From Rhypophila decipiens (taxonomy: Eukaryota; Ascomycota; Sordariomycetes; Sordariales; Naviculisporaceae), in NCBI GenBank assembly GCA_033297075.1, contig MU858046.1, forward strand, positions 682,001 to 746,000: 64,000 nucleotides of DNA. Reading direction: 5' to 3'. Each line of letters opens with the position of its first letter. The first letter of the stretch is position 1. A program made the translations under genes and the position numbers. Below, in pieces: positions 1-64,000 of this stretch. The notes beneath the pieces are model-generated. The model was not told the origin of the DNA. It searched no databases and saw only the letters and a program-made list of their open reading frames with translations.

Positions 1-1926
1 ACAACAGTCTCCTCGTGACTTGTTTATCTGAACCACGCCACTACTCAGGGCAGAAAACGTGTATTCGTATGTACAGGCAAGAGGTGTTCAACCCCGGAAT
101 TTCATACTGTTCGGGCACAGCTTTACCCATTCGTGTTAAGTTTACACTTGACAGCCAGCCTTGCGATGTTTATGGCCGCGATATCAAGACCGGAATCGCT
201 ATCGGTAGATGCCCGGTGTCTGCTTCTGGGAGGTGGTTATAGAAATTCACTCATACGTCAATGAGCCACGATGCAATCTCCTTTCACTCTGAGGGTTTAA
301 ATGTCGCAGCCACATCGGTCATCTCACCGAATACCTACCTGGGCCGGTAGATAAGGGACTATATGTCTTTCTTAGGTAAACACCAGCAGCGCAATCGATG
401 ACTTCACATGTGTGAGAATTTCCCACGTCAACCCCTTTTGTCAAACAGCGCCGAAGAACCGAGCGATCAACAATGATTTCACAGGTTCACTCCCTGGACG
501 GACGCAAGCATTGACGAGGTTGGAGTGCCGACCAGCTGGGCCTCGTCGGTATCACCGAATGATCAAAGCAGGTGGGAGGACAAACTCCCAAGCCTCTTTG
601 CTTCCCTGACCTTGTGCGCATCAATCAGGCATGTTCTGTGCCTCCTTTACCCCATTCCTCTTGATTCCATGTTTGCCATTGCTGCGTCAAATTACGTAAT
701 TGTTTTACATGCACTTGAAATTGCCCTTTGCTGTCGATTGGTGAGGTTGGTGAAAACGTGGAGTGTTGGTTTCAGTGTGTCGGCCCGCTCCGAAAGCAGT
801 ATCGATAGCCGCCGGCCGGTTCGGGCGAGGTGTGGAGCCTTCGATGAGAACCCGGCATCGGTCGGAGCGGAGCGGAGCCCGGACCTTATCGCGGGTCTGT
901 GACGGTATTAGGCGATGCAGAACCTTGAAGGTTTCAACTGCCGCCATGCTGAAGTTCCGTTGCTGAGTCAGTAATAAGACTCAATCAAGCAACGACAATC
1001 ATGTTAGCAATGTCATAGATCACACTTTTACATGGACCGTTCGCTGGTTAATACGAAGAAGGGAAAAGACTTGTACTTTCTACCATCTACGGTAACGGAT
1101 CATTCACGAGCTACTACTTCCCAGATATCACACACCAAAGTCCCAACCAAATGTCTGTTGCGTCTCGAACTGGGCGCCAACAACTGCAGAAGTGGATATA
1201 CGATTTTCGGGAATGCCTCACGACGAGCAAAGTTGCGAACGGAAGCCCGTGGGACCAGTTTGGCCCCCAATCCCCATAAAATAACCAGATTTGAACATAT
1301 ACGGACTCTATACGGTGGATTACATTTTGTTGCCGAGATTTCCACGACCAACAATGCTGATTTGTATCTGCTGGTGTGCTTCATCGCCATGATCAGTAAT
1401 CTTTTATTTACATTCGTTCCCCCTCCCGAGCTCTGTGTTACCTGCCCCTTTTGCCACCAACAAAGGGAGTCAACCTCCAATTGACAGCAATGGTGATAAT
1501 ATCTAACTGTTCAACTGTCTGAAGTCTGATATATGGATCTCTGGTCTCTGTACCTTGGCGACATTTAACTCTGTCATTTATTCCCATCTTCGCTAGCCCC
1601 ATTGCCCGCATTTGACGCCGAGTTCCCTGCGCAGTAAAGTTCAACTGGAGATAACGGCTTTCGTCTACAACCATTGGCGTGTTCGTGCTATCAAGTCCTC
1701 GGTGGAAAGAGAGCGGAATTGGAACCATCAGTGCATGTTCCGGCGATGTCTGTCGCTATTTAACAAGGTATTGTCCGATGGGATATCGACAAAAGGAATA
1801 AGCCACCAACCGCCCTCACAAGGCAGCACATACATGTTTGGCTCGCCCAAGCATACCGGGAGGCCGATCAGTTAGCAACACAGCTGTCCATCTTTGAACC
1901 AACCACCGCCCCTTTTCACCTTGAAA
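1..1926. other. Intergenic, no gene seen
   Basis: I see only short overlapping reading frames on both strands, none with a recognisable motif or a convincing exon-intron pattern. The last few hundred bases are presumably the promoter and leader of the DsbA-like gene that starts at 1927. No tRNA, rRNA or repeat was recognised. Confidence 0.5.
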
Positions 1927-3091
1927 ATGGGGTCAAGCGACGTCGACATGGTTATGACCGACGTCGACACGGGCTTGACGAGCAAGAAGAGGATCAAGTT
2001 CGAGGTCGAGCTATACGGCGACATAGTCTGCCCCTGGAGCTACCTAGGAAAGAAGAGCCTCGATAGCGCCATCGAGTCCTACTCCACCAAGCACCCAGAC
2101 GACGTCTTTGATATCATATGGAAGCCCTTTCTCCTGTGGCCAGCCGCAGAGGTCTCTGGTGAGTCTAATCCGTTCCTTTGACTCCTCGACTCCTCCACTC
2201 TTGGGTATTAACCCTTGGATATCTCAAGCCTACGACAAGCGAGCACCAATGGTAAAGATGGTGGGTCCGGCGCGGGCACCGGGTGTCTTCGCGCGCCTCT
2301 TCAGCCTGGCAGCCGAGTACGGGATTCACTTCAACTGGGACGGGCTGGTGGGCAACTCGGCCGATTCCCACAAGCTCGTCATGCTGGCCTACGAAATCGA
2401 CCAAAAGCTTCGCAACGAGCAGGAGGAGCAGTTTCCTGGACAACGATTTCAACAAAGAAATCAACACTCAGCACCTCCTACTCCAGACTCGGGGCTATCA
2501 GAAGCAGAAGCTCCATCACAAACACGCTCAATATTAAACCAAACCCAACACGCCTTCCTAGAGGCCCTCTTTTACACAACCCTAACCCAAGGCTTCGACC
2601 CATCCGACCGCTCGTTCCTCATATCCCTCGCCCTATCGATGGACCCGCCGTTGGCGACTTATCCCTCCGAGCTAGTAGCTTACCTCGAGGGCGAAGAATC
2701 AACTCGCAAGCTGGGACTGGGACTAGACCGGTCCTCCTCTCATATCAAAACTCTTGCCGCCGAACCACGAGTTGAACACCACCCAGTTGAACAACAAAAA
2801 CAACAACATCAGAACCAAAACAGTTCCAAGAAAGCCGAAGAAAGAGTCAGGAATAGAATCAACATGAAAGACGACAAGGAGAGCGCCAACAACGTCAACC
2901 CAACACCAAAAGACAGCAGCAGCAAAGGGTCACCACCACCACCACCACCACCACCACCCCAGCGTGTAATCAACGCCGTACCCAGTGTAATCGTCCAAGG
3001 ACGGTACCGAGTCGGCGGGATGCAAAAGCCAGAGGTTTATCTACGCGTGTTTGAGAAGGTTAGGGAGGGGTATCTGGCTTCTTCTTCATAA
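1927..3091 (+). CDS. DsbA/FrnE-like thioredoxin-fold oxidoreductase
   Basis: Two exons, 1927-2158 and 2229-3091; the phase-1 intron has a GTGAGT donor and an unusual CAAG acceptor. The start ATG sits in the context GAAAATGGGG. The N-terminus reads VELYGDIVCPWSYLGKKSL, the hallmark of the DSBA-like/FrnE family (2-hydroxychromene-2-carboxylate isomerase-type fold), and the C-terminus (PSVIVQGRYRVGGMQKPE) matches the family's cis-Pro 'VPxxxxxxxYxxxGAQ' region. The active site is CPWS rather than CPWC, so a classical dithiol reaction is unlikely; glutathione-dependent or isomerase-like chemistry is possible. Between about residues 230 and 310 there is a Q/N/K-rich and poly-Pro insertion not expected in a family of roughly 220 residues; it stays in frame, so I keep it as coding, though an unspliced intron cannot be excluded. 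Family call is good, substrate unknown. Confidence 0.82.
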
Positions 3092-4143
3092 TAATCCTCA
3101 TTTGTGTTATCTTATTTTACCATCTTGAGGCCTGGCGTCTCGGCATTTTTTTTTTCTTTTGGTTTGCCATCTTTGGGTTTCTGATTTCTGATTCTATCAC
3201 TTGGTTAGGCCTTGGAATCTCGGGTCAAATTCATGGAAACTAACTGGGGGGAAACAGTGTTGAGACGGCGAGCGACACGGAGGCACAAAATGTGAAATGG
3301 GAATACTGCCTGCCTGCCTGTCTGGAGGGATGGATGGATAGATGTGAGTATAAAGATGAAGAATGGAAAAAGAGAAAGGGAAGAGAGAGAAAATGACACC
3401 CCTATTTTTCGAACCTAGTTGACGGGATTAAACAGATGAGAAATAGGATTAAATGTCTATATAGTGAAGTGCCGATTTGAATATCCAGAGAGTAAGATAT
3501 AAGCTGTGAATGAGACTGATACTCCTATAGATGCAAATAACCCTCGTCAAATCCCCCAGCCTCGCGTCCCTCATATCCTTCAGCCTTTTTACTCCGATTA
3601 TTCCTGACAGCTGACAGCTGACCCAAGGAAAGCAAACAGGTGATACGGCGTTGTTCCCGGCATTACGAAGCTCAGCTTCGTTATGAGTAAGGCTACTGCA
3701 AGCTCGTTCAGCGCGGCAGATAAAGTGAGGCTGGTGATGTATATAGGTACGTCTGCGAATGGGGGAAGTTGATGCCAGTACAGATTGAGACGGATGTAGA
3801 TGTGTTGGTCGGTGCTGTCGTGTTCAGAGATGGGCGACCAAGCGGTCAAGTTTAGTAGTATAGCTAGGTAGCCCGAGGACTAAAAAGCTGTAACAAGGTG
3901 GCAGAGTGCGAGAAAGTGGAATGAAAGGTGGTGTCAGCAGGTTGGATAGTAACATGAAGTGACCCTTTACACCTATACAAAATCTGCAAGTACCGGTATA
4001 TCATGAGAGCAACCTGTGGATAATGGTTGCCATTACGAAATACTTCAAAAGAATCTTTTCCAACCCCACTAGGTACTTCATCCGAGTACGTGCAAGAACA
4101 AAAGAAAAATACCTAATCGATCCAGTATTACCCCGAGATGTAA
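3092..4143. other. Intergenic between convergent genes
   Basis: This gap separates the 3' ends of the DsbA-like gene (plus strand) and the low-complexity gene at 4144-5355 (minus strand). T-rich stretches just after 3140 fit a 3' UTR. Short reading frames at 3205-3399 and 3598-3849 (minus) have no recognisable motifs. Confidence 0.5.
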
Positions 4144-5355
4144 TTAACCCCCAAGCGTCTCGAAACGGGTCTCGTTGACCTTTTGTGCAACCACAATGTT
4201 CCGAGTAGTAACCCCAGAGGTATCCGTACTACTACTACTCTTAGTAAACACCTTTCGAAAACTACCCACAATTTTACCCCAGAAAGATCCTGCGCTGTAT
4301 CCCCCTTCTCCCTGTGAATCCTGCAAGTTCTCTGGTGGTGGTGCGCTGGCTCTCCGTGTGGCGATCTCGCGAGCGAGAGGGTGGGCAACAGGAGCGCCCA
4401 TGATGACCATGTCCGTAACGGCCATAAGAGACGACGTGCTGCAGCTGCCCCTGTCGTCAAGTGCGCCGCTGCCTTGTTTGTAGTAGAGCACATCATCAAT
4501 GTCCCGCAGAGAGAGGATGTTCGTTTTGTCGTCACCGAGTGAATCAGAAGCGCTTAGAAATGCGCTAGTAGTTGTTGTTGTCGTCACTGAGGGTCTGGTT
4601 GTTTGGTAAGTAATAGTTTCTTGTTGTTGGGAGGTTTTCCCCATAGGTGATGATGATGATTCTCTCGTTTTCACTTCGTCGACTCGAGCCGGTGCAGAAC
4701 ATTGCTCCTCCCACCACTTGTCAACCTCCAGCTCCTTCTGAATCTTAACAACCGGGGATGATGCCTTGTTCTGTGAATCGTCCTTCGAGCAGCACTCCTC
4801 CCACAACTTGTTGAACTCAAACTCACTCTCAGCCGAAACCAGCGATCTAACCTCTCGGCAAGATTTTGTCTTGCGGGGCTTGATAATGATTTCACATCCC
4901 GACGAAGAGTCACTGTCTCCATGTTGCTGCTGCTGCTGCTGCTGCTCGTCAAATTGTTGTCTCGCATCGACCTGTTCCCGCCAGCCATCATGTTTACGTG
5001 GTACCCAACTAGACGAAGACGACCCTCTCTGCATCCACGTACATTGTGCCTGCCGCTGACCCTGCTGTTCTTCCCCCTCCAACGACCCCCTCGGGAAAGA
5101 AGCTCTTAGTTCGTGCTTCACCGTCTCAAGCCTAAGCATACACACACTCAACGCCAGCATAGCGAGATCCACGTCCAAGATGGTTTCTTCCACTTCTTCT
5201 TCTTGTTGTTGCTGTGTCGGTGCTTGTTGCTCAGCCCGCTTCTTCTGCATCTTGGCCAGTCTGGCCCCGATAGCACGGTGGCATTGTCGCAGCTCCCAGA
5301 TGGCCTTGTCCATGGGTGATTTGTTTTCCCTGGTGGTGGTTTTGGCGCTTGTCAT
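4144..5355 (-). CDS. Hypothetical low-complexity protein with WEE/C internal repeat
   Basis: An uninterrupted frame gives 403 residues from the ATG at 5355, which has a good context (TTTAACATGAC). The same frame stays open upstream to 5664, so a longer 506-residue form is possible. The protein is rich in Gln, Glu and Ser, with a polyglutamine tract encoded by a CAG/CAA run near 4921-4950. A helical segment around VDLAMLALSVCMLRLETVKHEL may form a coiled coil. Two related segments, FNKLWEECCS and VDKWWEEQCS, lie about 30 residues apart and look like an internal duplication. I do not recognise the family. Confidence comes from ORF length and repeat structure only; introns could be missed. Confidence 0.5.
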   Translation of the reverse strand: MTSAKTTTRENKSPMDKAIWELRQCHRAIGARLAKMQKKRAEQQAPTQQQQEEEVEETILDVDLAMLALSVCMLRLETVKHELRASFPRGSLEGEEQQGQRQAQCTWMQRGSSSSSWVPRKHDGWREQVDARQQFDEQQQQQQQHGDSDSSSGCEIIIKPRKTKSCREVRSLVSAESEFEFNKLWEECCSKDDSQNKASSPVVKIQKELEVDKWWEEQCSAPARVDEVKTRESSSSPMGKTSQQQETITYQTTRPSVTTTTTTSAFLSASDSLGDDKTNILSLRDIDDVLYYKQGSGALDDRGSCSTSSLMAVTDMVIMGAPVAHPLAREIATRRASAPPPENLQDSQGEGGYSAGSFWGKIVGSFRKVFTKSSSSTDTSGVTTRNIVVAQKVNETRFETLGG

Positions 5356-6483
5356 GTTAAAGTTGGGTCGAGTTTGTTTTTTCTTTTGGGATGTTTTCCT
5401 TCTGAGGCGAGAGATGGCAGGACGTATGATGACGATCGAGAAAGGGAATTGGGTTCTCCTGCGAGTCCCACTGACTGTATACCAGTACTTGGGAAAGTCG
5501 ACCTTTTCCGGCTGGAAAACTGTATATGCAAAATCATAAAGGTTAGGGACGCCTTGCTGCAAGCTTTTAAGGAGAGAAAACCTTATTCTCTCAACCTTCA
5601 CAGTACTGGAGAGATTATCTTGCAACAGGGCTCTGGCATTTTTGAGAAGACGATAGAAGACCATGCCTTATTGACCGAGTGACTGAAAAAAAGAGCCAAC
5701 TTCATACCTCTCTATGTAGGTGGTAGGTACGATTCGGTCGCACCTGTCCCCGGTACATATCCCGGCATTGAGAAGGATAAGGTTCCCGAGCCAAGTACGG
5801 CTCAAGCTTTCTTACCCGTTCCTTCGGCCAACGAAAACGGTGTAGCTATGTATAGAAAACTAAAAGCAAGATATAAGAAAACGATGCGAGTGTTTAAAAA
5901 AGTAAGGTTGTTGGAAGAGGGGCCTTCTGAAAGGCGAACAGGCAGATATGTCTACAACATCGGCAGCAACAAAAGCACGGTACATAATGGATGGACAGCC
6001 AGGGACGAATACAAACAAGGCAACACACCATATGCAGGTCCAGCCTTTCACAAGATCGATCAATTGTTCTTGTATATCTTCTGGGTATCGAAAAGAAAGG
6101 TGCCTCGAGACAAGAGAACAAGACACCCCGGAAGGGACTAATAAAGAGCAGAGGTAGAGAGGAATATGTATAAAGTAGACCCCACAAACCCCAGACATAT
6201 ATATGAGAAGTGCGCAAATGACAATGACCCCGCAAAGATCAAAAGATGCCCCGTACCCTAAAGTCAAACAAAGGAAAATTAAAAACCGGTCGCGAAGCAC
6301 CATGCACCCACCTTCTCAAGCATATTCAACCTCCTCGCATGGCGTATATAGTACTCGTAGATGTCGGTGCGTACCGATGTGTGACCGAAGCCCGGAGGCT
6401 CAATGCAGATCCGCCATATCCTCTCTTCTCGATAGTCCCGACAGATGAAATGAAACAAGCAAACCAAGAAAATGTGGGCAAGA
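5356..6483. other. Upstream region of 4144-5355 gene; convergent gap
   Basis: It contains the possible N-terminal extension of the hypothetical protein (5356-5664) and then sequence with only short frames. Nothing else is recognisable; 5860-6303 (minus) is open but hydrophobic, Cys/Tyr-rich and without motif, and was not accepted as a gene. Confidence 0.4.
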
Positions 6484-8613
6484 TTAGCCAATGATCATTC
6501 TGGCGCCCTCCTTCCCAAGAACACCTCTCTCCTTGGGCTTGGGGCTGTGACCCCTGCCCTTCTTCCTGCTTAAGAAGCCGAAGACTCCCCCCGAGCTCTC
6601 CGGTTTGCCATTGGGGTCGTTATTAGCTCCAGCAGCATCTGCTGGCAGAGTGGCATCCTGGCGAGCCAGATCGCTCCAGCTGCCGGCGCCATCAAGTGTC
6701 ACTTGGACGCCGCCCGTGGGACTTCCAACCATCATTCCGGGTCCGCCTGTCCGTCCCGTCCGGCCGCCGGCCGCGCTATTCGTATACGGCTGGGGATATG
6801 GGGGAAGCGGGGGTGGCCTTCCCGGGACTCCGCGCGGGTTGCGATGGCTGCTCGGTGGCCGCTGACCTCTCTGGCTGCCGCCGCCGCGTGGGCTGCCGCC
6901 GTTCTCCTGGCCTTGCTGTGCTTCCGGCGCCAGTGTTGCGCCGTTTGCGCTCGAACTCGACGTCATAGTGGTCGCCTCGTCGGTCGTTAGAGCTCGCGGT
7001 CCTGCATTCTCATCGGCCCCATTTTCCTTGGGTGGAGTTTGTGTCCGGCCAGCTGCTGTCTCGGGTGTTTGTCCAGTAATCCTATCTTCGGTTAGCATCG
7101 CTGTTTCCCATGCAATCCAAGACTAATTCTTACTTCTTGTAGGCTGCAAGCGTGTAGTCGAACGGGCGGAAGTCGGTCTCAATCATGCGGTACAGCTCGT
7201 CTTCACGGATTTCCTTATCTGTTGCATCGTCCTTTAAGCGCTCGCGGGGCTTCTGTCTGCGAGCCCGGGCCTCAAGAGGGGCTTCCTCCAGCAATAGTTC
7301 TTCCAGATCGTACGTCGCGTCGAAGTTGGTCTTCTCGGAGGACGGCACGAAGACAGGTTCTATCTCCTTCCTCTCCAACGCCTCAAAGTCCAACACAGCG
7401 AAAAACTCGTGCTGTGTAAAGCTCTCCCATGTTGCTCCCAGGCGCTTGTCGGGATTTATCTCCAGAGCCTTCTTGATGGCGTAAAGACACGGGAGGGTAA
7501 CAGGAGGAGATGTGATTGGGTATTTGGGGTTGGCAGCTTGAATCACACTGCTCAGCGATGATTCCGAATTGCCTTCGAATGGCCTCTGTTCGTGGCGTTA
7601 GTTCCAGCTTTCTGGTTGGCCCATGTATCCGCGTGCAGCGGTTCGTCTGGGTAGCCGGCGAGCGCCAGTTACACAAGAACGCGGGACCGGGAATCGGGAA
7701 TACGGACCTTGTTATATATGCACTCGTAGAAAAGAACACCCAGGGACCACCAATCTGCACGGACATCGTAACCCTGGCCGGCATATACCTCAGGTGCGAG
7801 GTAGGCGAGCGTACCTGACTTGCTCGTGAGGACTTTGCCTGGTATGATATCGGAAGCAACATTCTGCACTTGGTTAGCGACGTCGGCAGTAAGGAGGATT
7901 TCGTGGCCGTACAAAGTCTGTCAAATGCACATGTCCATCGGCATCTAGAAGCACGTTGTCGGGCTTGACGTCCCGATGAATGATACCCTGCCCATGTATG
8001 TATCGCAACGCACAACCCAGCTCAGAGATCCAGAACCGGACGGCGTCCTCGGTAAACGCTTTCCGTGAAATGTGAAATCGTAAATCGCCACCACTCATGA
8101 GATCGACCACCAGGTACCTGCCGGAACATTAGCAAGTGATATCGGAAACGGTAGCCGAGCTGGTGCCTACATGTATTCAATATCTTGAAAGCTGTAACGC
8201 AGATTGCAAATGAAAGGATGATTGACATGCTCGAGCATTCGTCTTTCCCTTATTATGTTCCGGACGCTCTCAGATCGAACAACTGTTTTTCAACGGATCA
8301 GCACATCTGCCCCGTGCCAACAAACAAGGAAACGTCCCACCTTCATCTTTTCTAATGTATTTCAGGGCGAAGGAGAGGCCGGTGTCTTTCCTCTCGACGA
8401 TTCGAACCTTGCCAAAGGCACCTCGGCCGACGACTCGTAGGAGGCGGAAATGGTTGAGGTTCACTGCTTATTATGGATATCGGTATTAGCCTATCGTCCT
8501 CCGACAGAATGCCGCCGTGAATTGCGGTGGGCAAAGACTGTGCTGGAGCCTGGAGGTTTGGGATGCTTACCTTCGCCGTCGAACTCGACGGGCTTGCCGT
8601 TACTGTTACCCAT
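6484..8613 (-). CDS. AGC/YANK-type serine/threonine protein kinase (STK32-like)
   Basis: Seven exons: 8613-8571, 8463-8341, 8282-8171, 8117-7913, 7863-7708, 7585-7134 and 7081-6484. All phases agree and give 562 residues. Kinase motifs in order: P-loop GRGAFGKV (27-34), Lys49 in FALKY, catalytic loop HRDVKPDN (140-147), DFN (160-162) instead of DFG, and APE (184-186). The DFN, and an N-terminus [20 protein letters not shown], are features of the YANK/STK32 branch of AGC kinases; Gly2 suggests N-myristoylation and membrane attachment. The C-terminal 200 residues are Gly/Pro-rich and disordered and end in a basic segment ([17 protein letters not shown]). The fourth intron is only 49 bp but has a GCTAACC branch site and TGCAG acceptor, which explains an apparent frameshift. 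Substrates unknown. Confidence 0.92.
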
Positions 8614-9522
8614 GACCGCAAGATATAGCCTCTTTGGCCAGAAACGACGAGCGGTATTCAGGAGACGGTGGGTGATGGATCAAATTTCCAGTTGAAGAAG
8701 CATTCTACACCTGCGATTTCTCCAGCTGCACGAAACAACCACGGTGGGTCTTGGAAAGTGGAATTCTGGGACTAATCGACATTCGGGCTTGGCGGTCGAG
8801 GATGGCTGTCCGTCGTGACGTCGAGGGCCGGACGCTGCGAGCTTGCACAATCGGAAAATTCAACTACTTGGGTGTCTGGAGGACGAGGGAAGTTGAATTG
8901 ACTCGGAGAGGAGAGAGTGACCACGACGAACTTGTTTGCATCTGCGGCGGTTGCTTTATTGCAACACGAGGGCCAAGTGTTCGAGAGCGTGTGAGTGAGG
9001 GGGGCAACCCAAGCCAGAAGCACGAGGTCCGCACGTTGACGATGGTTCCCGACTGCTGGCAATTCAAGGGATTGATTGCATGAACCAGGGCAGCGATAAC
9101 AGGGAAGGTACAAGAAGCTCTAGTCTCCTAGTGTTGGAGGAGCCTTGAAGGGGATCCAGCTTTTGGGGCCAGCGAATTGGCGCTATAACTGAGGGGTATC
9201 GTGGGTGCAAAGTGGAAACTCTCCGCCCATTCGATCCAGCGACGAAAAAGATGGAAGTGAATTTGTAGGCGACAGTTGGAGATGAGGCAGTTGCTGGGCG
9301 AGATGGCCAAAAAAAACACAAGAGATGAAAGCTGCGCAGCCAAATATTTGACTGAACTTATCACCCTGTATTGGAGAAAGGGGAGGGCGCTGGTCAAGTG
9401 AAGATGGAGAATGGAGGCCGGTAGTGGTCCGTGGTGGAGGTTAGGTCGGATTTGGCAAGGGTGGTCACGGCACTCGCTTGGCGGGCCCTGGTGCGCTCCC
9501 TGGATCGGTATGGTTACCAGTA

Positions 9523-9550
9523 CTCCGTAATACAGAGTACTAATACGGAG
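9523..9550. repeat. Short inverted repeat CTCCGTA ... TACGGAG
   Basis: CTCCGTA at 9523-9529 and TACGGAG at 9544-9550 form a 7-bp inverted repeat around a 14-base centre. A similar TCCGTA/TACGGA pair occurs at 26647-26663. It may be a dispersed fungal palindromic element; function unknown. Confidence 0.4.
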
Positions 9551-12500
9551 AGTTTGTTGGTGGGACGAATAATCCCGGCGGCCCAGAACAACTTGAACAT
9601 GGAAATCAGAATAAAGTCAGCAAAGAGCAGAGAAATACCCTTCAGCATTCGAATTCTATGACGGCGGGATGGAGGATTGTATGACGAAACACGAGGGCAT
9701 CTTCAACTTAAAAAGACAGTTCCCGAACAAACCAGCGGCCGTATTTCGTTGTTCACCTGACGGAGAATTCCGTCCACCTATTCAAACGTTCTTTGTTCTG
9801 ATTCTCACCACTAACTTCTCGCCATCAGATCAGGAGTTTAGAATACCCGAGCCTTGGATGAAAGCAGCCTAGATCCGAAGGCCGCTCGTCCTTTTTTATA
9901 ACAGCTTATGAAGTTATTTGGATATAGAATAGGGATCGACAGCCGGACAAGCTACTGAGCTACGTATTCGTATGACCATATCTTGTACAGTAATTGGTAT
10001 AATTGCCAATCCCAAAGCCCCAGAGAGGCCCGCTGCAGAAGTTTGTGCATGGATCGGATCCAATGTGCGGCGACGCCATGTGTGCCTCCTGGGAGAGAGA
10101 CAATGTTCTGGAAATGGGAGAGTCTAGAATTTCCATTTCATTGTTCTCCAGCTGCTGTACATGATTCTACTGCAGTATGGACGGGACAGCGAACTGTATA
10201 TGCAGTACGGTATGCGCCGTCTCATACCGTGCATATGTACATCAATACAACCCTCCTAGGACGGAAACAAACACAGCGCCCCAGTGGAATGGGGCGAAAT
10301 GAAATAAAGGAAATGTCGGATCTTGTGCCACATGGGTTGGCTGTGATGGAGGAATGTTTGCAATGCACCGGCTGTATCGCAAAAAAAGAAAATACCGTAG
10401 GTGAGGAGTTGTTGCGTGTGTTACGTTATTGAAGAAATGGGATATGACTTGTGGCATTTCACTGTCTCCAACTTCAGAAGAGGCTGACACAGAAGATCGA
10501 CAGCACCCCCATGCCCCTGCGTGGTTTCCTCGTGGATAACACGACGAGCGCTCGTGGCATGGTGAGCCAAGACCAGAAAGAAGGCGCCATGCTTGCTGTG
10601 GATTAGCGCCCCAAAACGCCCACACGAGCAACCCTCAGGCAGGTGGAAACGACGGGCTAGAACGGGTTACGGCGGCCAGTGACAGGATGATTACAATTTC
10701 TCCGTCCCTTACGGCGCCGGCTCGCGCAACAAATGACCTGGAGGAACGGAACCAGGATTTGATATGATATTTAGTTTCAAGCCGCTCGATTTGGCATGTG
10801 TATTCACGCGTATGTTTACGGGGTAGGTTGATCGAGACAAGAAATTCCAAACAATACACGTGTACAGTACAAGTACCGGATGCTTTCCCTCTCCCAGGCA
10901 CGGTCTTGGGCCGTACCGTCCTGCCGGTGTTGTAATGGATCGTAGCCAACTCCACATGCATTCCGGTCCATTTCTCAAATTTTGGAAGCCAGCTGACCGG
11001 CTCACCGCAAATTGGGACTCTAATTTTTGCTCTTCATCCCCCCCACTCCTTCTCCAGCTCGTGGAGATCCAGACGAGGGCCTTCCTTGCGCGGCGAAATC
11101 ACACCTTTGCTGGAGAGTCCACTCGACCACAGACAGTGACAGACTGACTTCTCTGCGGGGCTTCCCCTTGGTTGGCGCCCGTAGTCCACTAGGTCAGCCG
11201 AATGTCTCCCTCTCCAGGTCCCCGATCTGATTCCCATCTGGCAGCTTGTCTAGCAGTGTTACGTCCTGGCATGCCGAGGCGGCCCTGGCACCCTATCCAT
11301 CGCTAGTCACGCAGCTCGCGAAGCAAACACTTGCGGTGCACGGTGTTCAGTGAGCTTCGGTTGGGGGTCTTCATGTGACTCTACCCGTGCGCTTGCTGGA
11401 TGTTCGAGATGGTGTCGAACGTCGGGACTCTAGAGTCATCGGATTTCGCCGTTTCGGACCCAGGCCATGTCGACGCACAACGGATGCCACCCCTATATCG
11501 AGACTTCCAGTTCGTCAGCCATAATCATGACCTTGATGTGTGGTAGTATGGATAATGCATACCGTGCATGGGACACCTGAAACCCATTTTCCAGTTGGCA
11601 ATGACAATGGCAACTCGATCTCTCACTTCCACGACCCCGCAAGATTGATATCAGTGAAAAGCCTGGCCACTGGCCATCCCCAGTCGAAGCTCTCACATTT
11701 CCACGTGTTTATCTCGGCTGGGCAAACTTCGGAGGCGATGAACGCCACCTCCCCCTCGTTCCATTGACCTGGGATTTCTCTCCTTTCCGATATCATGGTA
11801 CCGCACAGACCGGGATATCGATGGGAGTACGAATAGATACCGTATCGAAAGAGCCGAGGAACCCACATATCGTAGCAAGATCTCCGATACGTGCCAATAC
11901 GCACCTGTGGGCTGGAACATGACAAGGGAACAACATGGACGTCCATCGTACTGGGATTTGGGCTGTCCTGAAACACAAAAACGACTGCATGGTTCGGTTC
12001 CGAGAAGCTCTCGTTTGCTGATTCTGATGAGCGAAATGGATATTGGCAGTGCCGCAGAGTGCCACATATGCACCTGCAGGTATTGATCGATACTTGGCGA
12101 TCCTCCAACGACAGCTCACCTTCGCGATGCAGCAGGGACCTGCGCAGGGCTTTTCCTCCGTTGAACATCAAAACGTAAATTCGGAATGCTTCCAAGGAGA
12201 AGACGAAATATCACTTACAAGAAACAGCTTACAGTACCTACCAGCCTACGTACCTGACCACAACTCTGCATTGTAACACCGACCCGGGGTAAGGTAAATT
12301 GACAGAAGACCATCAGCCGCAGGTGGAAAAGGGAAGTTCAGAGAAAAGGTCACCACCTTTCCCCTAATTGGACGATATTTTGCGCACGCAGCAAATGTCT
12401 CATGAAACAACCAACAACAACACCAACCACCCAGATGGAAGAAAAAAGAAACGAGAAAAACGTGGCGAGAACCACTCACATGGTAGGGCTGTTGTCCCGC

Positions 12501-14377
12501 CTCCCCGTCAAGGACCACTCACACCACCCAGCCCCTTTTCTGGAAGCCTTCCATTCAACAACCCCTTTTGACATGTTGCGTCTGTTGAATTTTAGCCTAG
12601 ATGTGTAATTTTCAGATACCGTAAGCAACGACAACATCTCCGAACCCGCCTCGCTGCCTTCAATGTCGAATCCTGAAATTTCAGGTATATCCGTAACAGC
12701 TTACACTTAGCATCCGGTAAGACATTCAGTTGAGAAGCTGGTATTACAAGCTCATGCGCTGCTCCTTTTCTGAATACCACATTTATAAACTGTACTCTGC
12801 GATGTATCACACAGGGCGGGAAGCAAATAAATTAAATGGGCGCCTCACGCTCGCGTAGAAATATTACCACCACAGAGGCGGGAACCTATCACATAGCACT
12901 GTACTGTGTATATCGCCAACACGTACACCATCTTCTGCCTACTAACATGCCTCAAAGTCCGGACTCCCGGATTTGGAAAACATAAAGGTTAGGGACGGGT
13001 GGGAAAACAACCCACAAGTTCCGAGCAGACGGTTGATGGGTAAGGCAGGCGGGTGGACTATTAGATTGCATCACTTACCTTCACCGTTATGTGCCTCTTG
13101 GGTTTTGATTAACCGCTGTGATTTGCTTCTGAGACGCAAAAAGGGAATGGATATTTGCTGCGGTAGGGTCACCGTGATGCCCTTCCCCGGATGTGCCATG
13201 TCACGACATGACTGCGAGCTGTAGGTGAAGAAGCCCTTGGCATGATGTGAGTGAGTGCTTTCTTTTCTTGGCAAAAAAAGAGACAGTTCCTCTTCATACT
13301 CGAGATTAGGATATCGGACATGGCGAAAATGCCTGGCAGAGATCGAGGTCGTAGTATGGTCCAGACATATCTTGTGAGTAAGCTTGGAATAGCATCAACA
13401 AAGTAACCGGCATGTCCGCCAGCTCGCGAGATCCGTACCGTACCGCATTCTTCCATGCGTGGAATGGGGATTCCGCTTTGAGAAGATAAAAGTCCCAAAG
13501 GCTACCCTCAGAAACCACTGGTACGGGTCGCATATTGAAATTGGAATAGAGAAAACCCAGGTTTAGACCAACCGCTTCGCTTAACAATCCCGTATAAGGC
13601 ATCGGAACCAGAAACTGGAACTCGTTCTTGCAGTTGACGGGCAAGACGGGCTGTATGTACTGTAACTGTAACACTTACTACACACCTACCTTGCAGTAAC
13701 CTCAGCGCGGTATTATGCGATTATATCCAGCTGACAAAGATTTTGATATACCCGGTTTTAACAAGCAGGCATGGATATTTTATCTGAGTGATATATGGAA
13801 GTGAGTACTTTTCTTCCCGGCCCAGAGGACCGCCATTGCTGGATCAGCCACCGGGAGCAACCGAGAATGACATACTTAGCTTCAACCATTGCCTACTTGG
13901 GAAGGTTGGAAGAACGGTAGAACTATGAGAAGATCTTTGCATATGCTTGACCATCTGGCGATTATTAAGACTCGGCCGGAACGGCCATTTGCATGTCATA
14001 ACCGGAATGTCGTTTCCTCGCGCTTGACTTGACCGCCGGTCACTCCTTCAATGGGTCAGTGACAATGATAGACACACGGGGCCAACGGTTATACTGATGC
14101 TGATGGTGATTACTGCGACAACGACTCATTCCAGGTCTGAGTTGACTGCTCGAGGCTACCTAGGAGGCTGTGACTGAGGACTAACTGCTTAAACCTCCCA
14201 GAAAGATGACCCATTCAAATTGGACCGTCCTAGGCATGTCATGTTGTTAATGTTGGCCTCAGCAGAGTGGCTAACTTAACCTCGGCGCCGGTACATAAAG
14301 TATTCAGGTATGGATGAGGCTATATGCAGTATAAGCTTCAACCTCACAATTAGAGATCCGAGATATAGAAGCTCCCT

Positions 14378-14480
14378 TGAACTTGCCGAGCGGGAATCGA
14401 ACCTACACTTTAAACCATACTAAGAGCACATAACCCGGGCCGAGAAGCTTCATACCCGTCTCGTGCGCCCCGGTGCCGAG
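14378..14480 (-). pseudogene. Possible degraded tRNA (B-box only)
   Basis: On the minus strand the sequence GGTTCGATTCCCGC matches a tRNA T-arm/B-box. The T-stem 5' arm is GTAGG where GCGGG would be needed, and no complementary acceptor arm for the 3' sequence CTCGGCAA is present upstream. A weak A-box-like AAGCTTCTCGG lies about 50 bases upstream. I read it as a tRNA relic or chance B-box, not an active tRNA. Confidence 0.25.
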
Positions 14481-15157
14481 TCCCTTATTGGCTTCCGCGG
14501 TGTAAATATAGGTGGAGTTTGAAAACCCCGAATGCAATGAAGACTCATAAGACCTTTAAAAACCATCGAGAAGAAAGAAGTAAGCCATCATAAACTAACG
14601 TAACTCATACCAATTCTACGTGACGTGTTTGACTTTTGCAACAATGTATCGACTCTGGTGTTGCAAACGGAAGCAATTGCTATTCAGGCGTACGGTAACT
14701 GCTGTTGAGCTCCTCCTTGGAGAGAAGTGTTGTTGGGCAGTTGAATGATGTTCATGCCCATGACAGACAGTACTGACGAAATATATCTACATTTGGACCT
14801 CAGCAGCAAATAAAAAAGAGGATCACTTGGTTGGATGAACTGCACCACCGGCAAACAACCGTCTCGGCCCGGAGCGACAGGGAGTTCAGGGCCCCACTGC
14901 GGGGAGAAAGCTTGCCCAGCCGCCCAGCGTGCCATAGTGATGGTGACGTCAGAGGTCTTATGAAGGCCAAAGCGAGCTCATCATTGACACCAAGTAGGTA
15001 GGACTGTTGCTCCGGACACAATAAAAGCCAACCTCTTGTTCACGATACTTTTATACAAACTCTCCAATCACACCAAGGAATTGAGTTATCCAAAGACTTT
15101 AAACAACACCATTTTCAACACAAATACCGACTCCAAGAGGGGAAAAAACAAGCAAAA

Positions 15158-15667
15158 ATGGCATCAAGACAACTCTCCTCCAACATGACGAACCTTCTAC
15201 GCATTCCCTCACTCCGTCAAGCAAGCAGAGGAATCTCAACGATACATGCCCGAAACCCCCTCACAACAACAAACCCAACCCAACAACAACCCAATGTCCT
15301 CACCCCGCAATATTACCAATACCAATCCCGCCGCGCCCTGCACTCCCCCTACAAAGACTCCCAAGAGCGGGACTCTCTCAAGCCGCGCAAGGCAGAGGGC
15401 ACAGCTACCGGCTCAGACGACGAGGTCGCAAAGATGGACGAGGCATGGGACACGAGCAAGACTCGTCCAGAGGAAGAACTCGAGGAGTCAAGAGGCAAGG
15501 ACGGCGGCTGGTCTATGCTCGACGAGAGCGGCGGTAACCAGGAGTTTTCCAAGCCCCAGGGGGACAATCCTAGCGAGAACCGCGGGGGGGAGAAGAGCGG
15601 CAAGAAGATGAAGAGTGGTGAGACCAAGACTAAGAAGCATGGTCAGCTCAAGTCGCCCAATAAGTAG
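15158..15667 (+). CDS. Small conserved fungal protein, probably mitochondrial
   Basis: A single-exon frame of 169 residues with start context CAAAAATGGC. The N-terminus (MASRQLSSNMTNLLRIPSL) is Arg/Ser-rich and lacks acidic residues, as in a mitochondrial presequence. The middle contains LHSPYKDSQERDSLKP followed by GSDDEVAKMDEAW, which I recognise as a conserved block of a small, mostly disordered fungal family with no assigned function. The C-terminus is Lys/Gly/Ser-rich (GKKMKSGETKTKKHG). The 5' flank is rich in CAA/ACA, typical of a fungal leader. Function unknown; a stress-related role is only a guess from its hydrophilic, disordered composition. Confidence 0.8.
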   Translation: MASRQLSSNMTNLLRIPSLRQASRGISTIHARNPLTTTNPTQQQPNVLTPQYYQYQSRRALHSPYKDSQERDSLKPRKAEGTATGSDDEVAKMDEAWDTSKTRPEEELEESRGKDGGWSMLDESGGNQEFSKPQGDNPSENRGGEKSGKKMKSGETKTKKHGQLKSPNK

Positions 15668-16053
15668 ATTGCGTGATCTGGGAACTAATGGGCTACGATG
15701 CGGCGGGAGGAACGACATTGGTCCATGATTAATCCCGGGGTCGAGTCGAATAGTCTTATTGGACTGGGGGGGCCAAGAATCATTGAGCGGCTTAAAAGGG
15801 GAAGAGGACTGGCTGTGGCTGTTAATGTATCATCAGTGCATTGTTCATCATTAAGGCGGCTTTCTGCTGCATGTTTCACTGCTTTCGTTTCTCATTTGTT
15901 TTTTTGTTCGCTTCTCGATAGAGCATGTAGTTGACCAAATAAAACCGCTTGACAGGTTCACTTCCTTCCGTAATCATGTCTGCCCGTCGTTCTTCATAGC
16001 CCGGATTTCTCTCAAATGAATACCAACTAAACGGGCACCAGACCTCGGTCCGC
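15668..16053. other. Convergent intergenic gap
   Basis: It holds the 3' flanks of the small mitochondrial-type gene (plus) and the RING gene (minus). No other feature is visible. Confidence 0.5.
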
Positions 16054-16751
16054 TCAAGCATACAACCCATTCATATCATCCTCTTCCTCGTCATCATCCT
16101 GCGCAGGGACAATCTCCTTCTTCTTATTCAGCTCCTTCCTACAAAGCGGACAAGTCCCCTTACTCCTCAACCAAGGACCCACACACTCCAGATCGAACCG
16201 ATGACTATGATGGCACGGCAGCTCCACAACGAGACAGTACTGATCATCCAGATACCTCTCCGCACAGATGGGACAAGTCTCGTCCTTCTTGAGCGTCTTG
16301 CGGTTCACTCTATCCAATCCATCCAGATATTCTTGCGAAACGCCGGGGAATTGCTTCGGCGGGCGGGCGACGTCTACCTCTAGGGAGTCGACTAGTTCGC
16401 GGAGGAATTCTTCGTTCTCTGGGGTTGGGGCTGTTGTCGCTAGGACGCCCATTTGGTCCTGGAGGAGGCGGAAGAGGGCGGATATGTCGGAGGGGTTGGG
16501 CACTGCGTGCGGGTTGTTGTGTGTTGAGGGGGAGCCGCCTGACGAGGATTGGGTTTGGTCGACAGGGGAGATCACCGTGTTGAGGTGGGATGTGAATGTT
16601 GACATGTCTAGTTGGCGACGCCGGGTTTGGGGCGCGGTGGGTTTGATGTTGTGCTCGACTATTGAAAGAGGGGGAAGCATGGTTAGCGGACCTGGATTGG
16701 AGAGGGGGATTGTACGGGGGGAATGATGATACCTTCGTATTGGGTCGCCAT
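16054..16751 (-). CDS. RING-type E3 ubiquitin ligase candidate
   Basis: Two exons, 16751-16733 and 16658-16054, give 207 residues starting MATQYEVEHN. The phase-1 intron has a CTAAC branch site and an AATAG acceptor. A RING finger occupies residues 135-179: Cys135-x2-Cys138, Cys155-x3-His159-x2-Asp162-x2-Cys165, and Cys176-x2-Cys179, with the usual PWLRSKGTCPLCR ending. The ligand that is His in RING-H2 is Asp162, as in RBX1-like and several fungal RINGs, so zinc binding should be kept. The N-terminal half is Ser/Thr/Pro/Gln-rich with an amphipathic ISALFRLLQDQMGVL segment, and the C-terminus is acidic (DDDEEEDD). The frame remains open upstream of the intron acceptor, but the short first exon gives a much better start. 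Substrate unknown. Confidence 0.88.
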
Positions 16752-17629
16752 GGTGGAAATCTCTTGGATGATTCCTTGCGTTTTTTAGGTTTGTGTGGTC
16801 AAGTTGATCTGTCGCGCCACGTTGTAGACAAGATGTGATGTAGAAAGATGCGATTGGCAGTGCTCTGCGACTTGTGACCTCTTGGAATGTGAGGTCGATG
16901 AATTGTTGCTTGATTGTCCTGAGAGATAGTGGTTTGACGTATTTTATTAAGCGCTCGTTATGCACAATTGTATGATCTCGAAGAAGGCAGCAAGACGTGA
17001 CGAAAGAGTTGATGAAGACGAGCAGCCAGGCATCGAGACGTGACGACGGCAAGAGCTCGGTGGGAGCTTCCCCCGCGTTGTATGCAGCCACTTTAAGGGA
17101 CTCCTCTTTAGGGGATAGCTGTGGCTTATGCACTGTAATTCCTACCCCTGACATAATTACATGAGGCCCCCTAGCAATACGTTGAATAACGCTGGACCTG
17201 CAACGCTCTTTGAACAAATCTGTCAATCAGAGGAGGTGTTTATAAAAACAAAGCAGCTTCAGGATCGAGATCTATTTGGCCAAAGGCTCATTCGCATAGG
17301 CGAACTGTTGATGATACACTTTTCTGCCAATGTCAAGCAATCACGGACAGACAGCACTGCCAATAAAGGGGTCTCCATGTAATTACAGAGTGCCATCGAT
17401 ACAGCGGATATAATTGCAAACACGCCAAAATGACATCACCCTGCTGATCGAAACAGCCCAACTCAGCTTGATGCGGCAAGTGTCTCAGGCACTCCAAGTG
17501 AAATTTCAGGGAGAACATAACGGGTAAATGTTTCGATACTTTTGAAAAGGAACACTCCGCGAGGAACGCGATCTTGGGAAAAGTTTGTTTTGTTTTAACG
17601 TGTATTCCGTTTTGACTTTTTTGCCCAAC
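16752..17629. other. Divergent promoter region
   Basis: About 880 bp separates the starts of the RING gene (minus) and the alpha/beta hydrolase (plus). No other gene or RNA was recognised; regulatory sites could not be assigned. Confidence 0.5.
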
Positions 17630-20397
17630 ATGAACACGGCAGGCGTCGGTCTTGCTGTCACGCCAGCCGTTCTCTCAACTCTATTTTCTCACTATGTGTC
17701 CCGAAAACGGCTGCGACACCAACCTACCGCCCAAATCTCTTACGATGAAGGTCTCCATCTCATCCGCAAGTTCCTAGAGTACGCATCGCGCCACACGGTC
17801 GAGGACTTTCAAGCCTTTACCGCGCAATGGGTTCCGCATCCCCAATGGGTCAAGGTCGACGTGGTGGAGATCCCGCAGGATGAGCTCTCCCGGGCGGCGT
17901 CCCTTTTGCAGGAGCAGCTCGGGCCGGAGGGGATCCGGCTCGTGGGCGGGCGGGAGTGGTGGCAGTGGAGGAAGCCCAAGACCACTCTCCAGGCCGAATG
18001 GATCGAAATGAAAGCCGACTACCACGAGCGCAAGAAGAAGGCCGACCCGGGCAATCGCGTCATGTTGTATGTCCATGGGGGCGCCTATTTCTTTGGCAGC
18101 GTAGATGCGCACCGCTACCAGATCCAGAGACATGCTCGGAAGCTCAAGGCGAGGGCTATCGCCCCTCGCTACCGGCTGGCGCCGCAGTTCCCGTTTCCAT
18201 GTGGACTGCATGATTGTTTGGCGACTTATTTGTATCTCCTCAGGTATCAGGAGCCCAAGACTATCATTCTTGCGGGTGACTCTGCGGGAGGTGGTATGGT
18301 CCTCTCTATGCTGGTGACTCTGAGAGATAGAGGGATTCCTCTGCCCGCTGGGGCCGTTCTGATCAGCCCGTGGGCTGACTTGACCCATTCATTTCCAAGT
18401 GTTGCTGGTGAATGCCCGTTGGACTACATACCGGTGTCTGGTTTCCACCACAAGCCATCCATGGCCTGGCCTCCTCCAGATGAAGATGAGTTGGCGGAGC
18501 TGAGAAAGATAGCTATTGGCCAGAAGAAGGATCTTGGATCTGCGGATGCCGGGTCGGACGCTCGGAGTGGCATTCCGGATGTTGGTGATGTTGCCGACAC
18601 CACTACCTGCCTGTCGGTTGAAATTGATGGAGAGTTTGTTCAAATCAAAGAGCAGATACAAGTAAGTCGATTCCGAACTCACGAAATATGTGTCCCAGCC
18701 AACTAACAGGAGCTCCTCAGATATATGCCACCAACCACCTGATATCACACCCGCTCGTGAGCCCTGTGCTACAGTCCACACTGGGCGGGCTGCCCCCTCT
18801 TCTCATAATGGTCGGGGGTGAAGAAATCCTGCGCGACGAGCAGATCTACCTCGCCCATAAATGTGCCAATCCAGAGGCTTATCTACCGCCCGATGACACC
18901 ATGGATGACGCTGCCAGGGAGCTCATCGGGAAATACAAACCCACCGACGTCCACCTACAGGTCTGGGACGGGTTGTGCCATGTTGGACCGACGTTGAGTT
19001 TCACAAGCCCAGCAAAGTATCAGTACCGCGCCATCTCTCAGTTTGGCGCCTGGGCTCTGGCTCATGCCCAAAAGACCGAGATTGACATCCTCGACGATGA
19101 CACCATATCATTCATTTCGAGCCGTAGTTCTTCGAGTTCTAGTTCGAGCGAGAGTGAGAGAGCGGAAGCCGGTGATCCAACCAACTCCGCTGAGGCCGCC
19201 GACAAAGAGAAGCAAAAGAAAGAGAGTGGAGGAGGAGGTGGTCGTACTGACACGAAGAACCTGGATTACACAAAATCCATTGGCAGGGCCGGCGACCCTC
19301 TCCCACCATTCAAGGACCATATGATTCGCGAACGGGTAACAACCCGCGGAATCGTCTTTCCACTCCCACCAGCTGAGGAGCTCCCCGGTTGTACCATGGA
19401 CCGCAACTTGATCGGCGTAGTCAAGGCCGGCACTGTGCGCAAGTGGCTGGAGCACAAGAAGCGGTGGGATACGAAATTTGCCAAGACGAAGCGCCGTGTG
19501 CATGAGGAGAGGATTCGCGAGATGAAGGCGGGTTACGAGGTGTTTGGCGAGGGCGAGTTCCCGCCGCCGAGTGCGCTAGCGGGCAGGAGGAGGATTAGCA
19601 AGCCCGAGCCTGAGGGAAAGAAGAAAATCCGCAGCTTGGGCATGTCGCTTTGGTCTCTATGGGGCTCGAAGCATGACGAAATGACTGTTCACAGGGAGCA
19701 GCAGGCCGAGGATGACCGGGAAGCCGCTGACACGAAGGGGGCAGAGGGCCAGGAAGCAGATGATACCCGGAACAAGCAAGGAAAGGAGAAAGAGAAGCTA
19801 TCTCGTCCGGGGTTCCTCAAGACTAAAAGTCGCAGTCATTCGCACATGAAAACGGTCAGAGACGAGAGCCAGGTACAGGAATCATCCAGCGGTGCGTCTT
19901 CTTCCAAAACGGGTACCGGCTCCAAAGCAGATGAGGCCGACGAGCGTACAACGCCGATGGATGACCTGTTAGCCCTTCGGCGCAAACAGAACGAGGACTC
20001 GGATTCAGCGGCCCAAACGAGGAACCTCCTCTCGCCAAATGATATACCCACGACACCGGCACCTGACACTGGCGTCATGGGAAAGAGGCCTTTTCTCGAT
20101 GGGATCTCCATGCCATTCAGTCTTGGGAAGAGAAAGAATAATGAGGGGGATAATGCGAGTACCATGACGTTGAATTCGAACTTGGATTTGGACCGGACTG
20201 GTGCTTTGACTCCTAGGGTTTTGACGCCGAACCCGGATATCAAGGTCATGGACTACATGGCTGGAAGTGCGGCCAAGGTCGGATCGACATCGACGCCACT
20301 TGCAACTCCTAGTTTGGCGTCGCCTGGGGAGAGGCCTGAGTTGGAGAGGTTCGTTACTGCCCAATCAACGGTTGTTGCGACGCCGAGGGCGGAGTGA
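17630..20397 (+). CDS. Alpha/beta hydrolase (HSL-type esterase/lipase) with long disordered tail
   Basis: Two exons, 17630-18661 and 18721-20397 (phase-0 intron, GTAAGT donor, CTCAG acceptor), encode 902 residues. The N-terminal 450 residues form the catalytic domain of the hormone-sensitive-lipase/alpha-beta-hydrolase-3 group: oxyanion motif HGGAYFFGS (149-157) and nucleophile elbow GDSAGGG with Ser218. The second exon continues the fold (LPPLLIMVGGEEILRDE, the acid-loop region) and has a likely catalytic His in WDGLCHVGP. An N-terminal hydrophobic stretch (GVGLAVTPAVLSTLF) may be a membrane anchor. After about residue 470 the protein becomes Ser-, Glu- and Lys-rich and disordered, much longer than the single-domain family. 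Substrate unknown; a lipid ester is plausible. Confidence 0.9.
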
Positions 20398-21056
20398 GCG
20401 AGTCGGTGTTGAAGAAGCTTTTGGATATGTTCTGTTGTTTCGTATACCCTCTGTTGTTGTTTTATTAACATCTTTTGGCTGAACTGCGCCTTTCCTTCTC
20501 TCTTCTCCTACCAAACCGCTTGTGAAGCAGTGGAAAGTCCTTATCAGAAACTAGTGTCTAATCTTTCCTCTGTCGTTTCTTTGTCTTGCCAATGTCCTAA
20601 TTCCTGAGAACTGATAATAATGCAATAAGCTGGCATGTACCCAGATAGTAGTAATCTTTTATAATTTCTTATTGTACAGAATTTACACTGGTAATATACA
20701 GAAATCCGTGAAGCTATACCATATAACGCAACTGAGCCGCGAGACATCGGATGAGGCACCTCGGCCTTTTCCTCTCCCAGTTTAAAAGGAGATTGTCCGA
20801 CAAGAGTATCAGGGACGTAGCTATCCCCACGATCCTTATACGTAAGGGCAGTTAGCCAGCCAATGTCCGTGGGCCGTGCATGATATGCATTCGTGCTCGG
20901 CGGAGCTTTCGATTCCGTGAAAGCTTGATGGACGTTTCGTTTCCATCGTACAGGGCGGTATGCGTTTTCCCAACCCATTGTCCCCTCCCACAATCAGCCA
21001 CCCGGGTACAGTCCCTCAACAGCGTGATTAAATCGATACCGGAAAGGGCGTATAAT
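20398..21056. other. Convergent intergenic gap
   Basis: 3' flanks of the alpha/beta hydrolase (plus) and the mitochondrial ribosomal protein gene (minus). T-rich sequence around 20440-20480 fits a 3' UTR. Nothing else recognised. Confidence 0.5.
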
Positions 21057-21441
21057 TTAGTCGAGACCATTCTCAGCCTTCCACCTCTCAAGATATAACC
21101 TAGGGCTCTTGGGACCAAGCTTATCCTCGTACTGGCCATGTACCGGCTTGACATTTTTCGTTACAAAGGGTGTGAGCTACATCCCGCATATGTTAGTAAA
21201 AGAGCAACGAGAACCATTGGACCGACTGGTCGATCCTTCCTACCTTGAAGCCCTCGAGCGAGGGGCAGACATATGTCCGCACTTTCTTCCAGTTGATACT
21301 GAAACCACCGTGCTTGGTGTGCTCACCGACGTTGCCCGTGCCGGTTCCCTTGTAGAAGCCCTTGTTGACGTCCTTGGTGGTCAGGCGCAGCTTGCGGTAG
21401 CGCATGCTGCCCTGGGCGAGGAGGCGTGTGGTCGGTTGCAT
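21057..21441 (-). CDS. MRPL27: Mitochondrial large-subunit ribosomal protein L27 (mL41)
   Basis: Two exons, 21441-21244 and 21176-21057, give 105 residues. The phase-0 intron has a GTAGGA donor and a TGTAG acceptor. The sequence MQPTTRLLAQGSMRYRKLRL, then NKGFYKGTGTGNVGEHTKHG, is the characteristic N-terminus of fungal MRPL27/mL41, and exon 2 (LTPFVTKNVKPVHGQYEDKL) ends in the conserved LYLERWKAENGLD. The protein works in the mitochondrial ribosome large subunit; the basic N-terminus serves as import signal. It is divergently arranged with UTP14, 428 bp apart, suggesting shared control of cytosolic and mitochondrial ribosome production. Exon 1 alone would end out of family, so the intron is needed. 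Confidence 0.92.
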
Positions 21442-21869
21442 TTTGGCGTGTCTTTCTCTCTCTTTGATTTTTGTTTTATTTGGATTCGGGTGATGACTGT
21501 CTCGGTATGTGTCGTTTTGGCTGGGCCGTCTATATCACCGCCCTCGTGGTGTTGGGAGTCGAGTTGCGAAATTCAATGCCTCTGCACTTGGCGCCGCGGC
21601 TCGTGAACAAATTCTAGCAGGTCGCCAATTGGCTGGAACCGAAGCAACCCCGGCTCTCCATCCGAACAGGGGTTTGAGCTAAACCCCACAGGCGGTGTCC
21701 ACTTCCCCACTCTCACCGCCAAAATTTACAGCGGCAGAAAAAAATAAACCCAAGCAAAAAGGTCAATGTCGAGCTAGCACCGACTCTTGACGAACGGCCA
21801 GCCAAACTTGGACGGTGAACTCGAGTTGTGAAAATTCTTCAATTTCATACACAGCCGAATCCTACAACA
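21442..21869. promoter_or_regulatory. Shared MRPL27/UTP14 promoter region
   Basis: A 428-bp divergent interval between two ribosome-related genes. It has CT-rich blocks on each side and no reading frame of note. Specific factor sites were not identified. Confidence 0.5.
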
Positions 21870-24614
21870 ATGCCAGGCCGTCAGTCCCACGGAAGACCGG
21901 TGCTGCCCAAGGGTGCCAAAGGTGGCAGTGGCGGTGGTAGTGGCTCACAGAAATCGAAGAAGGCGCCCAGAAAATCAAGAGACACAATAAGATCCAAGGC
22001 CCTCGACGCCTTCGCCATTGCCGAGGCAGAAGTCCCTGAGTCCCGGCCCAAGGGCATCAGAACGCGCGATCTAGAGGAAGAGCCCGAGCGGAACCAAAAG
22101 CGCAACCGTGGAGATGACGACGATTTCGACGAGGACGATGACGAGGATCTCGACGAGGATGAGGGTCCTCCGCGCAAGAAGAAGGCGAAAAAAGATGACG
22201 AATTTGAAGGGTTTTCTGGAGATGACAGCGATGAGGAGGAGTGGCACGTAGGTGTCAACGAGGACGACGAGGATTCCGAGATCGATTCCGACGAAGCGTT
22301 CGGCGAGAGCGACGAGGAAAAGTTCGACGGGTATTCCTTTGGTGGAAAGAAGAAGAAGGGGAAGAAAGGCGAGGACGATGAGTCTGACGTCGAAGATGAC
22401 GAGTCTCTCGGGTCTGATGCCATCGACCTTGCTACGGCTCTTGATCAGTTCTCCGAGGACGAGTCTGGCGAGGAGGGGTCCGGCTCGGGTGAAGAGGAAG
22501 ATTCCGACGATGAGTCCAGCGAGAGCGAGGAGGAGGAAGACGACGATCTCGATAAGCTGGATTCTTTGCAAAACGCCATTTCCGGATTCGCGGGGGGAGA
22601 CTCGGATGACGAAGACCAAGCAGCGCAAGGATCTAAGCAGAAGACGAAGCTCAGTTTAGCGGACCTCGGCCTCAACGTCAACGATCCCACCATCAAAAAG
22701 TCTCTTAAGCTCATGAAAAAGGAGGAGAAGGCGACAAAATCCGGTTCCTCAAAGAAGCTGGCGGTGCCTCTAGCAAAGCGACAACAAGATGTCTTGCTCC
22801 GGAGCGCGGCTTATGAAAAGACTTCCGAGACTCTCGAGAAATGGATTGGTACAGTAAAACATAACCGACGAGCGGACCATCTCATCTTCCCCCTAGCTCA
22901 AAACGCCCATGACAAGGGCCTCGACAATGCAGAGCTCCAGCCTCTAACCCACAAGACGACCACCACGGACCTAGAACAGACCATCATGGCAATTATGGAG
23001 GAGAGTGGATTGGGGCCGACGGCAAAGGCCGAAGCGGCACAAGAAGCTGGGCCGGATGGCGAGAAGCTCTCGCAAGCCGAATGGCAAGAGCTACAAAGAC
23101 AACGACGAAGAGAGCGGGAGCTGCACTCGCGCGAGCAAGCCCGAGCGAAGCGCATCAAGAAGATCAAGAGTAAGGCGTATAGACGTATTCACAGGAAAGA
23201 ACTGGCCAAGGAAGAGCAGGAGGAACATAATCGTCTTGTAGAGGCAGGCGAGATCGACTCGGACGACGAGCGTGAAGCCCTCGATCGCAGACGAGCCTTG
23301 GAGAGAGTTGGCGCCAGGCACAGAGAGAGCAAGTGGGCCAAGCTCGGCAAGAAGGCTGGCCGCGCTGTCTGGGACGATAATTTCCGCTCTGGACTTACTG
23401 AGATCACACAGCGGAAAGAGGAGCTGCGGCGCCGCATAGAAGGCCGGGCAAAGGGGTCTGACGATGAGGACGATTCTGATTCCGGTGACTCTGAGGGGAA
23501 CTACGATAAGAATCGTCTGTTGGCGGAGCTGGATGCTGCTGAGGCGTTTGATGATGGGGAGCCTACGTCACAGCTCATGAATATGGGGTTCATGCGGCGC
23601 GCCGAGGAGCTGCGGAAGAAGGAGAATGACGATCTCATTGGCCAGATTCGTCGCGATTTGAATTCTGATGGCGAGGAAGTGGATGAAGATGATGAGCCAG
23701 TTGATATCGGTCGCCGGCAGTTTGGTATGGGCAACTCGGCACCGGCAGTCAAGTTGCCTACTTCCTCGTCTAGAAAGGCGAGTGCGAAGGCTGCCAATGC
23801 AACGGAACCCGTTATTTTCAAAGACGCGCCGAGCTTGCAGAGAAACGCTGCTCCTGAGCCCGAAGCACCCTCTGCCCCTGGTGTCGCTGGACAGTGGTCT
23901 CGGGTTGGTGTGGAGGAACGCAAGAAGAGCAAGAAGGTTCCACAGGGTCGAGTAGATGAGCTCGACCTATCCAACTATGCCCTGTCGGCTGCCGCACCCA
24001 AGTCCTCGAAACCTGCAAGAAAGACGGCCCAGGTAGTCGTCGAGCAAGAGCACGGATCAGACGACGAAGATGCTCTCCACCTCCCAATGGCTATCCGCGA
24101 CCAGGAGCTCATCAAGCGAGCATTTGCAAGCGAAGACGTGGCTGGAGAGTTTGAGCGGGAAAAGGCCGAGGTCGTCAAGGAAGACGATGACAAAGAGATC
24201 GACAATACCCTCCCCGGCTGGGGCAGCTGGGGCGGCGAAGGCGTAAGCAAGCGCGAAAAGGCCCGTCACAAGGGAAGATTTGTCACCAAGGTCGAGGGCG
24301 TCAAACAAAAGGACCGCAAAGATTTCAAACTGAAGAGTGTGATTATCAACGAGAAAAGGGTGAAGAAGGTTGGTTTATCCGTTGTATCCCCTACTTGTTG
24401 ACCAGAAGATGTGAGACTGACTTTTATGTAGAACTCCCAATTCTTGGCTTCGCAGCTGCCTCATCCGTTCGAGTCCCAGCAACAGTATGAGCGCTCGCTG
24501 CGTATCCCTGTTGGGCCGGAATGGACTACCAAGGAGACGTTCCAGCAGGCGACCAAGCCTCGTGTTATTATCAAACAGGGCATTATTGCTCCCATGTCAA
24601 AGCCTATGTTGTAG
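21870..24614 (+). CDS. UTP14: U3 snoRNP-associated protein UTP14
   Basis: Two exons, 21870-24368 and 24432-24614, encode 893 residues, close to yeast Utp14 (899). The phase-0 intron has donor GTTGGT and acceptor TATGTAG. The N-terminal third has long Asp/Glu/Ser tracts. The central block (LIFPLAQNAHDKGLDNAELQPL, then KKIKSKAYRRIHRKELAKEE, RHRESKWAKLGKK) is the conserved Utp14 core, and the C-terminus has LPGWGSWGGEG and, in exon 2, SQLPHPFESQQQYERSLRIP and GPEWTTKETFQQATKPRVI. Utp14 is a nucleolar component of the SSU processome and activates the helicase Dhr1 in 18S rRNA maturation. Exon 2 is required: the unspliced frame would lose the conserved C-terminus. Confidence 0.95.
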
Positions 24615-25353
24615 TTTGGGACGTCAATTATGGATTGATTATGGGACGTTCTGGAATTGGTCCATGTTATTTGCATTATACAAGATCCGGGTAAAGGGTC
24701 GCATATAGAATTGTTCATCATCTGGTGCAATGTAGGAAAATGAAAAGTTATTTGGGCAACATGCCGACTCTCAATCTGCTGCTCCTTCTCGAGCTATTCA
24801 GCCACATGCCATTGGTCGTTAACAAGGGGTTTGATAAACTAGCACAACTATTTTCATATATAGGCACCACTCGTGTAAAATAAATACCTTGACTGGCGAG
24901 ACTAAGTAGCCTGACTCGCTCGATAGACCCCCTTACTAGGGTGGAATAAGTGGGTTGACTGGCAGGAATGAATGCTTTGACTGGGTTTGATTAATACGTT
25001 TAGTACTTGGAAAAGATGCCCTGGCTAGTTAGAATGCATTCCTGACATAGATGCCTTGACTGAGCGAGAAAGTCAGATTGGACTGGTACTGTACCGGTAT
25101 ATAAAGTAGTAGTGCCTGTATATCAGGCGCCGTCCACAACACCCTTAAACAACCTTCCAAATAAAACCGATCAGCTACCCGAGGCCTCGATTAGGCGAAT
25201 AATCATATCTTCTTACGTGACTGCTGCTCGGCATATCTCTCACCATTCTGTGTCTGAACTCCCATCATCAACTAGGCACGTTGGTTGCTCAAAGCCCTGG
25301 TTCCACTTGTCCAGGGACGGCCTTGAAATAGCGTATGTCAACACTCCACTAGC
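24615..25353. other. Intergenic with degenerate TGACTGG repeats
   Basis: After the UTP14 3' end, 24886-25090 contains a loose series of TTGACTGG/CTGACT-like units at irregular 20-40 base spacing. No gene is seen. It runs up to the 5S rRNA gene. Confidence 0.45.
24886..25090. repeat. Degenerate (T)TGACTGG-type repeats
   Basis: Related heptamers (TTGACTGG, CTGACTCG, GTTGACTGG, TTTGACTGG, CTTGACTGAG, TTGGACTGG) recur about seven times in 200 bases. Units are not in a strict tandem register. It may be a decayed minisatellite or a spacer element of 5S origin; no function is known. Confidence 0.35.
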
Positions 25354-25472
25354 ACATACGACCATACGCGCTGGAAAACTCGGGATCCCGTCCGCTCTCC
25401 CATAGATAAGCCAGCGACGGTCAGACTAGTACTCAGGTGGGTGACCACTGGGGAATCCCTGATGTTGTATGT
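25354..25472 (+). rRNA. 5S ribosomal RNA (dispersed copy)
   Basis: A 119-base segment begins ACATACGACCATACGCGCTG and ends GATGTTGTATGT, the typical ends of fungal 5S rRNA; the ends pair (ACATACGAC with GTTGTATGT). The internal control region is intact: GATCCCGTCCGCTCTCCC, AAGCCAG, and GGTGGGTGACCACTGGG. A TTTTT run right after the 3' end fits a Pol III terminator. Single 5S genes scattered in the genome are normal for Pezizomycotina such as Neurospora. It appears functional by sequence; expression is not shown. Confidence 0.92.
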
Positions 25473-27895
25473 TTTTGCACCCTATTCCTTTTCTTTTCTT
25501 TTTTACCTATCCGGTAAATAGAACAAAGCACATACCCTTTATATACGAGCCTTCCCGCATTATATAAGTACATTCCAGTATATATACTACCAGCAAAACA
25601 ATATAATACACCTACTGATAAAGTTCTTGTACATACGGGTATTAGCTTATGACTCGAAGCCCTCTATGCTCGCGCATCTCCATAGTCGCCATCCTATCTT
25701 TATAAGCCCGTCTCCTATAATTCTTCGCTTCAATAATCACAGCGTCTCTCTCTCTAACCTGTCTCCGCTGTTTCGAGGTTGACGACCGTTGATGACACAA
25801 TGACGACTCGGGAATTTTTGGTGTTGTATGTTTTTGTTTGTGCCCCTTTTTTGTTTCAATGCATGATGCAGTAAACAAACCACCCCATCCACTCAGCCCA
25901 GGGGTAAACCGTCCACGTCGTTGTTCACATACCAACTTGGGGAGAGTTACGGATACCAGCAGAGATCTCAACTGCCTTGCTTTGGCCGTGAAGATCTCAG
26001 ATTGGTGATTGAGTTCAACTCATGGCTCGTTCCAGGCTCATATATTTACTTGCATAGCAGGTGATGCCGTCTCGATGACTAGGATGATCGTACGGATAAA
26101 AGTCGCCTACAATCACTCGAACAAAGTTACAAACCACAGTTGCTTTTCTTAGATCGAGCTGAGCGGTATACACTAAAGATATCTACACACGGCAACATCA
26201 TGGCACGCACTGTCATCAGTCTTCGTCTGTTCGAAGATATGAAGTCGGCGGGTTATTCAACCGCACTGTCCCAATAGCGCTGATACGTACCCGTACCGTG
26301 CCTAGCCGAGCTAGACCGTTCCATCGAGGCTCGGGTCTTGGATCGGACTCCAAATGGAGATAACGGATTTATCAAATACTCTAAGAAAAGCCACACCGGC
26401 GGCCCAACGTCGCCGACATCCGATCAACACGCCCTTTGAGAATTGAAACTTGACATGGCTGGTTTGGGCCCTTTGGGGGGTTGGGGGTGGCGATTTTCAA
26501 TTCCAGTTAAGCAAAAATCCTTCTGCCCCACCTTGAAAGAATATCGATATCGCTTTGGCCGCAGGAATCTCACCAATGCATCGCTAATGACCCATTTGCG
26601 TGAGGGCCAATGAAGATTCGGGATGCTCGATAATATGCTCATTCTATCCGTATTGTGTACGGAGCACTGTCCAAGCGCAGAGCTGAACGCTGTCGGGTAT
26701 GGACGATTTGGCCACGAGACGGTTTTGACAGCTGGCTGGCTGGCTGGGACCTTACTCAGCCCTGTGAATGACCCCTCATCACTCCGAACCGTGGCGGCAC
26801 TTTTTTCGATCCACATGTAGATGGAAGGGACGTCGTTGAATTTTCGAATCGAAGGTGGAAGAAGAGAGTAAAATGAGCTGAACGGTTATGCAAGATCCAG
26901 GAACGCTTCGTTTGGCCAAGAGCTGGGAGGCAATCCATCTTTTTAAGGCTGGAGTGAGGAGGACCTTGACGGATTAGAAAGTGACATTTTATTCCCCCGG
27001 GTGGATGGCATTTGTTGGTCACATCTCTCCAGTCGGGGCAATTCCCCCTCCATTGTCCGGGTCATGAGCAGGGATCGAGCATGCTGCCCTTCCTTTCAAG
27101 AGCAGAGCCGCTGACAAATTAAAGCTTCCAACATTTCCATCGGAACCCCTCATGAGATTCTGGTCGTTTCCTCTGACTCCTACAACCCACCAACAATTGT
27201 CCATTCCCACACACACTGCACCGCAACCGTTCACACTGCCCCAAGACCAAACCCACTGCAAACAACCGTGACCTCTGAGAACCACCTGTTATCTTGTTTT
27301 GTGGTCCTGGTACCGTGCATCTATCTGTCCTTCGCTCAAAGCGGCAAAGCTCTGCAAGTGAGCTGGTGTCAGGTGAGTTGAGGCGAGCAATTTCAGGCGG
27401 GAAGGCCGCAATTCTTTCCTCTTTTCTGACACTCACTCGGATCTCACCAACCTTGAAGCCGGGAAACCCTTACATCTGTCGCAAGCAATCAAACTGTCAA
27501 CTTTGCTGAGACCCTTGAAGTTTTCCCCTTGGAGGCGAATTTTGACCTCTGCGCGTGCCTTCACTCAACTTCGTGTGGGCTGTGAATTGACTCGTTTGCG
27601 TCATCACCTCAGTCTGCCATCTTATCACTTGCATCATTGTCGACTGCTCTCTCAGCACCATTGCCCTTCAACCCTAAACTTTGATCGAGCACTCTGCTGT
27701 TCTTTGTCCACCATATCTTTTCACCTTATATCACGGGTGGCGTTTTAGTCGCTCACCGTTGGGTCGTGACGTCGCGCAACCCATTCTACCGTTTCGAGGC
27801 GGACGATTGACTTTCTCGGGTGGATAACCTCCCTGGACTCTACTCGGTGTCAACTACCGCCATCGCAAGCCATCCGTCCGCTGGACTCAGTCAAG
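25473..27895. other. Intergenic and probable long leader of the bZIP gene
   Basis: Apart from the 5S relic, no gene is supported. The 600 bases before 27896 are CT-rich with many short ATG-started frames; long leaders with upstream frames are common for fungal regulatory genes, so part of this is probably the 5' UTR of the bZIP gene. A TCCGTA/TACGGA palindrome is at 26647-26663. Confidence 0.45.
25801..25835 (+). pseudogene. 3' fragment of a 5S rRNA gene (relic)
   Basis: TGACGACTCGGGAATTTTTG followed by GTGTTGTATGTTTTT aligns to the 3' third of 5S rRNA, with CCC of the standard GGGAATCCCTG changed to TTT. The rest of the gene is missing or unrecognisable upstream. It lies 330 bases after the intact 5S copy on the same strand. 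The change CCC to TTT is consistent with C-to-T mutation such as RIP, but one fragment cannot prove it. Confidence 0.5.
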
Positions 27896-29951
27896 ATGAC
27901 GTCGACTCAGAACCCACTTACGAGCTTCGTCCTCACCCCTCAGCAGCAGAATCTGTTATTTGCGGCTCTCAATTCAAACAAGTCGCCTGCTGCCGCTGCA
28001 TCAAATAATGCCCTTACTTTCCCCACCTCGACGATAGATGGCTCCCCGGAACTTGGCCTTGAAGGCAGCTACCAGAACAGTCCGGACCTGGAGTTCGACT
28101 ATGACTTTGGCGTACCCGATTCGAGCTTCGACTTTTCATTCAACGATGGAGACCAGGCCAAGATGATTGGAGATGTGCCAGCCCCTTCCAGCACAGGCAA
28201 GTCCGAGTCACCCGAGGGCGATTCTCCCGACAAGCGAAGCCATCCCGATGATGACGACGAGGGCAACACCACCAATAAGCGGCGCGAGGGTGAGGACAAG
28301 GTCGCAAAGAAGCCTGGACGGAAACCACTTACTACGGAGCCGAGTTCTGTGAGTACTATCCCAGCCTCTTGACATGACATTCACGCAGACAGCTGCTGAT
28401 ACTCTTACAAAAAGAAACGCAAGGCTCAGAATCGGGCTGCTCAGCGAGCATTCAGGGAGCGCAAGGAACGACACGTCAAGGAATTGGAGGAGAAGGTGCA
28501 AGAGCTTGAGAAGAACTCCCAGAGCACCAGCAAAGAAAATCAACTGCTCAAAGCCAAAGTGGACAAGATGACGATCGAGCTTAACGAATACAAGAAGCGA
28601 ATCTCGATAATATCTGCAAATGCCCGGCCCATCTCTCGCCCTCAGGCGAAACCTTGGGGTTCGGCTTTTATCAACAATCTTGAAGACGTCAACTTCCAGT
28701 TCGAGTTTCCCAAATTTGGCGCACGCCCTAGTCAGCAGGCTCCCGCGAAGCCATCCGTTTCTTCTTCTTCCATATCGCCACTTCAGAAACAAAACAGTGG
28801 TGATCAGTTAAGTCCCAAGGGGACGCCTAAGGACAGTATCAGCCCGGCATACAGCCAGATTGGCATGGACTCTCAATCCCGGGATGAGGTCGCCAATATG
28901 TCTGCTGGCCTGTTTAACTCCCCGCAGAATAGCGTTGACGCCCGCAATGGCTCAAACATCAGCATGGATTCGCACTTCAGCGTCGGCGCTGCCACCTCTA
29001 CCAGCTCTCCGTCGGCCTCGTCGAATTCTAATCTCGGGGCGAGTTCGTCATGTGGGACATCGCCAGAGCCGCTTACTCAGTCGCCGTTGGGCTTCAAGCC
29101 TGTTGATACCATGACGACAATTGGCGAGGAGCAACTAAGCAGCAACAATTCCACGAATGGTAAGATCTCTTTATCTCTCTAGTGACCCCGTGGGAGATTC
29201 CGGAAGACAGTGTCAATCCGTCGTTAGAGCAAGCGCTCTTGTCCTGACCCCCGTGCATTCCCACCTTGATGCGACCGATCCTACATATCTTCAGCCCACC
29301 TTTGAATTCCCTCGCTCTTTGAGCTATCGCTAAAACGTTCCGCACAGACCTTGCCAGCTTTAGCAACATCGATATGGACAGCTTCAACTGGCTGCCGCAA
29401 AACGACTTCCAGTTCGACCCTCATCTTTTTGGTGACTATCGTGAGCCCCAAGCGAACATCCTCACCAATGGACTCGACGACACGTTCTTCAACGAGGCAT
29501 TTGATATGGACTTTACTACTCCATACAACCTGCCTATCACCAGTCCTGGCGCTACCAAGAAGGGCACAGATCTCATCGCGCAGATTGATGCTGCCAAGGA
29601 AGGCGACGACGTTTCACCACCTCCTCCAGCGACTGTAACTCATAGTAGTTACCCTGTCACTAGCCAGAACCTCTTGACCTGTAACAAGATCTGGTATGTA
29701 CAATTCTTAGAACTTATACTGAATACGGAGTTACTAACACACAAATCAGGGAACGCCTTCAAAACTGTCCCAAAGTCCAGAGCGGCGATTTTGATCTGGA
29801 TGGTCTTTGCTCTGACCTGCAAAAGAAGGCCAAGTGCTCTGGATCAGGTGCTGTGGTGGATGAGAAGGATTTCAAGAATGTCATGAACAAGTATCTCGGT
29901 GGGAAGGATGACGTTTGCTCGATGGCGGCGGTTGATTCTATCACCAACTGA
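27896..29951 (+). CDS. bZIP transcription factor of the Yap1/AP-1 (oxidative stress) type
   Basis: Four exons, 27896-28348, 28415-29159, 29348-29693 and 29750-29951, give 581 residues. Donors are GTGAGT, GTAAGA and GTATGT, and acceptors AAAAAG, CACAG and ATCAG. The basic region KRKAQNRAAQRAFRERKERH starts at residue 152 and is followed by a leucine zipper. The C-terminus holds a Yap1-type cysteine-rich domain: CNKIW, NCPKV, DGLCSDL, KAKCSG and DDVCSM, and a mid-protein SSCGTSPEP that could be the n-CRD. In Yap1 family proteins oxidised cysteines block Crm1 export, so the factor accumulates in the nucleus and induces antioxidant genes. The third and fourth exons are essential, since they carry the redox domain. 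The first acceptor is an AAG, like several others in this window. Gene name varies by species. Confidence 0.93.
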
Positions 29952-30895
29952 GAATATTGTCAGATTTGATGTTTTCTGTACGCTTGTTGTATATTGGGCA
30001 TGCCATTTTCTTTACAAACTCTGGGTTGAACCTTGGCGAAGATACCTCAACGAGTTGGGTTCTTCTTGCCCAATGAACGGTTATGAGGTATTGATACGGA
30101 ATCATACCTCTGGATACCAGGGTTTCTTTTTACGATATTACATGGAAGGGGTTTATTTGGGATTGGGCCGAGTGGGCGCCTTAGGTGCGAATGGAGTTAT
30201 TTGCTGCTTTTCTCTGGCCAGGCAGGATATGGGAGACTGCGTTGCAAATGCAATGGATGGTATAGGGGAGTCTTAAGGCCTGGAAAATGATGGAGGCTGG
30301 CTTATGGAAAGGATCACTCACTCAGCTAGTCGGTCTACAGCGAGCAGAGCTCAAGGTCCCATAAATGGGCGAATGGCGAAATCTGCTTAATTGTTGTTGC
30401 TACCTATTTGCTGTTTTCTGGACCTCGATTTGTTTATAGGTGCTGATTTGCGTTGGGAACTACGGATACCTTCCTTGATTTCGTGATTAAACGATGAAAG
30501 GCCTCTCTTGAGTAAAAGTCAATTGCATTCTGCGTGCTCCTCGTAGGGCTTGTGCTGCTGCTGGAGTTCTTGATCTCCTCTGTATTCCTGTGAACGTGTA
30601 CATGATCGTCTTAGTGGACGATGGTAGCCAAAATTTGACATCATGTCTTTGTCATGTACGGATAGTTGGTGATTCCAACACATCATGGGGCTCGTTCCTT
30701 GTTATACATACACCTGGCAAGGATATCTTACATGTTCCCTTAAACCACTGGGCTTGTCTGCCCCCTATTCTGTACATACACTGGTGTTGTACATGTGAAT
30801 ATCTTGCTTCAATACACCACACCATGCCAGGTAGGCAGGCCTCTAATCCACTATCCACCCACCATCTTTCTCATCACGCCATCCCTTCTAGGCTT
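29952..30895. other. Intergenic, 3' flanks of convergent genes
   Basis: The region separates the bZIP gene (plus) from COQ3 (minus). Only short frames without motifs are present; no RNA gene was recognised. Confidence 0.5.
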
Positions 30896-31876
30896 CTACG
30901 CCTTCTTCTGAACCCCCAAGAAATAATTCCCAACCTTCTCACTCCCCTGCACTTCTTTCCACCCAAGGCCAGGGACATAGACGACCCCCTGGACCATGAG
31001 ACTCGAAAGATCCCACCCTTGCTCGTCGGCGAATTTGGAAAAATATCCCCGAAGCTCATCGTCATTAATGTATTTATTCCAGTCGTGGGTCCCCTTGGGC
31101 ACGATCCCTAGTACATCTTCTGCCATGAAATTCGTCGTGAACCAGGACGTCCAGGTGCGCGCTATTGTCGACAGGACCAGCCACCCGCCTGGTTTTACGT
31201 GGTTGGACAGGTGCGAAAGAAAGTTTGCGGGCTGGTCGACGTGTTCGATTACTTCGAAGAGGGTTACCACGTCGAATTTGCTCCCCTCTGGGGAGGATTG
31301 GAGAGTGGAGGCGAGGTTCTCGATTGTGGTGTTTATGTAGCGGAGTTTCGTCGGCTCGGCTAGGAGGGGGTCTTTCGAGGCGTGTTGGCGCGCAACTTGG
31401 ATGATTACCGGTGCTGCGTCGATTGCTGTTACGGAATGAGTTGATGGGAGGCGGGCGGCGCTTTCGGCGAAGATGCCGCCGCCGCAGCCTACGTCTAGGT
31501 AGCGGAGTTTCGGGGCTTGGTGTTGTTGTTGCTGTCCTGCCGTGGGCTGGGAATTGGGTTCTGGTGTGACGGTGGTGGAGGAGGATAGCGAGGTCGAGCG
31601 GCAAGTGTTGATAAAGTCGTGCCGTAATGGGTTCATGAGGTGAAGCGCTCTAGATGAGCCGTGAGGATCCCACCATGTCGAGGCTAGGGCGTTGAAGTGC
31701 GAGATTTCGTCCGCGTTGACGGACGAGTGCCATCGTTTCTGGGGAGCGACGGCGGCCGGCCGTGTCGCTGCTGCTGCCGGCCTGGGCGCATTGGATATTA
31801 TTGCCGCCTCATATTGACTTCTTCTGGATATAGTTCGGAGTAGTGTGGGAGCGCGCCTCTGCAGTGAGGACCTCAT
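30896..31876 (-). CDS. COQ3: Ubiquinone biosynthesis O-methyltransferase COQ3, mitochondrial
   Basis: A single exon of 326 residues. The N-terminus is basic with many Arg/Ala (MRSSLQRRAPTLLRTISRRS), a mitochondrial presequence, followed by NADEISHFNALASTWWDPHG, diagnostic of COQ3/UbiG. SAM-binding motif I is LDVGCGGG (127-134), then the ITAID-like TAIDAAP acid loop, and FDVVTLFEVIEHV. The C-terminus (GTHDWNKYINDDELRGYF) matches the family. COQ3 makes both O-methylations of the ubiquinone ring in the mitochondrial CoQ synthome. A Thr/Ser/Gln-rich insertion (about 95-120) precedes motif I. It lies divergently to RIB3 with a 753-bp gap. Confidence 0.96.
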   Translation of the reverse strand: MRSSLQRRAPTLLRTISRRSQYEAAIISNAPRPAAAATRPAAVAPQKRWHSSVNADEISHFNALASTWWDPHGSSRALHLMNPLRHDFINTCRSTSLSSSTTVTPEPNSQPTAGQQQQHQAPKLRYLDVGCGGGIFAESAARLPSTHSVTAIDAAPVIIQVARQHASKDPLLAEPTKLRYINTTIENLASTLQSSPEGSKFDVVTLFEVIEHVDQPANFLSHLSNHVKPGGWLVLSTIARTWTSWFTTNFMAEDVLGIVPKGTHDWNKYINDDELRGYFSKFADEQGWDLSSLMVQGVVYVPGLGWKEVQGSEKVGNYFLGVQKKA

Positions 31877-32629
31877 TGTATGGTGCCGAACAGCTTGGAT
31901 CCGTTGAAACTGTCTTAAGTTCGGAGCTTTCAGCTGAATTGCTGTTTGGTTTCAATGATGTCTGCGCCCGGGTCGATCGGCTCCACACCACTCCGGCCTC
32001 TTGGGCTTCTAGAAGGCTTCTAGCGGCTACCCACACTCCACACAAGTCAAGACATCCCCCGGCCGGATGATCGGGCGGTTGCGCACGGGTGCAGTGTGCT
32101 GCAGGGACTAATAAAATGGCACGCGATGGAGGCTAAGAAAAATGTGGCCGACGTTTGTCAGCGTCAGTAATCCTGGACTGAGGTATGTGTAAGAACTCAG
32201 ATTCCCTTGATTTGGTGATCAAGTCAAGATATATCCCTCGTGGTTTGTACACAAGTTCTGAGCTACTCAATTGACACTTCTATTAATCAAAAGACCATAT
32301 CAATCAAACCCGGGGATCCATCTCCGTACCAAGCTCCGTTCGTAACCCCTCGGCTGAAAATCCCAGCTCCGCCAAAAAAGGGGGGGAAGCCAATAATTGC
32401 CCCTCCTCCACATGACGTGAAGGCAAGCACCGGACCGAGCGACAATTGCAGAAAGCCGAAGCCGCAATTGCCATCCGCAGAATTTCCCAACCCGTCGCCG
32501 TGGTCTCTTTGTCCCACTCTGGAATTCCTTAAGCTCCTGATTACAATACTAAGCTTCATATAACACTCCAAAAACGACGATTTACCACGAGGGAGATACA
32601 GATTTCCCCGCCATAATCAATAATACAAC
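31877..32629. promoter_or_regulatory. Divergent COQ3/RIB3 promoter region
   Basis: About 750 bp of non-coding sequence between two cofactor-biosynthesis genes transcribed away from each other. No specific binding site was identified. Confidence 0.45.
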
Positions 32630-33480
32630 ATGACGGCCTCACGAATTGACTCGTCACAGTTTGACAGTATCCCAGATACCGTTGAAGCATTCCGTATGTG
32701 TGCAATTCCTCCTTTCCCCTCTACCCGCATCGCATCATGCGCGCGCAGTCGCAGTCGCAGGCGCACACACACATGCAGAGAGTTACACACTTACAACCCA
32801 CGATCTCCTCCAAACCACCTTCCAAGCTAACACAGCACCCACACACAGGAAATGGCCAATTCGTCGTAGTCCTAGACGACCCAGGCCGCGAGAACGAAGC
32901 AGACCTGATCATCGCCGCAGAAGCCATAACCCCCGAGCAAATGGCCTTCATGGTGCGGCACTCGTCGGGCCTGATCTGCGCGCCCATCCTCCCTCAACGC
33001 ACAAAGGAACTAGACCTCCCCCAGATGGTGGAGAACAACCAAGACCTGCGCACGACAGCCTACACCATCTCGGTCGACGCCGCCGACCCGTCAGTCACCA
33101 CGGGAATCTCGGCCCATGACAGAGCCCTGGCCTGCCGCGCGCTGGCAGATGAGTCATCTACCCCGGCATCGTTCCGACGACCGGGGCATGTTTTCCCCCT
33201 GAGGGCGAAACCCGGTGGTGTGAGGCAACGGGGTGGCCATACCGAGGCGGCTATTGATCTTTGCCGATTGGCGGGTAAGAAACCTGCCGCTGCGATTTGC
33301 GAATTGGTTGAGGATGGGGTTGAGGTTCCTGGCCAGGCGGTTCGTCAAGAGCCGGGCATGATGAGGGGCGAGGCGTGCATTGCCTTTGCGAGGAAATGGG
33401 GTCTCAAGGTCTGCACTATCGAGGATATGGTGCAGTATCTTGAGAAGACGGAGGGGAAGTTGGCTGTTAATGGGTCGTAA
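32630..33480 (+). CDS. RIB3: 3,4-dihydroxy-2-butanone 4-phosphate synthase
   Basis: Two exons, 32630-32693 and 32849-33480, encode 231 residues. The 155-bp phase-1 intron has a GTATGT donor, a GCTAACAC branch site and a CACACAG acceptor. Motifs: VVVLDDPGRENEADLI (metal/phosphate site), MVRHSSGLICAP, FRRPGHVFPLRAKPGG, and RGGHTEAAIDLC, all standard for RIB3. The enzyme converts ribulose 5-phosphate to the four-carbon precursor of the riboflavin xylene ring. Length agrees with yeast RIB3 (208) plus a short N-terminus. The intron lies after residue 21, before the first catalytic block, so the longest unspliced frame has a false N-terminus. Confidence 0.96.
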
Positions 33481-34187
33481 GCTGCTCGAGCAAAAAGGAT
33501 GGGCGGATGGTGTTGTCAGACAAACAAACAATACTCGAGTACACGAATTTGCTGCTACTTTGTGTGTATCGGTTTTTGGTTGGTTGGGAAAGGGGTCGGT
33601 CATAAGGAGGGGTTTTCTCGCATTTCATCCCGTCCTTTGCCTTGTTGGAATTACTTGTTTCATCCTTTTCTTTTTCTTATTTGCATCCCGGTGTTGCGGT
33701 ATATACAAACAAACAAGAGACTTGTTGATAGACAAAATGAAGAATCTTTTTGGACTTGGAACATGGCAAGGTAGAGAGGATTCGATATCCCTTTGGCTCG
33801 GTTGTGGACTGGCCCCCTGAGTCAAATAATCAACAGACCTATATGATCCTATATACACTGCATCGTAGACTCCTTTATAAAAATAAACAGAAAAGAAACC
33901 ACCTCGACGTTGTCATGAATTGCTGCTGGTATGGTATTTGACCCGAACCCACCACCAACGCCATGCTCAAACACCATCCCATTCATTCATTTGGTATCCA
34001 TCCCATCCATTCGTCCCGTACAATCCAAACTGGGTAACCCATAGACCAACACCCAGACAGAGATATGTGCAACTGGATAAAAACATCCTACGCAAAAAGA
34101 CAATAAGCCGCCATCCATCACCCCCAATAAACAAAACAAAAGTATAGACAAAACGGAATCCAGACCCATAAAAACAGCAATCTTCCA
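33481..34187. other. Convergent intergenic gap
   Basis: 3' flanks of RIB3 (plus) and NDC80 (minus). TTTTCTTTTT-type tracts near 33660 fit a 3' end. No RNA or gene recognised. Confidence 0.5.
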
Positions 34188-36660
34188 TCACTCCGGGGTA
34201 TCATCTCTCATTTCCTCACTCCCACCAGTCACCTCGCTTTCCACCTCGTCCGCGACAAACGTCTCGTACTCCTCCAGCGTCCGTTGGATGTGCATCTTGA
34301 ACTTGATGACGTCGTTGAGCATCTTGGTCGTCTCCGTGTGGAGTTCCTCGCGCAGGGCGTTGGCGCGGAGTGTTAATTGTTCGTACCTGAGTCTTTGGTC
34401 AGCTTCATCCATTCCAGCTTTGAAGTTTGTAGGGGTGAAAAGACTTACTCAATATTCATGTTCATCTCCCGCTGCTCCATGAGCTGGACAGATTCCGACA
34501 GCTGAGCTCGCATCTTGGCGAGTTCTTTTTCCATCTTTTCGATTTGCGTGTCAGAGTGCATTTTCTGAGCCATTGTGGTCTGTTTGAAAGCATCCTGTTA
34601 GTATTTTCGTGCTCATGTAATAACATGAATAGAAAGGGGAGTAGGTAGTCTCACCTCCTTGATCCTGTCATACTCTTCCTCGGCAGCCCTAACGCGATGC
34701 TCCAGCGCCTCCACCTCGTTCCGCTTGTCCTCGATGGCGTCCTTCGCCGACCGGAGGAGCTCATGGTCATCCATCATCATATCCATGACGACCTTCCTCC
34801 TCTCCGAGATCTCCTTCCTCAGCGTCAAGAAACTGCTCTTGACCTGACCCCTCAAATCCAGATTGAGAATGTGCGCCGGCTGGTAGCCCGTGACCGGATC
34901 AGCCAGCAACCTATTGCTCTCGACATTATTCCCGTACGACGAGCCCTGCATCTGCGACGAAGTAAAATTCATCCCATCGTTGACCATCACTTGTAGTTCG
35001 TAGTCTTTACCCTTGGCGTTGATGGCGGTAGAGGGTATGAGCCCAATCTGGTAAGCTACCGTATTATAGCGGTGAACCATGCGCTCCAGTTCTTCCAGCT
35101 TCTGGCTGGCTTCGATTTCTTGGTCCGCGACCCGTTTCTTCACGTCCTCTAGCCTCTGGGCGGCGGATTCGATGCTCTTCTGCAGCCGTTCTCGCTCGGC
35201 AGTCATGCGGTCGATATCCTGCATGCTGATCCCCTGCTCGTCGACTGCATCCCGCAAGCTCCTCCGCTCGTCTTCAACCTCTTTGAGCTCCGCCTGCAGC
35301 TTCTCCAGCTCCTCTTGTAACACTTGGATCCGTGTCTCGTACTTTTCTGATCGTTGTAGGGCTAGCGTGTTGTATTCTTCGAATTTCACCTTGTCTTCCT
35401 CCATAATCTTGAAGTGGCTGTCGAGGACGGCTGGATCTGGCGTTGACTTTTCGAGGTCTTCGATTTCTTTTAGTAACCTGGCATTCTCTCCTTCGAGGAT
35501 CTCCAGCTCCTGGATATAACGTGAGTTGGAGCGCTCAAAAGAACTTGCCATCGCCTGGATGTGAGGTGTTAACGCTCGCTCTACATCTTCCTCCGCCGCT
35601 TCGTCGTCCATGTTGAGCCAGTCCTGGTAAGCACTGGTTAGGAAGGAATAGATGATGTGATCCCCGGCGACATCAACACCCGCCTCCATACAAGCATCGG
35701 TGTACTGATTCGTCTGGTATCTGTCCAGCATCACGACGAGCTGCATCATCCAGTGCAACAGGCCGAGAAAGGTGCTCCAGTTCTGTCCTCCCACAGCAGC
35801 AATCTGGCTCTTGGTGATGCTCTTCTCATAGGGGTAGCGCAGCTGTTTTAGCAAAGGAGGAACTTCCTGGTCGATGTTCTTTTGAAAGCGATAGTTCTCG
35901 TCGATCTGGTTGTACAGGAATTTGAATACGGTGTTGAAGTCCTTTTGGGTAGGCGACTTGATAAAGTTATCCGACAGCTTGTGGCCCATTTCGATCTCGA
36001 AATTGCGATTAGCAAGAAACTCGAGAAGTTCTTGGCCGATTCGCGCCTGGAAGCCCCTTTCTTTCAGCGGTCGCGGATCACGGGGAACACCGGCCGTTTG
36101 AGGCGCTTGTTGGAAGAAGCTCTGTTTCGCCATTCCACCCGGAGCCATTGAAGGCCGGCGAAAGATGCTGCTGCGGCGCTCGCCATCGGTAGAGCCTCTG
36201 CCAGGCACGGCGCCCGTCATAAAAGGGTTAAGCGAGGTTGTGTTGTTGTTGCCGCTCATAATTGGGTGAATGGATGCGCGTTTGGCGGACGACATGCCGA
36301 TTTGAAAATCGGCCATGCCACCTGGGCCCATGGAGGACCGTTGAAAGAGTGGCTGACTAGGCCGCGACATGGCGAGTGATTGCCGCGATCCCGACACGGA
36401 GCGCCCATGGTTGGCGCTCGTGGTGCTCGATCGCTTCATGGCAGACGGGGGCTGCGGGATGGCTGAGTTTGGGTTGAGACCTCCGAGAGTCTGGATGCAA
36501 AGCAGAAAAACAGTCAGTTCATCATCGACATCGAATTCTCAAACCCTGTCTAGGATTGAGAAATGGGCTATCGCGCCCAGGGAAATCACAGGGGATAAGA
36601 AGCGGAGCATTATACCTCCCTGGGTCTGCGGGCGCTCCACAGTCCCGGCTCTTGCGACAT
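34188..36660 (-). CDS. NDC80: Kinetochore protein NDC80
   Basis: Four exons, 36660-36616, 36490-34655, 34579-34449 and 34386-34188, encode 736 residues. Exon 1 ([15 protein letters not shown]) and [20 protein letters not shown] are the typical fungal Ndc80 N-terminus; the basic disordered tail is followed by a calponin-homology domain (about residues 130-250, e.g. [39 protein letters not shown]) and long coiled coils to the C-terminus. It is the microtubule-binding subunit of the Ndc80 complex with Nuf2, Spc24 and Spc25. The third intron has phase 2 and a GTAAGT donor. All phases sum to 737 codons including stop. It is divergent from PEX14 by 590 bp. Confidence 0.96.
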
Positions 36661-37250
36661 GGCGGTAAAGCCCAATGTCGACCTTGGTCGCGTGATTTCG
36701 TTTCGTCCGCTGTTGAGGTCTTGAAGAGATGTCGCGATAATCTGTGTTAAGATGATATTCCGTGACGATGAGAATGCATCAGATAAAGAAAATCGACCGC
36801 ATATTGATCGTGCTGAGCGGTACGTACACAAAAAATGCGACAAAACGGATGGAGAATTGTGTTGTCAGGTAAACAAAAGCGCGGGGTTTCATTGGCGCGC
36901 CGTTGGCGGATGGTCAATGCGGCGCTGCAAGCCGGTAAATGTGGGACTTGACGGTGGCTTTAACCGTGTCCACACTGCAATTCTCACTGTGCCATGCCCC
37001 GCGTAAACCCTCACACAGGGGCCGGGTCGCCTCGCTGGCACGTGAGATAGCTTGGCATTGGCCCAGCCGGCCATCCAAATCCGGGGGCAGGGGTTTGCGT
37101 CAATCATGGGAGCGAACCTCGGCATCATCAATCGAGCTGACCATTCTCAAGTTCTGGCACCGCGTCTTGCCTTTCTGCGCAAAATAACCCACCTCGCTAT
37201 TCCTCCAGGACGTGGAATGAATCGGACAGGTGGTGGTGATTTACTTTGAA
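36661..37250. promoter_or_regulatory. Divergent NDC80/PEX14 promoter region
   Basis: 590 bp of non-coding sequence between the two start codons. Several GCGCG and CGCGT words lie close to NDC80 (for example near 36895); cell-cycle MCB-like control is only a guess. Confidence 0.4.
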
Positions 37251-38488
37251 ATGGCCATTCGCGAGGACCTGGTTGCTTCGGCAGCCAAATGTAGGTCATC
37301 GGTTTCCCAGTGATCTTTGGCGGTTGCAAAGGACCTGAACTAACTTGTCATTGACTTCCAGTCCTTCAAGACCCCAGTGTCGCATCTTACCCCATCGAAA
37401 AGAAAATCGCATTCCTTCAAGCAAAGAATCTCACCCAAGAAGAAGTTAGTGCTGCGCTCGCACGGGTCGGCACCGATCCCAACACGCCACAATCATATAC
37501 TGCTCCTCCGACGGCAGCAGGCTCACAAGTTGTTCAAGCGCCCCAACCCTACTATGCGCAGTATCCTCCACAATATCCGGGATATGCGTGGCCACAACCA
37601 CCACCCGAAGTCCCTAAGCGGGATTGGAGAGACTGGTTCATTATGGCCACTGTCGTCGGTGGGGTCTCATATGGGCTGTTGACCTTGGGCAAGGTATGCT
37701 ACGTCGCTTGATACATCACCGGGTCTAAGTAAGAAACTAACATGGTTAACAAGCGATATATCTACCCTCTCGTTGCTCCTCCAACCCCGGATCGACTCGA
37801 GACGGACAAGAAATCGATCGACGAGCAGTTCGACAAGACGTTTGCGCTAGTTGAGCAACTCGCCAAGGACACGGAAGCGCTGAAGGCGGCTGAGCAGGAG
37901 CGTACGGAGCGCCTTGACACCGCTTTGGGAGAATTAGAAACAGTTATCAATGACCTCAAGTCGGCCAATAGACGCCGAGACGACGAGGCTCAGCGAGTGC
38001 GAGACGATGTACAGAATCTCAAGGAGTCGATTCCTCGGGCGATGAACAACCAGAAAGACCTGACCGACAACCGGCTCCGGGAAGTCAACGCGGAGCTCAA
38101 GAGTCTGAAGACTCTGATTGCGCAGCGCATGAATCCCACGGCGACTTCCACAAGCGTCAGCAGCTACCTCCGTCCTACTGGAAGCGCGACTGGCACACCA
38201 TCAAGTCCCGCTACTACACCTTTGGCGGCCGAGCCGGCAAGCAATGGTACCAATGCCCCCGCCGTGGCCGAGGAGCCTAGACGGCCCGAGTTCCAGGGGG
38301 CTTCCAGCCTGAACCGAAGCTCTCCTTTCAGCAGCAGTATGGGACCAAGGGCTTCAATTCCGTCGTGGCAGATGGCGGCTTCTACCAAGACCAACGGGGG
38401 ATCCTCATCCTCGACCAAAGCCGCTACGGTGACCGAGGAAGAGGCCGTGAATGGCGATGGTGATGCGCAGTCTGCTTTGGCAAATTAG
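37251..38488 (+). CDS. PEX14: Peroxisomal membrane docking protein PEX14
   Basis: Three exons, 37251-37290, 37362-37693 and 37754-38488, give 368 residues. The start is ATGGCCATTCGC, and exon 2 reads FLQDPSVASYPIEKKIAFLQ and KNLTQEEVSAALARVGTDP, the Pex5/Pex19-binding N-terminal domain. A Pro/Tyr/Gln-rich linker leads to RDWRDWFIMATVVGGVSYGL, the membrane segment at about 100-125, then a coiled coil in exon 3 (FDKTFALVEQLAKDTEALK), ending in a Ser/Ala-rich tail. PEX14 is the docking/translocation partner for the PTS receptors on the peroxisome. The second intron ends in an AAG (TTAACAAG) acceptor. Confidence 0.95.
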
Positions 38489-40210
38489 GAAAAAGTGGTT
38501 GAGTCCAACGGGCAATCCTTATACTCGACAAAGCCGCCATGGCGGCGGTTGTGTGCCAGGTCGTGAATGGCGGTAGTGACTTTTAATCTGCCTGGGCGAA
38601 TTACGACCAGGTGACTGGGTCGAAGATTAATGATGATTCAGTTTGGGATAAAAGAAAGACAGAGACTATCAACGAGTTCAATGCTGTATTTGACACAGAA
38701 TTGTTACAGTATAGGGGCATAATGAACAGGCACTACCCAGCGGGTGCTCTTTGTATTAATTGATTGGACGGCCTTGATTTCGGTTTAGCAATAATCCAGC
38801 AATCACTGGGTTTGTGCCTGAATCCCGACCTCACCGATGGTATCCCCCGATGTATTGAATTTCGGCTTTGGCGGGTACATGCGTACTACCAGTAGGCCGT
38901 GCAGTGAGCAAGTCCACGGGCAGGTAAAAGCTCGCGAGTCGCGAGAGCCACAGTGCCATGCAATGCCCACCCGCAAGCATTTCCCAGTTTGGTCAAGCCT
39001 GGTTTTGGTTTCCCATGACTATGGAACTCACCGTGAAAAAAATCAGACTGCGTAGTTTTTGGGTCTATCAGCTCTCAAGAATTACTCGATTTGGTAAACT
39101 TTGCTTGTTGAGCGAGGCTGCACGAATTGAGGGAGAATCACTCAGTTGTTCTTTGTGTACGGATAATTGCCATGCCGAGGCATCTCCAAGCAAAAACGTA
39201 AATAAGAACCACCAAAAACTTTTAAACGAGCCTTTGAGCGAGCTTCCCCTCTTTCTGCTTGTCATTTGTCACTCTACAGTAATACAAGACTTGTGCAATG
39301 CGCATGTGCTTAAGGGCAAATTCTAAAGGGGCATTTGAAAGCAAATATGCCAAGATAAAGTCCAAAAGATGCAAGCTCGCCAAGATTTACTTGTTCTTTT
39401 GCAGAGAAAGGCACCTCTCTGATTCTCCTCCCCGCACCTCGAGACGACGGGCAAAGAAAGAGCCTCCTGCCTCCGTTCCCCACATGCACCGCTCCCCCGG
39501 GTTCCCGATGACTGTACGAACGGGCAGCCGCTTTCATGCAGTGACATGTCTCTTATGGGGGCTCTGCATTTACCAGTGGGGCCAAGGTAGGATCTAGGAT
39601 CTTGATCTTTGTGTGTAGCGTTGCTCTGATGAAACATGTCAAATCAACTGCCTGGGAGTTCTGTACACTAGACTTACCAGTACACACCGGTGCTCGTGAA
39701 GGGTCTACCATCCATGTACTCTTCCCCCCTGGCTCCTTGACAGCTCGCCCACGAGCTTGGTATGGCCTATGACTACCCATGCCCGTCAGTGGATTCACAT
39801 CATCCCAAGTTTGCAAGCCCCACGCGCCGTGGCTGGCCTTGCTTGTAATTGTAGCTCGTAGATCAGATAGAGGCTGGGGCTCGGGAGACGGATAGTCCCC
39901 GGGCATCCTTCCACTGGCTCTGCTCCTTCCATATATTGGACTCTCCATCACCACTCCTGACACAACAACATCCTCACAACATCATCGATTGCACTCCTTC
40001 ACCGTCCTCCTCCTCTCTCCACCCCATAGCTGGTCTATCCATAGCTGGCCTATACCAGTACATAAATCTGCCTAGTGAGCTAGTCTCATCTAAACAACTT
40101 TGCCAGCACATATCAACACCTTGCCGAGCAAGCGATATCAACATCCTGCCCAGCGCTGCCATATCATCAAACAGATAGATTCAGGAAATCTCACAAGTCT
40201 ATCCTTCAAC
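38489..40210. other. 1.7 kb intergenic stretch
   Basis: Nothing beyond short frames was found. The last 300 bases are rich in CA/CT and include the probable leader of the hydrolase gene at 40211. Confidence 0.5.
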
Positions 40211-41814
40211 ATGTCTTACTCCAACACTCCCTCGAGCGCCAAGGCCTCCCTCTCCAGCGAGAACATCAAGCTGCTGGCCGTCATGGTCCCCAAGATCCCC
40301 ATGATGCTCAAGACGACTCTCTTCCACCTCCTGCGCATCTCCGAAACCTCAAAGTACCTCGACCTCAGCCAAGAACTCACCATCAACGTCGTCCGGTCTT
40401 TCCTCACCCCCAGCACGAAATCTCTATTCACCATCTCGGCCACCCAAAAGTTCCTCGCCAAAGACCCCGGTGTCCAGGGCAGAATCTGGGTAGCCAACTA
40501 CGTGGCGCCTGCTGATGACGGTGCTCAAAAGGCCATCGTGGCTGCCCTGGAAGGCCTCGTATCACCGGCTTCGCCCTCGGCGGCGGATATGCTCTCGGCC
40601 TTGAAGCAAGAACTGCCGCCTTCTGCCCCCGTCGAAGCAGAATGGACGGGTTACCGCGCTGGCGTCGCCAAAGACGCTACTTTACCTGTTGGCCTCTCTC
40701 AAAAAGAACTCTACGATGAAATGATGAAAGAAGTCACGGCCCCAACGACAGTGCTCTACTTCCACGGAGGCGCCTACTGGCTCATGGACCCAGCTACCCA
40801 TCGCCCTCTCGCACAGAAGCTAGCCAAGTTGACCTCTGGACGGGTCTACAACGTCCGCTATAGACTCTCCCCACGACATGCCTTTCCCGCGGCCTTGATC
40901 GACGCGCTGGTCTCGTATCTCACTTTGCTCTTCCCGCCCGAGGATGCCTTCCACGAGCCCATCAAGGCAGAGCACATTGTCTTTTCCGGCGACAGGTATT
41001 TACCCCTTTCCCTCCCGCAAACAATTCCAGTCCACTAACATTCTCTTTAACAAGTGCGGGCGGAAACCTATCCCTATCCCTCCTCCAAACCCTCTTCTAC
41101 CTCAAACGCAACAACATTTCCGTCTTCTGGCAGGGCCAGCAGCTCAACGTGCCTCTCCCAGGCGGAGTAGCGTTAAACTCGCCCTGGACAGACCTAACAC
41201 ATTCCTCACCATCCTGCGACAACAACGCTCTATTCGATTACCTCCCCGCCCCTTTGAGCAAGAACTACACGATCGATTCTCTCCGTCCAGAATGTGAGAT
41301 CTGGCCTGCGAACCCGCCTCGTCGATCGGTCTATGTCGATGACCATCTTGCCGATCATCCTTTGGTTACCGTCTTGCTCGCCGAAAGCTGGGAGGGTTCC
41401 CCGCCCGTGTGGATTTGCACCGGCTGGGAGTTACTCGCTGATGAAGACAAATATCTAGCCTGCAAGATGAGACGGGATGGTGTGCCAGTGGTGTTGGAGG
41501 AATACGAAGCCATGCCGCATTGTTTTGCACTGATTTTTCCGGATAGCAATGGGGCGAGGAAGTGTCTGGGGGATTGGGCGGATTTTATCAATACCGCGAC
41601 TGGGCAAAAGCAGGATGGTGAGAAGGGCGAGGTGCAGAGTTGTTTCAAGAGGATCAAGGCCAAGACCTTGGTTGAGGAGATTTTGGAGGGAGAGGAAGAG
41701 GGCGGTTGGGAAAAGGTTGCGCCTTATAGTGAGGAAGAGATTAAGAGGAGGATTGCGGAGCGGATGAGACGGGCTAGGGAGGAGGGTGTTACTGGGTTGG
41801 TTGCTAAGCTTTAG
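40211..41814 (+). CDS. Alpha/beta hydrolase (HSL/steryl-acetyl-hydrolase-like)
   Basis: Two exons, 40211-40995 and 41055-41814, encode 514 residues. The phase-2 intron cuts the catalytic serine codon (Ser262): AG ends exon 1 and the T begins exon 2, and the acceptor is the rare AACAAG. Motifs: HGGAYWLM (185-192), GDSAGGN, and SPWTDLTHSSPS; a likely acid/His part is PPVWICTGWELLADEDKY and AMPHCFALIF. The family includes fungal steryl acetyl hydrolases and secondary-metabolite esterases. The C-terminus is an acidic/basic helix (EEEIKRRIAERMRRAREEG). This is a second, distinct member in the window; compare the 902-residue one at 17630. Substrate unknown. Confidence 0.92.
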
Positions 41815-42340
41815 TCTTTGAGTTGAGTTGTATGGATGAAGGGAAAGGGGCTTGAGTTGGGATCTGATGAGATGATTTGGATAGATGGATGCTTGGGTAT
41901 ACACCTGGCCTGGTATTCACTTATATATAATGTGTTAATGTATATAACAGAGTTCATTTATGATTTTCGTGACGTTCTCATCAGGGCATGAAAGAAGGAT
42001 AATGTTGTGAACTTGCGTTACGGTACGATACGATACTCGGCTTGGAAAGTCCGCTGAAATTCAAAATTACAGACGGTATCGTTACTCACACTCACGATTC
42101 ACAACCCTCACTCATCTTCCAGATCAACGTCAATCCTGAAAAGCTGCTCATATCGTCGTTAAGCAGATGAACATCCTAAGCCGTTGGTATTAACAACCCA
42201 GTAAGCTTGTAATGGCAAGAGTTTATTATCAGTCAGCACGTTACCGTTGAAAGTGTAACGCCTCAGGTGCCGGGGTTGTCGATAGCGCCCAGCAACATGG
42301 ATCCACATCCCGAACCCTACTTTATAAATTCATAAAAACC
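41815..42340. other. Intergenic, promoter of the DHCR24-like gene
   Basis: A TTTATAAATT sequence at 42321-42330 lies 11-20 bases before the ATG at 42341, so it is more likely within the leader than a TATA box. No other feature recognised. Confidence 0.4.
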
Positions 42341-43978
42341 ATGAACTCTAATCACCTCACAACCCTTTCCCCGTCAAACCTCAACCAACCCGTCGTCTCC
42401 CCGAAAGGCGACGACGAGACAATGGCAGGCAACAACATGTCATCCCACTCCGCCACCGTCGGCCGAATCGCCTCCCAGGTCCGCGGCTTCTTCCAAAAAC
42501 GCGAGCCATACCGCATCTTCCACGGCAGCACAAACAGCACACGCCCCGCCCGCTCATCAACCACCAAACACGTCGACATCAGCGCCCTTAAAAATGTGCT
42601 TTCCGTCGACACCACGCGCAAAATCGCGCTCGTGGAGCCCAATGTGCCAATGGATAAGCTCGTCGAGGCGACGCTTCCCCATGGCCTTGTGCCCCCCGTG
42701 GTGATGGAATTCCCCGGTATCACTGCCGGGGGTGGGTACGCGGGGACTGCGGGCGAGAGTTCGTCTTTTAGGCATGGGTTCTTTGATGATACTGTCAATC
42801 GAGTGGAAATGGTCCTTGCCGATGGGGAGGTTGTTTCCGTCAGTCGGGAGGAAAGTGAAAAGCCGGATTTGTTCAAGGGTGCGGCTGGGGCAGTTGGTAC
42901 GCTCGGAGTCGCGACTTTACTCGAGGTGCAACTTATGGAGGCGAAGAAATTTGTCAAGACGAGATATCGACGCACGAATTCTGTGGCAGAGGCGGTTGCC
43001 GCGGTGAGGGAGGAGACTGCCCGGCCGGAAAATGACTACGTCGATGGGATTTTGTTTTCCAAGGATCACGGCGTCATCATTACCGGCCAGCTGACGGACG
43101 AGAAGCCTGGGGATGTGAAGCCGCAGACTTTTAGCGGGGCTTGGGATCCTTGGTTTTATCTCCATTGCAAGGAAAAGACTGCTGCCTCTACTGCTGTTAC
43201 GACTACTTCGACTGTACCGACGGATTATATACCGTTGGCGGAATACTTCTTCCGCTATGATAGGGGCGGGTTCTGGGTAGGCAACGCGGCATTCCAGTAT
43301 TTCAAGGGGATAGTGCCGTTTAATCGGTTTACACGGTGGTTTTTGGACGACTTTTTGCACACGAGGATGTTATACCGCGCGCTACACGCGTCAGGAGAGT
43401 CTGCGAAATTTGTCGTCCAGGACATCGCCTTTCCCTTTGAGACTGCCGAGCAGTTTGTGGATTATACCGCCGAGCATACAGGAATCTGGCCGCTTTGGCT
43501 CTGCCCGCTCAAGAGATCTCCCAGGCCGACTTTTCACCCATACACAACCTCTCCATCATCAGCAGCAGCGAAAGAAGGCGAAGAAGACCCCCTAATGCTA
43601 AACATAGGCCTGTGGGGATGGGGTCCCTCCTCTTTACCAAAGTTCATCGCCAAGAACAGAGAAATCGAAAACAAAACCCGCGAGCTGGGAGGCATGAAAT
43701 GGCTATACGCACACACCTACTACCAGCAGAACGAGTTCTGGCCCATGTACGGAGGAAGAGAGTGGTACGACGCGCTGAGGAAAAAGTACAAGGCTGATCA
43801 TCTGCCGAGTGTTTGGGACAAGGTGCATGTTGATCCTGTAAAGAAGGAGGAGAAACAGGCTGGGTGGAAAAAGATTTGGCCTATGGCTGGGCTTTATGGG
43901 GTTTATAGCGGGATCAAGAGTAAGGATTATTTCTTGCATCGGAAGGCGGAGTGGAAGTGGACGGGCAAGGATGAGTGA
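42341..43978 (+). CDS. DHCR24-like FAD-binding oxidoreductase (delta(24)-sterol reductase family)
   Basis: A single exon of 545 residues; a second in-frame Met at residue 28 (MAGNNMSSHS) is an alternative start. The PCMH-type FAD domain is seen in YRIFHGSTNSTRPARS, then KIALVEPNVPMDKLVEATLP, MEFPGITAGGGYAGTAGESS and VEMVLADGEVVSVSREE, and the substrate domain has LWLCPLKRSPRPTF and AHTYYQQNEFWPMY near the end, all as in the DHCR24/DIMINUTO family. In animals and plants these enzymes reduce the sterol C24 double bond; in fungi the ergosterol path uses ERG4 instead, so the role here is unclear (sterol detoxification, terpenoid reduction). Confidence 0.88.
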   Translation: MNSNHLTTLSPSNLNQPVVSPKGDDETMAGNNMSSHSATVGRIASQVRGFFQKREPYRIFHGSTNSTRPARSSTTKHVDISALKNVLSVDTTRKIALVEPNVPMDKLVEATLPHGLVPPVVMEFPGITAGGGYAGTAGESSSFRHGFFDDTVNRVEMVLADGEVVSVSREESEKPDLFKGAAGAVGTLGVATLLEVQLMEAKKFVKTRYRRTNSVAEAVAAVREETARPENDYVDGILFSKDHGVIITGQLTDEKPGDVKPQTFSGAWDPWFYLHCKEKTAASTAVTTTSTVPTDYIPLAEYFFRYDRGGFWVGNAAFQYFKGIVPFNRFTRWFLDDFLHTRMLYRALHASGESAKFVVQDIAFPFETAEQFVDYTAEHTGIWPLWLCPLKRSPRPTFHPYTTSPSSAAAKEGEEDPLMLNIGLWGWGPSSLPKFIAKNREIENKTRELGGMKWLYAHTYYQQNEFWPMYGGREWYDALRKKYKADHLPSVWDKVHVDPVKKEEKQAGWKKIWPMAGLYGVYSGIKSKDYFLHRKAEWKWTGKDE

Positions 43979-44345
43979 ATGAACAGATGGAGGGTTGGGA
44001 TGTTGTAATGATTTGAGAAGCTAGGATACCTACTAAGGGTGTGGAATTTTGTTGGGTTTGATCGGGTTGTATGATACCTGCTTGGAAAGAGTCTTGCTTG
44101 CTGGGTGGCATGAGCATTGAACGGATAGATACGTTTCGTTGTATGATAGATGGATGGAATCACAACCTGGATAGATAAAAGAAGAAAAGGAACGCTACTG
44201 CTAATTCTGATACCCAACTTACTCTTTGTCTTGATATTATAATGAAGTAAAGGCGAAATAACAAGTGAAGATAAAAGAGAGAGAGATCTGTCGATGGTGA
44301 CAAAAAAAGATGCCAGAGCCAAAAATGCAAAGCACGGTTGTGTCT
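43979..44345. other. Intergenic between the FAD gene and tRNA-Asp
   Basis: 3' flank of the FAD oxidoreductase. No further gene seen. Confidence 0.5.
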
Positions 44346-44438
44346 CTCTCCCGCCGGGAATTGAACCCGGGTCTCGAGCGAATCGGAACCAGGGGCGGAA
44401 TTGACAAGCTCACATACTGACCACTATACTACGGAAGA
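44346..44438 (-). tRNA. tRNA-Asp (GTC), intron of 21 nt
   Basis: 93 bases on the minus strand. The acceptor TCTTCCG pairs with CGGGAGA with discriminator G; the D arm has the TAGTATAGTGGTCAG A-box, and the T arm is CCGGG-TTCAATT-CCCGG. The anticodon arm is TGAGC / GCTCG with loop TTGTCA-C and anticodon GTC at 44405-44403. A 21-base intron (44401-44381) sits after position 37, the standard place. The gene is complete apart from CCA, which is added later. Confidence 0.93.
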
Positions 44439-44738
44439 CTTTTCTGCTGCGGGTGTGGGCACCCGCCGTAGTGGAACCGGCTTGCTTGGTTGACGATGGA
44501 GTGGGTTATTGAGGTATATATATTGCTTGTGCATGTGACTTTACTCAGTTTCCCTTGGGTGGAATGAGTCGGTAACACCAAGAAAACACCGTAAAAGGGT
44601 TGACGGGTATCAACGAGATGGGACTGTTTTGCAGATCGAGTACATACTATTATAATAGCGAGAACCACAGCACCAGATATATCTGATGTGGGAAGAGACA
44701 AGACGAACGGTGACAAGTAATAACATCCGTTCTTAAAC
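44439..44738. other. Short intergenic gap
   Basis: 300 bases between the 5' end of tRNA-Asp and the 3' end of the unrecognised membrane-protein gene. No feature recognised. Confidence 0.5.
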
Positions 44739-46509
44739 TCAACCCAACCGTACTTGTCTCCACATGCGCAAACACTCCTGCAAATCCATCGACAAGCTCC
44801 CCTCGGTGCCCGAAGCCGTATCCTTAATCATGGCAACCAAAAGCGTAGCATACGCAAACAGCGTGGTATCTTCCTCCAACGCCGCAAGATCGGATTTCCG
44901 CATGCCCCCGTTCTCAGCCCATACCTTCCACAGGTCCAGCATCCTGCACAGCGAAGACGTGAATTGTCCGTCTAGAACCATCCGGTGAAGCAAGACCCCT
45001 ACGACGTCCTTGACCGTCATTGAGCCGTTCAATGTCTTGTCTTTGGATTTTAGCCAGGCGAGACCATGGGAGGCTACCACCTCTGTACTCCATTTCGGGC
45101 TTTGGAGGGCGTCGATTGTTTGCGTTTCTTTCCGCTGTGCGTCGAGACGCATCTTGTCACGCACTGTTTGGGGGGAGGTATTTGTCAGTTGTTGCGAAAT
45201 TGGGATGATGCGACAAAAAGGCGGGTGAATTGTGGCACCTACTCTCTTGCAACCTTTGCTGGTTCTCTTTCCGCTGCCGATCCATGGCAGCTTGCGCCCT
45301 CTGGGCAGGAGCCATACGTGCCTCGGCAGCAATAGCATCGCGCTGCTCTTGCACACGTCTGGTGAAAGCATCCAGCGAAGCAGCGCGATCGTCATGCTTG
45401 GCCGTCCACTCGGGCGCAACAGACTCGTCCACCATGTTCAACAAGACAAGCACCCCGCACGGCACCGTATCTTTCCGGGCGAACGAGACTATGGTCTCGG
45501 GTATCTTGTAACTCCACAGGATCGTCTGGCTGGTGGTGCCGTACGCCGTGATGGCGCTGGCAAACCAGACGCCGTCAGATCTTCCTGCGCGGATACGTAC
45601 ATGGTCGATGTACAGGCTGTCGAGCTGCAGTGAGCTCTGAAGCTGGTCCTCTTGTCTCAGGGCTGTCGTGATACCGTCCCCGGAAATCTGGCAGGTGATC
45701 GGTTCTCTTTGAATCGCCTCTCCTGCTTGTCGCGCAGAGTCTAGGGATTTCTTTTGTACGCTTGAGGTCTCTCCCTCAGTGGCAGCTTCTTCGGAAGTCA
45801 CTGTGTCCTTGATAGAGCTTGATTCGGCCCGAACATCTTCGTTTCTCTCATCCAAAGGTGGCGGTGGCAGCCGCACCCAGTAAGGCGGCAGATGCGAGTA
45901 ATCCCGTGTTGTCCATTCACCGGACCAGTTGACGGCGAGGCTGAGATGTCCATCCGAGCTGTCCAGCGGGGCGATAGTCAATGCATTCTCCTTGCCATCC
46001 GGAGACAACATCAGCGAGCAGCCGACAGGGGTCCAGAGCCCCGTCGAACGGAGTAACCGCCAGCCGTGGGGATCGGGTACTGCACCGAGATCGAGCAAGT
46101 AGGCAATGAGCTCGTCAAAGGCCACCTCGACTTGAGGCTGCCGCAGCTGATCCGCGTACTCGACGCGCTGGGTGGAGAGCCCAATGACATTGGTCCGCCA
46201 GTTGAATGTCGTCCAGCTGCCACCGGGAATATTGGATGGGTGACGTGACAAAGTCCAGTATTCGGATCTATTACTGAAACGGTCCCATGGTGTGACTGCG
46301 TACCGGGGGAGCTCGACTTCTATGATTCGGTTGACTACGTCGCTACGTGTTAGTGCCGTGAGTTTGCTGTGCTTCAGCATGCGCTTGATCTTGGATAGTG
46401 CCGCGAGGGTTGCCGCTGTGTTGTAGAGGATTGGGAGGACGCCGAGGACAGCTAGTGGCACACCGATGTAGGTGATTATGTCTGTGGGTGAGTGTCCGTC
46501 ATCCGACAT
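44739..46509 (-). CDS. Unrecognised membrane-anchored fungal protein
   Basis: Two exons, 46509-45243 and 45163-44739, encode 563 residues; the phase-1 intron has donor GTAGGT and acceptor AAACAG. An N-terminal hydrophobic segment (ITYIGVPLAVLGVLPILYNT, about residues 12-32) suggests a single transmembrane anchor. Next comes a well-conserved looking block: VELPRYAVTPWDRFSNRSEY, WTLSRHPSNIPGGSWTTFNW, and YADQLRQPQVEVAFDELIAY. The C-terminal half has a helical AQRAQAAMDRQRKENQQRL segment and a soluble domain in exon 2. The family is common in ascomycetes, I believe, but I cannot assign a function. The gene is full length and not degenerate. Confidence 0.75.
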
Positions 46510-47916
46510 TTTATTAATTTGAGGGAAGAGAATGACACGACAGCACGTCGGACAATGAAATAATCAAAGGAGTGTGGGTATAATGAGTGAACGAGCGTCT
46601 TGGGGCCGATGACCTGAAAGTGTCATGGTTGAAATGGAAGAGACAAGGCAGAAACACCCCTTGTTCACATTTTCAGCCGCACGCATTAGCCAGTTCTTCG
46701 GGGCTGTAACGCGAGACTGGGGGCCCTACACACCCAGTTCTGCAAGGAGTGAATGATGTTATCAGGTTTTACACGGGCAGAAGGTTATTAAGAGCGTTAT
46801 CTTTTATCAAGAACATTTCAACAATGACAACCAGGAGTGGTTTCTTTGTTGTTTCTTTGAGAATTCTCCCTAGCTGCACTTTGGTGATGCCTTGGATGCC
46901 CCTTTTCTTCGTGTTTTCAGCATCGTCGTGCTGGACGGGACGGCGGGCCTTGGCGTTGTCATCGAACTTGAAGAGCTTCGCCTGATGGTTAATAATTCTC
47001 ATCACGGCCTGGGGGTTGATTGGGGGGTATGTGCTATGAGAGAGGTAAGGATTCCGGGTCTCATGAAGAAGTTCAGAGAACAGGACCACGTCTTTAAGGA
47101 AACGACCTGCCAACCTGGGCAAACTCCCAAAATACTGCGTTCATCTGTAACATACAAAGAGTGTATTGTGGTACCTCCTTCAACATTAGAGATGATCTGT
47201 CTCAACAAGACTTTTGTACAACGTCATCTTCCTAAACTCAAAATATCATAAATATGTCTTGTATAGTGTTCATAGCCGGACAATATTCGTACTAGATGAC
47301 ATTGACGCTGCCATCCGAACCAAGGTGAGTCTTCGGGGCAAAGACGTGTGTAACCCGTGTTTCATCTTGACAGAATCTTCCCTTCCAATATTATCAGGGG
47401 CGAACCAATCATATACCCGGGCGTCCCCCCGGACTGATGACAGCAGTAATGTGGGGCAGGAAGCTCCCGCAAAAGTCTTGGCAGGCCCCGAGGCACAGCA
47501 TCAACTTCTTCCTTGATTATTTCCAAAGCCTGGTCACCTCCAGAACCGCGGAGCACTTTCAACTTCCTCCTGTCCAATTCATGGAGATAACTCTGGCCGG
47601 ACACAACTCTCGGGTTCATCCCCGCATTCAACCCTTTCATCTTTATTTCTCCCTGAAATAATCCATTCGTCCAACTTCAAGTTTCTTTCGTCCGACCTCT
47701 CTTGCTCATGAGCACGCGGTTGGAGCTGCTTGGGGTGACCGGGGCGGTGACAGCTTAGAAGCGGTCTGCAGGATCACAACGGAGCACAACCAGATGATTG
47801 TTGCCACCTACTCCTTTAAAGGGGCTCATTAATAAAACAGCGCGTCGCATATCTGTCACGGCTTTTTATCACCAAAGAACACGCTCGTCAGCGTCACCAC
47901 ATACAGCTGGCCAGTC
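46510..47916. other. 1.4 kb intergenic stretch
   Basis: No gene accepted. A minus-strand frame at 46769-47122 (117 codons) reads protein-like near its end (ITKVQLGRILKETTKKPLLV) but has no recognisable domain or splice context. The last 100 bases are the leader of the carboxypeptidase gene. Confidence 0.4.
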
Positions 47917-50020
47917 ATGTTCCCACTCCCGACTTTGATCGGCAGTTTATTAGCAGCTTCAACTCTTGCGACTCAAAGTCTCGCTCAGTTCGCTCCCTAC
48001 GATGGCAACTTAACATACATAGAATCCCCATACGACCTGGGTATCAATATCTCGTATAGAAAGGTCCCGAAAGGCGTATGTCAGACAGCCTTCGACTCAC
48101 AGATTCAATACACTGGGTGGATCAGCGTACCTGGCGAATTTCCTACAAATATATTCTATTGGCTCGTGTATGCAAGAGAGCCCACGAATGCTCTGACAGT
48201 CTGGCTCAATGGCGGCCCAGGCTCTACTTCCATGATCGGCTTCTTTACGGGGGCAGGCCCATGTGAGGTTGTCGAGAAGGGCGCGGACCGGCTTGAAACT
48301 GTTGCGCGGGAATGGGGTTGGGACAGAGCCTCGAATATGGTATTCTTCGATCAGGTAATTTGCTTCGACTCGCTCACTTATCACTCCAACCTGGGTACGT
48401 TCGTTATCCAGTGCTAACTGGACCTGACAGCCGAATCAAGTTGGGTTCTCGTTCGATAGCCCAACGAACAAGTCCGTGGACTTTCAGTTTGGAAACTTCA
48501 CTCAAGTGCCACAATCAGTTCCCAAGGGCCGCAATCCGCTCACCTTCCTGAACGGTACATTTCCAACATACAATCCTGCCAACACGGCGAACACGTCGTC
48601 TCAGGCCGCCATGGCGATGTGGCATGCCATGCAAGTCTTCCTCGGCGAATTCTTACAGCCCAAAAAAGGCGATGTTGAAGTTAGCCTCTTTGCCGAGAGT
48701 TATGGCGGTCGATACGGACCCGTCTTCTTCGACACATGGGAGGCGCAGAACGTGCAGTACCAGACTAACGATTCGGTCCGGCAAATTCACCTGACAGCTC
48801 TGGGCATTGTAAACGGATGTGTTGATGATCTGATACAGGCCCCGTACTACACAGAGATGATGGTCAACAACACATACGGCATCAAGATGCTAAGCGCCAC
48901 AGAGGCCCAGTATTATAACGGAACATTCTCCCAACAGAACGGGTGCAGAGACCTGATCAAAGAGTGTCGTGATCTCAACAGTCGTCTCGACCCGGACAAC
49001 CATGGCAACATACCAGACGTCAACCAAGCGTGCAGCGCCGCCAGTCAAGCCTGCCTCTCCCTCGTCGAGCCATACATGAATACTGGCCGCGACCCGTGGG
49101 ACATCGCCTTCAACCTACCGAACTCCTTCCCATCTTCCCTCTATGCCGAGTACCTCAACACCCGCAAGGTACAAGTCGGCATAGGGTCCATCGTAAACTT
49201 CACCAGCACAGCGAGCTTCATCCCACCCTTATTCATCCAAACAGGCGACTACCAGCGCGGCCCCATCATCCCAAAGCTCTCCGGACTCCTCCTCAATGGC
49301 GTGCGCATCGGCCTAATCTACGGCGACCGCGACTTCATCTGCAACTGGCTGGGCGGGGAAGCCCTATCCCTAGCAATCGCATCCGACGCTGGCGGGAATT
49401 ACGCCTCGCAGTTCCCCACCGCCGGCTACGCCCCGATCATCGTCAACGAGACCTACGTAGGCGGCCAAGTCCGCCAATACGGCAACCTCTCCTTCTCGCG
49501 CATCTTCCAAGCAGGCCACGCAGTCCCAGCTTACCAACCCGAGACGGCCTTTCAAGTATTCGCGCGCATAATCCTCGGCACCGACATTAGTACAGGCGGG
49601 CCCGTCGATCTCTCATCATACACCACGACGGGGGATGTCGACGCAAACCGAAACTCACAGTCCCCGCCCAATAATCCCGCGCCGACATGCTACGTACGCA
49701 ACATGAGGGAAACCTGCCCCGACGACTCCGTTACTGGCCTGTTGAATGGAGATGGCGTGGTGATCAATGGCATATGGTACTCGTCTGCTAGCGACTGGCC
49801 CGGTGCGCCGGATAAGACCTCACCAAGCGATTCCAGCACTGGTGGCGGAGGAGGGAGTCCCGCCACGCCTACGACGACTGCAGAATTGACGGGTGTGTTT
49901 ACGGCTACTTCTACGCCCAAGGATCCGAATGCCGCGTCCTCTCTTTTGAGTACCAATTCGATGGGTGTTGGGTTTGCCGTGATATCCTGCTTTATGGTAG
50001 GGTTATTGGTCATTGTTTGA
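47917..50020 (+). CDS. Serine carboxypeptidase (peptidase S10), probably GPI-anchored
   Basis: Two exons, 47917-48354 and 48431-50020, encode 675 residues. The signal peptide is MFPLPTLIGSLLAASTLATQ. S10 motifs: WLNGGPGSTSMIG (substrate binding), catalytic Ser236 in AESYGGRYG, Asp in YGDRDFICNW, and His in QAGHAVPAYQPE, so the triad is intact. Numerous N-x-S/T sites suggest glycosylation. The C-terminus has a Ser/Thr/Gly/Pro linker (SDSSTGGGGGSPATPTTT) and ends in a hydrophobic tail (GVGFAVISCFMVGLLVIV), as in a GPI-anchored cell-surface protease. The intron falls directly after FDQ, before PNQVGFSF, a common S10 position. Substrate range unknown. Confidence 0.95.
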
Positions 50021-50399
50021 GGGTGATTAATATTTACTGGTCCCTGGGCCATGATGGGGAGGGATATGCCCTTGTTGGTACCCTATTGGCAGGGATCTGT
50101 GTCTGGATATGAACGAATGTTTGCCATTCATGGTGACGGATATGACCCGCTCCCATAGCACTTGCTTGTCTGGGATCTGAGAAAGAGACCTGGGATATGG
50201 ACAATTAATGGTTTGATGAACATTGATGAGATTTGATCATGATGGATTACAACCTGAGAACTTGAAATGAGTTGGGATCCTGGACCGCGGATGTCAGAAA
50301 AAGTTATAGTCGATGTACATGAATCACGGGCCAGTCAGTTTAATGGTAAAACAGAACAAGTAAAATCCAAAATTCATTTTTTTTCTTTTCGGAACTACT
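50021..50399. other. Intergenic, 3' flank of carboxypeptidase
   Basis: No feature recognised before the presumed 3' end of the snoRNA host transcript. Confidence 0.4.
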
Positions 50400-50777
50400 C
50401 TATGCGAAAGAGCGCCGTATTGCCTGTGGAGTGCCAAGCAGACGGCAGCAGTCACATCTACGCTTGATAAATGAGGCCTACGACGGTACGAGATACTACG
50501 CAAACCTACCTCGAAACGCAGGAAAAGGTGCAAAGAATGGGAGGAGATTGCAAGTCCAGCCGAGAGATTGGATCACGCGACAGAATCTGAAACACGCTCT
50601 CCTGCCACACTGGACACTCCAGTTGGCCAAGATGGACCAGTTCCTGTGAATTAGTCAAGACCCAGTGAGCGATGGTTGTGTAGCAAAAGTTGAACATCAC
50701 AAGATGGATCTGGTCTGACATCAAACGTTAGCTGGGAACGCTGATAAAGTATGAAATCAAGAGATTCGAATTGGTAA

Positions 50778-50865
50778 ATATCAGTTTCCAATGCATTGTC
50801 AATGCGGTTTCATCAAAGCATAGCTATGTAGACCGTCGTGATATTTGTTGAAATCATCATGGAAG
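50778..50865 (-). ncRNA. Box C/D snoRNA (25S guide, Cm2959-like, yeast snR73 type)
   Basis: C box ATGATGA at 50860-50854, an internal TGATGA C'-like box, and D box CTGA at 50784-50781. Between them, TCACGACGGTCTA is complementary to UAGACCGUCGUGA of 25S rRNA (peptidyl-transferase region). Taking the D' box as the CATA after it, the nucleotide five upstream pairs with the first C of GACC, the position of yeast Cm2959. No strong terminal stem was found. rRNA sequence and numbering are from memory. Confidence 0.65.
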
Positions 50866-51047
50866 TCAGGGGATGAGGGCAAAGAAGCGAAGGGATGCTT
50901 ACCAAATCAAGTTCGATAACATGCCTGTGACATGAGGAGGTCGTCAGTGGACGCAGCGTGTCTACGACCGTTAGCATGGTCCAGCATCGAAAGTCTGATT
51001 GAGAGTCAATGAAGGCCGAGTTCAGACATGACTGTATCGTCTTAGCG

Positions 51048-51096
51048 TGAGCTCGGACATATGCTTGTCATTTTACGTCTGAAATCATCATGAAAG
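51048..51096 (-). ncRNA. Box C/D snoRNA-like element (18S Am28, snR74 type)
   Basis: C box ATGATGA at 51091-51085. GACAAGCATATG is complementary to CAUAUGCUUGUC at the 5' end of 18S rRNA. The following tetramer at 51056-51053 is CCGA, not CTGA; using it as box D, the fifth nucleotide upstream pairs with A28 of yeast 18S, the known snR74 target. The element is short (about 45-50 bases), so the 5' end or D box may differ from this reading. Confidence 0.5.
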
Positions 51097-51245
51097 CCAG
51101 CGAAGGAAGGTGGTTCTGAGAAAGCTCCTCAACATACCATGTGGACGACCCTCAAATCCTCGTGATAGGAAACCTGTAGGTTCTTGGAACATGTTAGCCG
51201 AGGTTCCGGTGACCACGAAAAACAATTCATTGACATGAAAGGACC

Positions 51246-51336
51246 AGATCAGGTATGCATGAATGGTATAAAAAATAGATTATCCGCATCGGTAAACCCG
51301 GATAGGACTCGTCATCTAGAAAATCATCATAGGACC
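51246..51336 (-). ncRNA. Box C/D snoRNA (25S guide, near Cm2197/Am2220)
   Basis: C box ATGATGA at 51330-51324 and D box CTGA at 51252-51249. Shortly after the C box, TAGATGACGAG is complementary to CUCGUCAUCUA of 25S, and just before the D box CCATTCATGC pairs with GCAUGAAUGG. Both targets lie within 30 bases of each other in 25S (yeast Cm2197 and Am2220 area). The D' box is degenerate. Two-site pairing to neighbouring positions supports a real guide. Confidence 0.65.
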
Positions 51337-51478
51337 AAAGGGGGAAAGAAAAGAGAATAGACCTACAGTATCAAATGATCAAACTCGCTGTCCCGGACAC
51401 TGAGGCGTGCACAAGCGCTCAACTGGCTGCTATGTTAGCCATGAACTCATCCGAGCATGCAAACAAAAGGATGAGAGG

Positions 51479-51575
51479 CTGCTAATCAGTGGACGAGGTT
51501 TTCTAGGCCTGTCGCAAAAGTGGCATATCCGTCATTTGAGAATCGGAGCCCAGTGCCGTTTCATCATAGAAGCAG
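51479..51575 (-). ncRNA. Box C/D snoRNA (target unassigned)
   Basis: C box ATGATGA at 51567-51561, D box CTGA at 51489-51486, and a terminal stem CTGCT (51575-51571) with AGCAG (51483-51479). A GGCACTGGGC segment is complementary to GCCCAGUGC found in 25S, but the position does not correspond to a methylation I can recall, so the target is left open. Confidence 0.6.
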
Positions 51576-51724
51576 TCGAGGGGATGATGGAGAGGCGACA
51601 TACCCATCATGTCTGGGCGCAGTGAAGGTCGAGGTGAGCGGGATGGCGGTCTGAAACAGAGTCCTTTGATAGCGTTAGCATTGGAAACCATACAAGATGT
51701 GAATGCAAGATGTATTGTTGAGGT

Positions 51725-51813
51725 CGTCAATCAGAAACAGCCAATTGTTTTCTTCAAGAATTTTCAGTCGGTAATTCCAACTTGCCGAAGCAAAGTAAGA
51801 TCATCAGATGACG
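51725..51813 (-). ncRNA. Box C/D snoRNA (18S Um578, snR77 type)
   Basis: C box CTGATGA at 51807-51801, D' box CTGA at 51767-51764, and D box CTGA at 51734-51731. The terminal stem CGTCA (51813-51809) with TGACG (51729-51725) is perfect. Just upstream of D', AGTTGGAATTACCG pairs with CGGUAAUUCCAGCU of the 18S 530 loop, with one G-U. The fifth nucleotide upstream of D' pairs with the U of CGGU, matching yeast Um578, guided by snR77. Best-supported snoRNA in the locus. Confidence 0.75.
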
Positions 51814-52093
51814 TGGGGAAGAGGTTGTTTGCGAACGTGGATAAATGGGAGACCAACCTGATATCAAGGAGCGTCACAAAGACATAGCGATGGGCCGACG
51901 ATCGACATGCAATGAATGTTTACCATGGCCACGGCCAAGCTCATGTCCCATCACCCTTCCGCCAATACAGATCTGATCGAGACCGGTTCCATTGTGGAGG
52001 GGAGCTGCCTATTGATCTGTTGAAGCCGTTAGCGACGATTCGGGCATTCACTGCGGTGTTTTCTGCTTGATCAATTTCCAAAAAGCTTTGCGC

Positions 52094-52183
52094 TTGATCA
52101 GACTGACGTGACAATGCTAGTTACATGTCCATAAATGGTTCAAAGACTCTAGTTTGCGGTGTTGGTGTTGTCATCAGGGAAAG
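52094..52183 (-). ncRNA. Box C/D snoRNA (25S guide, GACUCUAGUUUG site)
   Basis: C box CTGATGA at 52177-52171 and D box CTGA at 52101-52098. CAAACTAGAGTC is complementary to GACUCUAGUUUG of 25S rRNA (12 bases). A D' box is not clear. It lies in the first mapped intron (52223-52017). The exact methylated base is not assigned. Confidence 0.6.
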
Positions 52184-52320
52184 GAAATTGCTCGTGGGAT
52201 GCTGAAGGAATTGCTGAACTTACCAGAACTGTGTGGTTGTTGGTCGAACTGCGCGATGGTGCAGTGAGAATGGAAGTGGGAGTCGGAGAAAGGAATTGAA
52301 AATTTTTGGGGAGGTTTTGA

Positions 52321-52566
52321 AGCTGCTAAATTGTGGAGCCCAAGGAAAATTCCGCCGCCGTTGCTGAGACCCCACCTTCCAGCAAAGCTTGAGCGCTGTG
52401 CTTGGCGATCACGTGCCGTCGCTCATCTTTCGTGTTTGCCCAGCCTCCAACTGCATGAACGTCATATCCACTTGTTACATCATTGAACCTGGACGCGTAA
52501 CCTCAGAGCTGTAAATTGCCCCGGATAGGAAGTTGGGCGGCCAGATTTTGGATAACGAAAATCAAA
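52321..52566. promoter_or_regulatory. Bidirectional promoter: snoRNA host / FPG
   Basis: About 250 bases between the presumed start of the snoRNA host transcript (minus) and the FPG start codon at 52567 (plus). No further gene fits in the space. Specific sites not assigned. Confidence 0.45.
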
Positions 52567-53988
52567 ATGCCCGAAATCGCAGAAAGTATGCTCGCTCGTT
52601 GCTTGACGAAATAAAAGTAACCTTTGCTGACAGATCCATATTCGCCAGTTGCTCGCGCTGTCCATTTCTTGCGTTTGCATTTGGTTGGCAAGACGATCAA
52701 AAGCGCAATCGCAGTTGATGATGCAAATGTCTTTGGAAAGGTGGGGACCTCGGGTCCTGAGTTTGCGGTTGCGATGACGGGCAAAAAGGTCAGTGTTTTC
52801 CCCATGAGGCCTTGCGTGAGCTAAGAGACTCAACCCCGTACTAGGTTTTATCTGCTGGGACACAGGGGAAATACTTCTGGTGAGTTTTTCGGATATCATT
52901 ATCAGTGGTTGTGTCTTCCACGCTAACTTGACCCTAGGCTCGTGCTTGACAAACCACCACACCCGGTGATGCATTTTGGAATGACCGGTATATTTCCTTG
53001 CCATGTTCTGATATTCTCGAAATTGAACTGACAGCTGTTAGGTTGGATGCATGTTAAGGGAGATCAGACGGCCTATACCAACTACTACAAGAGCAAGAAG
53101 CCTGAGGAGCTTGAGGAGTGGCCGCCAAAGTACTGGAAATTCCAGCTGAAAACAGAGGAGGATCCCGTCGTCGAGGTCGCTTACACAGACCCCCGTCGGT
53201 TTGGCCGCGTCCGCCTCGTGGACTGCCCAGGGGACTCTATCCGGAAGCATTCGCCGCTGGTGGAGAACGGCCCAGACCCGGTTGTCGACACAGACATTTT
53301 CACGGAAGAGTACCTTGAGAAGAAGATGCGATCCAGACACGTGCCGATCAAGGCTCTCCTTCTCGACCAGGCATTCCTCAGCGGCATCGGTAACTGGGTG
53401 GGCGACGAAGTCCTCTACCAGGCAAAACTCCACCCAGAGCAATACTGCAATGATTTCAGTGACGCGGAGATCAAGGAGCTCTACCGGTCAATTCGCTATG
53501 TTTGTCAATTGGCAGTTGACAAGCTCGGGGATTCAGACCAGTTTCCCGAGACCTGGTTGTTCAACCACCGGTGGGGCAAGGGAAAGAAGGCCAGCAAGCT
53601 TCCAAATGGTGAAAAGCTGGCGTTCGTGACGGTGGGGGGAAGAACAAGTTGTTTCGCGCCGAATGTACAGAAAAAGACTGGAAAAGTTGCCCCAGGAATC
53701 AAGGAGGAGCCCATTGCATCTGACGAGGAAGAGCCAAAACCTGCAAAGGCTGGAAAAGCAAAGAAGCCCGCCAAGGCCCCCAAGATCAAGCAGGAGGAGG
53801 AGAAACCCACCAAAAGAAAGATCAAAGACGAGGATGATGCCGACAAGAAGCCGCTCAAAAAGACCAAAGCGGCCGCACCAAAGAAGACTTCTTCGGTTGC
53901 GAACGGTGTCAAATCAGAGGGGAAGAAGACGACAGACGACAAGGTGGAGGTAGGAAGACGGCGTTCTGGGCGCTTACAAGGGAAATAA
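52567..53988 (+). CDS. Formamidopyrimidine-DNA glycosylase (Fpg/MutM family)
   Basis: Five exons, 52567-52585, 52649-52788, 52845-52879, 52938-52987 and 53042-53988, encode 396 residues; phases all agree. The N-terminus MPEIAEIARAVHFLRLHLVG has catalytic Pro2 and Glu3, Lys62 is the beta-hairpin Lys (GTQGKYFW), and PVMHFGMTGWMHVKGDQTAY follows. The H2TH region is ALLLDQAFLSGIGNWVGDEV, and the C-terminal region FVTVGGRTSCFAPNVQKKTG lacks the four zinc Cys, i.e. a 'zincless finger' as in plant and fungal Fpg. A long Lys/Glu-rich tail follows (DNA-binding/nuclear). The enzyme removes oxidised purines such as 8-oxoguanine and FapyG in base excision repair. The first exon (19 nt) holds the catalytic Pro, so unspliced prediction would miss it. 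Confidence 0.95.
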
Positions 53989-54124
53989 GTACCGGGTTGA
54001 CTGTCTGATTCTAGATCAAGAAATAGTGAGAGTCCAAGGCCCCCAACGCCTTTTTCCCACTGAACAAGCCTTCACCCGGGTATCAACTTTCACTACACCC
54101 CTTACCAAAGGCCACAAAAAGACA

Positions 54125-54263
54125 GCCCCCGTAGCTCAGTGGTCAGAGCGCGGACAGCGTTGCTATTTCACACAGCGTTTGAGATCAGCGAGTTTTCCAG
54201 CGAAGTCTATTCAGCGAAATATCAGCGTATCCGAGGTCAGCGGTTTGAATCCGCCCGGGGGCA
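54125..54263 (+). tRNA. tRNA-like gene with long CAGCG-repeat insert
   Basis: The 5' arm GCCCCCG and 3' arm CGGGGGC-A pair perfectly. The A-box region TAGCTCAGTGGTCAGAGC and B-box GGTTTGAATCC are normal. Between them, after CGGAC and before ATCCG (four-base complement), a segment of about 70 bases holds CAGCG words; seven occur between 54154 and 54242. The usual U33 and anticodon cannot be placed, since the base at position 33 would be G. This could be an intron-bearing tRNA with an unusual splice site, or a tRNA gene broken by a repeat insertion. No T-run terminator follows closely. I do not assign an amino acid. Confidence 0.55.
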
Positions 54264-54369
54264 TTTCCTTTGCTAGTTTGGCTATTACCCAACTTTTCCC
54301 CGGGGCTTATCATGTATGATTATAACTCGACCATCGTGGGACAACGTTTAGGGGCCCCATCATCCCAAC

Positions 54370-55058
54370 TCACGGCTCGGACTCAACATCAGGCGGGAAT
54401 GTCCCAAACAAGGCCATCAGATGCTGCGTCTGCTCTGGTGCGAGCTTTTTATCACCCTCCGTTGCTTTGGCAAGCATTCTGAAGTCTGCAATCACGAATT
54501 AGTCTCGTCATTTCGAATGGGGCTGGTATAGGATGCGGTGTTTTGTACTTACAATCCACATAGTGCGCTTCGCATCAAACAATTACTATATCAGCTTTCC
54601 TCCTCGCAATCCGATAATTGGGCGTAGAGAATATGTTTACTCACCCGGTGTCGCTGTCATGTAGCACTCACAGTCCTCAGTCTCTGAGGCGTTCTTGAAG
54701 GTGTGGATTGCCCTTGGGGGCACAGTCATGAGGTCCCCAGCCGAAGCATCAACATGCCCGTCGGGAGTGTCGAACCGCATCGTTCCTGTTGTTGACCTGG
54801 TAAGCTGCTGAAACTCAGGTAAGTACGGGTGAAGACCTCTCTCTCACCCTTGGTAACGAGAAACAGCTCGTCATGAAACCGATGCCAGTGCATAGGCGGG
54901 CCCGACTTTCCAGCCGGGATCTCGATGAGTACCCCGCTGACTCTGTCTTGGGTCAAAGTCCCATCCTCATAGACTCGAATAGTCAAGGGTCCAACTTTGA
55001 GAGTCTCGGCGGCCTCTTTCTTGGTCAATTTGACCGGCACCGGACCGTGAGAGCTCAT
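54370..55058 (-). CDS. Small cupin-domain protein
   Basis: Four exons, 55058-54848, 54785-54645, 54567-54553 and 54485-54370, encode 160 residues. Exon 3 is a 15-base microexon (CGCACTATGTGGATT) with an AAG acceptor and GTAAGT donor; without it the reading frame to exon 4 fails. Cupin motif 1 is GPPMHWHRFHDELFLVTKG (His57, His59, Glu64), and motif 2 DGHVDASAGDLMTVPPRAIHTF (His98), so a metal site is likely. The C-terminal AHYVDYFRMLAKATEG and PEQTQHLMALFGTFPPDV fit a fungal small-cupin family found beside secondary-metabolism genes. Substrate and role unknown. An upstream TTG-started extension was not used. Confidence 0.85.
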
Positions 55059-56112
55059 TATGTTGGAGTCCGGGGTGAACTTGCTGGCGTTGTTCAATAT
55101 CTGTCCCCGTCGAAGTAAAGATACGACTTGAAATTTTACCGGGACACTCGAGGCTCTGTGTTGTGAAGGTGTTGTACAGAACGAAGAACCGAGTCCGGAG
55201 GGGATCCGGAGAAGGCAAGCCGGGCACGGAGATTGGGGTCACCGGCTTTAGCCGGCTCTGTCCCATTCCACGCCATTCACGTGGTTTTGCACCCAAGCCT
55301 GTAATCGGCTTCTGAACACACATTTATCAACATCGACGAACATCAAGACTTACCATGTGTGCTGTCTGTCCTGGCTTAACTTCATCTCGAGCTGGGTAAT
55401 TTGTGCCGTTCTGATAGTTTAGCTTCTCAGCCCGTTTCTATTCGCTCGCATCCAGCCTGCTTTGAACTAACCAAATTCCCAGAAACACATTCTTTTACTT
55501 CTCAAAGGGCCTCTACCCCAAGGTTCTTACCCTTGTCTCAGTGCCCATAAAGGAAGAAACCAAACAAGCCTCAACAAGCTTCGCTATCCGCAAAGGTCAG
55601 CCCTACGCTACTTGGCTTCCAATGGAGAGGGTCTCATGCAGATTGGATAAATATGTGAATCAGTAACACTCAACTCTCATCTTGTCCTACGTGATCTCAC
55701 ATCAACATGTACATTTCTGTGTAATTCGCTCCGTAGATACTTCTACCATGAGGCTCTAGGTAGGTGGCTATCCGCACTTTTCCCTTGCTTTACTTGCTCA
55801 AACCCGAACCCGTTCTCATCAGAAGACATCGTTGATCTCCCTCGCCAATGCGGTCTCCTGTCTTTACTTCTCCCTCGTTCTCCAAAGGATGTGGGCTAGG
55901 CCAGATTACATGTCATATCACGACACAGTCAAGGCTTCAAAACTAGCAGAAAGTTGGACTTTTTTTCTGGACGTCTGGGATGCAACCTGTAATTGGGATA
56001 TCCCGCTCCAAGCCGAAGAACCCACCAAGACGCCAAAGTCGGAAGACGGGAAACACAAACTCAAAAGAGGTTACCTTCCTTCCAACAGAAGCAACAAAAG
56101 CCCAACTCAGTC
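55059..56112. other. Intergenic to tRNA-Gln
   Basis: The first 200 bases are the cupin promoter. No gene recognised; a plus-strand frame at 55832-56122 overlaps the tRNA and is rejected. Confidence 0.5.
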
Positions 56113-56208
56113 GGTTGTATAGTGTAGCGGTTATCACACCAGATTCTGACACTCGTTCAGTCAAGTCAGGTCCTTCTGGTAACCCCGGTTCGATTCCGGG
56201 TACGACCT
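56113..56208 (+). tRNA. tRNA-Gln (CTG), intron of 24 nt
   Basis: 96 bases. Acceptor GGTTGTA pairs with TACGACC with discriminator T; D arm with GTGTAGCGGTTATCAC; anticodon arm CCAGA / TCTGG with loop TTCTGA and anticodon CTG at 56146-56148; intron 56150-56173 after position 37; T arm CCCGG-TTCGATT-CCGGG. A TTTCTTTTT run follows directly, a Pol III terminator. Confidence 0.94.
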
Positions 56209-58539
56209 TTCTTTTTCTTGCAATGTTTTGTTTCTATTTTTATTCTCTTCTCTTCGCTTGTTTCCTTCTTCATTCTTTTTTTACATATCGACTCTCTCAG
56301 GTGATATGAAGTCTTCTCGGAGGTAAGGACGTATTGCTGCTGTTCTACGGATACACTTGACAGCCTCTCGCGAGTCGAGGCTAAGACTATTCCTTCACAG
56401 CTTCTTGATTTGGTGGGGAAAATACTTGGGAAGGAGGGACAGAGGTACCAACTCTTGGTGTATTTATGTGTAATAGTGGCATACATCTCTTATTATCAGG
56501 GGGGTCAGACACTTCGGTTTGCCGGAGACATATTTTTACTTGCTTGAGCATTTGAGAATCTTGATTTCTTTGTTATTTTGTATAGAAAGCATTCAACTTA
56601 CATGTAGATATATTGATCTATTATGTGAAGGTAAACTGCTCATGTCGTTCGAGCACAGAATCTTCATGATACCCAGTCTCAACCCCATTGTGTATCAGCT
56701 GTCTATAGGATACGTCTTAGGTCAACCAGGACACTTGGGTCAAGGCTCGATGTATGAAGATGTAGAGAAGTCTCGGCTTGGTTATGCGCACTGCCATCTG
56801 TCACAAGGCAGCTAGGCGAGGGGAAGAAATTTCACTCTTTTCTGTCTCAGCCTGGACAAGCTTGTTATGTTACTCGGTTAGAATAAATACCGCCAAGTCA
56901 GATAGTCATCAGGCACACCTCTCCGGATTCTCAACATGCGTCTGACCTCGGGACGGCTAATACTGGATTTTAACAACCTATATGACTTCATATATGGACT
57001 CGCAAACAACAATCTTGGTGTGACCTTGGCGCCTCTTGAAGTTCCATTGCGGGATATTGGGCCGAGAAGCTGCATTCTATAGAGCCCCCGAGATGATGTC
57101 AAAGACGCGGGTTTTCTTGAGACATCATCAATGGAACAACAAGAGCTCGAATATCGTCTCGTTTTCTCCGCGGACCCATATTCCAGCCGGCGTCAAGCAT
57201 CTATCCATAAGTGAAAGCCGGCGATGACGCAAGATGTCGGTGAGAAAGTGTGACGATGAGAGGTGTTCGCTGCTCGTGATCAACGGGTTGCGGGTGTGTC
57301 TAGACTGGTAATAGAATCGGCATAAACTTTGGACTCGAAGAGGTTGTCTATAACCCTCCAGGTCGGCAGGCAAGTGATATTCCTTCTCTTCCTTCCTTTT
57401 CTCGAGAGGCGTTGATAGTCCATCTGTGTGTCTGAGTTCAACCCGTGCTTGACCGCTCCGTGAGTCGAAGCTAGGAACCGGACCGCGGCCTCGAAGATTT
57501 GGACTCGATTGTGGTAAGCCTCAGTCAGGAGTCAGGACCTGGTCGGCTGGTTGGTATTCTTGACTCGTTGGCTCTGCGTGTCGGTAAGCAGCAATCTTAG
57601 ATCTGCGGAGAGATTGTGTTAGCAAGGATGGGCCACAAGATGTTGGAGGGTCACACAAGCTCCAAGCCCCAAGACCCCCAAAAGTGATCTATCACAATAC
57701 GCGGTGCCACCCACTCCTTCGCTTCTCTTCGACTTGGCAACGGTATAACCCGTGCTTGCTGCAGACACCACTTAGATATGCCCAGCCAAGGCGACCCGAA
57801 GGAGAAGAGAAGGAGCTTCAAGGAGCAAATGCTCCCAGAGACAGCGATGGTGCAAGCGTCGTGAAACATTTGTGTATTCTTGTTTCTAATGAGTCCGTGC
57901 CATGATGGCTGCGTTAATCGTAGAATTTTCCCAGCAATTAAGATACCTGAGGATAGGAAAGTTACCCGAAGCCCATCACGTCAACAACTCTCCATTCCCT
58001 CCCGAGGTAGTCGAACCGAGAAACCTCGGCCATGTCCATTTAACATCCGACCTAATAGTCCGGGTCGAAAGAGCTAAAAGGCCGATGGAGCATTTCTGCA
58101 ATCCGTCGGCCCTCCCAAGCCATAATAAAGGGGGAAGGAGCTTCCGTAAACCGAAAAGAAATGTGGCATGAATCCAGACCAGCCTATGCATGTCCCTGAA
58201 CGAAAAAAGAAAGAAAACAACACCTTCTAGCCAATCCGGTCGTTACCCACATCTCTTCGTGCGACCCCCAAAACGCCTCGCTGCTGATGATATCTGTATC
58301 TGGCAGTATCCTTGTCCGCCGCTTCAAATGCAACCAATGTGAGGAGAAATAAGAAAAGGGGAAGGGACCCGATGATGTCAATGTCTTAAACCCGAGGCCG
58401 TGATCGATAGTCTCGCAGAGACCCCGAAAAAAAAGAAACGTTTGCCAATGCGAAACCGGTAAGTGAAGCCGTGGCGCAAAGAAAAAAGAAACTCCAGAAC
58501 CCCAGGGAAAGATTGTACAACACCCAATCCCGCTACGCA
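56209..58539. other. 2.3 kb intergenic stretch
   Basis: Between tRNA-Gln and the 3' end of the Vivid-like gene. Short frames only; no motif or RNA gene recognised. Confidence 0.5.
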
Positions 58540-59202
58540 TCAGCTCTCCAGCTCGGTAAGGAACCCGACGCAATAGTCCCGGCCGTCGCAGCGAACAGGG
58601 ATCATGGTAAGGTAGTTGACGAATTTGCTTCCGTTCTTCTTGAAGTTGACCACTTCGATCTGCAGCTCGGAGCATTTCTCGACAGCCTTGCGCATTTTTC
58701 GAACGCATTCCTTGTCGACGTATTTCCTCGTCGACTTGGCCTTGACCTTACCCCCAGGCGCCTGGAGGAATCTGCAATTCGATCCTATCACCTCCTCGGG
58801 GGTATAACCGGTGAGCTGATAAAAGGGTTCTGAGGCGTATACGATTGGTTGGTCCGCCAGCTGCAAGTCGCACACGAGAATCGGGCAAGACATATCAACG
58901 GGACCGAGTTGCACCTTTGGGTTTGGTCGCTCCATAACTTTGATCTGCTGTGCTATTAGAAACCATGCAGAATCGAAGAGAGCTCATCGACAGGGATAGC
59001 CATACCAGAATTTCCATTATGTTGTACTGACTTGGCGCGTAGACTGAATCGTGGAAAACACCACCATCGTACGCCGAAGTCGACTGAACGTTTGTAAGCA
59101 AGCGTTCAGGAAGCCACAAGGCCGGGGACAGGAGGGCGGATGTAATACCTGATACGAAGGCACCTCCCAATAATTCATGGTTGCTTCTACGGACGAGTTC
59201 AT
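58540..59202 (-). CDS. Vivid-like LOV-domain blue-light photoreceptor
   Basis: Three exons, 59202-59149, 59083-59006 and 58944-58540, encode 178 residues (Neurospora VVD has 186). The start is MNSSVEATMNYWEVPSYQ, matching the VVD N-cap; ATG at 59178 is an alternative start. Exon 2 contains the VYAPSQYNIMEIL cap. The LOV core is in exon 3: GPVDMSCPILVCDLQLADQP, IVYASEPFYQLTGYTPEEVI, and GSNCRFLQ with photoactive Cys101 (VVD Cys108); Cys64 corresponds to VVD Cys71. TRKYVDKECVRKMRKAVEK and FKKNGSKFVNYLTMIPVRC complete the domain. VVD is a cytoplasmic/nuclear FAD photoreceptor that binds the White Collar complex and gives photoadaptation. The second intron uses the second of two tandem CAG acceptors, which gives the same spacing as VVD. 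Confidence 0.93.
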
Positions 59203-59552
59203 GGCTGCTGAGGATGCCGCGAGAAGGGTGATGATGTGTCTGTGTATCTCGACACTCTGTCTGAGGCGAATGGTCTTACTGTCGACACCGCTGCTATCTT
59301 CCCTAGCAAGAGCAATAGATGATGGGCTCAAAGGACGTTCTAGACTCCCGAAGTGGACAACGACGGGGAAGGGATAATGATATGTAAGTTGTGTAACTAT
59401 GTCAGACAATTCTAGGCCAATGACGAGGAGTGTGGTGAATGGTGTTCAAGAAGTTGACGCCCTATTTAGCCCAGGACGGGAAGCGGATCTGGAGGGATAT
59501 TTAATCGGATGCCGAAGACATTTGCCAGTGACGGATGGACGGGACAGCTTCT

Positions 59553-59563
59553 CGATCGAGATC
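59553..59563. promoter_or_regulatory. Candidate light-response GATC pair upstream of the Vivid-like gene
   Basis: CGATCGAGATC at 59553-59563, about 350 bases upstream of the start, has two closely spaced GATC words like those in White Collar binding sites. Only a candidate; GATC words occur by chance. Confidence 0.3.
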
Positions 59564-59849
59564 AGTCGGAAGGTGGTGAATTCCCCGTCGAAGCTTTGCA
59601 AGATTTCGATAACTGCCGGGATGGAAATCGAAGTAAACCGGCGGACATGGGCACACAGACTTGGGCACGATAAATGAAGCAGTTTGAAATAACACAAGGA
59701 GACGGAGTATCAGTCCTGTCATCGATAGCAGCAGCGATGAGCACACAGGCCACAGGCTTGCTCGCACAGGACTCGCAGGCAGCATTGATGCAGCCGGATG
59801 GGGCGTGGATTCTAGACCGGGCCAACGATTTCAGAGGTTGGGTGAGGTG

Positions 59850-59882
59850 GTGGGCAGTTTGTGGGCAGTTTGTGGGCAGTTT
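59850..59882. repeat. Three tandem copies of GTGGGCAGTTT
   Basis: An exact 11-base unit repeated three times (59850-59860, 59861-59871, 59872-59882). A small local duplication. Confidence 0.85.
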
Positions 59883-62508
59883 GTGTGCCTTCTTGACGTG
59901 GTCTCAGCGAAACTGGGTTCTTGATCCTGACGTGCATCGTGAGTGACTCTGAATCGAGGCGCTGTTAAGGGACGGCATCGGCCAGGCCAAGAAGAAGCTT
60001 GATTAAGCTCGAGGTACTAGCAGACGGTTAGCTGACAGGGGTCCTCTCCTGGGTCCTCTTCGCACCCCTAGACTGACCCGATTAGGCTTGGAGTGGTCTG
60101 TGGTGAGATCGAGGAATGAGGAATGCCGTATGGGAAAGCTAGAATACCACGAATACCTGTTGTTGCAGGGGGCCGTTAAGGGACCCAAACGTCAACAATG
60201 CGTAAAGCAGCTGACTGATGAGAGGTGAGAATGGGAGGGTTTGGCAGGTAGAGAGCAGTTTAGGCTGCCCATTTTTTTTGGACTGGTGGCCGATTGCCTG
60301 CGCGTGGATGACACTTGGCGGCTGCAAGAAACGGCGCCGTCCAGATCTGGAGCAGCGATCTGGAAGAACCCTCCAAGGCGCTCAGATCGAGCCAAAGAAC
60401 GGGGCCCACGCAGGTGCCCACCACACGCACCGTCACTCCACCCGCAACCAAATCGGCAGTGTGGGACCGCTTCTTGAGCCGCTGCAGCCGGATACCCGTT
60501 CCCATCTTGGCTTGTTTTGTTCATATTTATGAACCGCCATGCTCCCATTTGTGCATGTACGCGGTAATTTCGCCCTTATGACGGGTGTCGTGGAGGAGCA
60601 TACCGCCCCTTTCAACCTCGCGGTGACTGCACTCGCTTGTCTCTGGAATAGCAATTGCTATTGGTCCAACTGCCGCAGATAGTCCATGCATCAGCAATCT
60701 CATCCTGAACAGTTTGCAATGAGGCAACGGTATGTGAGGGTCGGGAAATGCAAGTCTTGCTCTGACCGAGCGGCACCGAAGTAAAACCATCAATACGACA
60801 AAATGGAAATCCTACCTACTTGCTACTTACCACATCGTCACCCGTGCTATGGCCGAGAACGTCGCGGATCCATGCAGCAAGTCTCCCATTTGGTGATTGA
60901 ACCTCTCAAGGTCGATCCCGATGGCGCTAGGTCCAAAGGGTGCCAATGTCTGGAAAGATGATTCGTGTTGGCTGATATCCAGATGCGGTCTGTGAGGACA
61001 GCGCTGTGCATCTGCCGACATCTCAGCCAGCACCTCGACGCTCAACTCCATGAGGACCATCGTGATCCCCAAATTAGGATACTGCGCCTGCATCAACAGG
61101 CTATCGCAACCATGCCACCCCCACGGCAGCCTCGACCTGTCTGGCTGTCCCCTTGTCAAGCCCATGATCTTTTTGTCGCGAGGTCACACAGCGCGTCTCC
61201 CATGCGTTACACGCTCAAGATTACGCGTGGGAAATCCATCGAGGAGTGGAGAAGAGGTTGAAACAGTGCGTGTAGAGATCTTGCTTTCCGGGGGATTTCC
61301 TTTCAAAGTCAACGACTTCGCGATCCGTGGGAATCCCGTCAGAAACCGAACATCAGGTATCGAGTAGCATAAGCCTTGATGTCCGCCTGGAGACGGAGTG
61401 GAAACCGAGAGCTAGCACATGATTGCTCAGAGTAAGCAATCACGGCGGTGGGTGACGCATCGTGCTGTCTCGGCCGTCCATAGTCCAACCAGCCAACTAT
61501 CGAACGAGCCGAAAGCCACAATGGAGTTCGATGGGCTTGAGCTCCCGTCTTCCCGGTTCTCGGTTCTGATAAAGACGGGAATGTTTGCGATCGGGAGGCA
61601 CAGAAACCTGACAATCGGGCGACCTGGCGAAGCACAGATGCAGTCAGAGCCTAGAGCCACCGGTTGGGCATCAGGCGCTGTGTGAGCTCGTGAGAAACTG
61701 CGTTTACTCCGTCAATCGGTCTGCAGTGTTCTGAATCGTGGAGATTGAGGCTGAACTTTGAAGCACGGGTGCCGATACCGTCGAGGAGCACGTCAGTTGT
61801 CCAATCGAGGTTAGAGTTTGATTTTGATCCCGGTGCGCTGTCAGGGGACAGGAGATCAACAAGTGTGGGCCAGCCGGAGCGGAGACCCGCCCGAAATCAG
61901 TTTAGCGACACCTGCCAACTGGGGCCACCGGGTGCCGGCCGCCGGGACTTGCAGTGGGGTTTCGGCTCAGCCAAAGCCTCCACTAAAGTCTCGGGAACAA
62001 CCGACTTTTGGCAATCACCTCAGCTGCACTGTGAGTCTGTGACTGCCCTGCAGCAGTCGGCCAATCCGCACAGCCGCCAATGCATGCATGCCAAGTGTGT
62101 GCCAAGTGCCAGTTGACAGTGGGGGCGGAAGCTTTGTGACGCGACTCCCAAGCACTTCGACTCTGGAGGTTTCACGCGTTGTTCGCCAATCTCCATTTCG
62201 ATCTCACAACTTCCTTTGAGGCGCTTCGTAAAGTCCGCCAAACAAAAGCCGGCGACACAATTGCATCATCAAACATCCGCGAGTGCTACCTGATGGATCC
62301 AATAGATCTTGGGTGCCTAACAATATTTCCGTCTCGGGATACGGTCGACCGAGGTTTCTCCTGCAAAGCCACTGCGCCAGACACGTATGTGGGGAGACAC
62401 AGCAGCCCGTTGCCAGAACAAGAAAGAATCTCAAAGAACTCGATACTTGTCCATATCGCCCAAACAGAAGATCGTGGCCTTTTTTAACAGCCGCAACCAG
62501 AGCACACG

Positions 62509-63751
62509 ATGCCACGGTTGCTCCAACGGTCGCGCCCTCAGGGCTCATCGGCGAATGCCTCGGCGAGCATGGCTCCCCGTGCCAAACTGCCCCCTTACGA
62601 GGAACCTGCTTTCCCGCTAAACGAAGAAGGGAAGCGTGCTCTGGCTGAACTTCGAAACGGCCGTGAGAAGCGCGAGTACGAAAAACACCTCAAGCAGTCA
62701 GCCACGTTTCTCCAGGACATCGTGGGTGCCACCAACGATGCGCACATCAAACGACAAAAGAAGTTAGCCGAACGCAATGCGAAACGTACTGCACAGGGTG
62801 TGACAGAAAGGACCGAGGCTGATGAGGAGATGGAACAAGCCGCAGCAGACCTGGAGGCCAGAGTATCGGAGCTCACCGATCGGTCCGAGGCCGCCATACG
62901 CCAAGTCATTGACTATGTTGCCGAGCTGCAGGACGAACAACAAGTTCTTGAAGAGGTACAACAGGAGGTTAATGCACAGAAACCACGGCCGGATCCTGCG
63001 GCCAAACGAGAACGTGGCGTTGATGACGATGGGGACGAGGCAGAAGATGTGGATATGGAGGATGCTGCGGGGGAGAGTCACATCGCAGGCGTGCGAGATA
63101 TTCTGAGGAAGGCCCGCCAGTCAAAGGCAGAGGAGTACAGCAGTCTGACGCCCGAGCAACGCTATGCTGAGAACAATCAGTACATCTCATTCAAAAATAC
63201 ATGGCACGACGCCCAACATCCGGATAATTCAGTTCCACTGCCCGATAAGTCAACTTGGTTCGATGAACAAGGCCGCCCTACCAAAGGTGCTGCGGCAGCA
63301 GACGACGACGATGATATAGTGATCGAGCGCGAGGTCAGAGACTTCAAGTGTCCTCTGTCTCTGCGAGTGATGACGGACCCATACAGCAATCACAAATGCA
63401 AGCACACGTTTGAGAGAGAATCCATCATGGAGTTCTTGAAGGAGCACCATGGCGTAGCAAAATGTCCCGTTTGCACCGTGGTATGGAAGTCCGCTCCCAG
63501 ACCAGAAACGTCCATCTTTACTAACTATCCCTTAGGAACTTCGAATAGTAGACCTTTACAGTGACGCTGTGATGCTGCGGAGGATCAAACGAGCCGAGAG
63601 AGACAAGCAGATGAATACGAATATCAACACCTCCGACGTTGAAGAGGAGGACGACGACGACGGAAATCAGAGTGTAATCACCGGGAGGTCGAGGAGTGTC
63701 AAAAAAGAGAAACGCCGTCCGCGTGGGTTCGAAGAGATCGATGATGACTGA
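62509..63751 (+). CDS. NSE2: SMC5-SMC6 complex SUMO ligase NSE2/MMS21
   Basis: Two exons, 62509-63480 and 63536-63751, encode 395 residues. The 55-bp phase-0 intron has donor GTATGG, branch ACTAAC and acceptor CTTAG. Coiled-coil regions occupy about 40-160. The SP-RING is in the C-terminal part: DFKCPLSLRVMTDPYSNHKC, KHTFERESIMEFLKEHHG, and AKCPVC; exon 2 continues ELRIVDLYSDAVMLRRIKRA, the standard end of the zf-Nse fold, and an acidic/basic tail. NSE2 is the SUMO E3 of the SMC5/6 complex in DNA repair. The intron splits the SP-RING; the unspliced frame lacks its end. The start MPRLLQRS is the first in-frame ATG. Confidence 0.92.
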
Positions 63752-64000
63752 TCCGACCACGTACCTATACCCAGATATCAGCAGGGCTTATCCGTACTGT
63801 TGCCATGTTCACAGGAGTCAATCTGTCAATGGTCCGTCGCCCTCCCAAGAAACGTAGATGGAACAGTACGTAAAAAGGTTTCATTGCTCATGACGGGTTT
63901 CCATCAACCGTGTGCCAAAGCCTCGGGAAGCTGGCACATGGCAAATGGTGCCAAGATATCTAGCTAAATGAGGGAACATGATAATAAGCTGAAGAGAAGA
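63752..64000. other. 3' flank of NSE2, end of window
   Basis: Non-coding sequence to the window edge; nothing recognised. Confidence 0.5.

Follow-up and report, generated by a model that had tools for sequence, protein, structure and literature searches.

At positions 50400 to 52320 of the 64-kb window (the whole stretch of Rhypophila decipiens DNA analyzed here), a sequence-only reading had proposed a non-coding host gene with six box C/D snoRNAs in its introns, and had left it as a question whether this set and order of snoRNAs is described. We therefore asked whether the locus is such a host and to which known system it belongs. It is best explained as a fungal snoRNA cluster I orthologue that hosts six intronic C/D snoRNAs (probability about 0.96), and the proposal is supported by the intron and snoRNA anatomy, by family matches and by guide complementarity.

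Intron modules and the host transcript

The exon/intron model of the locus comprises the following features.

50380..52320, minus strand: predicted transcription unit of the non-coding snoRNA host gene (snoRNA cluster I); exon/intron model, both ends assumed
52017..52223, minus strand: intron 1, GTAAGT...GCTAAC...CAG, 207 nt
51651..51923, minus strand: intron 2, GTAAAC...GCTAAC...CAG, 273 nt; donor uncertain
51923-51858 and 51857-51651, minus strand: alternative to intron 2 as two juxtaposed introns, the second with a GTTGGT donor; split inferred
51423..51603, minus strand: intron 3, GTATGT...GCTAAC...CAG; a closer CAG ends at 51427
51174..51366, minus strand: intron 4, GTAGGT...GCTAAC...CAG
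50962..51137, minus strand: intron 5, GTATGT...GCTAAC...TAG
50715..50902, minus strand: intron 6, GTAAGC...GCTAAC...CAG
50424..50509, minus strand: possible intron 7, without snoRNA, GTAGGT...CAG, no GCTAAC; weak signals

Six introns each carry one snoRNA together with splice and branch signals. The GCTAAC branch sites lie at 52033, 51679, 51439, 51198, 50975, and 50732 of the minus strand, which places them 68, 55, 50, 54, 50, and 52 nt from the D box in introns 1 to 6, and the motif occurs at 3.1 per kb in the locus versus 0.12 per kb in the rest of the window. A combined module pattern (donor, C box, D box, GCTAAC, and YAG), composed after the locus had been seen, matched six times in the locus and nowhere else in the window on either strand; first-order Markov shuffling of the locus (2000 copies) gave a mean of 0.0005 matches and a maximum of 1. 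For introns 4 and 6, the pattern took a donor further upstream than that of the model, with the branch sites unchanged. These data bear out the claim of a series of minus-strand introns with fungal splice and GCTAAC signals.

Intron 2 may be read in two ways. Its donor lies 116 nt from box C versus 36 to 46 nt in the other five introns, and it contains a CAG whose last base is at 51858, with GTTGGT starting immediately after it at 51857, at a distance of 50 nt from box C. Juxtaposed introns with no exon between them are described for these fungal snoRNA clusters in the portion of PMC3596301 available to us (section 8), and intron 2 is either a single long intron or two such introns.

Splicing of the model yields exons of 97, 93, 47, 56, 36, 59, 205, and 44 nt, which have no open reading frame (ORF) beyond chance and little coding potential. 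The longest spliced ORF is 77 amino acids (aa); of 1000 mononucleotide-shuffled copies of the spliced sequence (mean, 56.3 aa), 19.9% attain this length, in agreement with the earlier statement that the locus lacks a continuous coding frame. It is very improbable that this is a protein-coding gene whose exons encode a small protein and whose introns house the snoRNAs incidentally: the 77-aa frame, which starts in exon 7, does continue without a stop up to the assumed end of the spliced model, as such a gene would have it, but about one shuffle in five reaches that length and the exons upstream of that stretch contain stops in each of the three frames. Moreover, the hosts of Neurospora crassa clusters I to V have short ORFs of 159 to 267 bp according to the accessible part of PMC2780460, a range that includes the 77-aa ORF. 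From the absent coding frame we infer that the locus may exist solely to deliver guides.

The host is flanked upstream by a divergent formamidopyrimidine-DNA glycosylase gene (PF06831) and downstream by a convergent serine carboxypeptidase gene (PF00450). A 313-aa exon stretch of the glycosylase is 100% identical to one Rhypophila decipiens protein and 99% identical to another (Sordariales). The host and the glycosylase gene are about 250 bp apart (52320-52567, with the ATG near 52567 and the host start placed by eye), an arrangement that suggests a shared promoter region.

snoRNA families and box elements

Rfam searches returned, in order, snR78, Afu_300/snoR77Y, Afu_513/snR76, snR75, SNORD27, and snR73, with three of the six matches under the gathering threshold. 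The site numbers given below are what we take to be yeast numbering.

52095..52183, minus strand: snR78/72 double-guide C/D snoRNA (Nc CD5 type); Rfam snR78, 26.7 bits, below gathering (48), E 0.57
51728..51812, minus strand: snR77 C/D snoRNA (18S U578); Rfam Afu_300, 57.6 bits, above gathering
51483..51572, minus strand: snR76 C/D snoRNA (25S C2197); Rfam Afu_513, 78.4 bits, above gathering
51246..51334, minus strand: snR75 C/D snoRNA (25S G2288, extra GCATGAATGG pairing); Rfam snR75, 74.0 bits, above gathering
51018..51096, minus strand: snR74/U27 C/D snoRNA (18S A28); Rfam SNORD27, 30.4 bits, below gathering (52), E 0.029
50778..50866, minus strand: snR73/U35 C/D snoRNA (25S C2959); Rfam snR73, 25.5 bits, below gathering (37), E 0.41

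All six snoRNAs have box C and box D near their ends. The C boxes anticipated by the sequence-only reading were located on the minus strand as CTGATGA at 52177 and 51807 and as ATGATGA at 51567, 51330, 51091, and 50860, so that two of the six begin with C rather than a purine; a seventh TGATGA at 50816 falls inside snR73. The D boxes (52101, 51734, 51489, 51252, 51025, and 50784, minus strand) had been described as mostly CTGA; the motif was correct, but it is present in every one of the six. D' boxes are CTGA only in snR77 and degenerate in the other five, where they are assumed to be TTGA (snR78/72), CCGA (snR76 and snR74), CCTA (snR75), and CATA (snR73) from their placement in the Rfam alignments. 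Perfect 5-bp terminal stems, two of which had been reported, were seen by eye in the flanks of snR77 and snR76, and none was seen for the other four snoRNAs.

The three sub-gathering snoRNAs were accepted on their boxes, their location in GCTAAC introns, and their guides, and not on their scores. That the cluster is partly decayed and some of its snoRNAs, such as the low-scoring snR78, snR74, and snR73, are pseudogenes is the least credible reading, since all six modules keep their C box, D box, and GCTAAC at near-constant spacing, the longest guides (12, 12, and 13 bp) belong to precisely these three, and low scores would be expected where a model derives from a distant species.

Guides and their predicted rRNA targets

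Guides were compared, as Watson-Crick runs, with six assumed yeast rRNA segments and with one fetched 25S fragment (L009). The segments were picked since the families are known to target them, and the comparison is thus a test of a stated prediction rather than a blind search of whole rRNA. Assumed yeast segments served as the main basis because the assembly yielded no rDNA: a search for 5.8S rRNA gave no match in the assembly (39 of 1252 candidates scored), and a core pattern for 25S, allowing 2 mismatches at most, likewise matched nothing. Since both searches were empty, rDNA is probably absent from the assembly. Rfam runs at six of eight loci around 5S genes found 5S and two tRNAs and no other rRNA. 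Four rRNA pattern scans of viral contigs supplied the one 25S fragment; the IMG/VR "viral" contig concerned starts with a eukaryotic-type 25S rRNA fragment (L009:1-120), continues with other sequence, and looks chimeric. The window itself holds a 5S rRNA gene at 25354-25473, one of at least 47 dispersed 5S matches in the assembly, as well as two tRNA genes identified with Rfam (44346-44438 and 56113-56208), which possibly contain introns because they are 93 and 96 bases long.

Each of the six snoRNAs has a guide that pairs over 9 to 13 bp with the rRNA segment its family would be expected to target. Pairing extends over 12 bp to the assumed 25S U2421 segment for snR78/72, 11 bp to the assumed 18S U578 segment for snR77 (with the guide adjoining the CTGA D' box), 9 bp to the assumed 25S C2197 segment for snR76, 11 bp to the assumed 25S G2288 segment plus 10 bp to GCATGAATGG for snR75, 12 bp to the assumed 18S A28 segment for snR74, and 13 bp to the C2959 region of the fetched 25S fragment for snR73. 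Per 150 shuffles of each snoRNA, the longest run was reached 0, 3, 14, 1, 0, and 0 times for snR78/72, snR77, snR76, snR75, snR74, and snR73, respectively. Because 14 of 150 shuffles reach 9 bp, the snR76 guide is not beyond chance on its own, and the identity of this snoRNA rests on Rfam and not on its guide.

In addition, the nine bases immediately 5' of box D in snR78/72 pair with ACTGACGTG of 25S rRNA (assumed A876 segment). This 9-bp element is the snR72-type guide, and its presence in the first snoRNA makes the latter the published snR78/72 double guide. Only two guides, that of snR77 (D' CTGA) and the snR72-type one (D CTGA), have an unambiguous +5 register; for the other D' guides, it was read by eye because their degenerate D' boxes had been placed through Rfam alignments, with the rRNA mostly assumed.

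The targets listed by the sequence-only reading were all recovered, with 11 bp to 18S U578, 12 bp to 18S A28, and, in 25S rRNA, 13 bp to UAGACCGUCGUGA, 11 bp to CUCGUCAUCUA with 10 bp to GCAUGAAUGG, and 12 bp to GACUCUAGUUUG. Two had been missing from it, namely, the 9-bp targets of snR76 and of the snR72-type second guide of the first snoRNA.

On the D side of snR76, the stretch GGCCTAGAAAACC (51497-51509, minus strand) is common to the Rfam consensus of Afu_513 and that of snR76, and it is not known to have an assigned target. It is conceivable, though doubtful, that this element, which the Aspergillus and yeast family models have in common, contacts some further target that still awaits assignment; if so, the cluster would do more than the seven known methylations.

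Relationship to fungal snoRNA cluster I

The question of whether the set and order are described is answered positively for fungi in general. As reported in the part of PMC3596301 at hand, cluster I consists of snR78-77-76-75-74-73-72, is present in nearly all fungi analyzed, and is entirely intronic in Euascomycetes, where the snR78/72 fusion occurs in all species. The available text of PMC5033589 likewise describes a Pezizomycotina cluster I without snR72, the snR72 intron having recombined with that of snR78. The present locus has the same set and order as the Euascomycete cluster, snR78-77-76-75-74-73 with snR72 fused to snR78, and it is likewise all intronic with non-coding exons; no difference from the cluster in PMC3596301, as far as that part goes, was established. 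Because the two are fused in Euascomycetes, no separate snR72 is expected. A search for a separate snR72 in the 3' part (50700-50380) found no TGATGA. A DNA search with 50700-52320 matched only itself in the assembly, giving no second copy of the locus.

A close parallel is found in N. crassa. The sections of PMC2780460 accessible to us report five C/D clusters conserved with yeast, with hosts that were checked by RT-PCR, are UHG-like, and have short ORFs, the last of which is shared by the present host; cluster I there undergoes skipping of exon 2, alone or together with exon 3, and Candida cluster I splicing is likened to that of N. crassa in the part of PMC5033589 seen. Table 1 of PMC2780460 places the N. 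crassa homologues of all cluster I snoRNAs in introns on chromosome VI; one of them is the double guide CD5, which directs 26S-Am856 at D and 26S-Um2383 at D'. By yeast homologue, CD5, CD24, CD12, CD7, CD21, and CD31 of that table are the same six types as found here, and we infer that they constitute N. crassa cluster I. One difference concerns CD24 (snR77), for which the same table gives a 15-bp D-side guide to U5-Am62, whereas the D side of the present snR77 showed no Watson-Crick run of at least 8, or of at least 10 with G-U pairs, against two U5 genes of the assembly.

The snR78-snR72 polycistron of Saccharomyces cerevisiae contains the same snoRNAs in the same order, as outlined in the excerpts of PMC3596301 and PMC5033589. 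In yeast, however, seven snoRNAs are carried on an unspliced transcript cut by Rnt1p, whereas here there are six, one per intron, with snR72 and snR78 fused. Mammalian hosts of the UHG/gas5 type, as characterized in the accessible part of PMC2780460, are also non-coding with one snoRNA per intron, but their snoRNA composition differs and the similarity in organization is one of analogy.

The products of the locus are predicted to behave as those of its relatives do. A Pol II transcript would be spliced, and each of the six introns would, after debranching, be trimmed down to one box C/D snoRNA, which would be held by Snu13, Nop56, Nop58, and Nop1. The snoRNAs would then guide 2'-O-methylation at the equivalents of 25S U2421, A876, C2197, G2288, and C2959 and of 18S U578 and A28, and the joined exons would be a by-product without coding function.

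Taken together, the locus is real, was correctly read, and is already known in kind, as its snoRNA set and order are described for fungi. The name Rhypophila decipiens is absent among the literature matches listed, from a thin search that is no proof that the locus is unpublished. The finding mainly confirms that a snoRNA host is recognizable from raw sequence by tool-free reading, and it contributes a further Sordariales example of an old, conserved snoRNA block, an orthologue in which it also documents the snR78/72 fusion.
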